Shown piece after piece: positions 1-35,677 of a stretch of DNA of 35,677 nucleotides (its first letter is position 1; each line of letters starts with the position of its first letter). Origin of the DNA: a virus. The position numbers and the translations under genes were made by a program. The stretch covers positions 1 through 35,677 of the IMG/VR virus record IMGVR_UViG_3300028800_000054. One strand, given 5' to 3'. A model generated the notes under the pieces. That model had not been told where the DNA came from, ran no database searches, and was given only the letters and a program-made list of their open reading frames with translations.

Positions 1-127
1 CAGGGACAACTTATTATGTGGTGGCGATCGTTAATCCCACTACCATTCGGGTCTCAGCCGTACAAGGCGGTACACCGATCACATCCGTTGCTGGCGGTAG
101 CGGAAGCCTCACCAACAATGGTCAGTT
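1..127. repeat. Left copy of 127-bp terminal direct repeat (assembly overlap)
   Basis: These bases match the last 127 bases of the window exactly. The repeat lies inside a coding sequence that continues in frame from the right end to the left end. A length of exactly 127 is a common maximal k-mer, so I read this as the overlap a de Bruijn assembler leaves on a circular or circularly permuted genome, not as a biological terminal repeat. Confidence 0.9.
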
Positions 128-1178
128 ACAATTAGGGTCAATTACCACTCATCCAGGTAACATTGTCGCGTGTCGTACGTTGCACCGTCGTTTATTTCTA
201 TTTAGCCAGTTTTTTACCGAAGTCTGGGAAAACGCAGGCATCGGCACAAACCTTCCATTTAGACGCAATAATGCGCTTTTGATGGAATATGGTACGCCTT
301 GTGTGGGTAGTATTTCAGTCAGCTTTGACATGATGGCGTTTTTATCGCAGACCCGTGATGGTCTGGGTTCTGTCATGCAAGTTGTGGGTACGCAATCAAT
401 CCCCATCAGTAATCGTGCACTGGATTTCCAGCTTGCCCAATATGCAGCATTAAATCAGGTTGCCGATTGTCGCGGATTTTTGATTAAAGAAAATGGTCTC
501 ATTTTTTATCGCATGAATTTCACTGCGGCAAACCATACTTTTGTTTACAACGTGACATTGAGTGATCCAATGCAAGAGCAGGGAAAACTCTGGCATGAAG
601 AAGAAATATTGAATGGTAGTCGTCATCCGGCACAAACCCATGTGTATTTTAATGGCAAAAATTATGTCGGTAATTACGCGCTTCCCATTCTCTATATTGT
701 GGATAGCCAAACCTATACCAATGCGGGCGAATCAATTCGACGCATGCGCATTACAAAAGCCATTGTTCCCGCAGGTTATCAGCGTATTCGGGTTGATCGA
801 CTCCAGATCGATTTATTACAAGGCAACATTGCGATAATCAATGTCGCCCCGCAAGAGTTGGATTTGGGCACAGAGGATGATTTGCTGATCCTGACTGAGA
901 GTGGGGATGAAATTGAACTGGAACAATCTGGTACGGGCACAGTCACGATGCAGACGCCTAATGTATTTTTATCTATTTCAAAAGATGGCGGTCAAACCTA
1001 TGGCCATATTCTGGTTGCGCCGATGGGGTTTTTAGGCCAGCGCACATTTCGCACTTTATGGCGAAAATTAGGGACGACCAAACGCGGACAGGCATTTGTT
1101 GCCAAGTTTGAATTTTTCGATGACGTGCCATTTGTTATTTTAGGCGCGGCGTGGGCTTTTGAAATATTACCGGAATAG
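1..1178 (+). CDS. P22 gp10-like tail/DNA-stabilisation protein, C-terminal part (joins 34881-35677)
   Basis: This is the C-terminal part of a protein that starts at 34881 and crosses the contig junction. The first full codon here is at base 3. Joined over the 35,550-base circle the gene encodes about 615 residues. In P22 the gp10 hub binds below gp4 and holds packaged DNA in the head; P22 gp10 is about 470 residues, so this one is longer. A beta-type insert straddles the junction (residues about 200-245, TTYYVVAIVNPTTIRVSAV), and the same kind of insert is seen in the gp4-like neighbour. The next gene begins 2 bases after the stop. Confidence 0.7.
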   Translation, partial: GTTYYVVAIVNPTTIRVSAVQGGTPITSVAGGSGSLTNNGQLQLGSITTHPGNIVACRTLHRRLFLFSQFFTEVWENAGIGTNLPFRRNNALLMEYGTPCVGSISVSFDMMAFLSQTRDGLGSVMQVVGTQSIPISNRALDFQLAQYAALNQVADCRGFLIKENGLIFYRMNFTAANHTFVYNVTLSDPMQEQGKLWHEEEILNGSRHPAQTHVYFNGKNYVGNYALPILYIVDSQTYTNAGESIRRMRITKAIVPAGYQRIRVDRLQIDLLQGNIAIINVAPQELDLGTEDDLLILTESGDEIELEQSGTGTVTMQTPNVFLSISKDGGQTYGHILVAPMGFLGQRTFRTLWRKLGTTKRGQAFVAKFEFFDDVPFVILGAAWAFEILPE

Positions 1179-1180
1179 CC

Positions 1181-1486
1181 ATGGCAAATGATATTGACCA
1201 ATTAAATTATTATGATCCCTTGTTGAAAGACAAGACAGATCTATTAAGTGGGGCTTGGGTTTCTAATTTGTCTGCATTTATTCAAACCTTGCAGGGCTAT
1301 TTAAGCCAGTTTGGAATGTTTGTTCCCATTGTGACAACAGCACAACGTAATACGATACAGTCGCCTCAAGAGGGACAAATGATTTATAATATAGACGCAA
1401 TTGTAGGTCCGCCGCGCACCGCTGAATTGCAAATTTGGCAAGTAAAAGCAGGTGTCGCGGCATGGCGAGTTGTGACCACAGTTTAA
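1181..1486 (+). CDS. Small tail protein, 101 aa
   Basis: The ATG lies two bases after the stop of the gp10-like gene, so the two are probably translated in series. The C-terminal half (TTAQRNTIQSPQEGQMIYN, then a Trp-containing end, AAWRVV) resembles a short segment common in phage tail-fibre and needle proteins, where a 'TTAQR-SP-G-lIYN' stretch precedes a small beta domain. The position after gp10 is where P22 carries its tail needle gene, but the protein is too short and lacks an obvious long coiled coil, so the needle role is only a guess. No enzyme motif is visible. Confidence 0.55.
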   Translation: MANDIDQLNYYDPLLKDKTDLLSGAWVSNLSAFIQTLQGYLSQFGMFVPIVTTAQRNTIQSPQEGQMIYNIDAIVGPPRTAELQIWQVKAGVAAWRVVTTV

Positions 1487-1505
1487 CTCATAAGGATATG
1501 AGATC

Positions 1506-2138
1506 ATGGCAATGTCAGGCGCAATGATGGCGCAGGCTGGACAACAAGCAGGCCAACAGATCGGCGGCTCAATACCAGGTTTTCTGCAATATTTCTTTGG
1601 TCATTCGGGTGCGCCATATGAGGCGGCAAATAAAGCCTACACGCCTTTTTACAATCAAGCCAAAGAGCAACAAAATCCTTTTTACCAAGCAGGCACTGGC
1701 GCAATCCCACAGTTTCAGGATTGGCTAGGCCAAATGAAAGATCCATCAGGTTTTATCAATAATTTGATGGGAAAGTATCAGGAATCGCCCTTTGCGAAAT
1801 TCCAGCAACAACAAGGGATGCGCGCAGCGCAAAACATGGGATCGGCCACTGGATTAACTGGATCAACGCCATTGCAAATGCAAGCCCAGCAAAACGCGCA
1901 GAACATCAGTTCTCAAGATATGAACCAATGGCTGCAGAATGTATTAGGCGTTAATAATAATTATGGTTCTGGCTTATTTAATGAGATGCAAGGCGGCCAA
2001 CATTCAGCCGACATGCTTAGTCAATTAATGCAAGGGGCTGGAGAATATCGCGGTGGCACGGCTTATGGACAAGCCGCTGGCGAACAGAATGATAAAAGTG
2101 CCTTATGGGGCGCATTAGGCAAGTTATTTGGGGGATAA
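1506..2138 (+). CDS. Putative ejection (DNA-injection) protein 1, 210 aa
   Basis: The protein is rich in Gln, Ala, Gly and Met, with low-complexity QQAGQQ/QQQQG stretches, and no catalytic motif is visible. It starts with an ATG preceded by AAGGATATG. It is the first of three consecutive genes between the tail hub and the fibres, the slot held in P22-like phages by the virion proteins ejected with the DNA (gp7, gp20, gp16). The composition fits that class, which diverges fast. The function is inferred from position and composition only. Confidence 0.55.
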   Translation: MAMSGAMMAQAGQQAGQQIGGSIPGFLQYFFGHSGAPYEAANKAYTPFYNQAKEQQNPFYQAGTGAIPQFQDWLGQMKDPSGFINNLMGKYQESPFAKFQQQQGMRAAQNMGSATGLTGSTPLQMQAQQNAQNISSQDMNQWLQNVLGVNNNYGSGLFNEMQGGQHSADMLSQLMQGAGEYRGGTAYGQAAGEQNDKSALWGALGKLFGG

Positions 2139-2139
2139 A

Positions 2140-3405
2140 ATGGCTTTTAATTTACCATTACCAAATCCATTTTCATGGTCGATTCCAGCGAAAATGCAGG
2201 AATTAAATGAAGTCCAGAAAGGGACATTAGAGAACCGTTATTCGCCAATGTCAAAAATGGCGCAAGCGGCATCCCAACTTGCTTATGCAAGACTTATGGG
2301 TCCGCAATTTATGGCCAAGGCATTAGGCAATGAAGGCATTCGAGCAAATCTTTCTGACCCACAATTAAAACAAGCCTTAGATTTAATCTATGGTGCTGGT
2401 AGCGGACAAGGAACAGGTGCAAATGCACTAAATCAGATGCCAGGGAGTCCTGAGAATGGTGGCATTGATACCAACAATCCCATTGGTTCGCTGCTTGAGA
2501 AAATAGTTGGTTCAACCAGAAATGCCTTATTTGGTGGATCAAATTCTCAACCACAATCTTCCAATGCATTAGCGCAGCAACCTAATTTGTCGGCTCAAGA
2601 TCGGAATGCTCTTGGCAATATGCACCCTGGGGATTCTTACCAGATCCAAGGTAATCAACAAGCACAGCCTCAAACTCAACCTGTTGCACCGCAACCAATG
2701 GCTAATGGTCCTAGTCGACAGTTTCCTGAAAATGAAGGCAAATACAAAGGCATTGTGTCCGAAGGTCAGGAACTTGGTAAGATTCGGGCTGAAAACATTA
2801 ATGATCTGGATAATCAGTATCAACAAGCCATTCAAGCGGAAGTACCAATCAAGCATTTGATGGACATGTCCCAATCGCCGACATTTATGAATATGAGAAA
2901 TAAAATACCTTTCTTCCAAGACAAACAATTGCAAGCCTTATCGAAGATTGGAACGCCAGAGGAACAAAAGATCATTGGTGATTTTACCACGACCGCACAA
3001 AATGCCGTGGCAAATACCGTTAGCGCTTTTAAAGGGCGTATTTTAGATAAAGAAATCACGATGGCCAATAATATGAAAATATCACCCAATGACACATGGA
3101 ACGTCATGTTGGGAAAATTGGCATCCATTGAAACGTTTAATCAGATGACAAAACAGCGTGCACGCATTGCCGCGCAATTAATGCAACAAGAACACATTAA
3201 TAAAGGCGATGCACTGGAACGTGCTGATAAACAGATTGATGGTATGAAAATACGACAATCTGTTGAGCGACAATTAAATCCGCCAGTCAGCGAAGATGAT
3301 ATTAATTATATGGCTACAACTCATCATATTACACCTGATGAAGTAAGAAAACGCGTGAAGAAAAAAGGATACAAATTAGAAATAGAATTAAAAGGTGAGA
3401 AATAA
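2140..3405 (+). CDS. Putative ejection (DNA-injection) protein 2, 421 aa
   Basis: I chose the ATG at 2140, just after the previous stop, because GGGGAT sits directly upstream; an in-frame TTG 12 bases earlier is less likely. The first 70 residues contain a Pro-rich start (LPLPNPFSW). Residues about 140-200 are low-complexity Gln/Pro/Asn, and the last 200 residues are charged and predicted helical. No enzyme signature is seen. It lies in the middle of the three-gene ejection block, and its stop overlaps the next start by one base. The assignment rests on context. Confidence 0.5.
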   Translation: MAFNLPLPNPFSWSIPAKMQELNEVQKGTLENRYSPMSKMAQAASQLAYARLMGPQFMAKALGNEGIRANLSDPQLKQALDLIYGAGSGQGTGANALNQMPGSPENGGIDTNNPIGSLLEKIVGSTRNALFGGSNSQPQSSNALAQQPNLSAQDRNALGNMHPGDSYQIQGNQQAQPQTQPVAPQPMANGPSRQFPENEGKYKGIVSEGQELGKIRAENINDLDNQYQQAIQAEVPIKHLMDMSQSPTFMNMRNKIPFFQDKQLQALSKIGTPEEQKIIGDFTTTAQNAVANTVSAFKGRILDKEITMANNMKISPNDTWNVMLGKLASIETFNQMTKQRARIAAQLMQQEHINKGDALERADKQIDGMKIRQSVERQLNPPVSEDDINYMATTHHITPDEVRKRVKKKGYKLEIELKGEK

Positions 3406-4709
3406 TGCCTAGAGATTTTCTTTCAGATGACAATGAAACATACCAGCCAGCTACTATGCAGAAGTTGCCGCGTGATTTTTTAGCAGAACCTGAACCGGAA
3501 AAAGAAAGTTTGGGCGCATCGGCTTTGTATGCGCCTTTTCGAGTGGCAACGGATATCGGAAAAGCAGCTTATGGTGCAGCACAAAAGATTCCGGACTATT
3601 ACAATTCGGCACAATCGCAAATTCCTGGTATTTTAAAATTGTTGAGCAACTATCCAGGACATGCTCCAGCTAATAATGCACGTGGTCTATTTGAATTGGG
3701 ACAAAATATTTATGATACTGGCCATGCTGCAATGCAGGGTGCAGCGGGTCTCGCCGAAGCTGGACAAAATATTTTTAATACACCGCATGATTTGATTAAC
3801 TATGCGGCGAATCGCTTAAATTTATTTCCCAAAGACATTAATAATATGGTGCAAATGGGAAGGATGCCCGATTCTGAACAACAGATTAATGCAACATTTG
3901 GTTCGCCACAAAATCCAGGTGAAGAAGGAATAAGGTTTGCTGGAAGAAATGCGCTTAATTTAATGGGAACGGGTAAGTTGTTATCGTCTGCGACCGGCGC
4001 ACTCACGAGAAATAAAAAGTTCTTTTCAAAAGAAATAATGAATACGCATGATGCGTTAGAAAATAGGGCTAGTGAAGGATTTAAAAAGGTATCAGACCAA
4101 TTTGCCAAACGTAATTTGCCCAATGTGCCGGTTTCGCCAAGCGATATTGAAAAATTAGGCGAATACTTTCCTAAAACAAAAGAAGCAACGGCATTAATCA
4201 ATGAAGCAAAAACAGGTAATTATAATGCGTTGAGAAAAATTCAATCCGATTTATACAAAAAAGCAAAAGACAATTTAAAATCTCCTCTTGAAACAGAAAG
4301 AATGCGGGGATCTGAAATGCTTGAACAAAGAGAAAACATAAATCAGAACATTTCCGATCATTTAAAGAACCTTGGACAGCATGATCTCAATAACATTTTA
4401 AATAAAGCTCGGTCTGACTTTAGCACATTGATGAGAACTTACTATCATCCGAAAATGAACAAAGCTATTGTTAACATGGTTGATAGGGAAACGAGAAAAA
4501 TACCTAATAACCTGATCAATGTTTTAAATGAAAATTCCAAGCCCATGCAAGCTTTAAGGGATTTTCACCCAGGATTGGAATCGAGTCTTAATACTTACCA
4601 ATTAAAGACTAATGCGTTAAATACATTGAAAAAACTAGGCGTTCCGGTCGGATTGGGTGCATTAGGCGGTTATGGTGCAATGAAATATTATGGCGAAAAA
4701 AAGCCATAA
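3405..4709 (+). CDS. Putative ejection (DNA-injection) protein 3, 434 aa, with PRDFL repeats
   Basis: The start overlaps the preceding stop (TAATG). The N-terminus has two copies of a short motif, MPRDFLSDD and KLPRDFLAEP, about 18 residues apart. Residues about 40-150 are rich in Ala/Gly and amphipathic. The C-terminus ends with a glycine-rich hydrophobic segment (VPVGLGALGGYGAMKYYG) that could enter a membrane. A membrane-active, virion-packaged protein ejected into the host is the simplest reading for this position. I see no transglycosylase catalytic motif. Confidence 0.5.
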   Translation: MPRDFLSDDNETYQPATMQKLPRDFLAEPEPEKESLGASALYAPFRVATDIGKAAYGAAQKIPDYYNSAQSQIPGILKLLSNYPGHAPANNARGLFELGQNIYDTGHAAMQGAAGLAEAGQNIFNTPHDLINYAANRLNLFPKDINNMVQMGRMPDSEQQINATFGSPQNPGEEGIRFAGRNALNLMGTGKLLSSATGALTRNKKFFSKEIMNTHDALENRASEGFKKVSDQFAKRNLPNVPVSPSDIEKLGEYFPKTKEATALINEAKTGNYNALRKIQSDLYKKAKDNLKSPLETERMRGSEMLEQRENINQNISDHLKNLGQHDLNNILNKARSDFSTLMRTYYHPKMNKAIVNMVDRETRKIPNNLINVLNENSKPMQALRDFHPGLESSLNTYQLKTNALNTLKKLGVPVGLGALGGYGAMKYYGEKKP

Positions 4710-4797
4710 CAAAATAAGATTGGGCAGTTTTATTTTATAAATGTAGAATGGCTTATATGGAAACAGGATGTTTCTGGAAAGACAAGGAAGTTAAACA

Positions 4798-6402
4798 ATG
4801 GCATTAGAATATTTACTTGCGGGAAATCCAATCTGGTACTTTGCCGATACCGTCGGTAGACCATTGGGTTCAGGTTATTTCGCAACGTATAATGCGCAAA
4901 ACCCCAGCCAGTTAAAACCAGTCTTTGAAGATCCAGCCGGTCTTTTCTCTTGGCCTTACGTCAATATTCCTAATACCAATCTACAAGGTATTTTGATCGA
5001 CGAGAATGGTACATCAGGCCCATTCTATTTTGCCAATGACGTCCCTTATCTTTTGATGACATTTGATGAAAACGGTATTCCGCAATGGACCGTTGATAAT
5101 TTTGTCCCACCTGTTGGAAGCGGTGGTGGTGATATTGTTGAAGCGTTCGATTTCACCAATCTTGTCGTAAACAATGTATTCTGGCGTGCAGAAATCAATG
5201 CGCCGGTAAGTGGGGCTGCAAATGTCTTTTTATGTCCAGGCGCTCATTCTAATTTCTGTAATTCTACCGTACCCAATAACCAGCCGGATATTCGCTTTAT
5301 AAAAAGTAATACGGCGGCAACCGATACCTTGACCTTTATTCCGTTTACACCTGGCATTAATGCATTACCTGGTGATATTACGCCGCCCATTTATTTGCGC
5401 TATAGCTGTACGGCCATTGGTGGTGGTGGAGAAACATTTAAATATGTTCAACATCCCATTAGCACAGATTTACAAAGCACATCGGGAAAGCAAGCTGTCA
5501 CTACTATTTGGGCGCGATGCAATTCCGGTGCTAATGCGATTACGGTTCAATATCGACAATTTTTTGGTGATGGCGGCGGTGCATCGCCTTCCGTGTTATC
5601 CGCTGGCCAAACTTTTAATTTAACGACTGATTGGGAACAATATTCTTTTACTGACAACATCCCAAGTATTGCAGGAAAGACTTTAGGTGCATGCCAAAAT
5701 ACTGCGCTTTATTTACAAATCCAATATCCGTTGAGCCAAACGACCAGCATTGATTTTGTCAAAGCCAGTAGTTATTTATCCACCGTTGGTCCTGACATTG
5801 AGTACCTCACTAATGATCAGATCGATGCGGTAATTAATGCACCTCGCGTTGGCGATGTTCGTGTGGCATTGAATCAATTCCAACCATATGGTTGGGTGAT
5901 TTGTAATGATGGAACAATCGGTAATCCTTCATCTGGTTCTACGACGCGAGCCAACTTCGATACATTTGCCTTATTTGATTGTATCTGGACAAATGTGTCT
6001 GCAACGCTTGCCCCGATGTTCACGAGTGCCGGTGTTCCTGTCGCTAGAGGCGCAAGCTCAGTTGATGATTATGCGGCTAATAGGCGTTTGAGCTTGACTA
6101 AAGTATTGGGACGCGCTTTGTCTAGCGCTGGACAACCAAGCACGGGTGGATCAGGCAATACATGGCCGGTCGGTACAGCGCAAGGTGAAGAAAATCACAC
6201 TCTGACTATTGCTGAGATGCCAAATCACGATCATCCAGGCTCAACAATTGGAAGCTCAACCGATGTGAATGCTGGTTCATTTGTTCAGCGATCTAATATC
6301 AATAACGTTGCTTTAGCAGTAACGGTTGCCCCACAAGGCGACGGTGGTGGACACAATACCATCCAGCCAACTGCTTATTTTAATGTATTCCTAAAATTGT
6401 AA
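4798..6402 (+). CDS. Tail fibre with C-terminal tail-collar domain, 534 aa
   Basis: The N-terminal 100 residues (start MALEYLLAGNPIWYFADTVG) look like the virion-anchoring part of a podoviral fibre. The middle is beta-rich. The C-terminal 190 residues carry the marks of a phage tail-collar domain: GDVRVALNQFQPYGWVICNDG near 360, then GEENHTLTIAEMPNHDHPGS, and a closing GGGHNTIQPTAYFNVFLKL. The His-rich 'MPNHDH' and 'P-x-NVFLKL' elements are typical of that family. The start has an AAGGAAG ribosome site. It opens the five-gene fibre cluster. Role: host-surface recognition. Confidence 0.8.
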   Translation: MALEYLLAGNPIWYFADTVGRPLGSGYFATYNAQNPSQLKPVFEDPAGLFSWPYVNIPNTNLQGILIDENGTSGPFYFANDVPYLLMTFDENGIPQWTVDNFVPPVGSGGGDIVEAFDFTNLVVNNVFWRAEINAPVSGAANVFLCPGAHSNFCNSTVPNNQPDIRFIKSNTAATDTLTFIPFTPGINALPGDITPPIYLRYSCTAIGGGGETFKYVQHPISTDLQSTSGKQAVTTIWARCNSGANAITVQYRQFFGDGGGASPSVLSAGQTFNLTTDWEQYSFTDNIPSIAGKTLGACQNTALYLQIQYPLSQTTSIDFVKASSYLSTVGPDIEYLTNDQIDAVINAPRVGDVRVALNQFQPYGWVICNDGTIGNPSSGSTTRANFDTFALFDCIWTNVSATLAPMFTSAGVPVARGASSVDDYAANRRLSLTKVLGRALSSAGQPSTGGSGNTWPVGTAQGEENHTLTIAEMPNHDHPGSTIGSSTDVNAGSFVQRSNINNVALAVTVAPQGDGGGHNTIQPTAYFNVFLKL

Positions 6403-6412
6403 GGAGAAAGGA

Positions 6413-6700
6413 ATGGCGCTCACTACGTTAAATGTTTTCCCGATCGACCCGAATTTAAAGACTGGTCCCTCGCGCATTATGTCAGGACCTGTCCGTATGC
6501 GAGCCGTCACACTGGACACGGCTTATGGTGAATTTGCCACTTGGTTGTATGTGGGTGGCGCGGGTAATGTCAATCTCACGGAATGGGATGGAACAACCAT
6601 TACTCTAGTTGGATTGGCGGCGGGCGTTTGGCATCCGATTTATTCGTTACAGATTAATTCGGCTGGCACTACTGCTACCAGTTTGGTGTGGGGAAGTTAG
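6413..6700 (+). CDS. Small virion-associated protein, 95 aa
   Basis: It begins after a strong AAGGAGAAAGG ribosome site 10 bases past the previous stop. The sequence is beta-rich, with a C-terminal half (GGAGNVNLTEWDGT, then WHPIYSLQINSAGTTAT) of a kind repeatedly seen in small phage structural proteins encoded near fibres or head-tail genes. I cannot name a structure for it. It probably caps or decorates the tail-fibre complex, which is inference from position. Confidence 0.5.
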   Translation: MALTTLNVFPIDPNLKTGPSRIMSGPVRMRAVTLDTAYGEFATWLYVGGAGNVNLTEWDGTTITLVGLAAGVWHPIYSLQINSAGTTATSLVWGS

Positions 6701-6718
6701 AAAACTATCGATAGTTTT
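6701..6718. repeat. Perfect 18-bp palindrome after a small virion gene
   Basis: AAAACTATCGATAGTTTT is its own reverse complement and follows the stop at 6700 immediately; two further bases give TTA. As RNA it forms a 7-bp, AU-rich stem with a UCGA tetraloop and a short U tail. It may act as a weak terminator or mRNA 3' stabiliser within the fibre operon, or as a dimeric protein site. Confidence 0.45.
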
Positions 6719-6753
6719 TAATGGAATAAAATTTATTTTCAAGGAGTTTCAAA

Positions 6754-7698
6754 ATGTCTACGATTTCAGCATTAAATGAATTTCAACAGATCGCCGCCGT
6801 CCGTTTAGTGGCATCTACCAACCAATCCGGTACGTATTTCAATGGCACAACCAACAATGGCGTGGGCGCAACTTTTACCTATGCAACTGGCGCATTGACC
6901 ATTGATAGCGTTGCAGTCGTGTTAAATGATTTTATTTTACTGGCTGGCCAAACGCTTGCTTATCAAAACGGTATTTACCAATGCATCGTGCAGGGCGCAA
7001 CAGGTGTTGCGGCGGTTCTACAACGTCGTGGTGATTTCCAATGCATCGAGCAAATGAAAACTGGTCGTTATGTGCCAGTGAAAGCGGGTACGGTATTTGG
7101 TGGATCGATGTGGACCATGGTCGAACCATTACCAGCAGCCATTGGCGTACCAGTAGTTTCGGGTGCTAACAATATCAGTTTTGCCACCATTACCGCAGCG
7201 GGTTCAAGTCTTTACTTGCAAGTCGCTAATAACTTGTCTGATCTCGCAAGTGTTCCGACAGCATTATTGAATTTGGGTGTCGGTCCGACTGTTATCAATT
7301 ATGCAGCCGTTCCTATTACCGCCGCACAATTCAATGGCATGTATGCAGCGCCTAAGTTATTAGTTGCAGCACCAGGTGCTAACAAATTGCTGGTGTTAAA
7401 CCAAATGCAATTGTTGATGACCTACAATTCCGCCGCTTATGCAGCCGGTGGTGTGGCCGCAGTGCAATATGACAGCACGGTAAATGGTGCAGGTGTGATT
7501 GCTTCCACGACCTTAGCCGCAGCAACATTCCAAGCAACGGCGAGCACAGGCTGGAACTTCAACCCTGGTGTGGTAGCTGAAACCTTTACAACTTGCGTGA
7601 ATAAAGGGTTTTACTTATCCAACATTACAGGCGCGTTCACGACTGGCGATAGCGCAATGGTTGCGCATATCTGGTACTCAGTCATCCCAACCGTGTAA
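6754..7698 (+). CDS. Tail fibre/adhesin-like structural protein, 314 aa
   Basis: AAGGAG precedes the ATG. Residues about 18-125 form a beta domain (VRLVASTNQSGTYF, then a GIYQC strand and a WTMVEP end) that is also found, more diverged, in the 535-residue fibre downstream. A linker with the phrase NNLSDLASVPTALLNLGV, near residue 160, is the well-known 'NLSDLA-x-x-NLG' element of tail fibres. The C-terminal 130 residues are beta-rich and unidentified. It probably assembles with its neighbours into the receptor-binding apparatus. Confidence 0.65.
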   Translation: MSTISALNEFQQIAAVRLVASTNQSGTYFNGTTNNGVGATFTYATGALTIDSVAVVLNDFILLAGQTLAYQNGIYQCIVQGATGVAAVLQRRGDFQCIEQMKTGRYVPVKAGTVFGGSMWTMVEPLPAAIGVPVVSGANNISFATITAAGSSLYLQVANNLSDLASVPTALLNLGVGPTVINYAAVPITAAQFNGMYAAPKLLVAAPGANKLLVLNQMQLLMTYNSAAYAAGGVAAVQYDSTVNGAGVIASTTLAAATFQATASTGWNFNPGVVAETFTTCVNKGFYLSNITGAFTTGDSAMVAHIWYSVIPTV

Positions 7699-7713
7699 TC
7701 AAAAAAACTTATG

Positions 7714-7736
7714 AGGGGAATATTCCTTCCCCTTTT
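7714..7736 (+). terminator. Weak intrinsic terminator or mRNA hairpin
   Basis: AGGGGAA and TTCCCCT pair over 7 bp with a 6-base loop and are followed by only three more T residues. It lies between the 314-residue fibre gene and the 46-residue gene, where partial termination would lower expression of the downstream adhesin. The following AAGGAG ribosome site overlaps its tail. Confidence 0.5.
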
Positions 7737-7747
7737 AAGGAGTCATT

Positions 7748-7888
7748 ATGTGGATTGGTGGTTTTGTCACAATCATGATTTATAGCAATGGCGCGGAAGC
7801 CATTATGCAAGCAAATGCGCTCATTACGGAAAATGGCGCAGCGGATATCTGGACTGAGAATAGCCAAGATATTTTGATCGAAAGTTAA
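7748..7888 (+). CDS. Small protein in fibre cluster, 46 aa
   Basis: A 46-codon gene with a strong AAGGAG ribosome site seven bases before the ATG, lying between two fibre genes. The start MWIGGFVTIMIYSNGAEAIMQ is hydrophobic, while the second half is acidic (ADIWTENSQDILIES). I recognise no family. The good ribosome site and tight spacing on both sides argue that it is a real gene. A chaperone or minor tail component is possible. Confidence 0.55.
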   Translation: MWIGGFVTIMIYSNGAEAIMQANALITENGAADIWTENSQDILIES

Positions 7889-7911
7889 ATGGATTTTAAG
7901 GAGTTAATGCT

Positions 7912-9519
7912 ATGGCTGGCGTCAAAATTTCTGCGTTACCTGGTGTCGGGTCTGCACTATTAACGGATTTTTTCCCCGTTGTTCAAGCGGGTGTTACGAG
8001 TCAAGAGACTCTCTCGCAAGTTTCTACGTTGTTCCAAACCATTATGTTGCCATTGACTGGCGGCACAATGTCGGGCGCGATCGCCATGGGAACATTTAAG
8101 ATCACCGGATTGGGTGATCCCACCGCTGCACAAGATGCAGCAACTAAGAATTATGTTGATACGTTTGCCACGGGTGGCGGCGCACCTGTCGTTGCAGCCT
8201 CAACGCTTGCGTTTACCGTGGTTTATGCCAATGGCGCATCTGGTGTGGGGGCAACACTCACAAATGCCGATGTACAAGCTACATTTGCGTTAGATGGGCA
8301 ATCGCCAACGGTTGGGCAACGAGTATTAATCAAAGATCAAGCCTCTACCTTCCAGAATGGTGTTTATACTGTGACGAACGTAGGTTCAGGTGCTAGCAAC
8401 TGGATTTTAACTCGCGCAACAGATTACAACACACCAGATACCATTAATGATACGGGTGTAATCCCAGTAATCAATGGTACGGTGAATGCTAATACGGGTT
8501 GGGTAAATACTACCCGTATGGTAACGGTTGGTACGACGGCGCTCACCTTCGTTCAATTTGGTGCGAGCTTTCCTATCTCGCTTGCCAATGGTGGTACCAA
8601 TGCAAGTTTAACCGCATCGAATGGCGGTATTTTTTATAGCACGGCAACCGCTGGTGCAATATTGGCGGGAACGGCGACAGCTAATCTTCCTTTATTATCT
8701 GGCGCAACTGCACCGCCAACATGGGGATCATTTGCGCTTAACTTAGGCGGCGCCTTAACCACAGCGGCTGCACATGTTTTATCTGGTGCTTTTGCTTCAA
8801 CTTTTACCTTCACCGGCATCACATCGGTAACTTTTCCAACTTCCGGAACATTAGCAACGACGGCCAATACCCTTGGTGGAGTGGCGATACAGAAATTTAC
8901 GGCCACGGGCACCTATACACCCAATGCTAAAATGGTCTATTGCATCATCGAATGCATTGGTGGTGGTGGCGCAGGTGGTGGTGCGACGTCAGGGGCTGGC
9001 AATTCAGGTGCAGCAGCTGGTGGTGGTGCAGGATCGTATTCACGCTTATTAGCGACTGCGGCGACCATTGGTGCCAGTAAAGCAGTGACCATTGGTGCGG
9101 GCGGTACAGCGGGTACAGCCGGAAATAATCCAGGCAATGCGGGCGGTGATACCTCTGTTGGAACACTCTGTATTGGTAAAGGCGGAAGTGGCGGTGGTGG
9201 TGCTGCGGCGGCCGGTGGTGGTATTGCTGGTGCCGGTGGTGTGGCGGGAACGGGTGATTTTACCTCAGTCGGTGCAACGGGCTTTCCTGGTATAGGTACC
9301 ACCTTATTAACGGTTTTTGCATTATCGGGATCAGGTGCCTCTGGTGCTTATGGTGGTGGTGGGCCAGGTGTAGCAGCAGCGGCCGGTACAACGGGGGCGG
9401 CTGGATCATTATACGGTGCGGGCGGTGGCGGAAGTATTTCTTGGAATGCAGGTGGTAATACCCAAGGCGGTCCTGGTGCAGCCGGTATTGTGGTAATTAC
9501 CGAATATTTAACACCGTAA
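7912..9519 (+). CDS. Glycine-rich tail fibre adhesin, 535 aa
   Basis: AAGGAG precedes the ATG. The N-terminus has the classic fibre repeat element (PLTGGTMSGAIAMGTFKI, then ITGLGDPTAAQDAATKNYVD) near residues 45-80. Next comes a beta domain shared with the 314-residue protein. The last 200 residues, from IQKFTATGTYTPN on, are dominated by polyglycine clusters (GGGGAGGGA, GGGPGV, GAGGGGS) interleaved with short hydrophobic strands. Such polyglycine domains fold as layered type-II helices in other phage adhesins and carry receptor specificity in their loops. The strong terminator after the stop makes this the last late gene. Confidence 0.75.
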   Translation: MAGVKISALPGVGSALLTDFFPVVQAGVTSQETLSQVSTLFQTIMLPLTGGTMSGAIAMGTFKITGLGDPTAAQDAATKNYVDTFATGGGAPVVAASTLAFTVVYANGASGVGATLTNADVQATFALDGQSPTVGQRVLIKDQASTFQNGVYTVTNVGSGASNWILTRATDYNTPDTINDTGVIPVINGTVNANTGWVNTTRMVTVGTTALTFVQFGASFPISLANGGTNASLTASNGGIFYSTATAGAILAGTATANLPLLSGATAPPTWGSFALNLGGALTTAAAHVLSGAFASTFTFTGITSVTFPTSGTLATTANTLGGVAIQKFTATGTYTPNAKMVYCIIECIGGGGAGGGATSGAGNSGAAAGGGAGSYSRLLATAATIGASKAVTIGAGGTAGTAGNNPGNAGGDTSVGTLCIGKGGSGGGGAAAAGGGIAGAGGVAGTGDFTSVGATGFPGIGTTLLTVFALSGSGASGAYGGGGPGVAAAAGTTGAAGSLYGAGGGGSISWNAGGNTQGGPGAAGIVVITEYLTP

Positions 9520-9530
9520 TTATTTTATTT

Positions 9531-9562
9531 AATACGATGCGATAAAATCGCATCGTATTTTT
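9531..9562 (+). terminator. Strong intrinsic terminator at the end of the late operon
   Basis: A perfect 13-bp stem (AATACGATGCGAT paired with its complement at 9547-9559) with a 3-base AAA loop, running into TTTTT on the plus strand. It lies 12 bases after the stop of the last fibre gene and separates it from a leftward gene. The minus-strand flank is A-rich, not T-rich, so termination is mainly rightward. Confidence 0.9.
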
Positions 9563-9570
9563 AAAATTAA

Positions 9571-9738
9571 TTAATCTTTTTTCATGGGTTTTTTAGCGGC
9601 TTTCTTTTTACCTTTGCGCGCTTCACTGTAAGCAATGGCAACTGCTTGTTTCTGTTTCTTTCCTTCCTTCATTTCGCGCTTAACATTTTCGCCGAAACCT
9701 TTCTCTGTTTTGGCCTTCTTTCCTTTGACGAGTGGCAT
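9571..9738 (-). CDS. Small very basic protein, 55 aa (DUF6496-like)
   Basis: I chose the ATG at 9738 because AAGGA lies nine bases upstream; an earlier in-frame ATG at 9762 lacks a site. The sequence is about one third Lys, with a core FGENVKREMKEGKKQKQAVAIAYSE. That 'ENIKxEMxAGKPxKQAVAIAYS' core recurs as a stand-alone small protein in many phages. The function is unknown; nucleic-acid binding is likely from the charge. It stands alone, transcribed leftward toward the late terminator. Confidence 0.7.
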   Translation of the reverse strand: MPLVKGKKAKTEKGFGENVKREMKEGKKQKQAVAIAYSEARKGKKKAAKKPMKKD

Positions 9739-9773
9739 AGCACAATTCCTTTTGATTGCCAATAAGTGATAGT

Positions 9774-9802
9774 ATTATATTATCTTGGGATTATCCCCCA
9801 AA
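9774..9802 (-). promoter_or_regulatory. Promoter for the small basic protein, with inverted repeat
   Basis: On the minus strand a perfect TATAAT (9774-9779) lies about 35 bases upstream of the ATG at 9738. The -35 region is weak (TTTGGG). Between them, GGGAT-x-ATCCC at about 9787-9797 forms an almost perfect inverted repeat in the spacer, which suggests repressor control. It is back to back with the rightward promoter at 9816. Confidence 0.5.
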
Positions 9803-9815
9803 TACAAGTATGATC

Positions 9816-9843
9816 TTGACTGTTGCATTGGTTAATGCAAAAT
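9816..9843 (+). promoter_or_regulatory. Promoter with operator-like inverted repeat for the RHH/2-TM pair
   Basis: TTGACT (9816-9821) and CAAAAT (9838-9843) are spaced by 16 bases. The spacer and the edge of the -10 box hold a perfect inverted repeat, TTGCATTGGTTAATGCAA (9823-9840, 7-bp arms, 4-base centre). A dimeric repressor bound there would block RNA polymerase. The first gene downstream is an RHH DNA-binding protein, so autorepression is the natural inference. Confidence 0.6.
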
Positions 9844-9872
9844 AACGCCTTAAATAAAAAGAAGGGTGGAGC

Positions 9873-10073
9873 ATGAAAGAAATCACACTAGAACTAGACC
9901 AAAAAGCAGCCCAATCTATAAATGATCTCATGGATCATTATCAAGTAAAGAGCCGAGCAGAAATCATTTCCAAAGCCATTGCCATGTTAAAGATAGCAGC
10001 ACATGTCGGCAAGACAGGCGGTTCACTTTATGCGCGCAAGGGAACTCATGAGACAAAGCTAATTGTAAGATGA
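9873..10073 (+). CDS. RHH-type DNA-binding protein, 66 aa
   Basis: The N-terminal 45 residues (KEITLELDQKAAQSINDLM, then VKSRAEIISKAIAMLKIA) show a beta strand followed by two helices with a 'SRAEII-x-A' turn, the pattern of MetJ/Arc/CopG-type ribbon-helix-helix proteins. These bind DNA as dimers through the strand. GGTGGAG lies just before the ATG. It overlaps the two-TM gene by 4 bases (ATGA) and sits behind a promoter with a 7-bp-arm inverted repeat, its likely operator. It could be the antitoxin or immunity-control half of the pair. Confidence 0.6.
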   Translation: MKEITLELDQKAAQSINDLMDHYQVKSRAEIISKAIAMLKIAAHVGKTGGSLYARKGTHETKLIVR

Positions 10074-10357
10074 ATAGGCTCAGGATGAGCGAAGAGCTTT
10101 TAAAAGATATCTACCATGTAAAACAACTCGAAACGAATGATGTCGAGCAAACCATTAATTTTGGCACGATCAGCGACAAAGACAAATTTCTTGCAGCTAA
10201 ACAAATCCTACTCGGTTTGGCTATATTATACGTCTTGACGCTGATTGCCTTTTTGGTGAGACCGAATGACAGCACAAAACTAATTGATATTTGCATGACG
10301 ATTTTTCCGCCACTGGCTACGTTGATTCTGGTTTCTTATTTTAAGGATAAAAGTTAA
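10070..10357 (+). CDS. Two-TM membrane protein, 95 aa, paired with RHH gene
   Basis: The start overlaps the RHH stop by 4 bases (ATGA), so translation is coupled. A charged N-terminus of about 45 residues is followed by two hydrophobic segments, ILLGLAILYVLTLIAFLV and DICMTIFPPLATLILVSYF, separated by a short polar turn with RPNDSTK. A hairpin inner-membrane protein with a cytosolic N-terminus is predicted. The partner regulator and operator suggest tightly controlled expression, as for superinfection-exclusion proteins or membrane toxins. I cannot tell which. Its end overlaps the convergent gene by 4 bases. Confidence 0.6.
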   Translation: MNRLRMSEELLKDIYHVKQLETNDVEQTINFGTISDKDKFLAAKQILLGLAILYVLTLIAFLVRPNDSTKLIDICMTIFPPLATLILVSYFKDKS

Positions 10358-10698
10358 TTGCAATGCCCTTCATCGGTTTTTTTTCCATGAGTAAAAGTAA
10401 CAAATGAATCATTGTCTTGTTTTATAAAATCTTTATATGTGCGATTAATATTATCAGACAAATCTTGCATGAAGCCGTTGGAATCTTTAAAACCAAAATG
10501 ATTCAAGAAATTACTAATTAACAAGGTGATGGAGACGGCAATTATTTTAAAACTATTATCAGTCAATAAAATACTGTCATGCTTTGCCAATACTTCGATT
10601 AATTCTTTTTGAATTTTAAGACAAGTCGCCATTTGTTTATCGTTTAAATTAACGGGTTCTGGATGGCGATCTGGTTTTGCTGTTGGTTTAAGCGACAA
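10354..10698 (-). CDS. Hypothetical protein, 114 aa, TTG start
   Basis: The start is a TTG with GGGAG seven bases upstream; the next ATG is 22 codons further in and has no comparable site. The upstream Cys-rich gene ends within the first codons, giving an 11-base overlap. The N-terminus is Pro/Lys-rich (LKPTAKPDRHPEPVNL) and polar, followed by about 85 helical residues (KIQKELIEVLAKHD). I recognise no family. It is the last gene of the long leftward operon and converges on the RHH/2-TM pair. Confidence 0.5.
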   Translation of the reverse strand: MSLKPTAKPDRHPEPVNLNDKQMATCLKIQKELIEVLAKHDSILLTDNSFKIIAVSITLLISNFLNHFGFKDSNGFMQDLSDNINRTYKDFIKQDNDSFVTFTHGKKTDEGHCN

Positions 10699-10843
10699 TT
10701 TTGTTCTCCCTATTACAATTAATACAAATCACTTCCCATACTTCACCAGAAATGGAATGCGATGATAAAAGTTCTTGTGTTGCGCCACGAGTAAAATCCC
10801 GATCATGGATAAACTCGCCGCAACAGTCACACCGATGGTTCAT
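10688..10843 (-). CDS. Cys-rich zinc-ribbon mini-protein, 51 aa
   Basis: The protein reads MNHRCDCCGEFIHD at its start and has CINC near its end, so two CxxC-type pairs can bind one zinc. AAGGA sits seven bases before the ATG. The start overlaps the stop of the preceding gene by 4 bases, and its end overlaps the next gene by 11, as expected inside an operon. The function is unknown; such small ribbons in phages often bind nucleic acid or host proteins. Confidence 0.6.
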   Translation of the reverse strand: MNHRCDCCGEFIHDRDFTRGATQELLSSHSISGEVWEVICINCNRENKIVA

Positions 10844-11145
10844 GATTTTTCCTTCATTTTACGATTAACTTCTTTCCTTATTGTATTAAACAAATTTTTC
10901 ATTATTTCATCTTTATCGTCAGTGATCTTTGCGCAAAGAAATAAATGGCTCAATAGTTCACGATTAAACATGACTAGAATAGAGGTAAACAAATCAAAAA
11001 TATGCTGTAATTCTGTAAAGCTATCTTTCTCTCTGGCAAATGGATCAAAGAATCCATCAATTAATTTTTGAATTATTTCTTCTTTTACTTCTTTTTGTTT
11101 TTCATTAAAAAAATGGCCGCTTTCAGATCTTGGTATTCCTGTCAT
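10840..11145 (-). CDS. Hypothetical helical protein, 101 aa
   Basis: It starts inside the last codons of the methyltransferase (23-base overlap) and ends with a 4-base overlap onto the next gene. The composition is charged with hydrophobic heptads (EEIIQKLIDGFFDPF, then LQHIFDLFTSILVMFNRELL) and a basic tail, suggesting a helical bundle. Similar in style to the 105-residue protein at 12385. No recognisable family. Confidence 0.5.
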   Translation of the reverse strand: MTGIPRSESGHFFNEKQKEVKEEIIQKLIDGFFDPFAREKDSFTELQHIFDLFTSILVMFNRELLSHLFLCAKITDDKDEIMKNLFNTIRKEVNRKMKEKS

Positions 11146-12046
11146 TGTTTTTTTTCTCTATGTCGTAAATTATTTTCATCAGAGGATAAACTACTTGCGG
11201 AACGATTGCATTTCCTAAGGCTTTATTTCGATCCACCCCATTGGGTAGCCCATCATCCACTCCAGGAATTGGGGGTTGATCTTTTTCCCAACCAAATAAG
11301 GTGTCATGTGCGATAGTCTCTGTGGAAGGCTGCGGCCATTCGGATCGCTCGGGGATGGATTCATTATTCTTTGTTCTTTTATTGCATTCCACATTGTTGG
11401 TGTCGGTAGTAGATTCAAGCCAATTTTGAGCATTAAAAGTCGTCCAAGACTGAGGCTGGCATTGTGGCCATTCTGATTGTATCGACGCAATGTCCCATTG
11501 CCTGTCATCTTGTAACGGTCGTTTTGGCCAAGTATAGCTCCCATCGTGGCATCGGATGCCGTAAGCGTGGGCAACAATCCATATCCTTTCTCTTTTGTGG
11601 GGCGCGCCGACTGCGCTAGCCGGAATAAGATACGCCCGCCAGGCGTAGCCTTCTCTTTCCAAATCTTTAAGGATGGAGTCAAGGTGGGGAATAATTCCAG
11701 GCACATTTTCGAGAATGACCCAAGTGGGTCGGCATTCCTTGATGACCCGCAACGTGTCGGGCCACAAATATCGTTCATCAGCAAATCCCTTTTGCTTACC
11801 AGCTACACTAAATGGCTGACATGGAAAACCAGCCGTTATCAAATCCACTTTACCAAAGTGGTGCATCGTTACAATATTGTCAAAAATAAATGTATCAGGC
11901 CAATGTTTTTTTAATACCTCTCGACAGAATGGATCACGCTCGCAAAAAGCTTCTGTTTCAAATCCAGCCCATCGACCGGCTAATGAGAACCCACCGATGC
12001 CAGAAAAAAGATCTAGCATTTTTAATTTATTTCTTGGTGTATTCAT
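11123..12046 (-). CDS. DNA cytosine-5 methyltransferase, 307 aa
   Basis: This enzyme transfers a methyl group from S-adenosylmethionine to C5 of cytosine. All landmark motifs are present: I (LDLFSGIGGFSLAG, residues 11-24), IV with the catalytic Cys (GFPCQPFS, Cys76), VI (ENV, 113-115), VIII (KRERIWIVA, 151-159), and IX/X (GLPNGVDRNKALGNAIVPQV). The target-recognition region between VIII and IX is about 95 residues. The length fits a complete phage enzyme. It probably protects phage DNA from host restriction. A second, conserved reading frame lies inside its 3' two thirds (11215-11778). Confidence 0.93.
   Translation of the reverse strand: MNTPRNKLKMLDLFSGIGGFSLAGRWAGFETEAFCERDPFCREVLKKHWPDTFIFDNIVTMHHFGKVDLITAGFPCQPFSVAGKQKGFADERYLWPDTLRVIKECRPTWVILENVPGIIPHLDSILKDLEREGYAWRAYLIPASAVGAPHKRERIWIVAHAYGIRCHDGSYTWPKRPLQDDRQWDIASIQSEWPQCQPQSWTTFNAQNWLESTTDTNNVECNKRTKNNESIPERSEWPQPSTETIAHDTLFGWEKDQPPIPGVDDGLPNGVDRNKALGNAIVPQVVYPLMKIIYDIEKKNNDRNTKI
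11215..11778 (-). CDS. Overlapping gene inside methyltransferase, 'MGFPxGW' family, 187 aa
   Basis: This frame lies entirely inside the methyltransferase gene, offset by +1. It stays open for 187 codons from an ATG at 11778 that has its own AAGGGA site seven bases upstream. The product has the features of a protein family that accompanies phage cytosine methyltransferases: DPLGSFSKMCL near the N-terminus, GYGLLPTLTASDA, LLPTPTMWNA, and the closing KINPQFLEWMMGYPMGW (family form LNPxFVEWLMGFPxGW). The same bases that give WMMGYPMGW here give the motif-IX text DDGLPNGVDR in the enzyme. A +1 frameshift fusion is also possible. The function is unknown. Confidence 0.65.
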   Translation of the reverse strand: MNDICGPTRCGSSRNADPLGSFSKMCLELFPTLTPSLKIWKEKATPGGRILFRLAQSARPTKEKGYGLLPTLTASDATMGAILGQNDRYKMTGNGTLRRYNQNGHNASLSLGRLLMLKIGLNLLPTPTMWNAIKEQRIMNPSPSDPNGRSLPQRLSHMTPYLVGKKINPQFLEWMMGYPMGWIEIKP

Positions 12047-12101
12047 GGTAGAATTGTTTCATAATTAGACAAACAAATGTCATTGTGCCAGTAAGTATCA
12101 T
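12027..12101 (-). CDS. Possible small membrane peptide, 24 aa
   Basis: An ATG at 12101 opens a short frame with the hydrophobic core MILTGTMTFVCLIMKQF and a charged tail. It overlaps the methyltransferase start by 20 bases. No clear Shine-Dalgarno site is seen, so I list it as possible only. It fills the otherwise empty gap between the methyltransferase and the 56-residue gene. Confidence 0.25.
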   Translation of the reverse strand: MILTGTMTFVCLIMKQFYHEYTKK

Positions 12102-12116
12102 TACTAGCACTATTTT

Positions 12117-12287
12117 TTAGCTTTGTTGTTTTGGTTTCTGTTCCTGAATTTCCCGCAAATATTTTTTAGCAGAATCGCAAATCAGATTAATATAAGAATC
12201 CATTTCCCATAATGGCGCTTTGGATTGAAATAGAGCATAGGTGAGTTGGTCGACCAGGGTGGAATAAACATACGTGTTGATGATCAT
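12117..12287 (-). CDS. Hypothetical protein, 56 aa
   Basis: I prefer the ATG at 12287, with GGAAG five bases upstream, to the one at 12299, which lacks a site. The sequence is helical (YSTLVDQLTYALFQSK, CDSAKKYLREIQEQ) with a Lys/Gln-rich tail. No family recognised. It is a small gene of the leftward operon. Confidence 0.45.
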   Translation of the reverse strand: MIINTYVYSTLVDQLTYALFQSKAPLWEMDSYINLICDSAKKYLREIQEQKPKQQS

Positions 12288-12384
12288 GATATCTTCCATG
12301 CTTTGGAAGTCGAAACTCTCCCAGAAAGGATGGATGACATCGATTATTCTGTTCCGCAGTTCAATCCTATTTTACATTAATTTA

Positions 12385-12702
12385 TCATTGTCCATCGTCC
12401 GATCCCTTCGTCATTTTTAAAAGTCTTTCTCTATCTTTTTTAATTGCATTGATTGTTTTGTTGAATTGATTTTGGCATTCTTCCAGAAACATAGGGATCT
12501 GCTTTTCATCCATAATCTGCGACATTAAAGAAGCAATATGTGTTAAACAAAAAACTAATCCACCGTCCTTTAAGACGGTGAATAGTTGTTTATTAGATAA
12601 TGATGACTTTTTAATTTCAATAAATTTGGACGCTTCGTTACCCAATAAGGTGGCAAATTCTTTTACTAGATCTTTTAGTTCGCTAATAGTTTCAAATTCC
12701 AT
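12385..12702 (-). CDS. Hypothetical helical protein, 105 aa
   Basis: AGGATC precedes the ATG. The protein is helical throughout, opening with ISELKDLVKEFATLLGNEA and closing with charged repeats (INAIKKDRERLLKMTKG). It resembles in composition the hypothetical protein at 10840 and may be a distant paralogue, which I cannot confirm by eye. The 85 bases between it and the next gene hold no convincing reading frame. Confidence 0.5.
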   Translation of the reverse strand: MEFETISELKDLVKEFATLLGNEASKFIEIKKSSLSNKQLFTVLKDGGLVFCLTHIASLMSQIMDEKQIPMFLEECQNQFNKTINAIKKDRERLLKMTKGSDDGQ

Positions 12703-12710
12703 GATTGATC

Positions 12711-13115
12711 CTAGATAGGTAAAACAAATTCAATGCCCGTAAATTTTTGCACGTATTGAAAATCTATTTTAAAAGTTTTTTTCTCTTGCAAGGGTAATTC
12801 ACCAGTCCATGTTATTCTGGCATTGCAGTTTTTCTTATTGGATTCTTTACTAATGGCAAAACCATGGTCATTATCTGTTTTACCAATCATCATTTTATTT
12901 TGGAAATCTTTCTGAAACAGCAAGATAATTCTGTCTTTATGATTTAAGCAGAGAGTATTACAGACATCTGATCCAAATCTAAAAATAAAGTAGGTCTTTC
13001 CGTGCTTATTTTTTTTGACAGTGCATGATATTTCTTTTGGTTCTAATCTTGGAGCATGAAAACCACCTACGTTTAATTTTTTATTAACTTCCCAACCACT
13101 TGGTATAACAAACAT
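12711..13115 (-). CDS. Hypothetical protein, 134 aa
   Basis: GAGAGGAAA precedes the ATG. The protein is mixed, predominantly beta, with KKNKHGKTYFIFRFGSDV in the middle and an ARITWTGELPLQEKKTF stretch near the end; no signal peptide, membrane segment or catalytic motif is seen. It is one of a run of closely packed leftward genes without recognisable homology. Confidence 0.5.
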   Translation of the reverse strand: MFVIPSGWEVNKKLNVGGFHAPRLEPKEISCTVKKNKHGKTYFIFRFGSDVCNTLCLNHKDRIILLFQKDFQNKMMIGKTDNDHGFAISKESNKKNCNARITWTGELPLQEKKTFKIDFQYVQKFTGIEFVLPI

Positions 13116-13128
13116 ATAGATTTCCTCT

Positions 13129-13341
13129 CTAGTTTTTTAAAATAAATTCAAATCCTAACCTTGGTAATTGATGAGTGCTTATTCCATGCAGGGCAACATA
13201 GTGACGTGGTACGTTATAAACTCTATCGCCAACATCTACTTGAACATGCTCGCCTAATTCAACGACCATTTTTTCAATAAATTGTTTAACAGCTTTGTTC
13301 GTGTAATGCAGCGGCTTCCCGCAGTGACATAATTTCGGCAT
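13129..13341 (-). CDS. Hypothetical protein with N-terminal CxC, 70 aa
   Basis: The N-terminus MPKLCHCGKPLHYTNKAVKQ has two Cys and a His, enough for half a zinc site; YNVPRHYVALHG follows near residue 45. The ribosome site is poor. The small charged domain is typical of the accessory genes in this operon. Function unknown. Confidence 0.45.
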   Translation of the reverse strand: MPKLCHCGKPLHYTNKAVKQFIEKMVVELGEHVQVDVGDRVYNVPRHYVALHGISTHQLPRLGFEFILKN

Positions 13342-13343
13342 AA

Positions 13344-13700
13344 TTAATGAACCATTTTAATGTGCATGTATTCTTTTGTTTTACAGATGTCCATGAACTT
13401 TTGTCCATTGCCTTGGACAAGGAAGCGATCAGAAAAATCATTGTATTTTAATTTTATAAATTCGAATAATTCGTCGATCGTTTTAATAATTTCTTCTTCG
13501 GACATTTCCGATTTTGGATGGATCATGGTAATAGATTTATTATCTTTATCCATGAATGGATCGCCATCGCTGACATTATAACGAAACGTTTGTTGTCCAA
13601 TCCATTCATTGTTTATTCTGCATATACACATATACCAGTTATTGATTCCATCGCTTGCAAACCAATAGCCGACAACATACATTTGTTCGTTTATTTCCAT
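13344..13700 (-). CDS. Hypothetical protein, 118 aa
   Basis: The protein has an aromatic beta-rich first half (YVVGYWFASDGINNWYMCIC, WIGQQTFRYN) and a helical second half (SEEEIIKTIDELFEFIKLKY). It follows the preceding Cys-rich gene with a one-base overlap, so translation is probably coupled. I recognise no family. Confidence 0.5.
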   Translation of the reverse strand: MEINEQMYVVGYWFASDGINNWYMCICRINNEWIGQQTFRYNVSDGDPFMDKDNKSITMIHPKSEMSEEEIIKTIDELFEFIKLKYNDFSDRFLVQGNGQKFMDICKTKEYMHIKMVH

Positions 13701-13957
13701 TAAATATCCACTCGTGTATGGTTAGCAAATAATTCAGGGTTTTTCTTTGCTATTTCTGTAAAGCAAATAAAGCAAGCAAAAATAATGTCTTTATCCAGCG
13801 CTTTGGATAAAGTTAATAGAGCCTTTTTCTTTTCAGACAACCACATCGGTTTTTTACAATGCGGACAATCAACCAGTTCACATTTTGAAATGTCTTTTGA
13901 TTGTTCAGGATAATCTGATAATGGTGCGCAAAATAATACGACTAGATCTTTTCTCAT
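13700..13957 (-). CDS. Zinc-ribbon protein, 85 aa
   Basis: Two CxxC pairs are visible, CPHC (in LVDCPHCKKPMW) and CFIC (in FACFICFTE), separated by about 29 residues rich in Lys and Leu. This is the classic spacing for one structural zinc. It ends with a one-base overlap onto the next gene. It belongs to the group of small Cys-rich proteins spread over the accessory regions. Function unknown. Confidence 0.55.
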   Translation of the reverse strand: MRKDLVVLFCAPLSDYPEQSKDISKCELVDCPHCKKPMWLSEKKKALLTLSKALDKDIIFACFICFTEIAKKNPELFANHTRVDI

Positions 13958-13958
13958 A

Positions 13959-14327
13959 TTAGCGATCCGATAATAAGTCTAATGTTTCTTTGTTTTTTTC
14001 AATTGATTTTCTTACTATTTCTTTTACTTCTTCTTTGTTAAGTTCTTTTATCGCTCCAAACTCACGGACAAAAAAGTCGGTTCCAGTGGATTTAGTCTTT
14101 ACTACATTCTTCCACCAAAATTTTATTGCACGCATCCAATCTGCTCGACAATCTTTGCAGACGCGAAGCGTGTAGAAATCTGTTCCTTCTTCTCGCGGAT
14201 CACTTGTTTCATACATTTGATCTTTTTCAAATGGTATATTTAATTCCATCATGTCATAAAAACAAGCCATCCAAAGTGTTCGTCGATCTTCGCCTTCTTC
14301 ATCGCACCGCACACATTTTTCAGACAT
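13959..14327 (-). CDS. Zinc-binding hypothetical protein, 122 aa
   Basis: I chose the ATG at 14327, which has GAGGA five bases upstream and overlaps the previous gene by 8 bases; an in-frame codon at 14366 would extend it by 13 residues without a site. CVRC at the N-terminus and CKDC near residue 60 can form a zinc site. The C-terminal 50 residues are charged and helical (IKELNKEEVKEIVRKSIEK). Function unknown. Confidence 0.5.
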   Translation of the reverse strand: MSEKCVRCDEEGEDRRTLWMACFYDMMELNIPFEKDQMYETSDPREEGTDFYTLRVCKDCRADWMRAIKFWWKNVVKTKSTGTDFFVREFGAIKELNKEEVKEIVRKSIEKNKETLDLLSDR

Positions 14328-14502
14328 CGTCTTCCTCGCAAAATTTAGAATAAGACACGCGCGCATAAGGAATCTTGTCTATCGCATCAGCGATCTCTTT
14401 TGACATTTTTCTACCGCACTTATTGGTACAATTTTCTGAACCGCAGTAAGTATAATCCAAGAAACAACCATCAGGTTTAGTTGGAAAATGCGCATTAGTC
14501 AT
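14320..14502 (-). CDS. Cys-rich mini-protein, 60 aa
   Basis: The first half carries four Cys (GCFLDYTYCGSENCTNKCG), consistent with a compact zinc- or disulphide-stabilised knuckle; the second half is a charged helix. It overlaps the gene above by 8 bases and the gene below by 8 bases. Function unknown. Confidence 0.5.
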   Translation of the reverse strand: MTNAHFPTKPDGCFLDYTYCGSENCTNKCGRKMSKEIADAIDKIPYARVSYSKFCEEDDV

Positions 14503-14749
14503 TTTTTACTTTTCCCAGCTCTTCTTTGCAACCGCATTCATCTAAAAACTTTTTTTCTAATTTGGAATCTTTAGTTTTAGAACCTTCCAAGTCTCTAGTA
14601 AACATGGCCAAATGAATTGCCATTGCAGCCAGATGTTTTAATAAATGCTCTTCGCCTGAATCTTTCGGGTATATTTTAGTGATTAGTTGTAACCGATCAT
14701 TCATTTCGAGAACAAGTGAAGTAATTAATTTTATTTCTGCTTTATTCAT
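14495..14749 (-). CDS. Hypothetical helical protein, 84 aa
   Basis: The ATG at 14749 is preferred, since GGAATC lies upstream; an ATG at 14764 is also in frame. The helices include EIKLITSLVLEMNDRLQLI and LLKHLAAMAIHLAMFTRD, followed by a Cys pair (DECGCKEEL) at the tail. It overlaps both neighbours by 8 bases. No family recognised. Confidence 0.5.
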   Translation of the reverse strand: MNKAEIKLITSLVLEMNDRLQLITKIYPKDSGEEHLLKHLAAMAIHLAMFTRDLEGSKTKDSKLEKKFLDECGCKEELGKVKND

Positions 14750-15176
14750 TTTTAATGATTCCATTTTTTATAAGTAAGATAATCATCTCTGCTAAACAAT
14801 TTGCAAGATTATCTGAATAAAAATCATGATCATCCGGATAACTTATCCTATTTGTTGTGCAATAATATTTTCCACCTAAATCTATATCAGGATTTTCTAT
14901 TCCAAATGAAAGGCGAAACGGCTGTGGCAAGTTGGGTAACATATCAATTAATTCAGCGACGGTGAAAGCTGAATAAAAATTCATATCTTCTAAATAATTT
15001 TTTTCTACTTCTTCTTCCAAGTCTGAATACCATATTATTTCGTTTAATTCTGTTTCCGGAATAGTGGATGACTTGTTTTTAAATGTAACATGTAGAAACA
15101 AACTTTCTTTTTTTACCCCAAGAGCTTTTAATTTTTTGGCCAAACTCAACGAGCAAACTTGGTTTTCTAGTATCAT
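14742..15176 (-). CDS. Conserved phage-type hypothetical protein, 144 aa
   Basis: The ATG at 15176 has GAGGATTCC directly upstream and overlaps the stop of the zinc-ribbon gene by four bases. The N-terminus (NQVCSLSLAKKLKALGVKK) matches a phrase common in phage accessory proteins, 'SLELAKKLKELGVKQESLFYW'. Near the C-terminus a DNLANCLAEMIILLIKNG helix is also typical. The family has no function known to me. It may be a host-directed protein. Confidence 0.6.
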   Translation of the reverse strand: MILENQVCSLSLAKKLKALGVKKESLFLHVTFKNKSSTIPETELNEIIWYSDLEEEVEKNYLEDMNFYSAFTVAELIDMLPNLPQPFRLSFGIENPDIDLGGKYYCTTNRISYPDDHDFYSDNLANCLAEMIILLIKNGIIKNE

Positions 15177-15352
15177 GGAATCCTCACGCATTCATCATAC
15201 TGATAAGTGCTGCGCAATTTAATCAGCAATTCATTCACTGAATAAAAATCATAACAGTGACGACACAAGCTGATATCGCCGTCAGAATGAGAGATTTCCT
15301 CAGACTGACAGCGTAAGCATTCATTATTTTTAATTAATCTGGATATTGCCAT
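15173..15352 (-). CDS. Zinc-ribbon mini-protein, 59 aa
   Basis: CLRC (residues 12-15) and CRHC (30-33) form a clean C-x2-C / C-x2-C pair, followed by a helix (SVNELLIKLRSTY). The start lies inside the 3' end of the exported-protein gene (23-base overlap) and its stop overlaps the next ATG by four bases, so it is embedded in the operon by coupling. Function unknown. Confidence 0.6.
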   Translation of the reverse strand: MAISRLIKNNECLRCQSEEISHSDGDISLCRHCYDFYSVNELLIKLRSTYQYDECVRIP

Positions 15353-15731
15353 AGCCGCTGGTCTCTTGGTTTAAACCATAAGGTCCGATCACTTGTGTTT
15401 TGGCAACAATCTGGTAATTGCCTGGAGTTGAATAGGTTGGCGAGAGATGTAGCGTGAAGCCATCTTCCCAAGTTCCATGCGGACCAATATTCACTCTATA
15501 CCAATGCGAGCCATCGCAGCTTTTGGCGCAAATGGTGTAGATCACGCGAATCTGTTGTGTTTGATCGGTATTGTTGCGCACACCAGCATGGTGATTGGTT
15601 GTGACATAGGAAACATTATTTCTTAAACCAATAGTATTCATCGCTTCGGCTCTAAGATTGATTGCTTCCAGTGGTGCTGCACAAATAGCGCCGGATAATA
15701 GAGCGGTGGAGAGAACTAATAATTTTTTCAT
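15330..15731 (-). CDS. Exported protein with signal peptide, 133 aa
   Basis: MKKLLVLSTALLSGAICAAP is a textbook Sec signal peptide: two Lys, a 13-residue hydrophobic core, and small residues for cleavage near 18-19. The mature part, about 114 residues, is beta-rich with an Ig-like look (GVRNNTDQTQQIRVIYTIC, then SPTYSTPGNYQIVAKT) and one CAKSC pair. AAGGA precedes the ATG, and the gene touches the stop of the two-TM gene. The location is periplasm or cell surface. A periplasmic role during infection, such as envelope modification or exclusion of other phages, is inferred from export only. Confidence 0.65.
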   Translation of the reverse strand: MKKLLVLSTALLSGAICAAPLEAINLRAEAMNTIGLRNNVSYVTTNHHAGVRNNTDQTQQIRVIYTICAKSCDGSHWYRVNIGPHGTWEDGFTLHLSPTYSTPGNYQIVAKTQVIGPYGLNQETSGYGNIQIN

Positions 15732-16252
15732 TATTTTTTTCCTTCTTTGTTTTTTTCTAGGAGTTGTTGAACTAATTCATCTAAGCCTTGCAAAACGTAT
15801 TGCATATTTTTTTGTGCTTCGGGAATATTTTCTTTTTCATTTCTAATAGCAAAAACCAGAGTGGTTAGCATTGCGGCTGACATCATATCAATATGGGTAA
15901 TTAATACTTGATAGGATTCGCCATTCAATGAATTAGCTAAAAAATATTTGGCACGCATAATTGATAATTTCGATTTCTCGTAGCGCTGATCTTCGGTCAT
16001 GTCTTTAGCATATTCTCTAGTAAAAGAGTCTTCTTTCTTTTCTGGATCTGGTTTACCCATGAACAATGTTTCCTTGGCATAAAATATAGCGATTATGGCC
16101 GATATAATTATCGACACTACTAGAACAAGTATTACTGGCATCGGCAAAATGTCGGTGGAAATAATGGACGGCAAGAGTGTACCCGTCAAAATTAGCAACA
16201 ACAAGAAAATTCCTGATCCCATTAGAAAATACTTTAATTCTTTTTTGTTCAT
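15731..16252 (-). CDS. Two-TM inner-membrane protein with cytosolic domain, 173 aa
   Basis: Two hydrophobic segments (FLMGSGIFLLLLILTGTLL and MPVILVLVVSIIISAIIAIF) in the first 60 residues form a membrane hairpin. The remaining 110 residues are charged and helical, with one more weakly hydrophobic stretch (MMSAAMLTTLVFAI). The start overlaps the stop of the SPFH lipoprotein gene by four bases (ATGA) and no ribosome site is evident, so the two proteins are translationally coupled and probably act together. Confidence 0.6.
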   Translation of the reverse strand: MNKKELKYFLMGSGIFLLLLILTGTLLPSIISTDILPMPVILVLVVSIIISAIIAIFYAKETLFMGKPDPEKKEDSFTREYAKDMTEDQRYEKSKLSIMRAKYFLANSLNGESYQVLITHIDMMSAAMLTTLVFAIRNEKENIPEAQKNMQYVLQGLDELVQQLLEKNKEGKK

Positions 16253-17100
16253 TGAGTATTACCCGATATATTAACAAAAGGAATTGCCCCAGTGCCGGTC
16301 ATGGTTGGAAGCTGGCCGTTCCATTTCAATATCGCTTGATACGATACAAATTCTTTTGTCAGGGAATCAGCCAGAATCTTATTTGCTTTCGCTTGCGATT
16401 CTGCATTGATTAGAATTTGTTTTCCTTTGGCTTCCGCTTCAACAATAGTCTTTTGTGCTTCGGCGCGAGCGGTTGCAACTTCGTTCTCAACCTTCATCGC
16501 ATTTTGTGAAGCCTGTATCTTGGAATTAATCGAGTTGATAACCGTATCCGGTAATTCAAACGAACCCACCAAATAAATCTTATCTACTTCGATGCCATTC
16601 TCGAATGCTTCTTTCTTAACAATGGAATTTACTTTCTGGATGAACACTTCTTTTTGTGCGCCATAGATTTGCTCTACTGTCATGGTGCTAGCTACTTCGT
16701 TCATTGCATCGCGTACCATGTTATGAAGGAATGTATTGGTAATCTCATCTATTCCCAGGCGATACTTAGTAAATACTTTGACAACATTGTCAGGTTGTAT
16801 ACTGTAAGTAATCCCAGCGTCAGTACGAATAGATAAGCCCTCAGACGTTTGCATCGTGATGGCTTGTTCATCTTTCCAAGAGTAGTTTTGCAAAAAAGTA
16901 GGAAACAAATAAAGTTCGGAATTCCAACCAAGGTAATAGCGACCAACACCCACAGACTGTTCTGCAACACCTTTATCGCTTCCGTATAAATTAACAATGA
17001 CACCTCGATAGCCCGCTGGCACTTTGCTGCAACCGTTTAAACCCATACATATTGATGCAATAATACTTCCGGTTAATAATGCACTCTTATAAACTTTCAT
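16249..17100 (-). CDS. SPFH/Band-7 (prohibitin-like) lipoprotein, 283 aa
   Basis: An N-terminal lipoprotein signal ends in LNGC (Cys24), with Ser at +2. The mature part is an SPFH domain: KVPAGYRGVIVNLYGSDKG, then a long middle region (TDAGITYSIQPDNVVKVF, VASTMTVEQIYGAQKEVF) and a C-terminal Ala/Glu/Lys-rich coiled coil (VENEVATARAEAQKTIVEAE). The layout matches bacterial prohibitin- and HflK/HflC-type proteins, which form ring scaffolds and in bacteria often modulate FtsH protease or membrane microdomains. GGGA precedes the ATG. Because it is a lipoprotein, it sits on the outer face of the membrane, unlike HflK/C, which use a TM anchor. Role in phage life: unproven. Confidence 0.8.
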   Translation of the reverse strand: MKVYKSALLTGSIIASICMGLNGCSKVPAGYRGVIVNLYGSDKGVAEQSVGVGRYYLGWNSELYLFPTFLQNYSWKDEQAITMQTSEGLSIRTDAGITYSIQPDNVVKVFTKYRLGIDEITNTFLHNMVRDAMNEVASTMTVEQIYGAQKEVFIQKVNSIVKKEAFENGIEVDKIYLVGSFELPDTVINSINSKIQASQNAMKVENEVATARAEAQKTIVEAEAKGKQILINAESQAKANKILADSLTKEFVSYQAILKWNGQLPTMTGTGAIPFVNISGNTQ

Positions 17101-17415
17101 TTAATGATTCCCTATTTTAGTATCCAAACCGTCTTTAACAACATGTAAAAAATGTTCTTTCATTTTTTCATATGGGGCTGGTAGCTGTGTAACACTTTCA
17201 TACATTGAAGCAGCCCATCGAACAAGATTACCGTCTACTGTTCCGATTGACATAAAAAATATTGAAAGAAAAGTATCGAGTGGCAAATCTTTATGAATTA
17301 ACAACTCGTCTGCAACTAACTTAAGAAATTTTCCATAGGCTTTTCTGGCTATGCGATCAATGATTTGATGCATTTCTTTGTCACTTAATACAATACCTTT
17401 TGCTTCTTTCTTCAT
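17101..17415 (-). CDS. Hypothetical helical protein, 104 aa
   Basis: I chose the ATG at 17415, with GGAAG seven bases upstream and a 4-base overlap with the gene before. The helices include KEMHQIIDRIARKAYGKFLK and DTFLSIFFMSIGTVDGNLV. No membrane segment, signal or enzyme motif. It lies directly before the SPFH gene, with the stop abutting its start. No family recognised. Confidence 0.5.
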   Translation of the reverse strand: MKKEAKGIVLSDKEMHQIIDRIARKAYGKFLKLVADELLIHKDLPLDTFLSIFFMSIGTVDGNLVRWAASMYESVTQLPAPYEKMKEHFLHVVKDGLDTKIGNH

Positions 17416-17798
17416 TCTATTACTTCCCAATCCATAGCGATCATGCAAGGAAATGTTGGTAAGAAATTGGACTTTTCATTTTTGAATCGGAAAATCATAT
17501 TGGTTTCTTTGTCCAGCACTAAATAGCACGTGTCTGGCCATGATTTTAATTTTATGGCTTTTCCCAAGGCGAGTTGTTCACATGCACTATGGAAACGATA
17601 AAGCACATTTTCATTTTCTCCAATTATTACCCAGTCATCGGATAATAAAATAGAATTGTCATAAGAAAAGGGTTCGCCATAATGCAAATAACTTTGTATT
17701 TCTTCATTAATAAACTGAATAAATAAGCCTTCGTTCCATTCCTGTCGTCTGACTTTTTTCCCAGCAATTAATTCTGGCCATATTTCTTTAAAATCCAT
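17412..17798 (-). CDS. Tandem DUF2829 (Tad2-like) protein, 128 aa
   Basis: The protein looks like two copies of one about-60-residue fold. Copy 1 begins MDFKEIWPELIAGKKVRRQEW and ends LLSDDWVII; copy 2 begins ACEQLALGKAIKLKSWPDTCY and ends MIAMDWEVIE. Both have the order 'helix-GK-x-(R/K)-x-W ... DW-x-(V/I)' that marks DUF2829, the family of the anti-Thoeris protein Tad2, which sequesters the signalling nucleotide made by the Thoeris defence. A second, single-domain relative is at 28573-28821. Tandem fusion would be unusual. The domain assignment is by motif only. Confidence 0.5.
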   Translation of the reverse strand: MDFKEIWPELIAGKKVRRQEWNEGLFIQFINEEIQSYLHYGEPFSYDNSILLSDDWVIIGENENVLYRFHSACEQLALGKAIKLKSWPDTCYLVLDKETNMIFRFKNEKSNFLPTFPCMIAMDWEVIE

Positions 17799-17988
17799 TT
17801 GTGTTCCTTAACAATTTGTCATTAAACAATTGCTTTTCATTCTCATGCTGCATAATTTTTTCAGCATTGCGGCGTTTCTCAAAAAAACTATTCTGTGTTT
17901 CAATATCAGAAAATATTTCTTGGCGCTTTCCGGTATCTTCTTTTGATAAGAAATGAGCAAATAACTTTAATGATTTTATTCTTTGCAT
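17788..17988 (-). CDS. Hypothetical charged protein, 66 aa
   Basis: AAGGTAAAA precedes the ATG, and the end overlaps the next gene by 11 bases. The protein is almost entirely charged helix (FSDIETQNSFFEKRRNAEKI). No family recognised. Confidence 0.45.
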   Translation of the reverse strand: MQRIKSLKLFAHFLSKEDTGKRQEIFSDIETQNSFFEKRRNAEKIMQHENEKQLFNDKLLRNTNGF

Positions 17989-18027
17989 TTTTTACCTTAA
18001 TTTGGTGGCAATCGGGCTGAAATGCCA

Positions 18028-18258
18028 TTAATCCTTTACCACCACACTTAGATTTTGTGGTTTAATCGCTTCTTCTGCATTGTCATATAAATAACTGGCA
18101 TTAATAAGCATTTTCTTATTGGGATACATTACCTGATATTTTCTAGCTTCTTCTATTGATGTGAAAGAAATGGAGAACCAGAAATCTTTATCTTTAACAT
18201 TTACACAGTAAATGGTTCTTTTTAGTCTGTCGGTAAAACTTTCTTTTGATAGATCCAT
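18028..18258 (-). CDS. Hypothetical protein, 76 aa
   Basis: The first gene downstream of the 400-base gene-free stretch. It starts four bases downstream of a copy of the repeated AATTATGAGATAAG sequence, whose GAGATAAGAGAG run could also serve as its ribosome site. The sequence has a beta-rich middle (FWFSISFTSIEEARKYQ) and ends NLSVVVKD. If the upstream RNA is a switch, this gene is its most direct target. No family recognised. Confidence 0.5.
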   Translation of the reverse strand: MDLSKESFTDRLKRTIYCVNVKDKDFWFSISFTSIEEARKYQVMYPNKKMLINASYLYDNAEEAIKPQNLSVVVKD

Positions 18259-18262
18259 CTCT

Positions 18263-18542
18263 CTTATCTCATAATTGGTGCGTCCGCCGAGAGTTCCCAG
18301 CTCGGACAGCCGCTTGCACTGGCTACTCTCCCGTCACGACTTTCGGTTTGAGCAGGTTAAAAGTCGATAGTATACCTTTGCGTTTCCTACACGCCGCGAT
18401 TGCCATAATTCTTTGAGATAAGGCCAGAATTGCACTGACTCCAGTTTTGCTGAACAAGGCACTTAGCCAAGGTATCCACTGGGGAGAAGGCTCAGCTACG
18501 TTGCTTCCGCGTGTCACTGTCCACGCCGCTTATCTCATAATT
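18263..18542 (-). ncRNA. Candidate structured RNA bounded by 14-bp direct repeats
   Basis: Read on the minus strand, the segment begins and ends with AATTATGAGATAAG (18529-18542 and 18263-18276). Near its middle (18406-18421) lies a near-complementary copy (CTTATCTCA, then AATT), which can pair with either end copy, so two long stems exclude each other. Local hairpins include a 7-bp stem CGACTTT/AAAGTCG (18337-18366), CCGAG/CTCGG (18287-18305), GCGTG/CACGC (18509-18526) and AGCC/GGCT (18308-18324). I could not match it to tmRNA, RNase P RNA, 6S or a group I or II intron core. It could be a regulatory leader, a trans-acting RNA or a mobile insertion. Confidence 0.45.
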
Positions 18543-18546
18543 TATT

Positions 18547-18569
18547 GGGGCTGGTAATTAATCAGCCCC
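18547..18569 (-). other. GC-rich hairpin downstream of the ssDNA-binding gene
   Basis: GGGGCTG and CAGCCCC pair over 7 bp with a 9-base AT-rich loop. No T-run follows on either strand, so it is not a standard intrinsic terminator. It stands between the replication/recombination genes and the candidate RNA and may be an mRNA 3' barrier, a processing site or part of the RNA's own fold. Confidence 0.45.
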
Positions 18570-18656
18570 GCACTAACAGTTGACCCCAGATCTTCGCAAT
18601 AGCTGGCGTATTGAACGGGTTGCTGGCCATCAGTCGTTTAGTTACTGTGCACCCAT

Positions 18657-19142
18657 TTAGAACGGCAAATCATCATTCAGGTCATTGCTACCGGAAACAG
18701 CTTCATACTTGACTGCACCCTTGTCTGTCAAGACATAATCTTCAACAACATTCTTATCGGGGTATTTTGAACCCATTGGCTTGCCATTGAGTTTCTCTAC
18801 TGGAATGATCTGGCCACGCTGAATAGAAATTCTAAACCGTCCGGAATAACCCCCCAACTCTTCGGGTAATTCACCCCGTTTGTAGTATTCCTGTAAGCCA
18901 GTCGCATCACAAAAATGTTTTACCTTCCTGATATTAAGCGGCACAGTGGAGAATACTAAGTTATCAAACATGGTATGCACTTTCCCATTGCGATCCCAGA
19001 ACTTAATGTTTAGTTCCGCCATCTGGTTTCCGGCATAAGATGTCTTTGGTTTTGATCTTATTACTTCAAAGTCATATTCACCATCTTCCACTAGGTCAGT
19101 GGCATTTAACTCTTCATCACTCATGGATGGAAATTTATACAT
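18657..19142 (-). CDS. ssDNA-binding/recombination protein with SSB-like C-tail (DUF669-like), 161 aa
   Basis: The protein has an OB-like, beta-rich body (LVEDGEYDFEVIRSKPKTSY, MAELNIKFWDRNGK, FCDATGLQEYYKRGELP) like the DUF669-type proteins found next to phage recombination genes. It ends in NDLNDDLPF, close to the acidic 'DDDIPF' tip by which SSB proteins recruit host repair and replication factors. The start touches the stop of the ATPase gene, a common pairing for Sak4-type ATPases and their ssDNA-binding partner. Role: coating ssDNA during replication or recombination. Confidence 0.7.
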   Translation of the reverse strand: MYKFPSMSDEELNATDLVEDGEYDFEVIRSKPKTSYAGNQMAELNIKFWDRNGKVHTMFDNLVFSTVPLNIRKVKHFCDATGLQEYYKRGELPEELGGYSGRFRISIQRGQIIPVEKLNGKPMGSKYPDKNVVEDYVLTDKGAVKYEAVSGSNDLNDDLPF

Positions 19143-20002
19143 TATGCAGCTTCCCCTTGTACGGTTGATTTAAAGTAGTTAATACATTTTTGAATATGTT
19201 CGCCGGAAGTAAAACTCCAGTCTTCGACACTTTCCTTCTTTAACATTTTCTCTACCATGTCTTGCTCGACATGTAAAAGTTCTATCAGGTGTTTTATTTC
19301 CTTGATCTGTTCTGGACTTGCAAGCACTACTGACTGGCAATCTTTCTCCAGTATTTCTCGACCATAGCGTTCGCATATTTCTTCATAGGTAAAAGGAAAT
19401 GTTTCATCTTCTTTAAAGCCTTCCAGCCTTGTACCGCGAATCAATGCCGCACGTTCCTTGCCACGTTTCTGTATTTCCAGAATAAGGTCAAACATGTAGT
19501 CCATTTTCTTGTAGCAGTCAAAGGTCTGGCCAAGTAAAACCATTTCTTTACCATTCATTTGGTATTCATTCTTGGCATGGGATGTGACAATCACATTCAT
19601 GTCTAGCCTCAGTAATAAGCTATATAAGCTTTTCATCTTTCTACCAGCCAGTGCGACATGTTTGCCATACTCAGTACCAACCATGGCTGCGCATTTGTCC
19701 ACCAGGTCATCATAGAGTAATGTCATGGGGTCAATGATTAAAGTCTTGTACTCGTGTTGTTCTGTCAGTAGGGTTTTTATTTCGGCGATGACTTCGTCAA
19801 AGTCAGACGTCTGGAATATCGCGCCACCACCTTTGTTTAACATCTTGGTATACTTATCATTCTCAGCACCGCGCTCGGTATCAATGAGATAAGGTTTGGG
19901 GAACTGGATTGCCGCTGTAGTTTTACCAACCTTGGCATTCCCATAAAAGAATGCCTTAAGTCGTTTCTGTATTTGTTCTGGTTTCTTTGCTCGTAAAGCC
20001 AT
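19142..20002 (-). CDS. Sak4/RecA-like phage ATPase, 286 aa
   Basis: A Walker A loop, GNAKVGKTT (residues 21-29), and a Walker B strand, YKTLIIDPMTLLYDD, frame a RecA-like P-loop core; NVIVTSHAKNEYQ follows as a sensor-like strand. This is the architecture of the single-domain phage ATPases (AAA_24/Sak4) that promote single-strand annealing. The ATG at 20002 has AGGA about ten bases upstream and avoids overlap with the upstream gene; longer in-frame starts would overlap it. The C-terminal 70 residues are charged helices. It is paired with the ssDNA-binding gene next to it. Confidence 0.8.
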   Translation of the reverse strand: MALRAKKPEQIQKRLKAFFYGNAKVGKTTAAIQFPKPYLIDTERGAENDKYTKMLNKGGGAIFQTSDFDEVIAEIKTLLTEQHEYKTLIIDPMTLLYDDLVDKCAAMVGTEYGKHVALAGRKMKSLYSLLLRLDMNVIVTSHAKNEYQMNGKEMVLLGQTFDCYKKMDYMFDLILEIQKRGKERAALIRGTRLEGFKEDETFPFTYEEICERYGREILEKDCQSVVLASPEQIKEIKHLIELLHVEQDMVEKMLKKESVEDWSFTSGEHIQKCINYFKSTVQGEAA

Positions 20003-20024
20003 GGTATGTATCCTCAAGTATAAT

Positions 20025-20429
20025 TTATCGTCTGACCCAGTAGGTTTCGTTGTTGTCTCTATGTCGGCATGAATACATGCCAGCTTCTTCCATTGCTTCT
20101 CGGTAGACAACGGGACATTCTTCTTCAAGTAATTGTTGAATATGGGGCAATAGTTCCAGAAAGAGGGCATGCGCAGCCATGCCGCCACCACTTCCATTCC
20201 CACACACTTCTTCATACTCGGAAGCGGGAACTAAATGTGACAACAATAAGTTTTTGTCCCACGTTGGGAATAATCTGGCATCGACAGAATACGAACCATC
20301 TTGGTAGACACCATGTTCCCGTATTAGGGAATGGAGTAAAGAGGTGAGAGCTTTTCCATGCATGACCAAGATTCCTTCCGTGGTATCTTGCTTACTTAAT
20401 ACTAAATGTGTAATAGTTCTATCATTCAT
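20025..20429 (-). CDS. Hypothetical protein, 134 aa
   Basis: The ATG at 20429 has GGAG nine bases upstream; an earlier in-frame start at 20474 would run through the promoter. The protein is globular, acidic in the middle (ASEYEEVCGNGSGGGMAAH) with a His/Cys-containing end (MYSCRHRDNNETYWVRR). It is the first gene after the promoter at 20446-20474 and precedes the ATPase. No family recognised. Confidence 0.5.
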   Translation of the reverse strand: MNDRTITHLVLSKQDTTEGILVMHGKALTSLLHSLIREHGVYQDGSYSVDARLFPTWDKNLLLSHLVPASEYEEVCGNGSGGGMAAHALFLELLPHIQQLLEEECPVVYREAMEEAGMYSCRHRDNNETYWVRR

Positions 20430-20445
20430 CGTTGACGACTCCAAA

Positions 20446-20474
20446 ATTGTTATGGTGATAAGTACTGGTATCAA
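20446..20474 (-). promoter_or_regulatory. Leftward promoter of the recombination genes
   Basis: On the minus strand TTGATA (20469-20474) and AACAAT (20446-20451) are separated by 17 bases, upstream of the ATG at 20429. The -35 box is part of one of the GGTATCA repeats, so a protein bound to those repeats would compete with RNA polymerase. Confidence 0.45.
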
Positions 20475-20632
20475 GCGCTAACTTGGTATCAGTACGCCTT
20501 ACAGGTCACGTACCCTCTATCTCATCTTGTTTTACTTTCCGGTGAAAATGTTTTTCCAAAACTCTGCACACTACTTCCTGTATGGTTGAATCGGTATCAA
20601 TTGAGACTATTTTTATTCTTTTCCAGGTATCA
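20467..20632. repeat. Four GGTATCA repeats around an RHH gene
   Basis: GGTATCA occurs at 20467, 20485, 20593 and 20626, three times extended to GGTATCAA. The first two are 18 bases apart and flanked by GTACTG/CAGTAC arms (inverted repeat). Two lie in the RHH gene itself and two in the gap downstream of it. RHH proteins bind such tandem sites, so these are candidate operators. Some could be chance. Confidence 0.4.
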
Positions 20633-20676
20633 ATACTTATTTCTATATTTATGTTCTTGGTATTCTTACTTGCCAT
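20506..20676 (-). CDS. RHH DNA-binding protein, 56 aa
   Basis: The core NINIEISIDTWKRIKIVSIDT, then STIQEVVCRVLEKHF, is strand-helix-helix with the typical alternating hydrophobic strand of Arc/CopG/ParG-type repressors. AAGGA lies seven bases before the ATG. The gene is preceded and followed by candidate operator repeats. It is the second leftward gene, so a role in timing early transcription or in plasmid-like partition is plausible. Length is normal for the fold. Confidence 0.65.
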   Translation of the reverse strand: MASKNTKNINIEISIDTWKRIKIVSIDTDSTIQEVVCRVLEKHFHRKVKQDEIEGT

Positions 20677-20739
20677 TAGTATTCCTTAGTAATACTTGTT
20701 GTTATATGTTCTTAGTAACTTATCAAACTATTTAGATAA

Positions 20740-20919
20740 CTATTTTATGGAATTAATTTCCTCTGTCAACCTTTTTTCTTTTTTTTCTTTGGATCGTTTT
20801 ATCAAACTAACGAGAATATCTGTCATCGACATGTCCGATGCAATAGATTGTTTCTTGAGATAAGCCCAGAGTTCTTTGGGCATTTTAAAGCCAAACATTT
20901 TATGCTCACTCATTTTCAT
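20740..20919 (-). CDS. Arc/CopG-like RHH repressor, 59 aa
   Basis: The sequence HKMFGFKMPKELWAYLKKQS, then SMTDILVSLIKRSKEK, is a ribbon-helix-helix fold: the short FGFKMP strand, then two helices with an 'S-x-TDIL-x-x-LI' second helix. The ATG at 20919 or the one two codons later may be used; AGGG is better spaced for the latter. It is the first leftward gene, directly after the divergent promoter region, where a repressor of the early switch is expected. No CI-type HTH repressor is present in the genome. Confidence 0.65.
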   Translation of the reverse strand: MKMSEHKMFGFKMPKELWAYLKKQSIASDMSMTDILVSLIKRSKEKKEKRLTEEINSIK

Positions 20920-20941
20920 CGCCCTTTTACCTATGCGCCAA

Positions 20942-20981
20942 ATTATATAAATAATTTACTACAAAAATAATTGTGCGTCAA
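20942..20981 (-). promoter_or_regulatory. Main leftward early promoter
   Basis: On the minus strand TTGACG (20976-20981) is followed after 17 bases by TAAATT (20953-20958); a perfect TATAAT lies slightly further downstream (20942-20947), so two start sites are possible. Both precede the first RHH gene. The region is AT-rich and shares the 250-base gap with the rightward replication gene, so it is the likely early control centre. Confidence 0.55.
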
Positions 20982-21021
20982 TAGGCATCGCCTGTCGATA
21001 AAGTTCGAAGTTGGTATGGAT

Positions 21022-21049
21022 TAAGATAAGGGAGTAATCTAAGATAAGG
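21022..21049 (+). repeat. Tandem TAAGATAAGG repeats in the early control region
   Basis: TAAGATAAGG occurs twice (21022-21031, 21040-21049), 18 bases apart centre to centre, between the leftward promoter and the replication gene. The spacing puts both on nearly the same DNA face, as for operators bound by paired dimers. The core AGATAAG recurs at 18.26-18.54, 19.89 and 20.86 kb. Confidence 0.45.
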
Positions 21050-21061
21050 CTAGAAAGACAA

Positions 21062-21087
21062 ACGCCCCTGATTTGTGGTCAGAGGCG
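21062..21087 (+). other. Hairpin in 5' leader of the replication gene
   Basis: GCCCCTGA and TCAGAGGC pair with one C-A mismatch around a 7-base loop. It lies about 90 bases before the ATG of the replication gene with no T-run, so it is more likely an mRNA-leader structure than a terminator. Confidence 0.35.
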
Positions 21088-21177
21088 CTAATAGAATCCG
21101 GTTCTTCCCAAAACCACGGACAACTCAATTATACGTTGACCATGGATTGGGTCAACCCCCCAAACAAGGAATTTTGT

Positions 21178-22035
21178 ATGACCATCAAAAAAAATACTCC
21201 CAATTATTTAAAATTGAGTGGCCTTTCATTTACCACCATTTTGAATGAAATGATGAACCTGATTCCCGACGATGGGGCGTTGGGCATTTATTGCTACCTA
21301 TCATCCAAACCAGAGAACTGGAATATCTGTACTGCTCACTTAATGAACAGATTCAACAAAGGACGGGATTACATAAAGAAGAAGATGGATATCTTAAAAA
21401 ACCTTGGATTAGTTCTAACTATGGCCATAAAGGATGAAAAAGGAAAAATATTGCATTGGGAAACAACGCTTTTCAACCATATCAATATCCAGAATACTGA
21501 AAACCCGTATTGTGGAAAAAGTTATCCACAATCCACAATACTGAAAACCCAGAATCTGGAAAAACCAGAATCTGGAAAAACCGTTACTAGTAATAAAAGA
21601 ATATTACAAAGAAAAGAAGAAGCAAAAAATAAGAGAGAGCCCGCCCGCAAAAAGCGCGTGCCGCTCCCTGATTTTTTTGTTTTCAATGAAGCTCACTTGA
21701 AGCTATGCAATGAAAGAAAGCTCAGTGCCAGGATGGTGTTTGAGAAGTTCGCTCTTTGGATGAAGTCAAAATCGATTTTAGCGGCTGATTGGGATGCCGA
21801 AGCCATGCTTTGGATCATGAAGGAGAAACAAGAGGTCGCCAAATCCCCAAATTTCACCTCAGAGCCACGATCGACAATACAGGATTACGGACCAGGTCAT
21901 CCTACTTGGGAGACGCTACACGGCAAAAATGCGATCGTGAGGGCACATTCAAAGGAAACTAAGCATGGAAGCGAAGTTGATCGAGATTACACTAGGCGAG
22001 ACAGTGTGCGAAAAGCTGCGGACTTTGTATTTTAA
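21178..22035 (+). CDS. Lambda-O-like replication initiator, 285 aa
   Basis: The ATG at 21178 has AAGGA nine bases upstream; longer frames would need a TTG. Residues about 10-90 form a winged-helix-like domain (LSFTTILNEMMNLIPDDGAL, ICTAHLMNRFNKGRDYIKKK), the type that binds origin iterons. A charged linker follows (residues 115-160), encoded by the repeat array. The C-terminal part (NEAHLKLCNERKLSARMVFE, then AADWDAEAMLWIMK) resembles the helicase-loader-contacting end of O- and DnaT-type proteins. The 3' end overlaps the next gene by 71 bases. Role: recognising the origin and recruiting the host helicase. Confidence 0.7.
   Translation: MTIKKNTPNYLKLSGLSFTTILNEMMNLIPDDGALGIYCYLSSKPENWNICTAHLMNRFNKGRDYIKKKMDILKNLGLVLTMAIKDEKGKILHWETTLFNHINIQNTENPYCGKSYPQSTILKTQNLEKPESGKTVTSNKRILQRKEEAKNKREPARKKRVPLPDFFVFNEAHLKLCNERKLSARMVFEKFALWMKSKSILAADWDAEAMLWIMKEKQEVAKSPNFTSEPRSTIQDYGPGHPTWETLHGKNAIVRAHSKETKHGSEVDRDYTRRDSVRKAADFVF
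21489..21650 (+). other. Putative replication origin: iterons, DnaA box, purine-rich tract
   Basis: Inside the initiator gene lie four related 18-bp iterons: CCAGAATACTGAAAACCC (21489), CCACAATACTGAAAACCC (21533), and two identical CCAGAATCTGGAAAAACC copies (21549 and 21565, sharing two bases). Between the first two is a consensus DnaA box TTATCCACA (21522-21530), within a perfect inverted repeat ATTGTGGA-8-TCCACAAT. A 50-base A/G tract follows (about 21590-21650). Lambda has the same order: iterons inside gene O, then an A-rich unwinding region. Confidence 0.75.
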
Positions 22036-22219
22036 GGACATTCCTTGGTCAGAATGCTATCAACAGGTAGCTGATCGGTTCACGGAACTGAAACGTCGAG
22101 CTCGCCAGTTCTATGCCGGCCAGAGCGATGTAGATATCTTGAAGGAGTTGATTAAATATAGTACACATGATATTGATGAGATGTTCCACATAGAACATGC
22201 CACAAGGAAGGTTGCATGA
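21965..22219 (+). CDS. Hypothetical protein, 84 aa
   Basis: AAGGA lies about eight bases before the ATG, which is inside the initiator gene (71-base overlap, different frame). The protein is helical and charged (WSECYQQVADRFTELKRRAR, VDILKELIKYSTHDIDEMF). Its stop overlaps the next ATG by four bases. The position between an initiator and a nuclease suggests a replication accessory protein, perhaps a helicase loader. No motif supports a specific role. Confidence 0.5.
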   Translation: MEAKLIEITLGETVCEKLRTLYFKDIPWSECYQQVADRFTELKRRARQFYAGQSDVDILKELIKYSTHDIDEMFHIEHATRKVA

Positions 22220-22380
22220 AAAAAGAACTGAACGAGTTCCCGTATCGCAGCAAAAAGTACCGGACCAGATACCTGGATGAACTCGCCAAACTCTACAAGG
22301 AAGCAGAGCATGGAAAAGATACGTCGCAGCCAGCCAGAACGGGCGGAACAGATCAAGTTCGTAAACTGGTTGAAGGCTAA
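22216..22380 (+). CDS. Hypothetical basic protein, 54 aa
   Basis: AAGGAAGG precedes the ATG, which overlaps the previous stop (ATGA). The first 34 residues are strongly charged (MKKELNEFPYRSKKYRTRYL). Its last 71 bases overlap the nuclease gene in another frame. The good ribosome site favours a real gene, but the C-terminal half is encoded by the overlap and may be arbitrary sequence. No family recognised. Confidence 0.45.
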   Translation: MKKELNEFPYRSKKYRTRYLDELAKLYKEAEHGKDTSQPARTGGTDQVRKLVEG

Positions 22381-22681
22381 AGGTTATTGGGTATCTGCGA
22401 GTGCCAATGGCGGCAAGCGTAATTTACTGGAAGCCATCAACTTAAAACGTATGGGTGTCTCACCTGGGTTTCCAGACATTGAAGTGCCCCTACCATGCGG
22501 TCCATACCACGGATTTTATTGCGAAATGAAGCCAGAAAAGGGTGGAAAATTATCGGACAATCAGATATATTGGCTCAACTATTTGCGCGAAAAAGGATAT
22601 TATGCAGAGATGGCACATGGATTTGAAGAAGCAAAAGCTCTTTTCTTGCATTACCTTTCGTTCCATAAACCAGCCGCTTAG
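22310..22681 (+). CDS. VRR-NUC-type endonuclease, 123 aa
   Basis: The protein shows the VRR-NUC (PD-(D/E)xK superfamily) layout: a basic start (ERAEQIKFVNWLKAKGYW), then GVSPGFPDIEVPLP with the catalytic PD, FYCEMKPEKGG with the ExK pair, and a helix with the conserved Gln (LSDNQIYWLNYLREKGY). The ATG at 22310 has AAGGA nine bases upstream. Stand-alone VRR-NUC proteins are common in phages and act on branched or flap DNA, so it likely resolves replication or recombination intermediates before packaging. Last gene before the terminator. Confidence 0.85.
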   Translation: MEKIRRSQPERAEQIKFVNWLKAKGYWVSASANGGKRNLLEAINLKRMGVSPGFPDIEVPLPCGPYHGFYCEMKPEKGGKLSDNQIYWLNYLREKGYYAEMAHGFEEAKALFLHYLSFHKPAA

Positions 22682-22782
22682 ATAATTTACGTCAAGGCAA
22701 AATTTTGCTGTCGATACATTTTAGGCTAGTTTTTTGAATCATTAACCCACTCCTCGTAATAGGAAAAAAATATTGGACTAGC

Positions 22783-22808
22783 CCCCTCAGACAGTGAGGG
22801 GTTTTTTT
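22783..22808 (+). terminator. Strong intrinsic terminator between replication and lysis genes
   Basis: CCCCTCA pairs with TGAGGGG (7 bp, GACAG loop), followed directly by seven T residues. It closes the rightward early transcript about 100 bases after the VRR-NUC stop. The preceding 60 bases contain GGCTAGT and ACTAGCC arms that can pair outside it. Read-through would be needed for lysis and late genes if no promoter lies downstream. Confidence 0.9.
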
Positions 22809-22826
22809 GACTATGGATAGTCACCC

Positions 22827-23009
22827 ATGATAATTAGTAGATGCTGCAAACAATCCGTTTATATGGAATCGGTAAACGATCATTCGTTTTTTGTGTGCGA
22901 AAGCTGCAAGAGTGAATGCGATACGTTGCCCTTAATATTAAGGACGAACACCAGTCATGATGAGTCCCGAAGCCGTTGCAAAATTACGTCGATCAATCAT
23001 AAAACATGA
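22827..23009 (+). CDS. Zinc-ribbon mini-protein, 60 aa
   Basis: The sequence starts MIISRCCKQSVYMESVNDHS and then has CESCKSEC near residue 32, giving a CC plus CxxC arrangement able to bind zinc. The ribosome site is weak. It overlaps the start of the lysozyme gene by 53 bases in another frame, so its last third may be only overlap text. It sits right behind the terminator. Confidence 0.4.
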   Translation: MIISRCCKQSVYMESVNDHSFFVCESCKSECDTLPLILRTNTSHDESRSRCKITSINHKT

Positions 23010-23388
23010 AGGCTATGAAAAGTTTCCCTATACCGATAGTGTAGGAAAAATCACTATTGGCATAGGCTATAATCTCACTGATCGCGGGCTTGATGATGAG
23101 TGGATCAACAACCAATACATGAAAGATATTCGGTTTTTCAACAATCAATTGGATGAGTATTTCTCTTGGTACAAAGATTTGTGCACTGACCGACAGATTG
23201 TTTTGATTGACATGTGTTTTATGGGTTGGAAGAAATTTCTCGAATTTGAAAAGATGATTACTGCAATTGCGCGTAGCGATTTTAAGCAAGCGGCGTTTGA
23301 GATGCTAAATAGCGAATGGGCAATGCAAGTAAAAGGGCGCGCAGCGGAACTTGCGCAAGCAATGTTGACAGGGGAATATAATATTTAA
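22957..23388 (+). CDS. Endolysin, T4-type lysozyme (GH24), 143 aa
   Basis: The N-terminus contains the GH24 catalytic triad in the T4 lysozyme spacing: Glu18 (HEGYEKFPY), Asp27 (TDSVGKITIGIGYN) and Thr33, matching T4 Glu11-Asp20-Thr26 (intervals 9 and 6). It hydrolyses the N-acetylmuramic-N-acetylglucosamine bond of peptidoglycan. No signal peptide or TM is present, so it needs a holin. Two adjacent ATG codons are possible starts, with AAGGA about 13 bases upstream. Size is slightly shorter than T4 lysozyme. Confidence 0.9.
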   Translation: MMSPEAVAKLRRSIIKHEGYEKFPYTDSVGKITIGIGYNLTDRGLDDEWINNQYMKDIRFFNNQLDEYFSWYKDLCTDRQIVLIDMCFMGWKKFLEFEKMITAIARSDFKQAAFEMLNSEWAMQVKGRAAELAQAMLTGEYNI

Positions 23389-23579
23389 TGAATAGTAATG
23401 AAGAAATTAAAGCAATCAAAGAACGCCTGGATCGAATCGAAAGTGTCTTCGGTCCAGTCTTGGATCATGGGAAAAAGATTTATGTTTCTGGACGACTACC
23501 CAAAAAGAAAAAACTATTCGCCAAGATTTTTACACCGATAGCCAGATTTTTCACTGGCGGCCAAAAGGATGCGCAATGA
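23388..23579 (+). CDS. Hypothetical protein downstream of lysozyme, 63 aa
   Basis: The ATG overlaps the lysozyme stop by one base. The N-terminal half is a charged helix (EEIKAIKERLDRIESVFGP); the C-terminal half is basic with a short amphipathic segment (KKKKLFAKIFTPIARFFTGG). The latter could lie on a membrane, so a role as a lysis accessory protein is possible, but no known spanin or holin pattern is seen. Confidence 0.5.
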   Translation: MNSNEEIKAIKERLDRIESVFGPVLDHGKKIYVSGRLPKKKKLFAKIFTPIARFFTGGQKDAQ

Positions 23580-23662
23580 AATGCTCCTCGCTATACGCGC
23601 TATAGCACGCTGATCGGTATTTTCTGACTGCTAAAGAGGTTGCATACTAACATTTTTTGAAT

Positions 23663-23733
23663 TGCCCACAAAAGGAATCGAACCTTTAGTTATTGATTAC
23701 GAATCAATTGTATTACCATTATACGATGCGGGC
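23663..23733 (-). tRNA. tRNA-Thr (anticodon CGU)
   Basis: The minus strand folds as a full cloverleaf: acceptor GCCCGCA/TGTGGGC, D stem GTAT/ATAC, anticodon stem ATTGA/TCAAT with loop TTCGTAA (anticodon CGU, reading ACG), T stem AAAGG/CCTTT with loop TTCGATT, discriminator A. No CCA is encoded. It is six bases from a second threonine tRNA. Both read leftward. Confidence 0.85.
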
Positions 23734-23738
23734 GTGAA

Positions 23739-23811
23739 TGCCCAAAATAGGAATCGAACCTACAACCTTCGCATTACAAATGCGCTGCTCTACCAATTGA
23801 GCTACTCGGGC
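23739..23811 (-). tRNA. tRNA-Thr (anticodon UGU)
   Basis: Cloverleaf on the minus strand: acceptor GCCCGAG/TTTGGGC (with wobble pairs), D stem GCTC/GAGC, anticodon arm with loop TTTGTAA (anticodon UGU, reading ACA), T stem GTAGG/CCTAT with loop TTCGATT, discriminator A. No CCA encoded. The upstream Cys-rich gene uses the TAG at tRNA positions 8-10 as its stop, so mRNA and tRNA share a transcript that must be processed. Confidence 0.9.
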
Positions 23812-24053
23812 TTGATATTGGCCGCCAATAGTATCATCACTAAATAAACACTCAATGATTTTCTGATGGAAGAAAGCTCTTTATTGTATTTTTGGTGATA
23901 TTTTTTGACACCAGGTTGTTTGCGACGCTTATTTGCTGCGCGTCTCCATTGCTCTTTTAAGCAATCATTGCATACATACCATTGGCCTTTTTTGTTTTGC
24001 CTCATTCTGAATAAGACTAAACCATGCTTGTTACAATTTCTTTTTTCGTCCAT
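23802..24053 (-). CDS. Zinc-finger-like basic protein, 83 aa
   Basis: GAGG lies six bases before the ATG. CNKHG near residue 7 and CNDC at 28-31 make a C-x-H / C-x2-C site, followed by a very basic helix (KEQWRRAANKRRKQPGVKKY), which looks like a nucleic-acid-binding protein of the HNH-less zinc-finger type. The last codons lie in the tRNA-Thr(UGU) gene. It reads leftward from a divergent promoter region shared with the holin-like gene. Confidence 0.55.
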   Translation of the reverse strand: MDEKRNCNKHGLVLFRMRQNKKGQWYVCNDCLKEQWRRAANKRRKQPGVKKYHQKYNKELSSIRKSLSVYLVMILLAANIKPE

Positions 24054-24075
24054 ATTATCCTCGTTGATTTAGGAC

Positions 24076-24092
24076 ATGATTATAAATCATAT
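24076..24092. promoter_or_regulatory. Divergent control region with inverted repeat over a -10 box
   Basis: On the minus strand TATAAT (24079-24084) lies about 25 bases before the ATG at 24053. It is covered by a perfect inverted repeat, ATGATT-TAT-AATCAT. The holin-like gene starts 29 bases to the right. A repressor bound here would silence the leftward gene and could affect the lysis gene. Confidence 0.45.
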
Positions 24093-24112
24093 GCAAATAA
24101 AAGGAAAGTTAA

Positions 24113-24457
24113 ATGCAACTTACTTCTTTAAACTCAAAAATGAATGGCAAGGAATTACTGAATGATGCTTTTCCTATTATTCAAAAGTTTGCGCCTAGCA
24201 TTGCCGGTGCTATTGGGGGGCCTGTTGGCTTCGCTCTCGGTTATCTTATTCCAATACTGGCAAGTGCTTTCGGTGCTCATCCGAGTAATATCAAAGAGCT
24301 TATCAGTAACATTGTGAGCGATCCATTAGCGGCCGATAAACTGGATAAAATTGATCGTGAACATGGGGACTGGTTCTGCACATTATCAGATAATTTTGAT
24401 CGCCTAACCAGTGCAGAAATCAATGTGAAACTCTCATGGGCTGAACCGAAAAGCTGA
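24113..24457 (+). CDS. Holin-like membrane protein, 114 aa
   Basis: AAAGGAAAG precedes the ATG. Residues about 20-55 form a long Gly/Ala-rich hydrophobic stretch (FPIIQKFAPSIAGAIGGPVG, then FALGYLIPILASAFGA), followed by a polar C-terminal half. The Gly-rich membrane segment with 'GGPVGFALG' resembles the N-terminal part of GTA-type three-TM holins, which have two further TM segments that are missing here. It may be a minimal holin or pinholin, or a truncated one. It is the only holin candidate near the lysozyme. Confidence 0.5.
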   Translation: MQLTSLNSKMNGKELLNDAFPIIQKFAPSIAGAIGGPVGFALGYLIPILASAFGAHPSNIKELISNIVSDPLAADKLDKIDREHGDWFCTLSDNFDRLTSAEINVKLSWAEPKS

Positions 24458-24595
24458 TTATTTTGGTTGATTTCTCGTGATCTCTTCATAGCATGGAACG
24501 CATATTTCTCTGCATTGCAGTCCAATATCTTCCATGCTCATTTGACCTAAAGGCTTTGAGCACCACACACAAAATACAGTAATTTTATCTTTCAT
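24458..24595 (-). CDS. Cys-rich mini-protein, 45 aa
   Basis: Two pairs, CVWC (residues 9-12) and C-x3-CVPC (28-35), form a likely zinc ribbon in a 45-residue protein. AAGG lies seven bases before the ATG, which overlaps the stop of the small membrane peptide by four bases. Its own stop abuts the holin-like gene end to end. Third gene of a tightly coupled leftward trio. Confidence 0.55.
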   Translation of the reverse strand: MKDKITVFCVWCSKPLGQMSMEDIGLQCREICVPCYEEITRNQPK

Positions 24596-24663
24596 TCGCA
24601 AGCCTTCATTATTTCACGAACACATAAAAATATTAACATTCCAATTATCCAGCCTTCAATCAT
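24592..24663 (-). CDS. Small membrane peptide, 23 aa
   Basis: MIEGWIIGMLIFLCVREIMK is a single hydrophobic helix with charged ends. GGAG lies eight bases before the ATG, and both ends overlap the neighbouring genes by ATGA, so translation coupling on both sides supports a real gene despite its size. Confidence 0.45.
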   Translation of the reverse strand: MIEGWIIGMLIFLCVREIMKACE

Positions 24664-24833
24664 TGTCTTTGCTCCACATATTTTAAAATTGCGTACGCTT
24701 CGTTCATCAGTTTTCGCATCACTGCGCTTGGATTTAATCCGTAAACCTGAGAGAGATAAGCCAGCATTTGCTGGTCATCTGGCGTCATGTAAAACGATTT
24801 ATGCGGGTAGGGCTTCTTTTTTCTTATGGGCAT
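24660..24833 (-). CDS. RHH-like DNA-binding protein, 57 aa
   Basis: I chose the ATG at 24833; a TTG at 24854 is also in frame. A basic start (MPIRKKKPYPHK) is followed by SFYMTPDDQQMLAYLSQVYG and NPSAVMRKLMNEAYAILK, a strand-helix-helix pattern of ParG/CopG-type proteins. It may control the divergent promoter at 25.1 kb, whose -10 region is palindromic. The stop overlaps the membrane peptide start. Confidence 0.5.
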   Translation of the reverse strand: MPIRKKKPYPHKSFYMTPDDQQMLAYLSQVYGLNPSAVMRKLMNEAYAILKYVEQRQ

Positions 24834-24927
24834 TATAATAGATCTCAATGACAATCATGAAAACAATCAGTATGGCAATAATAATCGCCCGAATTAGTGC
24901 ATAAATATTCTGGCAATTCTTCTTCAT
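24799..24927 (-). CDS. Possible single-TM peptide, 42 aa
   Basis: An ATG at 24927 inside the Cys-rich gene opens a frame with a strong TM segment (LIRAIIIAILIVFMIVIEIY) and a Lys-rich end. No clear ribosome site is seen, and it overlaps genes on both sides. The continuous hydrophobic helix is the only argument for it. Confidence 0.3.
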   Translation of the reverse strand: MKKNCQNIYALIRAIIIAILIVFMIVIEIYYNAHKKKEALPA

Positions 24928-25066
24928 GCTTAAGGTTTTCTTCGGATTTGATTTCGCAAAAATACTTATCACATTCCACGCATACATTTTTACAATCATG
25001 TTCGCATTCACATGCGCCTGAATCCGTAAAATACATCCCAACATCCCTTGATTTACCCATACACAT
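24845..25066 (-). CDS. Cys/His-rich protein, 73 aa
   Basis: GAGGAAG lies seven bases before the ATG, which decides between this frame and a GTG-started alternative frame 8 bases upstream. It has eleven Cys in 73 residues (CECEHDCKNVCVECDKYFC, then CTNSGDYYCHTDCFHDCH), enough for two zinc sites. It is the first leftward gene behind the TATAAT promoter at 25105. The function is unknown. Confidence 0.6.
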   Translation of the reverse strand: MCMGKSRDVGMYFTDSGACECEHDCKNVCVECDKYFCEIKSEENLKHEEELPEYLCTNSGDYYCHTDCFHDCH

Positions 25067-25104
25067 TTGTTCACTTCCTCGTCAATTATTATTAATATGA
25101 GCGT

Positions 25105-25132
25105 ATTATAACACGCAAGTGATATGTTTCAA
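25105..25132 (-). promoter_or_regulatory. Leftward promoter with palindromic -10 region
   Basis: On the minus strand TTGAAA (25127-25132) and TATAAT (25105-25110) are spaced by 16 bases, a near-consensus sigma-70 promoter. The -10 box is centred in the imperfect palindrome GCGTGTTATAATACGC (25101-25116), a likely operator. It drives the Cys-rich/RHH trio and is divergent to the terminase genes. Confidence 0.65.
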
Positions 25133-25210
25133 TCCATTTTATGAAATTATTTGCAAACAATCGGATCAACAGCCCATAATAACCCCAAGTTTGCAAAGGA
25201 ATTGCTAAAC

Positions 25211-25651
25211 ATGGGAAAATGCACAGGAAATCCCGAAGGTAGACCATCCAAGTTCACCCCTGAACGTCGCGCAGCCATCTTGAAAGACATTGGCGATCGC
25301 ATCCCTTATGAGTTCGCAGCAGAAGCTAATGGTATATCCGAAGAGACACTTTATGATTGGTTGCGCTCTGGAAAGCGTGATCGAGATGCTGGCATTGACA
25401 GCGAATTTGCAAAGTTTTCTGAGGACTTAAAGGCTGTTGAGCGTAAAAAGATCAGACATCACCTCGAAAAGATCGAACAAAACCCCGAACGTTGGCAAGC
25501 AGATGCCTGGATTTTAGAGCGCCGTTGGTGGAAACAATTCAGTCCCAATGCAGCCGTGCTTGATTTCAACAAACGCTTGGAACGCATGGAAAATGACGAC
25601 AAGGAAGTTCCCCCAGTAAAAGTCACCGCGGAACATATCACCAAGGAATAG
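25211..25651 (+). CDS. terS: Terminase small subunit, 146 aa
   Basis: The ATG at 25211 has AAAGGA about ten bases upstream; a TTG at 25151 would add 20 poorly supported residues. A helix-turn-helix segment (IPYEFAAEANGISEETLYDW) is followed by a helical oligomerisation region (FSEDLKAVERKKIRHHLEKI, WILERRWWKQFS), as in small terminases that recognise the packaging site and form a ring. It lies two short genes before the large subunit. The C-terminal tail is acidic/polar. Confidence 0.75.
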   Translation: MGKCTGNPEGRPSKFTPERRAAILKDIGDRIPYEFAAEANGISEETLYDWLRSGKRDRDAGIDSEFAKFSEDLKAVERKKIRHHLEKIEQNPERWQADAWILERRWWKQFSPNAAVLDFNKRLERMENDDKEVPPVKVTAEHITKE

Positions 25652-25656
25652 CCATC

Positions 25657-25821
25657 ATGGAAGAAAATAAAGCCCCATTTTTTGAGATGCCAAACGAAGC
25701 CAACGAATTAGCACATGCGCCAGCCTTTTATGGTAGCACTCGTGTGCCTCATCCCACGAACTCAGTCGCTAAAAAAGTCAACCACGCTAAAGTCATGATG
25801 CAGGTAATGGACGCAAAATAA
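25657..25821 (+). CDS. Hypothetical protein, 54 aa, between terminase genes
   Basis: The gene starts six bases after terS and ends directly before the NrdR-like gene. It contains ELAHAPAFYGSTRVPHPTNS and a C-terminal AKKVNHAKVMMQVMDAK. No metal site or membrane segment. The terminator-free tight spacing suggests a real gene. Function unknown. Confidence 0.5.
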   Translation: MEENKAPFFEMPNEANELAHAPAFYGSTRVPHPTNSVAKKVNHAKVMMQVMDAK

Positions 25822-25992
25822 ATGAAATGTTTGAGTTGCGGTTATCCCGACTCGCACGTTGTTTCATCCGACAAAAATGAACTGAAAAACTTCATTAAGC
25901 GGCGTCGGGAATGTTTGCGTTGTGGTCATCGATTCACGACTCAAGAGCAATACAGGGAAGTGCAATATCCAATGAAGGATAAACATAAATGA
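25822..25992 (+). CDS. NrdR-like zinc-ribbon protein, 56 aa
   Basis: The sequence MKCLSCGYPDSHVVSSD, then KRRRECLRCGHRFTTQEQY, matches the N-terminal zinc ribbon of NrdR, the bacterial repressor of ribonucleotide reductase genes (E. coli: MHCPFC, then RRRRQCLVCNERFTTFE). The ATP-cone that NrdR uses to sense nucleotides is absent, so this is only the DNA-binding ribbon. Its stop overlaps the large-terminase ATG. It could mimic or compete with host NrdR to raise dNTP supply, or act as a late regulator. Confidence 0.75.
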   Translation: MKCLSCGYPDSHVVSSDKNELKNFIKRRRECLRCGHRFTTQEQYREVQYPMKDKHK

Positions 25993-27548
25993 CATTATCC
26001 CTGTCGCATTGTGAAAATAGGCGTCTAGCTCTAGCCAATAGCCGTTATGCCATTCGCGCACAACACATCAGTTTCAGGGAAGAAGGAACATTTATCCATG
26101 CAAGCGATAAGGATCGAATCTATGTACCGACTACTACTGGTAAACTTGCTCACGACGATAGCAGTTTTGTGCGTCTCATTATGGGGCCTTATGGAAGCGG
26201 CAAGTCCACCTGGTGTATTCATGAGATCGTTAGACGAACTTGCGCAATGCCAGTCTGGTACAATGGACGACGACGAGCAAGATGGGCCATTGTCAGAAAC
26301 ACAAGTGGCGAGTTACAATCCACCACCTTACAAACCTGGCTTACTTGGTTTGGTGACTTGGGCGATGTACATCGACGACAAAAACCCTTACTCACCTATG
26401 AACACACCTTTAACGACGGCAATGGTGTAGTTGAACTTGAACTCATATTTCTTGCATTGGATCGTGAAGAGGACTTGCGAAAAATCAAGTCACTCGAAGT
26501 CACGGGCGCTTATATCAACGAGCTATCAGAAGTGCCGCAGGGCGCTCTTTCTCACTTTAAAGGTCGCGTCAATCACCGTTATCCTAGCCGAGCTTTTTGT
26601 GATCAACCTTATTGGTCTGGCATTATCGCTGATACTAATCCACCTGACGTGGATCACTGGCTTTATAAAGACTTTGAGCTTAAGAAACTTGAATCGTATA
26701 AAATCTTTAAACAACCGCCAGGACTTTTAAAGAACGATGATGACAAGTGGTATCAAAACCCAATATGCGACAACTATGTCAATCTAGCCCATGATTACTA
26801 CACCAAACTAGCCGAAGGCCAGACCGAAGATTTCATTAAGGTATATTGCCTTGGTGAATATGGTAGCGTGGGATTTGGCAAGAAAGTTTATCCAGAATAC
26901 AATGATGATGTGCATTCAGTGCCACGCATTGCGGCCATTCAGGGTGATCCAATCCATCTTGGTTGGGACTTTGGTTTAACACCGGCTTGCATTGTTTGTC
27001 AGATTTCACCACGCGGACAATTGCGTATCTTGAAAGAATATACATCCGAAGACATGGGCATTCGCACATTTGCGAAAAATATTGTATTGCCTAGCTTGCA
27101 AATCGATTTCCCTTACAACAAGATAGGGAAATCATTTGCCGATCCGAGTGGAATGGCGGGTGATGACATCATGGAAGAGCTTTCCTGTATTGGCGAGCTT
27201 AATTCACTAGGAATCAATACGTCTCCAGCCATTACCAATGAACTGGAATCACGCATCGGCGCAGTGCGCTATTTCATGAATACCATGATCGATGGCCAAC
27301 CGGCATACATTTTGTCACGCGAAGGTTGTCCAGTGTTACGTCGTGGCAAGACCAAAGATTACATTTACAAACGTATTAGTGTTGGTGGGGAAGAGCGCTA
27401 TAAGGAAATCCCACACAAGAATTTTGCATCGCACGTGGCTGATGCTGAGCAATACATTGCGATGGAATTTGCAGCCGATCGCATCTTGTCTGAGAAAGCG
27501 CCAAAAGAAAAAGTAGATATGTTCAATCCTGTACTGAGGATATTTTGA
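25989..27548 (+). CDS. terL: Terminase large subunit, 519 aa
   Basis: This packaging motor has an N-terminal ATPase with Walker A GPYGSGKST (residues 66-74) and a Walker-B-like strand GAYINELSE (173-181), and a C-terminal RNase-H-fold nuclease with Asp327 (LGWDFGLTP), Asp385 (FADPSG) and Asp485 (HVADAEQY). It cuts concatemers and pumps DNA through the portal. The length is normal. The company of a P22-type portal and coat and a circular assembly fit headful packaging. The start overlaps the NrdR-like stop. Confidence 0.92.
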   Translation: MTLSLSHCENRRLALANSRYAIRAQHISFREEGTFIHASDKDRIYVPTTTGKLAHDDSSFVRLIMGPYGSGKSTWCIHEIVRRTCAMPVWYNGRRRARWAIVRNTSGELQSTTLQTWLTWFGDLGDVHRRQKPLLTYEHTFNDGNGVVELELIFLALDREEDLRKIKSLEVTGAYINELSEVPQGALSHFKGRVNHRYPSRAFCDQPYWSGIIADTNPPDVDHWLYKDFELKKLESYKIFKQPPGLLKNDDDKWYQNPICDNYVNLAHDYYTKLAEGQTEDFIKVYCLGEYGSVGFGKKVYPEYNDDVHSVPRIAAIQGDPIHLGWDFGLTPACIVCQISPRGQLRILKEYTSEDMGIRTFAKNIVLPSLQIDFPYNKIGKSFADPSGMAGDDIMEELSCIGELNSLGINTSPAITNELESRIGAVRYFMNTMIDGQPAYILSREGCPVLRRGKTKDYIYKRISVGGEERYKEIPHKNFASHVADAEQYIAMEFAADRILSEKAPKEKVDMFNPVLRIF

Positions 27549-27616
27549 TGAGCGCTTGTTATTACTTTCATAAACTAGGTGCCAAGTGTCCATTATGTGG
27601 ATGGACGGGAAAATAA
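27548..27616 (+). CDS. Cys-rich micro-protein, 22 aa
   Basis: The ATG shares its first base with the terL stop (TGATG). It has one Cys near the start, a His and a clean CPLCGW knuckle (KLGAKCPLCGW) near the end, a half or full zinc-binding motif in 22 residues. Without the CxxC pattern I would not list it. Confidence 0.35.
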   Translation: MSACYYFHKLGAKCPLCGWTGK

Positions 27617-27632
27617 TTGAGGATATTTTAGA

Positions 27633-27884
27633 ATGGCTTGTTTTTGTAAGAATCCAGATGGATCACCAAGTCAAATATGCCTTGGTACTTGTATGACACA
27701 AAGTTATGCTGAATTTAATCCGGTTAAAACGAGATCGGATAAGTCAATCGAAGATAAACTAGAATATTTGTTGAGCGTATTTTTAAACAAGGTTGATGAA
27801 CGCATTAATCAATTGTCTAAATTAGTTGATGACAAATATAAGCAAGGGTTCTTAGATGGTTTTAATGCTGGGCGTGAATCATGA
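27633..27884 (+). CDS. Hypothetical protein, 83 aa, with N-terminal Cys cluster
   Basis: GAGG lies ten bases before the ATG. The N-terminus has four Cys (MACFCKNPDGSPSQICLGTC); the rest is a charged helix (DKLEYLLSVFLNKVDERINQ) suited to a coiled coil. The stop overlaps the next ATG by four bases. It is probably a partner of the coiled-coil protein that follows. Function unknown. Confidence 0.5.
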   Translation: MACFCKNPDGSPSQICLGTCMTQSYAEFNPVKTRSDKSIEDKLEYLLSVFLNKVDERINQLSKLVDDKYKQGFLDGFNAGRES

Positions 27885-28126
27885 CGCCTGATGAGAAACT
27901 AAAAGAACAATTAACTTTCCTTGATTATATTTATCCACGTATGCAGCAACAGATGGATGAGTTAAAGCATAATTATGATTCATTGTATAGGCGCATGATA
28001 TCGTTGGAAGAAGAGAGAAAATCATTAAACGATACAATCAATCAGTACAAGAAAAAAATTCAACGCATTGAAATGTTTATTATAGAACAGGGATTAATAA
28101 AATTATGCGAAAGGAACAAGAAATAA
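27881..28126 (+). CDS. Coiled-coil protein, 81 aa
   Basis: The sequence is nearly continuous heptads (MQQQMDELKHNYDSLYRRMI, LEEERKSLNDTINQYKKKIQ). The ATG overlaps the previous stop (ATGA). Small coiled-coil proteins between terminase and portal are common in phages, but none has a role I can assign here. Confidence 0.5.
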   Translation: MTPDEKLKEQLTFLDYIYPRMQQQMDELKHNYDSLYRRMISLEEERKSLNDTINQYKKKIQRIEMFIIEQGLIKLCERNKK

Positions 28127-28269
28127 ACAAAGCAAAGGTATTGGCAAACGACAAAGATATCGTGCGCCAAGTGCCAGGTATTTTGCAGGATCACCTTGGC
28201 GTACAGAAACCGCAGGCGCTCCGTAATGAAGAATTGTTTTATCGCGCAACTGGCTATATAGGATCGTAA
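28105..28269 (+). CDS. Hypothetical protein, 54 aa
   Basis: The gene overlaps the coiled-coil gene by 22 bases and has an AGGGA site upstream. The sequence is basic at first (RKEQEINKAKVLANDKDIVR), then polar, ending YRATGYIGS. No motif. The frame ends 19 bases before the next ATG, in line with a compact operon. Confidence 0.45.
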   Translation: MRKEQEINKAKVLANDKDIVRQVPGILQDHLGVQKPQALRNEELFYRATGYIGS

Positions 28270-28288
28270 TTTACTAAGGAGTAATAAA

Positions 28289-28543
28289 ATGTCCATTCAA
28301 ACATTCACAATCAATTTCCCAGGCCAGAACAATACAGTTGTTCCACGCATTGGCCATCTATATGCACCGAATGATACTTTATCGCAAATTGCAACAGCAG
28401 GTTACTTGGATGGTTATATCCAATCGCAAGGTTTTAGTATTTTGGCGACTGATTTAATTGCAGCCGTTGGATCAAATGGCACGCAATGGTACAAGCCAGT
28501 ATTTAGCGCAAGCGGATCATGCACCTTGACCGTATTGCCGTAA
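28289..28543 (+). CDS. Small late protein, probably virion-associated, 84 aa
   Basis: AAGGAG lies before the ATG. The sequence has beta-type features (SIQTFTINFPGQNNTVVPRI, ATAGYLDGYIQSQGFSI, GSCTLTVLP) seen in small phage structural or fibre-associated proteins. It sits between terminase and portal, where P22-like phages place few structural genes. I cannot name it. Confidence 0.45.
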   Translation: MSIQTFTINFPGQNNTVVPRIGHLYAPNDTLSQIATAGYLDGYIQSQGFSILATDLIAAVGSNGTQWYKPVFSASGSCTLTVLP

Positions 28544-28572
28544 TTTTTTTTAATCATGAAAAAGGAAAGAGC

Positions 28573-28821
28573 ATGAACTTTAATGAAGCATTGGACTCAT
28601 TGAAAAATGGAAAGTATGTAAAGCGCACTAATTGGGATGATGGTTATTGCTGTTTGATGCCAGACCAAGCTTATATCTGGCGCATCTTAACCAAACCTAA
28701 TGCAAACGTTGGTAACTTCTTACCATTATTGGCTGACCTAACCGCCAATGATTGGGAAACATATAATGGCAATACCGGCATTGTTCCACCATGTGAAGGT
28801 GGTGAAGGCGACGCTGCATAA
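28573..28821 (+). CDS. DUF2829 (Tad2-like) protein, 82 aa
   Basis: AAAGGAAAG precedes the ATG. The opening MNFNEALDSLKNGKYVKRTN followed by W, and the late motif LPLLADLTANDWETY, match the DUF2829 pattern 'MNFGEAL-x-x-L-x-x-GK-x-x-x-R-x-x-W ... A-x-DW-x'. Family member Tad2 sponges the signalling nucleotide of Thoeris defence. Length is normal. It is transcribed with late genes, so it may also be a structural bystander. A tandem relative is at 17412-17798. Confidence 0.6.
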   Translation: MNFNEALDSLKNGKYVKRTNWDDGYCCLMPDQAYIWRILTKPNANVGNFLPLLADLTANDWETYNGNTGIVPPCEGGEGDAA

Positions 28822-28865
28822 GTTAGTGTTAGAATAAGTTTGGGCAAAGATATCGAGGTGACGTT

Positions 28866-28889
28866 ATGCGTCCGAAGAGACCACGATAA
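28866..28889 (+). CDS. Seven-codon basic leader peptide (MRPKRPR)
   Basis: A strong GAGGTGA site five bases before an ATG opens a seven-codon frame with four basic residues and then stops, 74 bases before the portal ATG. No other frame exists between 28822 and 28963. It could be a translation-coupled leader for the portal or a chance ribosome site. A direct repeat, GGTAGTTTATTGGTAGTTTG, sits between it and the portal gene. Confidence 0.3.
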   Translation: MRPKRPR

Positions 28890-28963
28890 CACTGGCCCAA
28901 CTACTAATTTAGGATGAATTGGTAGTTTATTGGTAGTTTGCCATTAACCAAGGAAGGTTAATT

Positions 28964-31135
28964 ATGGAACGTGATTTAAATGATCAAAAGACATTGTCCG
29001 CCGATGAAATCAATGAAATGGAAGATCGGCGCATTGCCATGCTCAATGAGGCTGGCATTGATGAACAAGACGTTCTGCATGATACCAATCAAGAATTAAA
29101 TACGTGGAACAGCTACTTTAACGAAAACATTACGCGTGGCAAAGATGATATGAACTTTTGCTTGCGTGATCAATGGACCGCTGTTGAACGTTCCGAATTT
29201 ACCCGCCTCTTTAAACCAGCGATGACATTCAACAAATTATACGATGCAACAAAAAAAATAGCGGGAGAGCAACGAAAAAATAAACCAGATTTGATTGTAA
29301 GGTCATTAACAGGGAAAGCCACGCAACAACAGATAGACTTACGAGCAGACTTAGTACGTACCATTTCATATCAGTCTCAAAACGACTTGGTTTACCAGAC
29401 GGCGTTTCGTTCTGCTTTGATGATGGGTTTTGGTGCATTCCAGATTTGCCTCGATTATGAACGGCCAAAGAGTTTTAACAAGATCATACGATACGACATT
29501 ATTCCCGATGCAACAATGTGTGCCTGGGACCCAACTGCAATGAAACCACACAAGGGCGATGGTAATTGGTGTTCAAGGCGTTTTATCTATACACGCGATG
29601 AGTTCTTTGCGACTTATCCATATGTGACAGACCCTGTTTCTTATATTGATCCGTATATGTTAATGGATTTCCAGTGGACCACACGGGATACAATTACAGT
29701 GTGCGATCGCTTCAAGAAAGAATGGTTTCCAGTTGTCATCCTGAAACTCTCCAATGGTATGGTCGTCACCAATGACGAATGGGAAGAAGCGCAAGAGAGT
29801 TACCAGAAACAAAAGAAAATGGTCGAAGGTTCAATTGTTGCGAAAATAATTGAAAAAGGTATTCCACGAGTTGTTGCTGAACGGCAAACACAAGACTACC
29901 GGATTATGCATTATCGCTTGATACGCAATCAAATCATCGATTTCTCTGAATGGCCAAGTAGACAATTGCCCATCCCATTTGTGGATGGCGATAGCTACTG
30001 GATTGAAGGCCGACAATATACCCGCAGTTTTATCCATGAGGCACGCGATGCACAAAAATGCGTTAACTATTTTGGTTCAGAAATTGCTGCGGAAGCTAAA
30101 AACCGTCGACGCGAGCAATGGATTGGTACACCCGACAACATTTCTGGCTATGAGCAAGACTGGCGCAATCCTGAGCTCCAAATGGGGATCTTGCGTGCAA
30201 AACCAGATCCTAAAACCGGACAAATGCCCATCAAAATGCCAGCATGGGAACTCTCGCAAGGTCTTGTACAAAATTTCCAGCGAGCTAGCCAAGATATCCG
30301 CGAAATACTTGGTTTCTCGGAGAACGAAGCTTTACAGGGCAAAGATGTCTCAGGCAAAGCAAGACGCGAACGAAAGCTAGAGGGTTCGATGTCTGCATAT
30401 GTGTTCTTTGATAATCTCAATCAAGCCATTGAACAGGGCGGACGAGTGGTCAATGACCTATTGCCGTACGTGGTTGGTGAAGATGAGCGGCCAATGGTTA
30501 TCTCTAAAGCCGATGGTAAGACCGATTCGATCGTCTTGAATGAAAAAATGAAAGATGGATCAGTTGGCAATCAATTGGATAAGGGTGATTTCGACGTTGA
30601 AATCGATACCGGACCATCTTTTGCCGTACAGAAAGACATTGCACTCGAATTCTTACAAGAAACATTACAAGCTTATCCACAAGCGTTCCCATTGATTGCT
30701 GATTTATGGGCTAAAAACTTGGATGTCCAGTTTATGCCGCAAATTGCTGAACGTTTCAAGACAATGGTCCCACCGAATATTATTGCGGAAGAGGAAGGCA
30801 AGAAAGCGCCACCACCACCGCCACCAAGTCCGCAAGAGCAAATGATGCAAGCGGAAATGCAGCAAAAACAGGCGCAAATTCAAATCAAGATGAAAGAATT
30901 GCAAATCAAGGAACAGCAACACGAACTTGAGAAGGCGCAATTGATGCTTGATGCGCACAAGATTGATTCGGAAAACCAATTAAATGTCTATGACCATCAG
31001 CTTAACTTGCGCAAAGCACAAGTGACTCACATGAATGACAATAAGCGCATGGATCATGATTTCACAAGCAAGATTGCGGGCATCTTAACTGATATTCACA
31101 AGCACCAAAACCCGCAGAAAAAGGAAAAGGATTAA
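28964..31135 (+). CDS. P22-type portal protein, 723 aa
   Basis: Length is nearly that of P22 gp1 (725). The body has the portal pattern (MNFCLRDQWTAVERSEF, GAFQICLDYERP, FVDGDSYWIEG). A late DLWAKNLDVQF helix leads into a proline run (APPPPPPSP) and about 105 residues of Gln/Lys-rich coiled coil (MQAEMQQKQAQIQIKMKELQ). The latter corresponds to the barrel region of P22's portal, which lies inside the head and takes part in sensing how full it is. It forms the 12-mer vertex for packaging and tail attachment. AAGGAAGG precedes the ATG. Confidence 0.88.
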   Translation: MERDLNDQKTLSADEINEMEDRRIAMLNEAGIDEQDVLHDTNQELNTWNSYFNENITRGKDDMNFCLRDQWTAVERSEFTRLFKPAMTFNKLYDATKKIAGEQRKNKPDLIVRSLTGKATQQQIDLRADLVRTISYQSQNDLVYQTAFRSALMMGFGAFQICLDYERPKSFNKIIRYDIIPDATMCAWDPTAMKPHKGDGNWCSRRFIYTRDEFFATYPYVTDPVSYIDPYMLMDFQWTTRDTITVCDRFKKEWFPVVILKLSNGMVVTNDEWEEAQESYQKQKKMVEGSIVAKIIEKGIPRVVAERQTQDYRIMHYRLIRNQIIDFSEWPSRQLPIPFVDGDSYWIEGRQYTRSFIHEARDAQKCVNYFGSEIAAEAKNRRREQWIGTPDNISGYEQDWRNPELQMGILRAKPDPKTGQMPIKMPAWELSQGLVQNFQRASQDIREILGFSENEALQGKDVSGKARRERKLEGSMSAYVFFDNLNQAIEQGGRVVNDLLPYVVGEDERPMVISKADGKTDSIVLNEKMKDGSVGNQLDKGDFDVEIDTGPSFAVQKDIALEFLQETLQAYPQAFPLIADLWAKNLDVQFMPQIAERFKTMVPPNIIAEEEGKKAPPPPPPSPQEQMMQAEMQQKQAQIQIKMKELQIKEQQHELEKAQLMLDAHKIDSENQLNVYDHQLNLRKAQVTHMNDNKRMDHDFTSKIAGILTDIHKHQNPQKKEKD

Positions 31136-31262
31136 TGCCCTACCCATAGGTGGGGCTTCTCAAGTTGTATAAAAGTTCTATGATTTACTTATACGTGAAC
31201 AGGAGTTCACGGGGCTAACGAAGAGCCTTACCTTCGGGGCATAAATGCCGAGTGGAGACGAT
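31136..31262 (+). promoter_or_regulatory. Structured leader between portal and scaffold
   Basis: The gap contains a perfect hairpin GTGAAC-AGGA-GTTCAC (31195-31210), whose loop is itself an anti-Shine-Dalgarno-binding sequence, a GGCT/AGCC hairpin right after it, and a TTGTAT...TATACG pair that could be a weak promoter. The scaffold and coat must be made in large amounts and scaffold levels are autoregulated in P22, so a translational control element is plausible here. Confidence 0.4.
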
Positions 31263-32054
31263 ATGGATAGCGCTCAGGAAATGACAGGCCAGGAGAAGAA
31301 TAATTCTGGCGAAGTGTTGGAAAGTGTTGGTATGCCGATGGATGGTGCAGAGGGTGAAGATTCTCAGGCATCAGGGCAAGAGAGTAACGATCCGCTTTAT
31401 GTTCAGAAACGTCTGAAACAGCAAAAGCGGGCACACGATAGGGAAATTCGTGATTTGCATGCTCGAATAGAGGCTATGCAAGGTTCTCAACCACAACATT
31501 CTGGCATGGAAGCAAGTTCCTACGATAATGGTGTTCCAGCCAATAACGTAGACGAGCAGATTCACAAGGCAGTCAGCTTTGCGCTCCAACATAAGGACAG
31601 GGAAGAGCGAAAGGCGAAAGAGGCAGAGTCAGCGGCACATGTCCAAAAGCAATATCATGAGTTAAATAAACATCTTGATAATGTTTCTGACAAGTACGAC
31701 GACTTTGATGAAGTGGTGAGAGGGCAGGATACGCCGTTTACATCACACATGCGCGATGCCGCCCTATTTCTTGACTTGGATCACAAGAATCCAGGTAGTG
31801 CCGGTGAAGTGCTTTACCAACTTGCAAAGAATCCTGACGAGTTGTCCCGAATATCAAAACTCCACCCATTAGACCAAGCGCGAGAGATGGTAAAACTGTC
31901 GAAAGCCTTGATTGGTGGTGGCGAGAATAAAGCCCAGCAACCACGTCCACTCGGACAAATCAAGAATACGCCAGTCACCAATTCCCACGTTATTACGGAA
32001 AAGACGCCGATCGCAAGCTTACGGCAACGGATGAAATCGGGTAACTGGAAGTAA
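31263..32054 (+). CDS. Scaffolding protein, 263 aa
   Basis: The ATG at 31263 with GGAG seven bases upstream is preferred to one at 31245. The protein is charged and helical, with an acidic, polar first 50 residues, a coiled-coil middle (RLKQQKRAHDREIRDLHARI, EERKAKEAESAAHVQKQYHE) and a Lys/Arg-rich C-terminus ending ASLRQRMKSGNWK. In P22, the basic C-terminal helix-turn-helix of the scaffold binds coat. Its position directly before the coat gene fixes the identity. It guides procapsid assembly and leaves before packaging. Confidence 0.75.
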   Translation: MDSAQEMTGQEKNNSGEVLESVGMPMDGAEGEDSQASGQESNDPLYVQKRLKQQKRAHDREIRDLHARIEAMQGSQPQHSGMEASSYDNGVPANNVDEQIHKAVSFALQHKDREERKAKEAESAAHVQKQYHELNKHLDNVSDKYDDFDEVVRGQDTPFTSHMRDAALFLDLDHKNPGSAGEVLYQLAKNPDELSRISKLHPLDQAREMVKLSKALIGGGENKAQQPRPLGQIKNTPVTNSHVITEKTPIASLRQRMKSGNWK

Positions 32055-32106
32055 CAGGGAAAAGGTTTCCCTACCAGTTGCCTAACTCAATGGACGGAGA
32101 CTGGCA

Positions 32107-33327
32107 ATGCCTAATCAATTTATTACGACCCAACTCGTAAGTAATACCGCTTTAGCAATGTTTGCAAACAATGCACCTTTTATTATGACGGGTTCTCGCA
32201 TCTATCAAGATGACTTCCAGAATTCCGGTTATAAAATTGGTGACACATTACAGGTTCGCAGACAAAACAACTTTATTGTTGGCGATGGTTCGACGGCTGT
32301 TCCGCAAGATATTATCGAAACAGTTGAAACGATCACTGTTGCACATCAATACCATGCGCTGATTGCCTACACCATCCAAGATTTATCTTTGCGTATCGAA
32401 GATTTCTCTCGCATGTTTATTCAGCCAGCCATCCAAAACATTATCACCCAGATGGAACGTGATATTTGTGCTGCGGCTGAGCAAGCATTGAATTTCTTCA
32501 CAGGCACAGCCGGAACACCCATCAACTCTTTCCAGACGGTGGACTTGGCTGGTGCGAAGTTGTTGGAACAAGGCGTTAACATTTCATCCGATGCCTATCT
32601 TGCCATGACGGTCCGTGATGGTTCATCGCTGAAATCAGCCCTTTTAAACAATTTCACGCCAGTATTCAACGAAGATATTGTCAGACAATCAGCCATCGGC
32701 CACTTGTCTTATTTCGATATTTTCCAATCCCAGAACATTGTCAGACACCAAGCGGGTGCAGGACCTACCTTGACCCCAGGCGATACCTTGACGGTGAATG
32801 GTGCAGTTGCATCAGGTAACACCATCGTGTTAGCGGGTGCGAATGGTGGTGGTGCTGCAGTAACAAATTACTTTTTACCAGGCGATTTGATCTCGATTGC
32901 TGGTGTTCATAGTGTGAACCCATTGTCTCGCGCATCCACTGGCCAGAACATGCAATTTGTTATCACCCAAGCTGCAAACTCGGCAATCGGTGGCGCAGTA
33001 ACCATTACGGTCAGCCCAACCATTATCAGTTCCAGCGCTTCACCGTTGCAGAATGTGGATAACGCTGTACCAAGTGGCGCGGCTGTTACTGTTGTGCCAA
33101 GTTATAATTGCAACGTCGCCTATCCGGCACGTGCTTTGGATATCGTTTGTCCGCCACTTTATAAATTGCAAGTGCCTTATTCCAGTATTGCAATCGATCC
33201 TGAAACTGGCTTGTCGTTGGCTGTTACCCAAACAGGTGACATCTTGGGCTACCAAAACTTCATGCGTATCGATATTTTGTGCGGATTTGATTGGCACGAA
33301 CAATATGCAGTGAAGTTACTGTCATAG
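32107..33327 (+). CDS. Major capsid protein, P22 coat-like, 406 aa
   Basis: The N-terminus (MPNQFITTQLVSNTALAMFA, then GDTLQVRRQNNF) and MERDICAAAEQALNFF fit P22 coat-type HK97-fold proteins; P22 gp5 is 430 residues. An insert of the 'I-domain' type is suggested by residues about 215-330 (GDTLTVNGAVASGNTIVLAG, then PGDLISIAGVHSVN). The C-terminal part (DPETGLSLAVTQTGDILGYQ) resembles the P-loop end strand. GGAG precedes the ATG. It forms the T=7-type shell in P22 relatives; the T number here is inference. Confidence 0.85.
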   Translation: MPNQFITTQLVSNTALAMFANNAPFIMTGSRIYQDDFQNSGYKIGDTLQVRRQNNFIVGDGSTAVPQDIIETVETITVAHQYHALIAYTIQDLSLRIEDFSRMFIQPAIQNIITQMERDICAAAEQALNFFTGTAGTPINSFQTVDLAGAKLLEQGVNISSDAYLAMTVRDGSSLKSALLNNFTPVFNEDIVRQSAIGHLSYFDIFQSQNIVRHQAGAGPTLTPGDTLTVNGAVASGNTIVLAGANGGGAAVTNYFLPGDLISIAGVHSVNPLSRASTGQNMQFVITQAANSAIGGAVTITVSPTIISSSASPLQNVDNAVPSGAAVTVVPSYNCNVAYPARALDIVCPPLYKLQVPYSSIAIDPETGLSLAVTQTGDILGYQNFMRIDILCGFDWHEQYAVKLLS

Positions 33328-33336
33328 GGAATAAGC

Positions 33337-33549
33337 ATGAGGCCATTTGAAAGAAGCTGTTTGTATCACAAAACCCATCCGATGCGAGTGATCGAAGCGG
33401 ATCAGGAAGAAGTCTACAAACAGCTTTTGGCTAGCGGGGAATGGTTCGACCATCCAAACAAAGTTAAGGAATTACACCATGAAAAGCAGATACGACAACA
33501 CTCCAGGAAAAGACGCAGCAATGGCGAAAACTCGCCAGAACAGGTTTGA
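33337..33549 (+). CDS. Small late protein, 70 aa
   Basis: A GGGAATA site lies before the ATG. The protein has a compact first half (CLYHKTHPMRVIEADQEEVY) and GEWFDHP, a phrase seen in small phage head proteins, then a Lys/Arg-rich tail that is coded by the same bases as the next gene (71-base overlap). It probably belongs to the head. No specific role known. Confidence 0.5.
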   Translation: MRPFERSCLYHKTHPMRVIEADQEEVYKQLLASGEWFDHPNKVKELHHEKQIRQHSRKRRSNGENSPEQV

Positions 33550-33763
33550 AGCAGAACACAGTGCGAAAGATGCATTTGTCAAAAAACAGCAAGCAGAACT
33601 TGCTCGCATGGGCGGCAAAGCACCCAATCTGAAACCTGAATCAATGGAATTTAACGCTTACATGTGCAATGACGGCGCGCATGCACAGCGCTTGGCTAAA
33701 AGCTTGACCGCTGGCTTGGATAAAGTTGCATATCCAGTTGATGGTGAAGGTGACGATTCCTAA
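33479..33763 (+). CDS. Small late protein, 94 aa
   Basis: AAGGA lies about eight bases before the ATG, within the previous gene. The protein is Lys/Ala-rich and helical (DAFVKKQQAELARMGGKAPN), then YMCNDGAHAQRLAKSLTAGL and an acidic tail (GEGDDS). It may be a head-completion or minor capsid protein, judged from position between coat and the gp4-like gene. Confidence 0.5.
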   Translation: MKSRYDNTPGKDAAMAKTRQNRFEAEHSAKDAFVKKQQAELARMGGKAPNLKPESMEFNAYMCNDGAHAQRLAKSLTAGLDKVAYPVDGEGDDS

Positions 33764-33773
33764 CGTCGATTAA

Positions 33774-33807
33774 ATCGATATAGCCTGAAACTATGTCGAT
33801 TTTTTTA
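33774..33807 (+). terminator. Intrinsic terminator after head genes
   Basis: ATCGATATAG pairs with CTATGTCGAT (10 bp, one G-T wobble) around a 7-base loop, with six T residues following. It lies between the head block and the gp4-like gene, so tail genes would be expressed below coat levels or need read-through. Confidence 0.8.
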
Positions 33808-33835
33808 AGATTTTTCGACATGAGGGACGGAATCG

Positions 33836-34879
33836 ATGTCGCAAGTTGTCAGGACGACAAATGATGTAATCATTAATGCCTTGTACCTACTTGGGGAGCT
33901 TGGCGTCGGTGAAACACCAGATGGTTTTATGCTCTCCACGGGGCTTGAGCTCATTAATGAACTATTGGATAAATTCTCATCCGATAGTATCTACATTCCC
34001 TTCCTGACTACCTTAAGCAGCCAGTTTGTGGTTGGTCAAGATACTTATTCCATCTCTGACATGATTTTAGGAACGAATATCACCGCTGATCGCGTGGTGG
34101 ATTTGTCCTTTGCGAATTACACGGTGCCAGGCGTTGGCGTGAACCAAAATGCTAATGCAATAGTATTTACCTATACCGCCAACCTTGCCACCAACTTGTT
34201 GACCTTGTCGGGTTCGACCAATGCGTTCCCAACAGGTACGCCCGTCGTCCTCACAACGGCGGGCACGATTCCATCGCCCTTGGTAACTGGTGTAACGTAT
34301 TACGCTATTTTCATCAGTCCCACAACGATTCAACTGGCTTTGAGTAATGCCAATGCACTAGCCAATATTCCTATCGTCTTAACGAGCGATGGCGTGCCCA
34401 TTAATACAATTACAACTTATCAAGGCATGACCAGTGGTGTGTCGACTTCATTGGTTTACCCGTTGCGTATTATCAATAAGGCGACTTATTGGGGTGTGGT
34501 ACGACAGACCAATTTATTGGCTCGTCCTGGCTTTATTTTCTTGAACAAACAAGCGCAGGAAAGTTTTATCACGGTTTACCCTGTTCCAGACCAGCCTTAT
34601 CCGTTCCAGATCCAAGTTAAATCCATGATTAATGAACTGGTGAACCAAGAGACTTTGGGAGAATTGCCACCTAATTATTATGGGTTTTTGAAATATGCAT
34701 TGGCACGAAAGTTCCTTGCTTATTACCCGTCTGGTAACTGGCCGCAACAGAATGAAGATGAATACCAAGACTATTACCAGACACTAAAGAACACGAATGA
34801 AACGGACTTAACCATTAGGCCATCGGTGATTCTGACTGCGCCTGAGCCGTTCTACTGGCCAAATATTTTGAGTTATTAA
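33836..34879 (+). CDS. P22 gp4-like tail adaptor with inserted domain, 347 aa
   Basis: The N-terminal 85 residues (VVRTTNDVIINALYLLGELG, STGLELINELLDKFSSDSIY) and the C-terminal part (RIINKATYWGVVRQ, LPPNYYGFLKYALARKFLAY) match the helical core of P22-type gp4 tail adaptors that join portal to tail. P22 gp4 has 166 residues; here about 90 residues (100-195, FTYTANLATNLLTLSGSTNA and TGVTYYAIFISPTTIQLAL) are inserted, a beta module also seen in the gp10-like neighbour. ATG follows GAGGGACGGAA. Confidence 0.75.
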   Translation: MSQVVRTTNDVIINALYLLGELGVGETPDGFMLSTGLELINELLDKFSSDSIYIPFLTTLSSQFVVGQDTYSISDMILGTNITADRVVDLSFANYTVPGVGVNQNANAIVFTYTANLATNLLTLSGSTNAFPTGTPVVLTTAGTIPSPLVTGVTYYAIFISPTTIQLALSNANALANIPIVLTSDGVPINTITTYQGMTSGVSTSLVYPLRIINKATYWGVVRQTNLLARPGFIFLNKQAQESFITVYPVPDQPYPFQIQVKSMINELVNQETLGELPPNYYGFLKYALARKFLAYYPSGNWPQQNEDEYQDYYQTLKNTNETDLTIRPSVILTAPEPFYWPNILSY

Positions 34880-34880
34880 T

Positions 34881-35677
34881 GTGACGATTGAAGATTATGA
34901 TATTGTCGGAAGTTATAATAACCAACGAGTAAGCAGCATTGATGCTGAACGCTCTGTCAATCTATTTGAATATATCGATCCCCTTGGCAAAAAACCAAAA
35001 GCTCTCATTAATACATCCGGCCTTATCAATAGCGGCCTTATTTTCCCTGGCGCTTCCGGTGGTTTCCGCGCAGAATTTGTCTTCAATGATATTCAATATG
35101 CTGTCATTGGAAACAAGTTTTATAGTGTGAATCTCTCCAATAACGTGTCATTGCTTGGCACATTAACCACAGCGGTGGGTTATGTTGGCGTCGATGCCAA
35201 TACCTTCCAGATCATTATTGTGGATGGGAATGACGGCTATATCTGGGACACGATAGGCAATAGTTTTGCCACCATTACTGATCCCTCGTTTCCAGCTGAT
35301 CCCATTGATGTTTGCTATTTGGATGGTTTTTTTGTAGTCGCAAGTGGCGGCACAAAAAACTTTCAATTAAGTTCATTCAATCAAGGCTTGGTGTGGGGAC
35401 CTGACAATACGGGCACGGCTAGCACTTTCACCATGGGTGCAGGCGTATCAGATATTGTCATTACCTATGCAGCCGGTGGCGCAATTGCCAATTATCAAGT
35501 TGGAACGCCAATAGTATTTTCAGGTGGTGGCTTACCAGCGGAATTAGTCGCAGGGACAACTTATTATGTGGTGGCGATCGTTAATCCCACTACCATTCGG
35601 GTCTCAGCCGTACAAGGCGGTACACCGATCACATCCGTTGCTGGCGGTAGCGGAAGCCTCACCAACAATGGTCAGTT
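34881..35677 (+). CDS. P22 gp10-like tail/DNA-stabilisation protein, N-terminal part (joins 1-1178)
   Basis: The start is a GTG one base after the stop of the gp4-like gene; the ATG two bases earlier runs straight into a stop. The N-terminus YNNQRVSSIDAERSVNLFEY and NTSGLINSGLIFPGAS is typical of P22 gp10-type hub proteins, which have a long beta-rich body. The coding sequence continues past the window end into the identical bases at the left end. Residues 105-230 show repeated beta strands. Confidence 0.7.
   Translation, partial: MTIEDYDIVGSYNNQRVSSIDAERSVNLFEYIDPLGKKPKALINTSGLINSGLIFPGASGGFRAEFVFNDIQYAVIGNKFYSVNLSNNVSLLGTLTTAVGYVGVDANTFQIIIVDGNDGYIWDTIGNSFATITDPSFPADPIDVCYLDGFFVVASGGTKNFQLSSFNQGLVWGPDNTGTASTFTMGAGVSDIVITYAAGGAIANYQVGTPIVFSGGGLPAELVAGTTYYVVAIVNPTTIRVSAVQGGTPITSVAGGSGSLTNNGQ
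35551..35677. repeat. Right copy of 127-bp terminal direct repeat
   Basis: This is identical to bases 1-127. It lies in the middle of the gp10-like gene, in the inserted beta module. A true packaged terminal repeat normally lies between genes or at a pac/cos-type site near terS, not inside a tail gene, supporting an assembly origin. Confidence 0.9.

Follow-up and report, generated by a model that had tools for sequence, protein, structure and literature searches.

A candidate family of tRNA-like phage RNAs with variable inserts, encoded in a gene-free gap beside a DUF669 gene

Introduction

In tmRNA, a large structured insert replaces the anticodon arm of a tRNA-like domain. Bacterial Y RNAs of the YrlA type are non-coding RNAs that mimic tRNA, and they have been reported from phages too. 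Phage T4 encodes two small stable RNAs next to its tRNA genes, RNAC and RNAD (139 and 119 nt), whose roles are unknown (PMC3014915, PMC9697503).

Here we analyzed a stretch of 35,677 nt of viral DNA (IMG/VR record IMGVR_UViG_3300028800_000054), called the window below, and found that a gene-free gap on its minus strand contains a unit that recurs in about 100 loci. Like tmRNA, the units share an acceptor stem, a D region, a T-arm and an insert at the position of the anticodon arm; they differ in that their inserts are hypervariable and no tag frame is shown. With bacterial tRNA-Sec they have the 8-bp acceptor and the 5-bp T-stem in common, but D-arm and loops are different, and an insert takes the place of the UCA anticodon arm; one unit gave a sub-threshold match to tRNA-Sec in Rfam (19.3 bits, cut-off 47; E 0.99). 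As to YrlA, the Rfam library, which may lack a YrlA model, gave no gathering-score match in the window or in 28 relatives.

Judged by context, T4 RNAC and RNAD are the nearest known kind: they too are small stable phage RNAs adjoining tRNA genes, and toward its 3' end RNAC has a T-arm (CCGGG-TTCGAAT-CCCGG). However, the T4 RNAs lack the GACAGUGA loop and a perfect 8-bp acceptor, and their T-loop is canonical. The T4 region (L334) had no match with model R1 (E up to 0.1) or model R2 (E up to 10). In this region, RNAC (1409-1547) shows a canonical T-arm, CCGGGTTCGAATCCCGG, near the 3' end and an imperfect acceptor-like pairing; RNAD ends with GGCGCACC, followed by A.

Results

The gap and its repeats

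The span from 18259 to 18656 is free of ORFs apart from one mechanical 64-aa GTG ORF at 18323-18517, and its GC content is 0.47-0.51 compared with 0.30-0.40 on the downstream side. This agrees with the initial annotation, which had described a GC-richer, gene-free gap of about 400 bases, bounded by identical 14-bp repeats and with a complement in its middle. Both elements are indeed present: on the minus strand AATTATGAGATAAG occurs in two exact copies (18263-18276 and 18529-18542) and nowhere else in the window, and a perfect 9-nt complement, CTTATCTCA (minus strand), occupies 18414-18422 in the interval between the two. The protein of the 64-aa ORF has no credible phage match. Folding of single sequences revealed no excess stability, neither for the whole stretch (MFE z-score +0.38 for the minus and +1.28 for the plus strand) nor for unit 1 alone (-0.86). 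Folding alone is silent; the structure of the unit became visible only by comparison with relatives.

Relatives of the unit

The DUF669 gene next to the gap found no relatives when used as bait in viral contigs, and therefore DNA patterns were used. An 18-mer from the gap, searched across 2.9 million viral contigs, identified three contigs (L003, L004, L005) that carry the same block with repeat and complement replaced together: the acceptor strands are GAGATAAG/CTTATCTC in the window, GAGACGCT/AGCGTCTC in L004 and GGAAGTCG/CGACTTCC in L005 and its near-copy L003. L004 and L005 contain several units in tandem, some with an ACCA end, and the L004 array adjoins a tRNA-Tyr gene. With a 16-mer from the conserved hairpin, 104 stretches were matched, and the full architecture was present in 58 of 75 distinct CGGC-linked matches (about 2 with shuffled acceptor letters). 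When the search was anchored on the T-arm only, without any D-arm information, a full 8-bp acceptor partner was found upstream in 73 of 122 distinct sites (5 with shuffling); in these units the D-arm stem varies in a compensatory manner (GCGTT/AACGC, GCGCG/CGCGC and GCATG/CATGC, among others) while the loop stays GACAG[TC]GA. A single descriptor is passed by 106 units in about 100 loci.

The window contains one complete unit, with the following parts:

18415-18536, minus strand: unit 1, complete tRNA-like RNA of 122 nt (model R2 match; architecture common to about 100 loci)
18537-18540, minus strand: TTAT leader directly 5' of the stem (flank profile of 105 units)
18529-18536, minus strand: 5' strand of the acceptor-like stem, GAGATAAG (8 of 8 pairs with 18415-18422; double-sided changes in all 8 across relatives)
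18509-18526, minus strand: D-arm-like hairpin GCGTG-GACAGTGA-CACGC (stem covaries, loop GACAG[TC]GA)
18440-18508, minus strand: insert (payload) of 69 nt, class 'type 1' (core nearly invariant in the window, L003, L004, L043 and L208)
18423-18439, minus strand: T-arm-like hairpin GTCAG-TGCAATT-CTGGC (4 of 5 pairs covary; loop-closing G-C pair invariant)
18415-18422, minus strand: 3' strand of the acceptor-like stem, CTTATCTC, followed by a discriminator-like A (complementarity and covariation)

In unit 1 the 8-bp acceptor-like stem is thus followed by a 2-nt linker, the 5-bp D-arm-like hairpin with the loop GACAGUGA, the insert and, stacked on the acceptor, a 5-bp T-arm with the loop UGCAAUU. 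Read against the alignment of relatives, the repeat and its 'middle complement' are the two predicted acceptor strands plus the TTAT leader. The bounds of the feature should better be set at 18415-18536 (minus strand), with a damaged second unit from 18404 onward.

This layout bears on two earlier proposals. A target duplication left by a small insertion is not supported, because the repeat consists of the leader TTAT and the structural strand GAGATAAG, and its sequence differs from phage to phage in step with its pairing partner. The second proposal, a cis-acting bistable switch, attenuator or processing element of the early operon, now seems improbable to us. The element is intergenic, 142 of 186 flanking ORFs are co-directional with the units, and the alternative pairing is possible within the window itself; yet in all homologues the partner of the center is the upstream copy. 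Only 5 of 100 units have a second acceptor copy downstream; apart from the window, in the other four, this copy is simply where a further unit starts. Mutually exclusive pairing, as expected of a riboswitch or attenuator, is therefore not conserved. Moreover, the units occupy varied genomic places and form arrays with as many as five members, which may extend over both strands, and their structure is closed end to end, as in a free RNA.

Several variants and look-alikes were noted in these searches. L263, L297, L105 (1660-1756) and L253 contain variant units with a D-loop GTTTAG... and an unchanged T-arm, i.e. a second D-loop type. In L232, L269, L284 and L317 the T-arm AGCAGGTGCAATTCCTGC is followed by 3' strands resembling CTGAGTTC, with no 8-bp partner within 330 nt; these may be units whose inserts are longer or whose parts are arranged differently. 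Adjoining tRNA-like hairpin units that lack the GACAGUGA loop, for example GGCTCTCGATG...GATGTAGAGAGCCACCA, occur in L004 (5700-7200) and L005 (2690-2880; also L003 and L337), their pattern GATGTAGARAGCCACCA being present in 4 contigs, and they possibly form a sister family with encoded CCA. Pattern matches in tail-gene-like sequence (GTATGCGATCAAATCC...) and in L328-L332 proved unrelated to the units.

Covariation of the units

For the covariation analysis, 60 distinct units were aligned without gaps after removal of the inserts, giving the structure acceptor (8)-CG-D-arm (5, loop 8)-insert-T-arm (5, loop 7)-acceptor (8). Covariation among homologues, whose absence would have spoken against the RNA, is present: double-sided changes occur in 17 of 18 pairs, and 99.4% of the pairing cells are paired, a percentage that is inflated as acceptor and T-arm pairs also served to select the units. 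The anchored and shuffled tests are therefore the fairer evidence. Cells with double changes number 304 compared with 69 in shuffles, the covariation score is 0.807 (0.199 shuffled; at most 0.13 in slid controls), and RNAalifold recovered the identical structure unprompted. Furthermore, the covariance model R2, from which the window and every other type-1 insert had been left out, matches unit 1 with 68.9 bits (E 1.2e-17). Covariation and this held-out model together strongly support the structured minus-strand RNA first proposed for the gap.

An element acting at the DNA level, e.g. a site for recombination or packaging or a mobile cassette with inverted ends that fold by chance, is very improbable. 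Conserved ends around a variable interior, arrays, and a type-1 insert common to otherwise divergent phages would suit such an element, but the 8-bp ends vary freely and yet stay complementary in each unit, and the invariance lies in the hairpin loops, not in the ends; this is the pattern of an RNA. No recombinase common to the loci was found among the neighbor clusters.

How far the resemblance to tRNA extends differs between the parts of the unit. In the T-arm the closing G-C pair is of the tRNA type and U54, C56, A57 and A58 are present, but position 55 is G, and the D-loop is non-canonical and lacks the canonical GG. The units may resemble tRNA at the tertiary level as well, although a true tRNA elbow is not established for these two reasons. 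Few units encode CCA (ACCA in 5 of 108), and the discriminator position is A in only about half of the units. Upstream, the flank profile of 105 units at positions -4 to -1 is T 59%, T 57%, A 67% and T 65%; in the 3' flank A and then T stand at +6 and +7, and G is depleted. Such flanks would fit AU-rich processing sites.

With the tRNA covariance model (RF00005) or ARAGORN, only ordinary, separate tRNA genes were recognized and none of the units; ARAGORN -m likewise called no unit as tmRNA with a tag frame, and no tmRNA match was found in Rfam. These results weigh on the idea of a translation-related RNA, resembling tmRNA or representing an unusual tRNA in which one arm is enlarged, that acts on the ribosome or is charged with an amino acid. 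Its layout is that of tmRNA, the 8+5 bp stack of acceptor and T-stem is that of bacterial tRNA-Sec, and one insert class has an anticodon-like hairpin of 5 bp with a 7-nt loop. However, no unit, that of the window included, is called tRNA or tmRNA by ARAGORN or matches either in Rfam at gathering score, CCA is seldom encoded, and the inserts vary too much for a conserved tag frame, so that we regard this explanation as quite unlikely.

Inserts

In place of the anticodon arm (5 bp, 7-nt loop) the units carry inserts of 29-254 nt, and a look-alike of that arm is found in one class. In this class (L248 7121-7293, L324 8547-8720 and L267) the hairpin consists of a 5-bp stem and a 7-nt loop (ACGGA-TTTTAAA-TCCGT). 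Most inserts (89 of 106) have no detectable relative among the others. Nearly all end in A (104 of 108), and a helix that closes immediately 5' of the T-arm is enriched (33 inserts with at least 6 bp, compared with 8 in shuffles).

In the type-1 insert about 50 positions are nearly invariant in the five phages, and variation is confined to an internal hairpin. Over the aligned part, the portal proteins of L004 and the window share only 27% identity; the type-1 module therefore either passes from phage to phage or is under strong constraint. Its sequence suggests a candidate pseudoknot in which GCTGAGC/GTTCAGC (18496-18490 with 18455-18449) would cross CCAGT/ACTGG (18482-18478 with 18445-18441); because these strands do not vary, it lies beyond the reach of covariation. 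Across all inserts, the excess for a general pseudoknot is weak (4.8 compared with 4.3 bp). A search for antisense matches in the phage's own genome gave, among the longer matches that it covered, only the trivial self-match.

A second unit and the neighboring genes

Further features of the window are the following:

18299-18404, minus strand: unit 2, damaged, with acceptor 5' strand GGCAATCG, D-arm-like GCGT-GTAGGAA-ACGC and a degenerate T-arm
18003-18019, minus strand: 3' end of unit 2, possibly displaced, CAGCC CGATTGCC ACCA (CGATTGCC and ACCA at 18014-18003)
18263-18276, minus strand: second copy of leader and acceptor strand, directly 5' of a 76-aa ORF
18657-19142, minus strand: DUF669 protein, the upstream neighbor (Pfam PF05037, 21.4 bits; a homologue precedes the unit in other phages)
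19142-20215, minus strand: Sak4-like / AAA_24 annealing protein
17412-17798, minus strand: protein with a Tad2-like (Thoeris anti-defence 2) domain, encoded about 600 bp downstream (Pfam PF11195, 2.3e-11)

Unit 2 matches model R1 weakly (12.7 bits, E 0.13) and gave no match with R2. A perfect 9-nt complement of its 5' strand, CGATTGCC, is located beyond the 76-aa ORF; since the missing 3' strand sits past this ORF, an insertion carrying ORF 18028-18258 may have split unit 2. The second AATTATGAGATAAG copy is probably the remnant 5' end of another unit. The minus-strand block of the RNA unit also includes a member of a phage lipoprotein family (phrog_200, 16249-17100) and a DNA methyltransferase (phrog_363, 11123-12046), and two tRNA-Thr genes (CGT and TGT anticodons) lie at 23663-23811 on the minus strand amid a plus-strand region.

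Genomic context and distribution

ORFs of at least 100 aa cover 20% of the units compared with 69% of random placements. Eight units lie at most 100 bp from a same-strand tRNA gene (0.8 expected), and some phages have arrays; in L248 five units are distributed over both strands. Six phages, that of the window among them, have the unit 13-270 bp after the DUF669 gene of a Sak4-DUF669 pair, with six unrelated inserts; the Sak4 proteins of the phages sharing this locus are 52-62% identical to that of the window. In 11 of the 15 records having both, a Tad2-like gene lies on the same strand as the unit and at most 1.2 kb away (2.8 expected), although these records are not independent and the proximity partly reflects the common descent of the Sak4-DUF669 group. 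Tad2-like domains are widespread in phages. A protein partner common to most loci was not found among the neighbor clusters.

These neighborhoods are relevant to the possibility that the units are tRNA decoys, i.e. that the tRNA-like body is bait for defence nucleases that cut tRNA, or for other enzymes of tRNA, while the insert serves as a spacer or adds affinity. The tRNA-like fold with its invariant loops, the position of units among same-strand phage tRNA genes and the nearby Tad2-like genes are consistent with it; on the other hand, most inserts have no anticodon arm, the D- and T-loops are unlike those of tRNA, and there are insert classes with invariant cores, from which it follows that the insert itself matters. 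We consider such a decoy conceivable but unlikely.

Matches to the family lie almost all in uncultured phage contigs. Short (32-nt) motif queries against 50,697 phage records and 72,556 plasmids gave no convincing match, nor did blastn of the whole gap against phages and plasmids. In genome contigs (257 billion bases) we found six exact matches, four with a full unit; these contigs are possibly phage contigs. Model R1 had 2 matches, one of them weak, in 143 Legionellaceae-level genomes. Rfam, at gathering as well as lax thresholds, returned only ordinary tRNAs and chance matches; it holds no such family, in keeping with the initial annotation, which had matched no known RNA class. A literature search, with bioRxiv preprints and most subscription papers outside its reach, found no description of these RNAs.

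Discussion

Taken together, we propose, with a probability of about 0.6, that the product of the gap is a discrete non-coding phage RNA which acts in trans and belongs to a new family. What the comparison of relatives shows is a predicted tRNA-like body with a structured insert at the anticodon-arm position, phage-specific and under purifying selection within a class. This RNA family, present in about 100 uncultured phage contigs, is apparently undescribed so far; its novelty holds at the level of the RNA family, and if all tRNA-mimicking RNAs are counted as one kind, it is a variant thereof.

From these sequence data we envisage that the unit RNA would be transcribed together with the early genes and excised by the host tRNA-maturation machinery at the AU-rich flanks. 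The tRNA-like body would then stabilize the RNA and present the insert, and the RNA would act in trans. Our guess is that the insert might bind a factor of the host and, most plausibly, act as a counter-defence decoy or inhibitor; such a role would account for the fast replacement of inserts at one locus beside Tad2-like genes. Tentatively, and with clearly less confidence than in the RNA family itself, the units can be pictured as virus-specific modular effector RNAs, in which a fixed tRNA-like chassis carries exchangeable payloads that are swapped at a fixed early locus in an arms race.

The units would represent a new viral RNA class that is supported by covariation, is not in Rfam and offers a clear experimental entry point. 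They would also provide a comparative handle on an old puzzle, the purpose of the stable RNAs in the tRNA cluster of T4. If the reading of exchangeable payloads is true, phages would possess a natural tRNA scaffold for effector RNAs.
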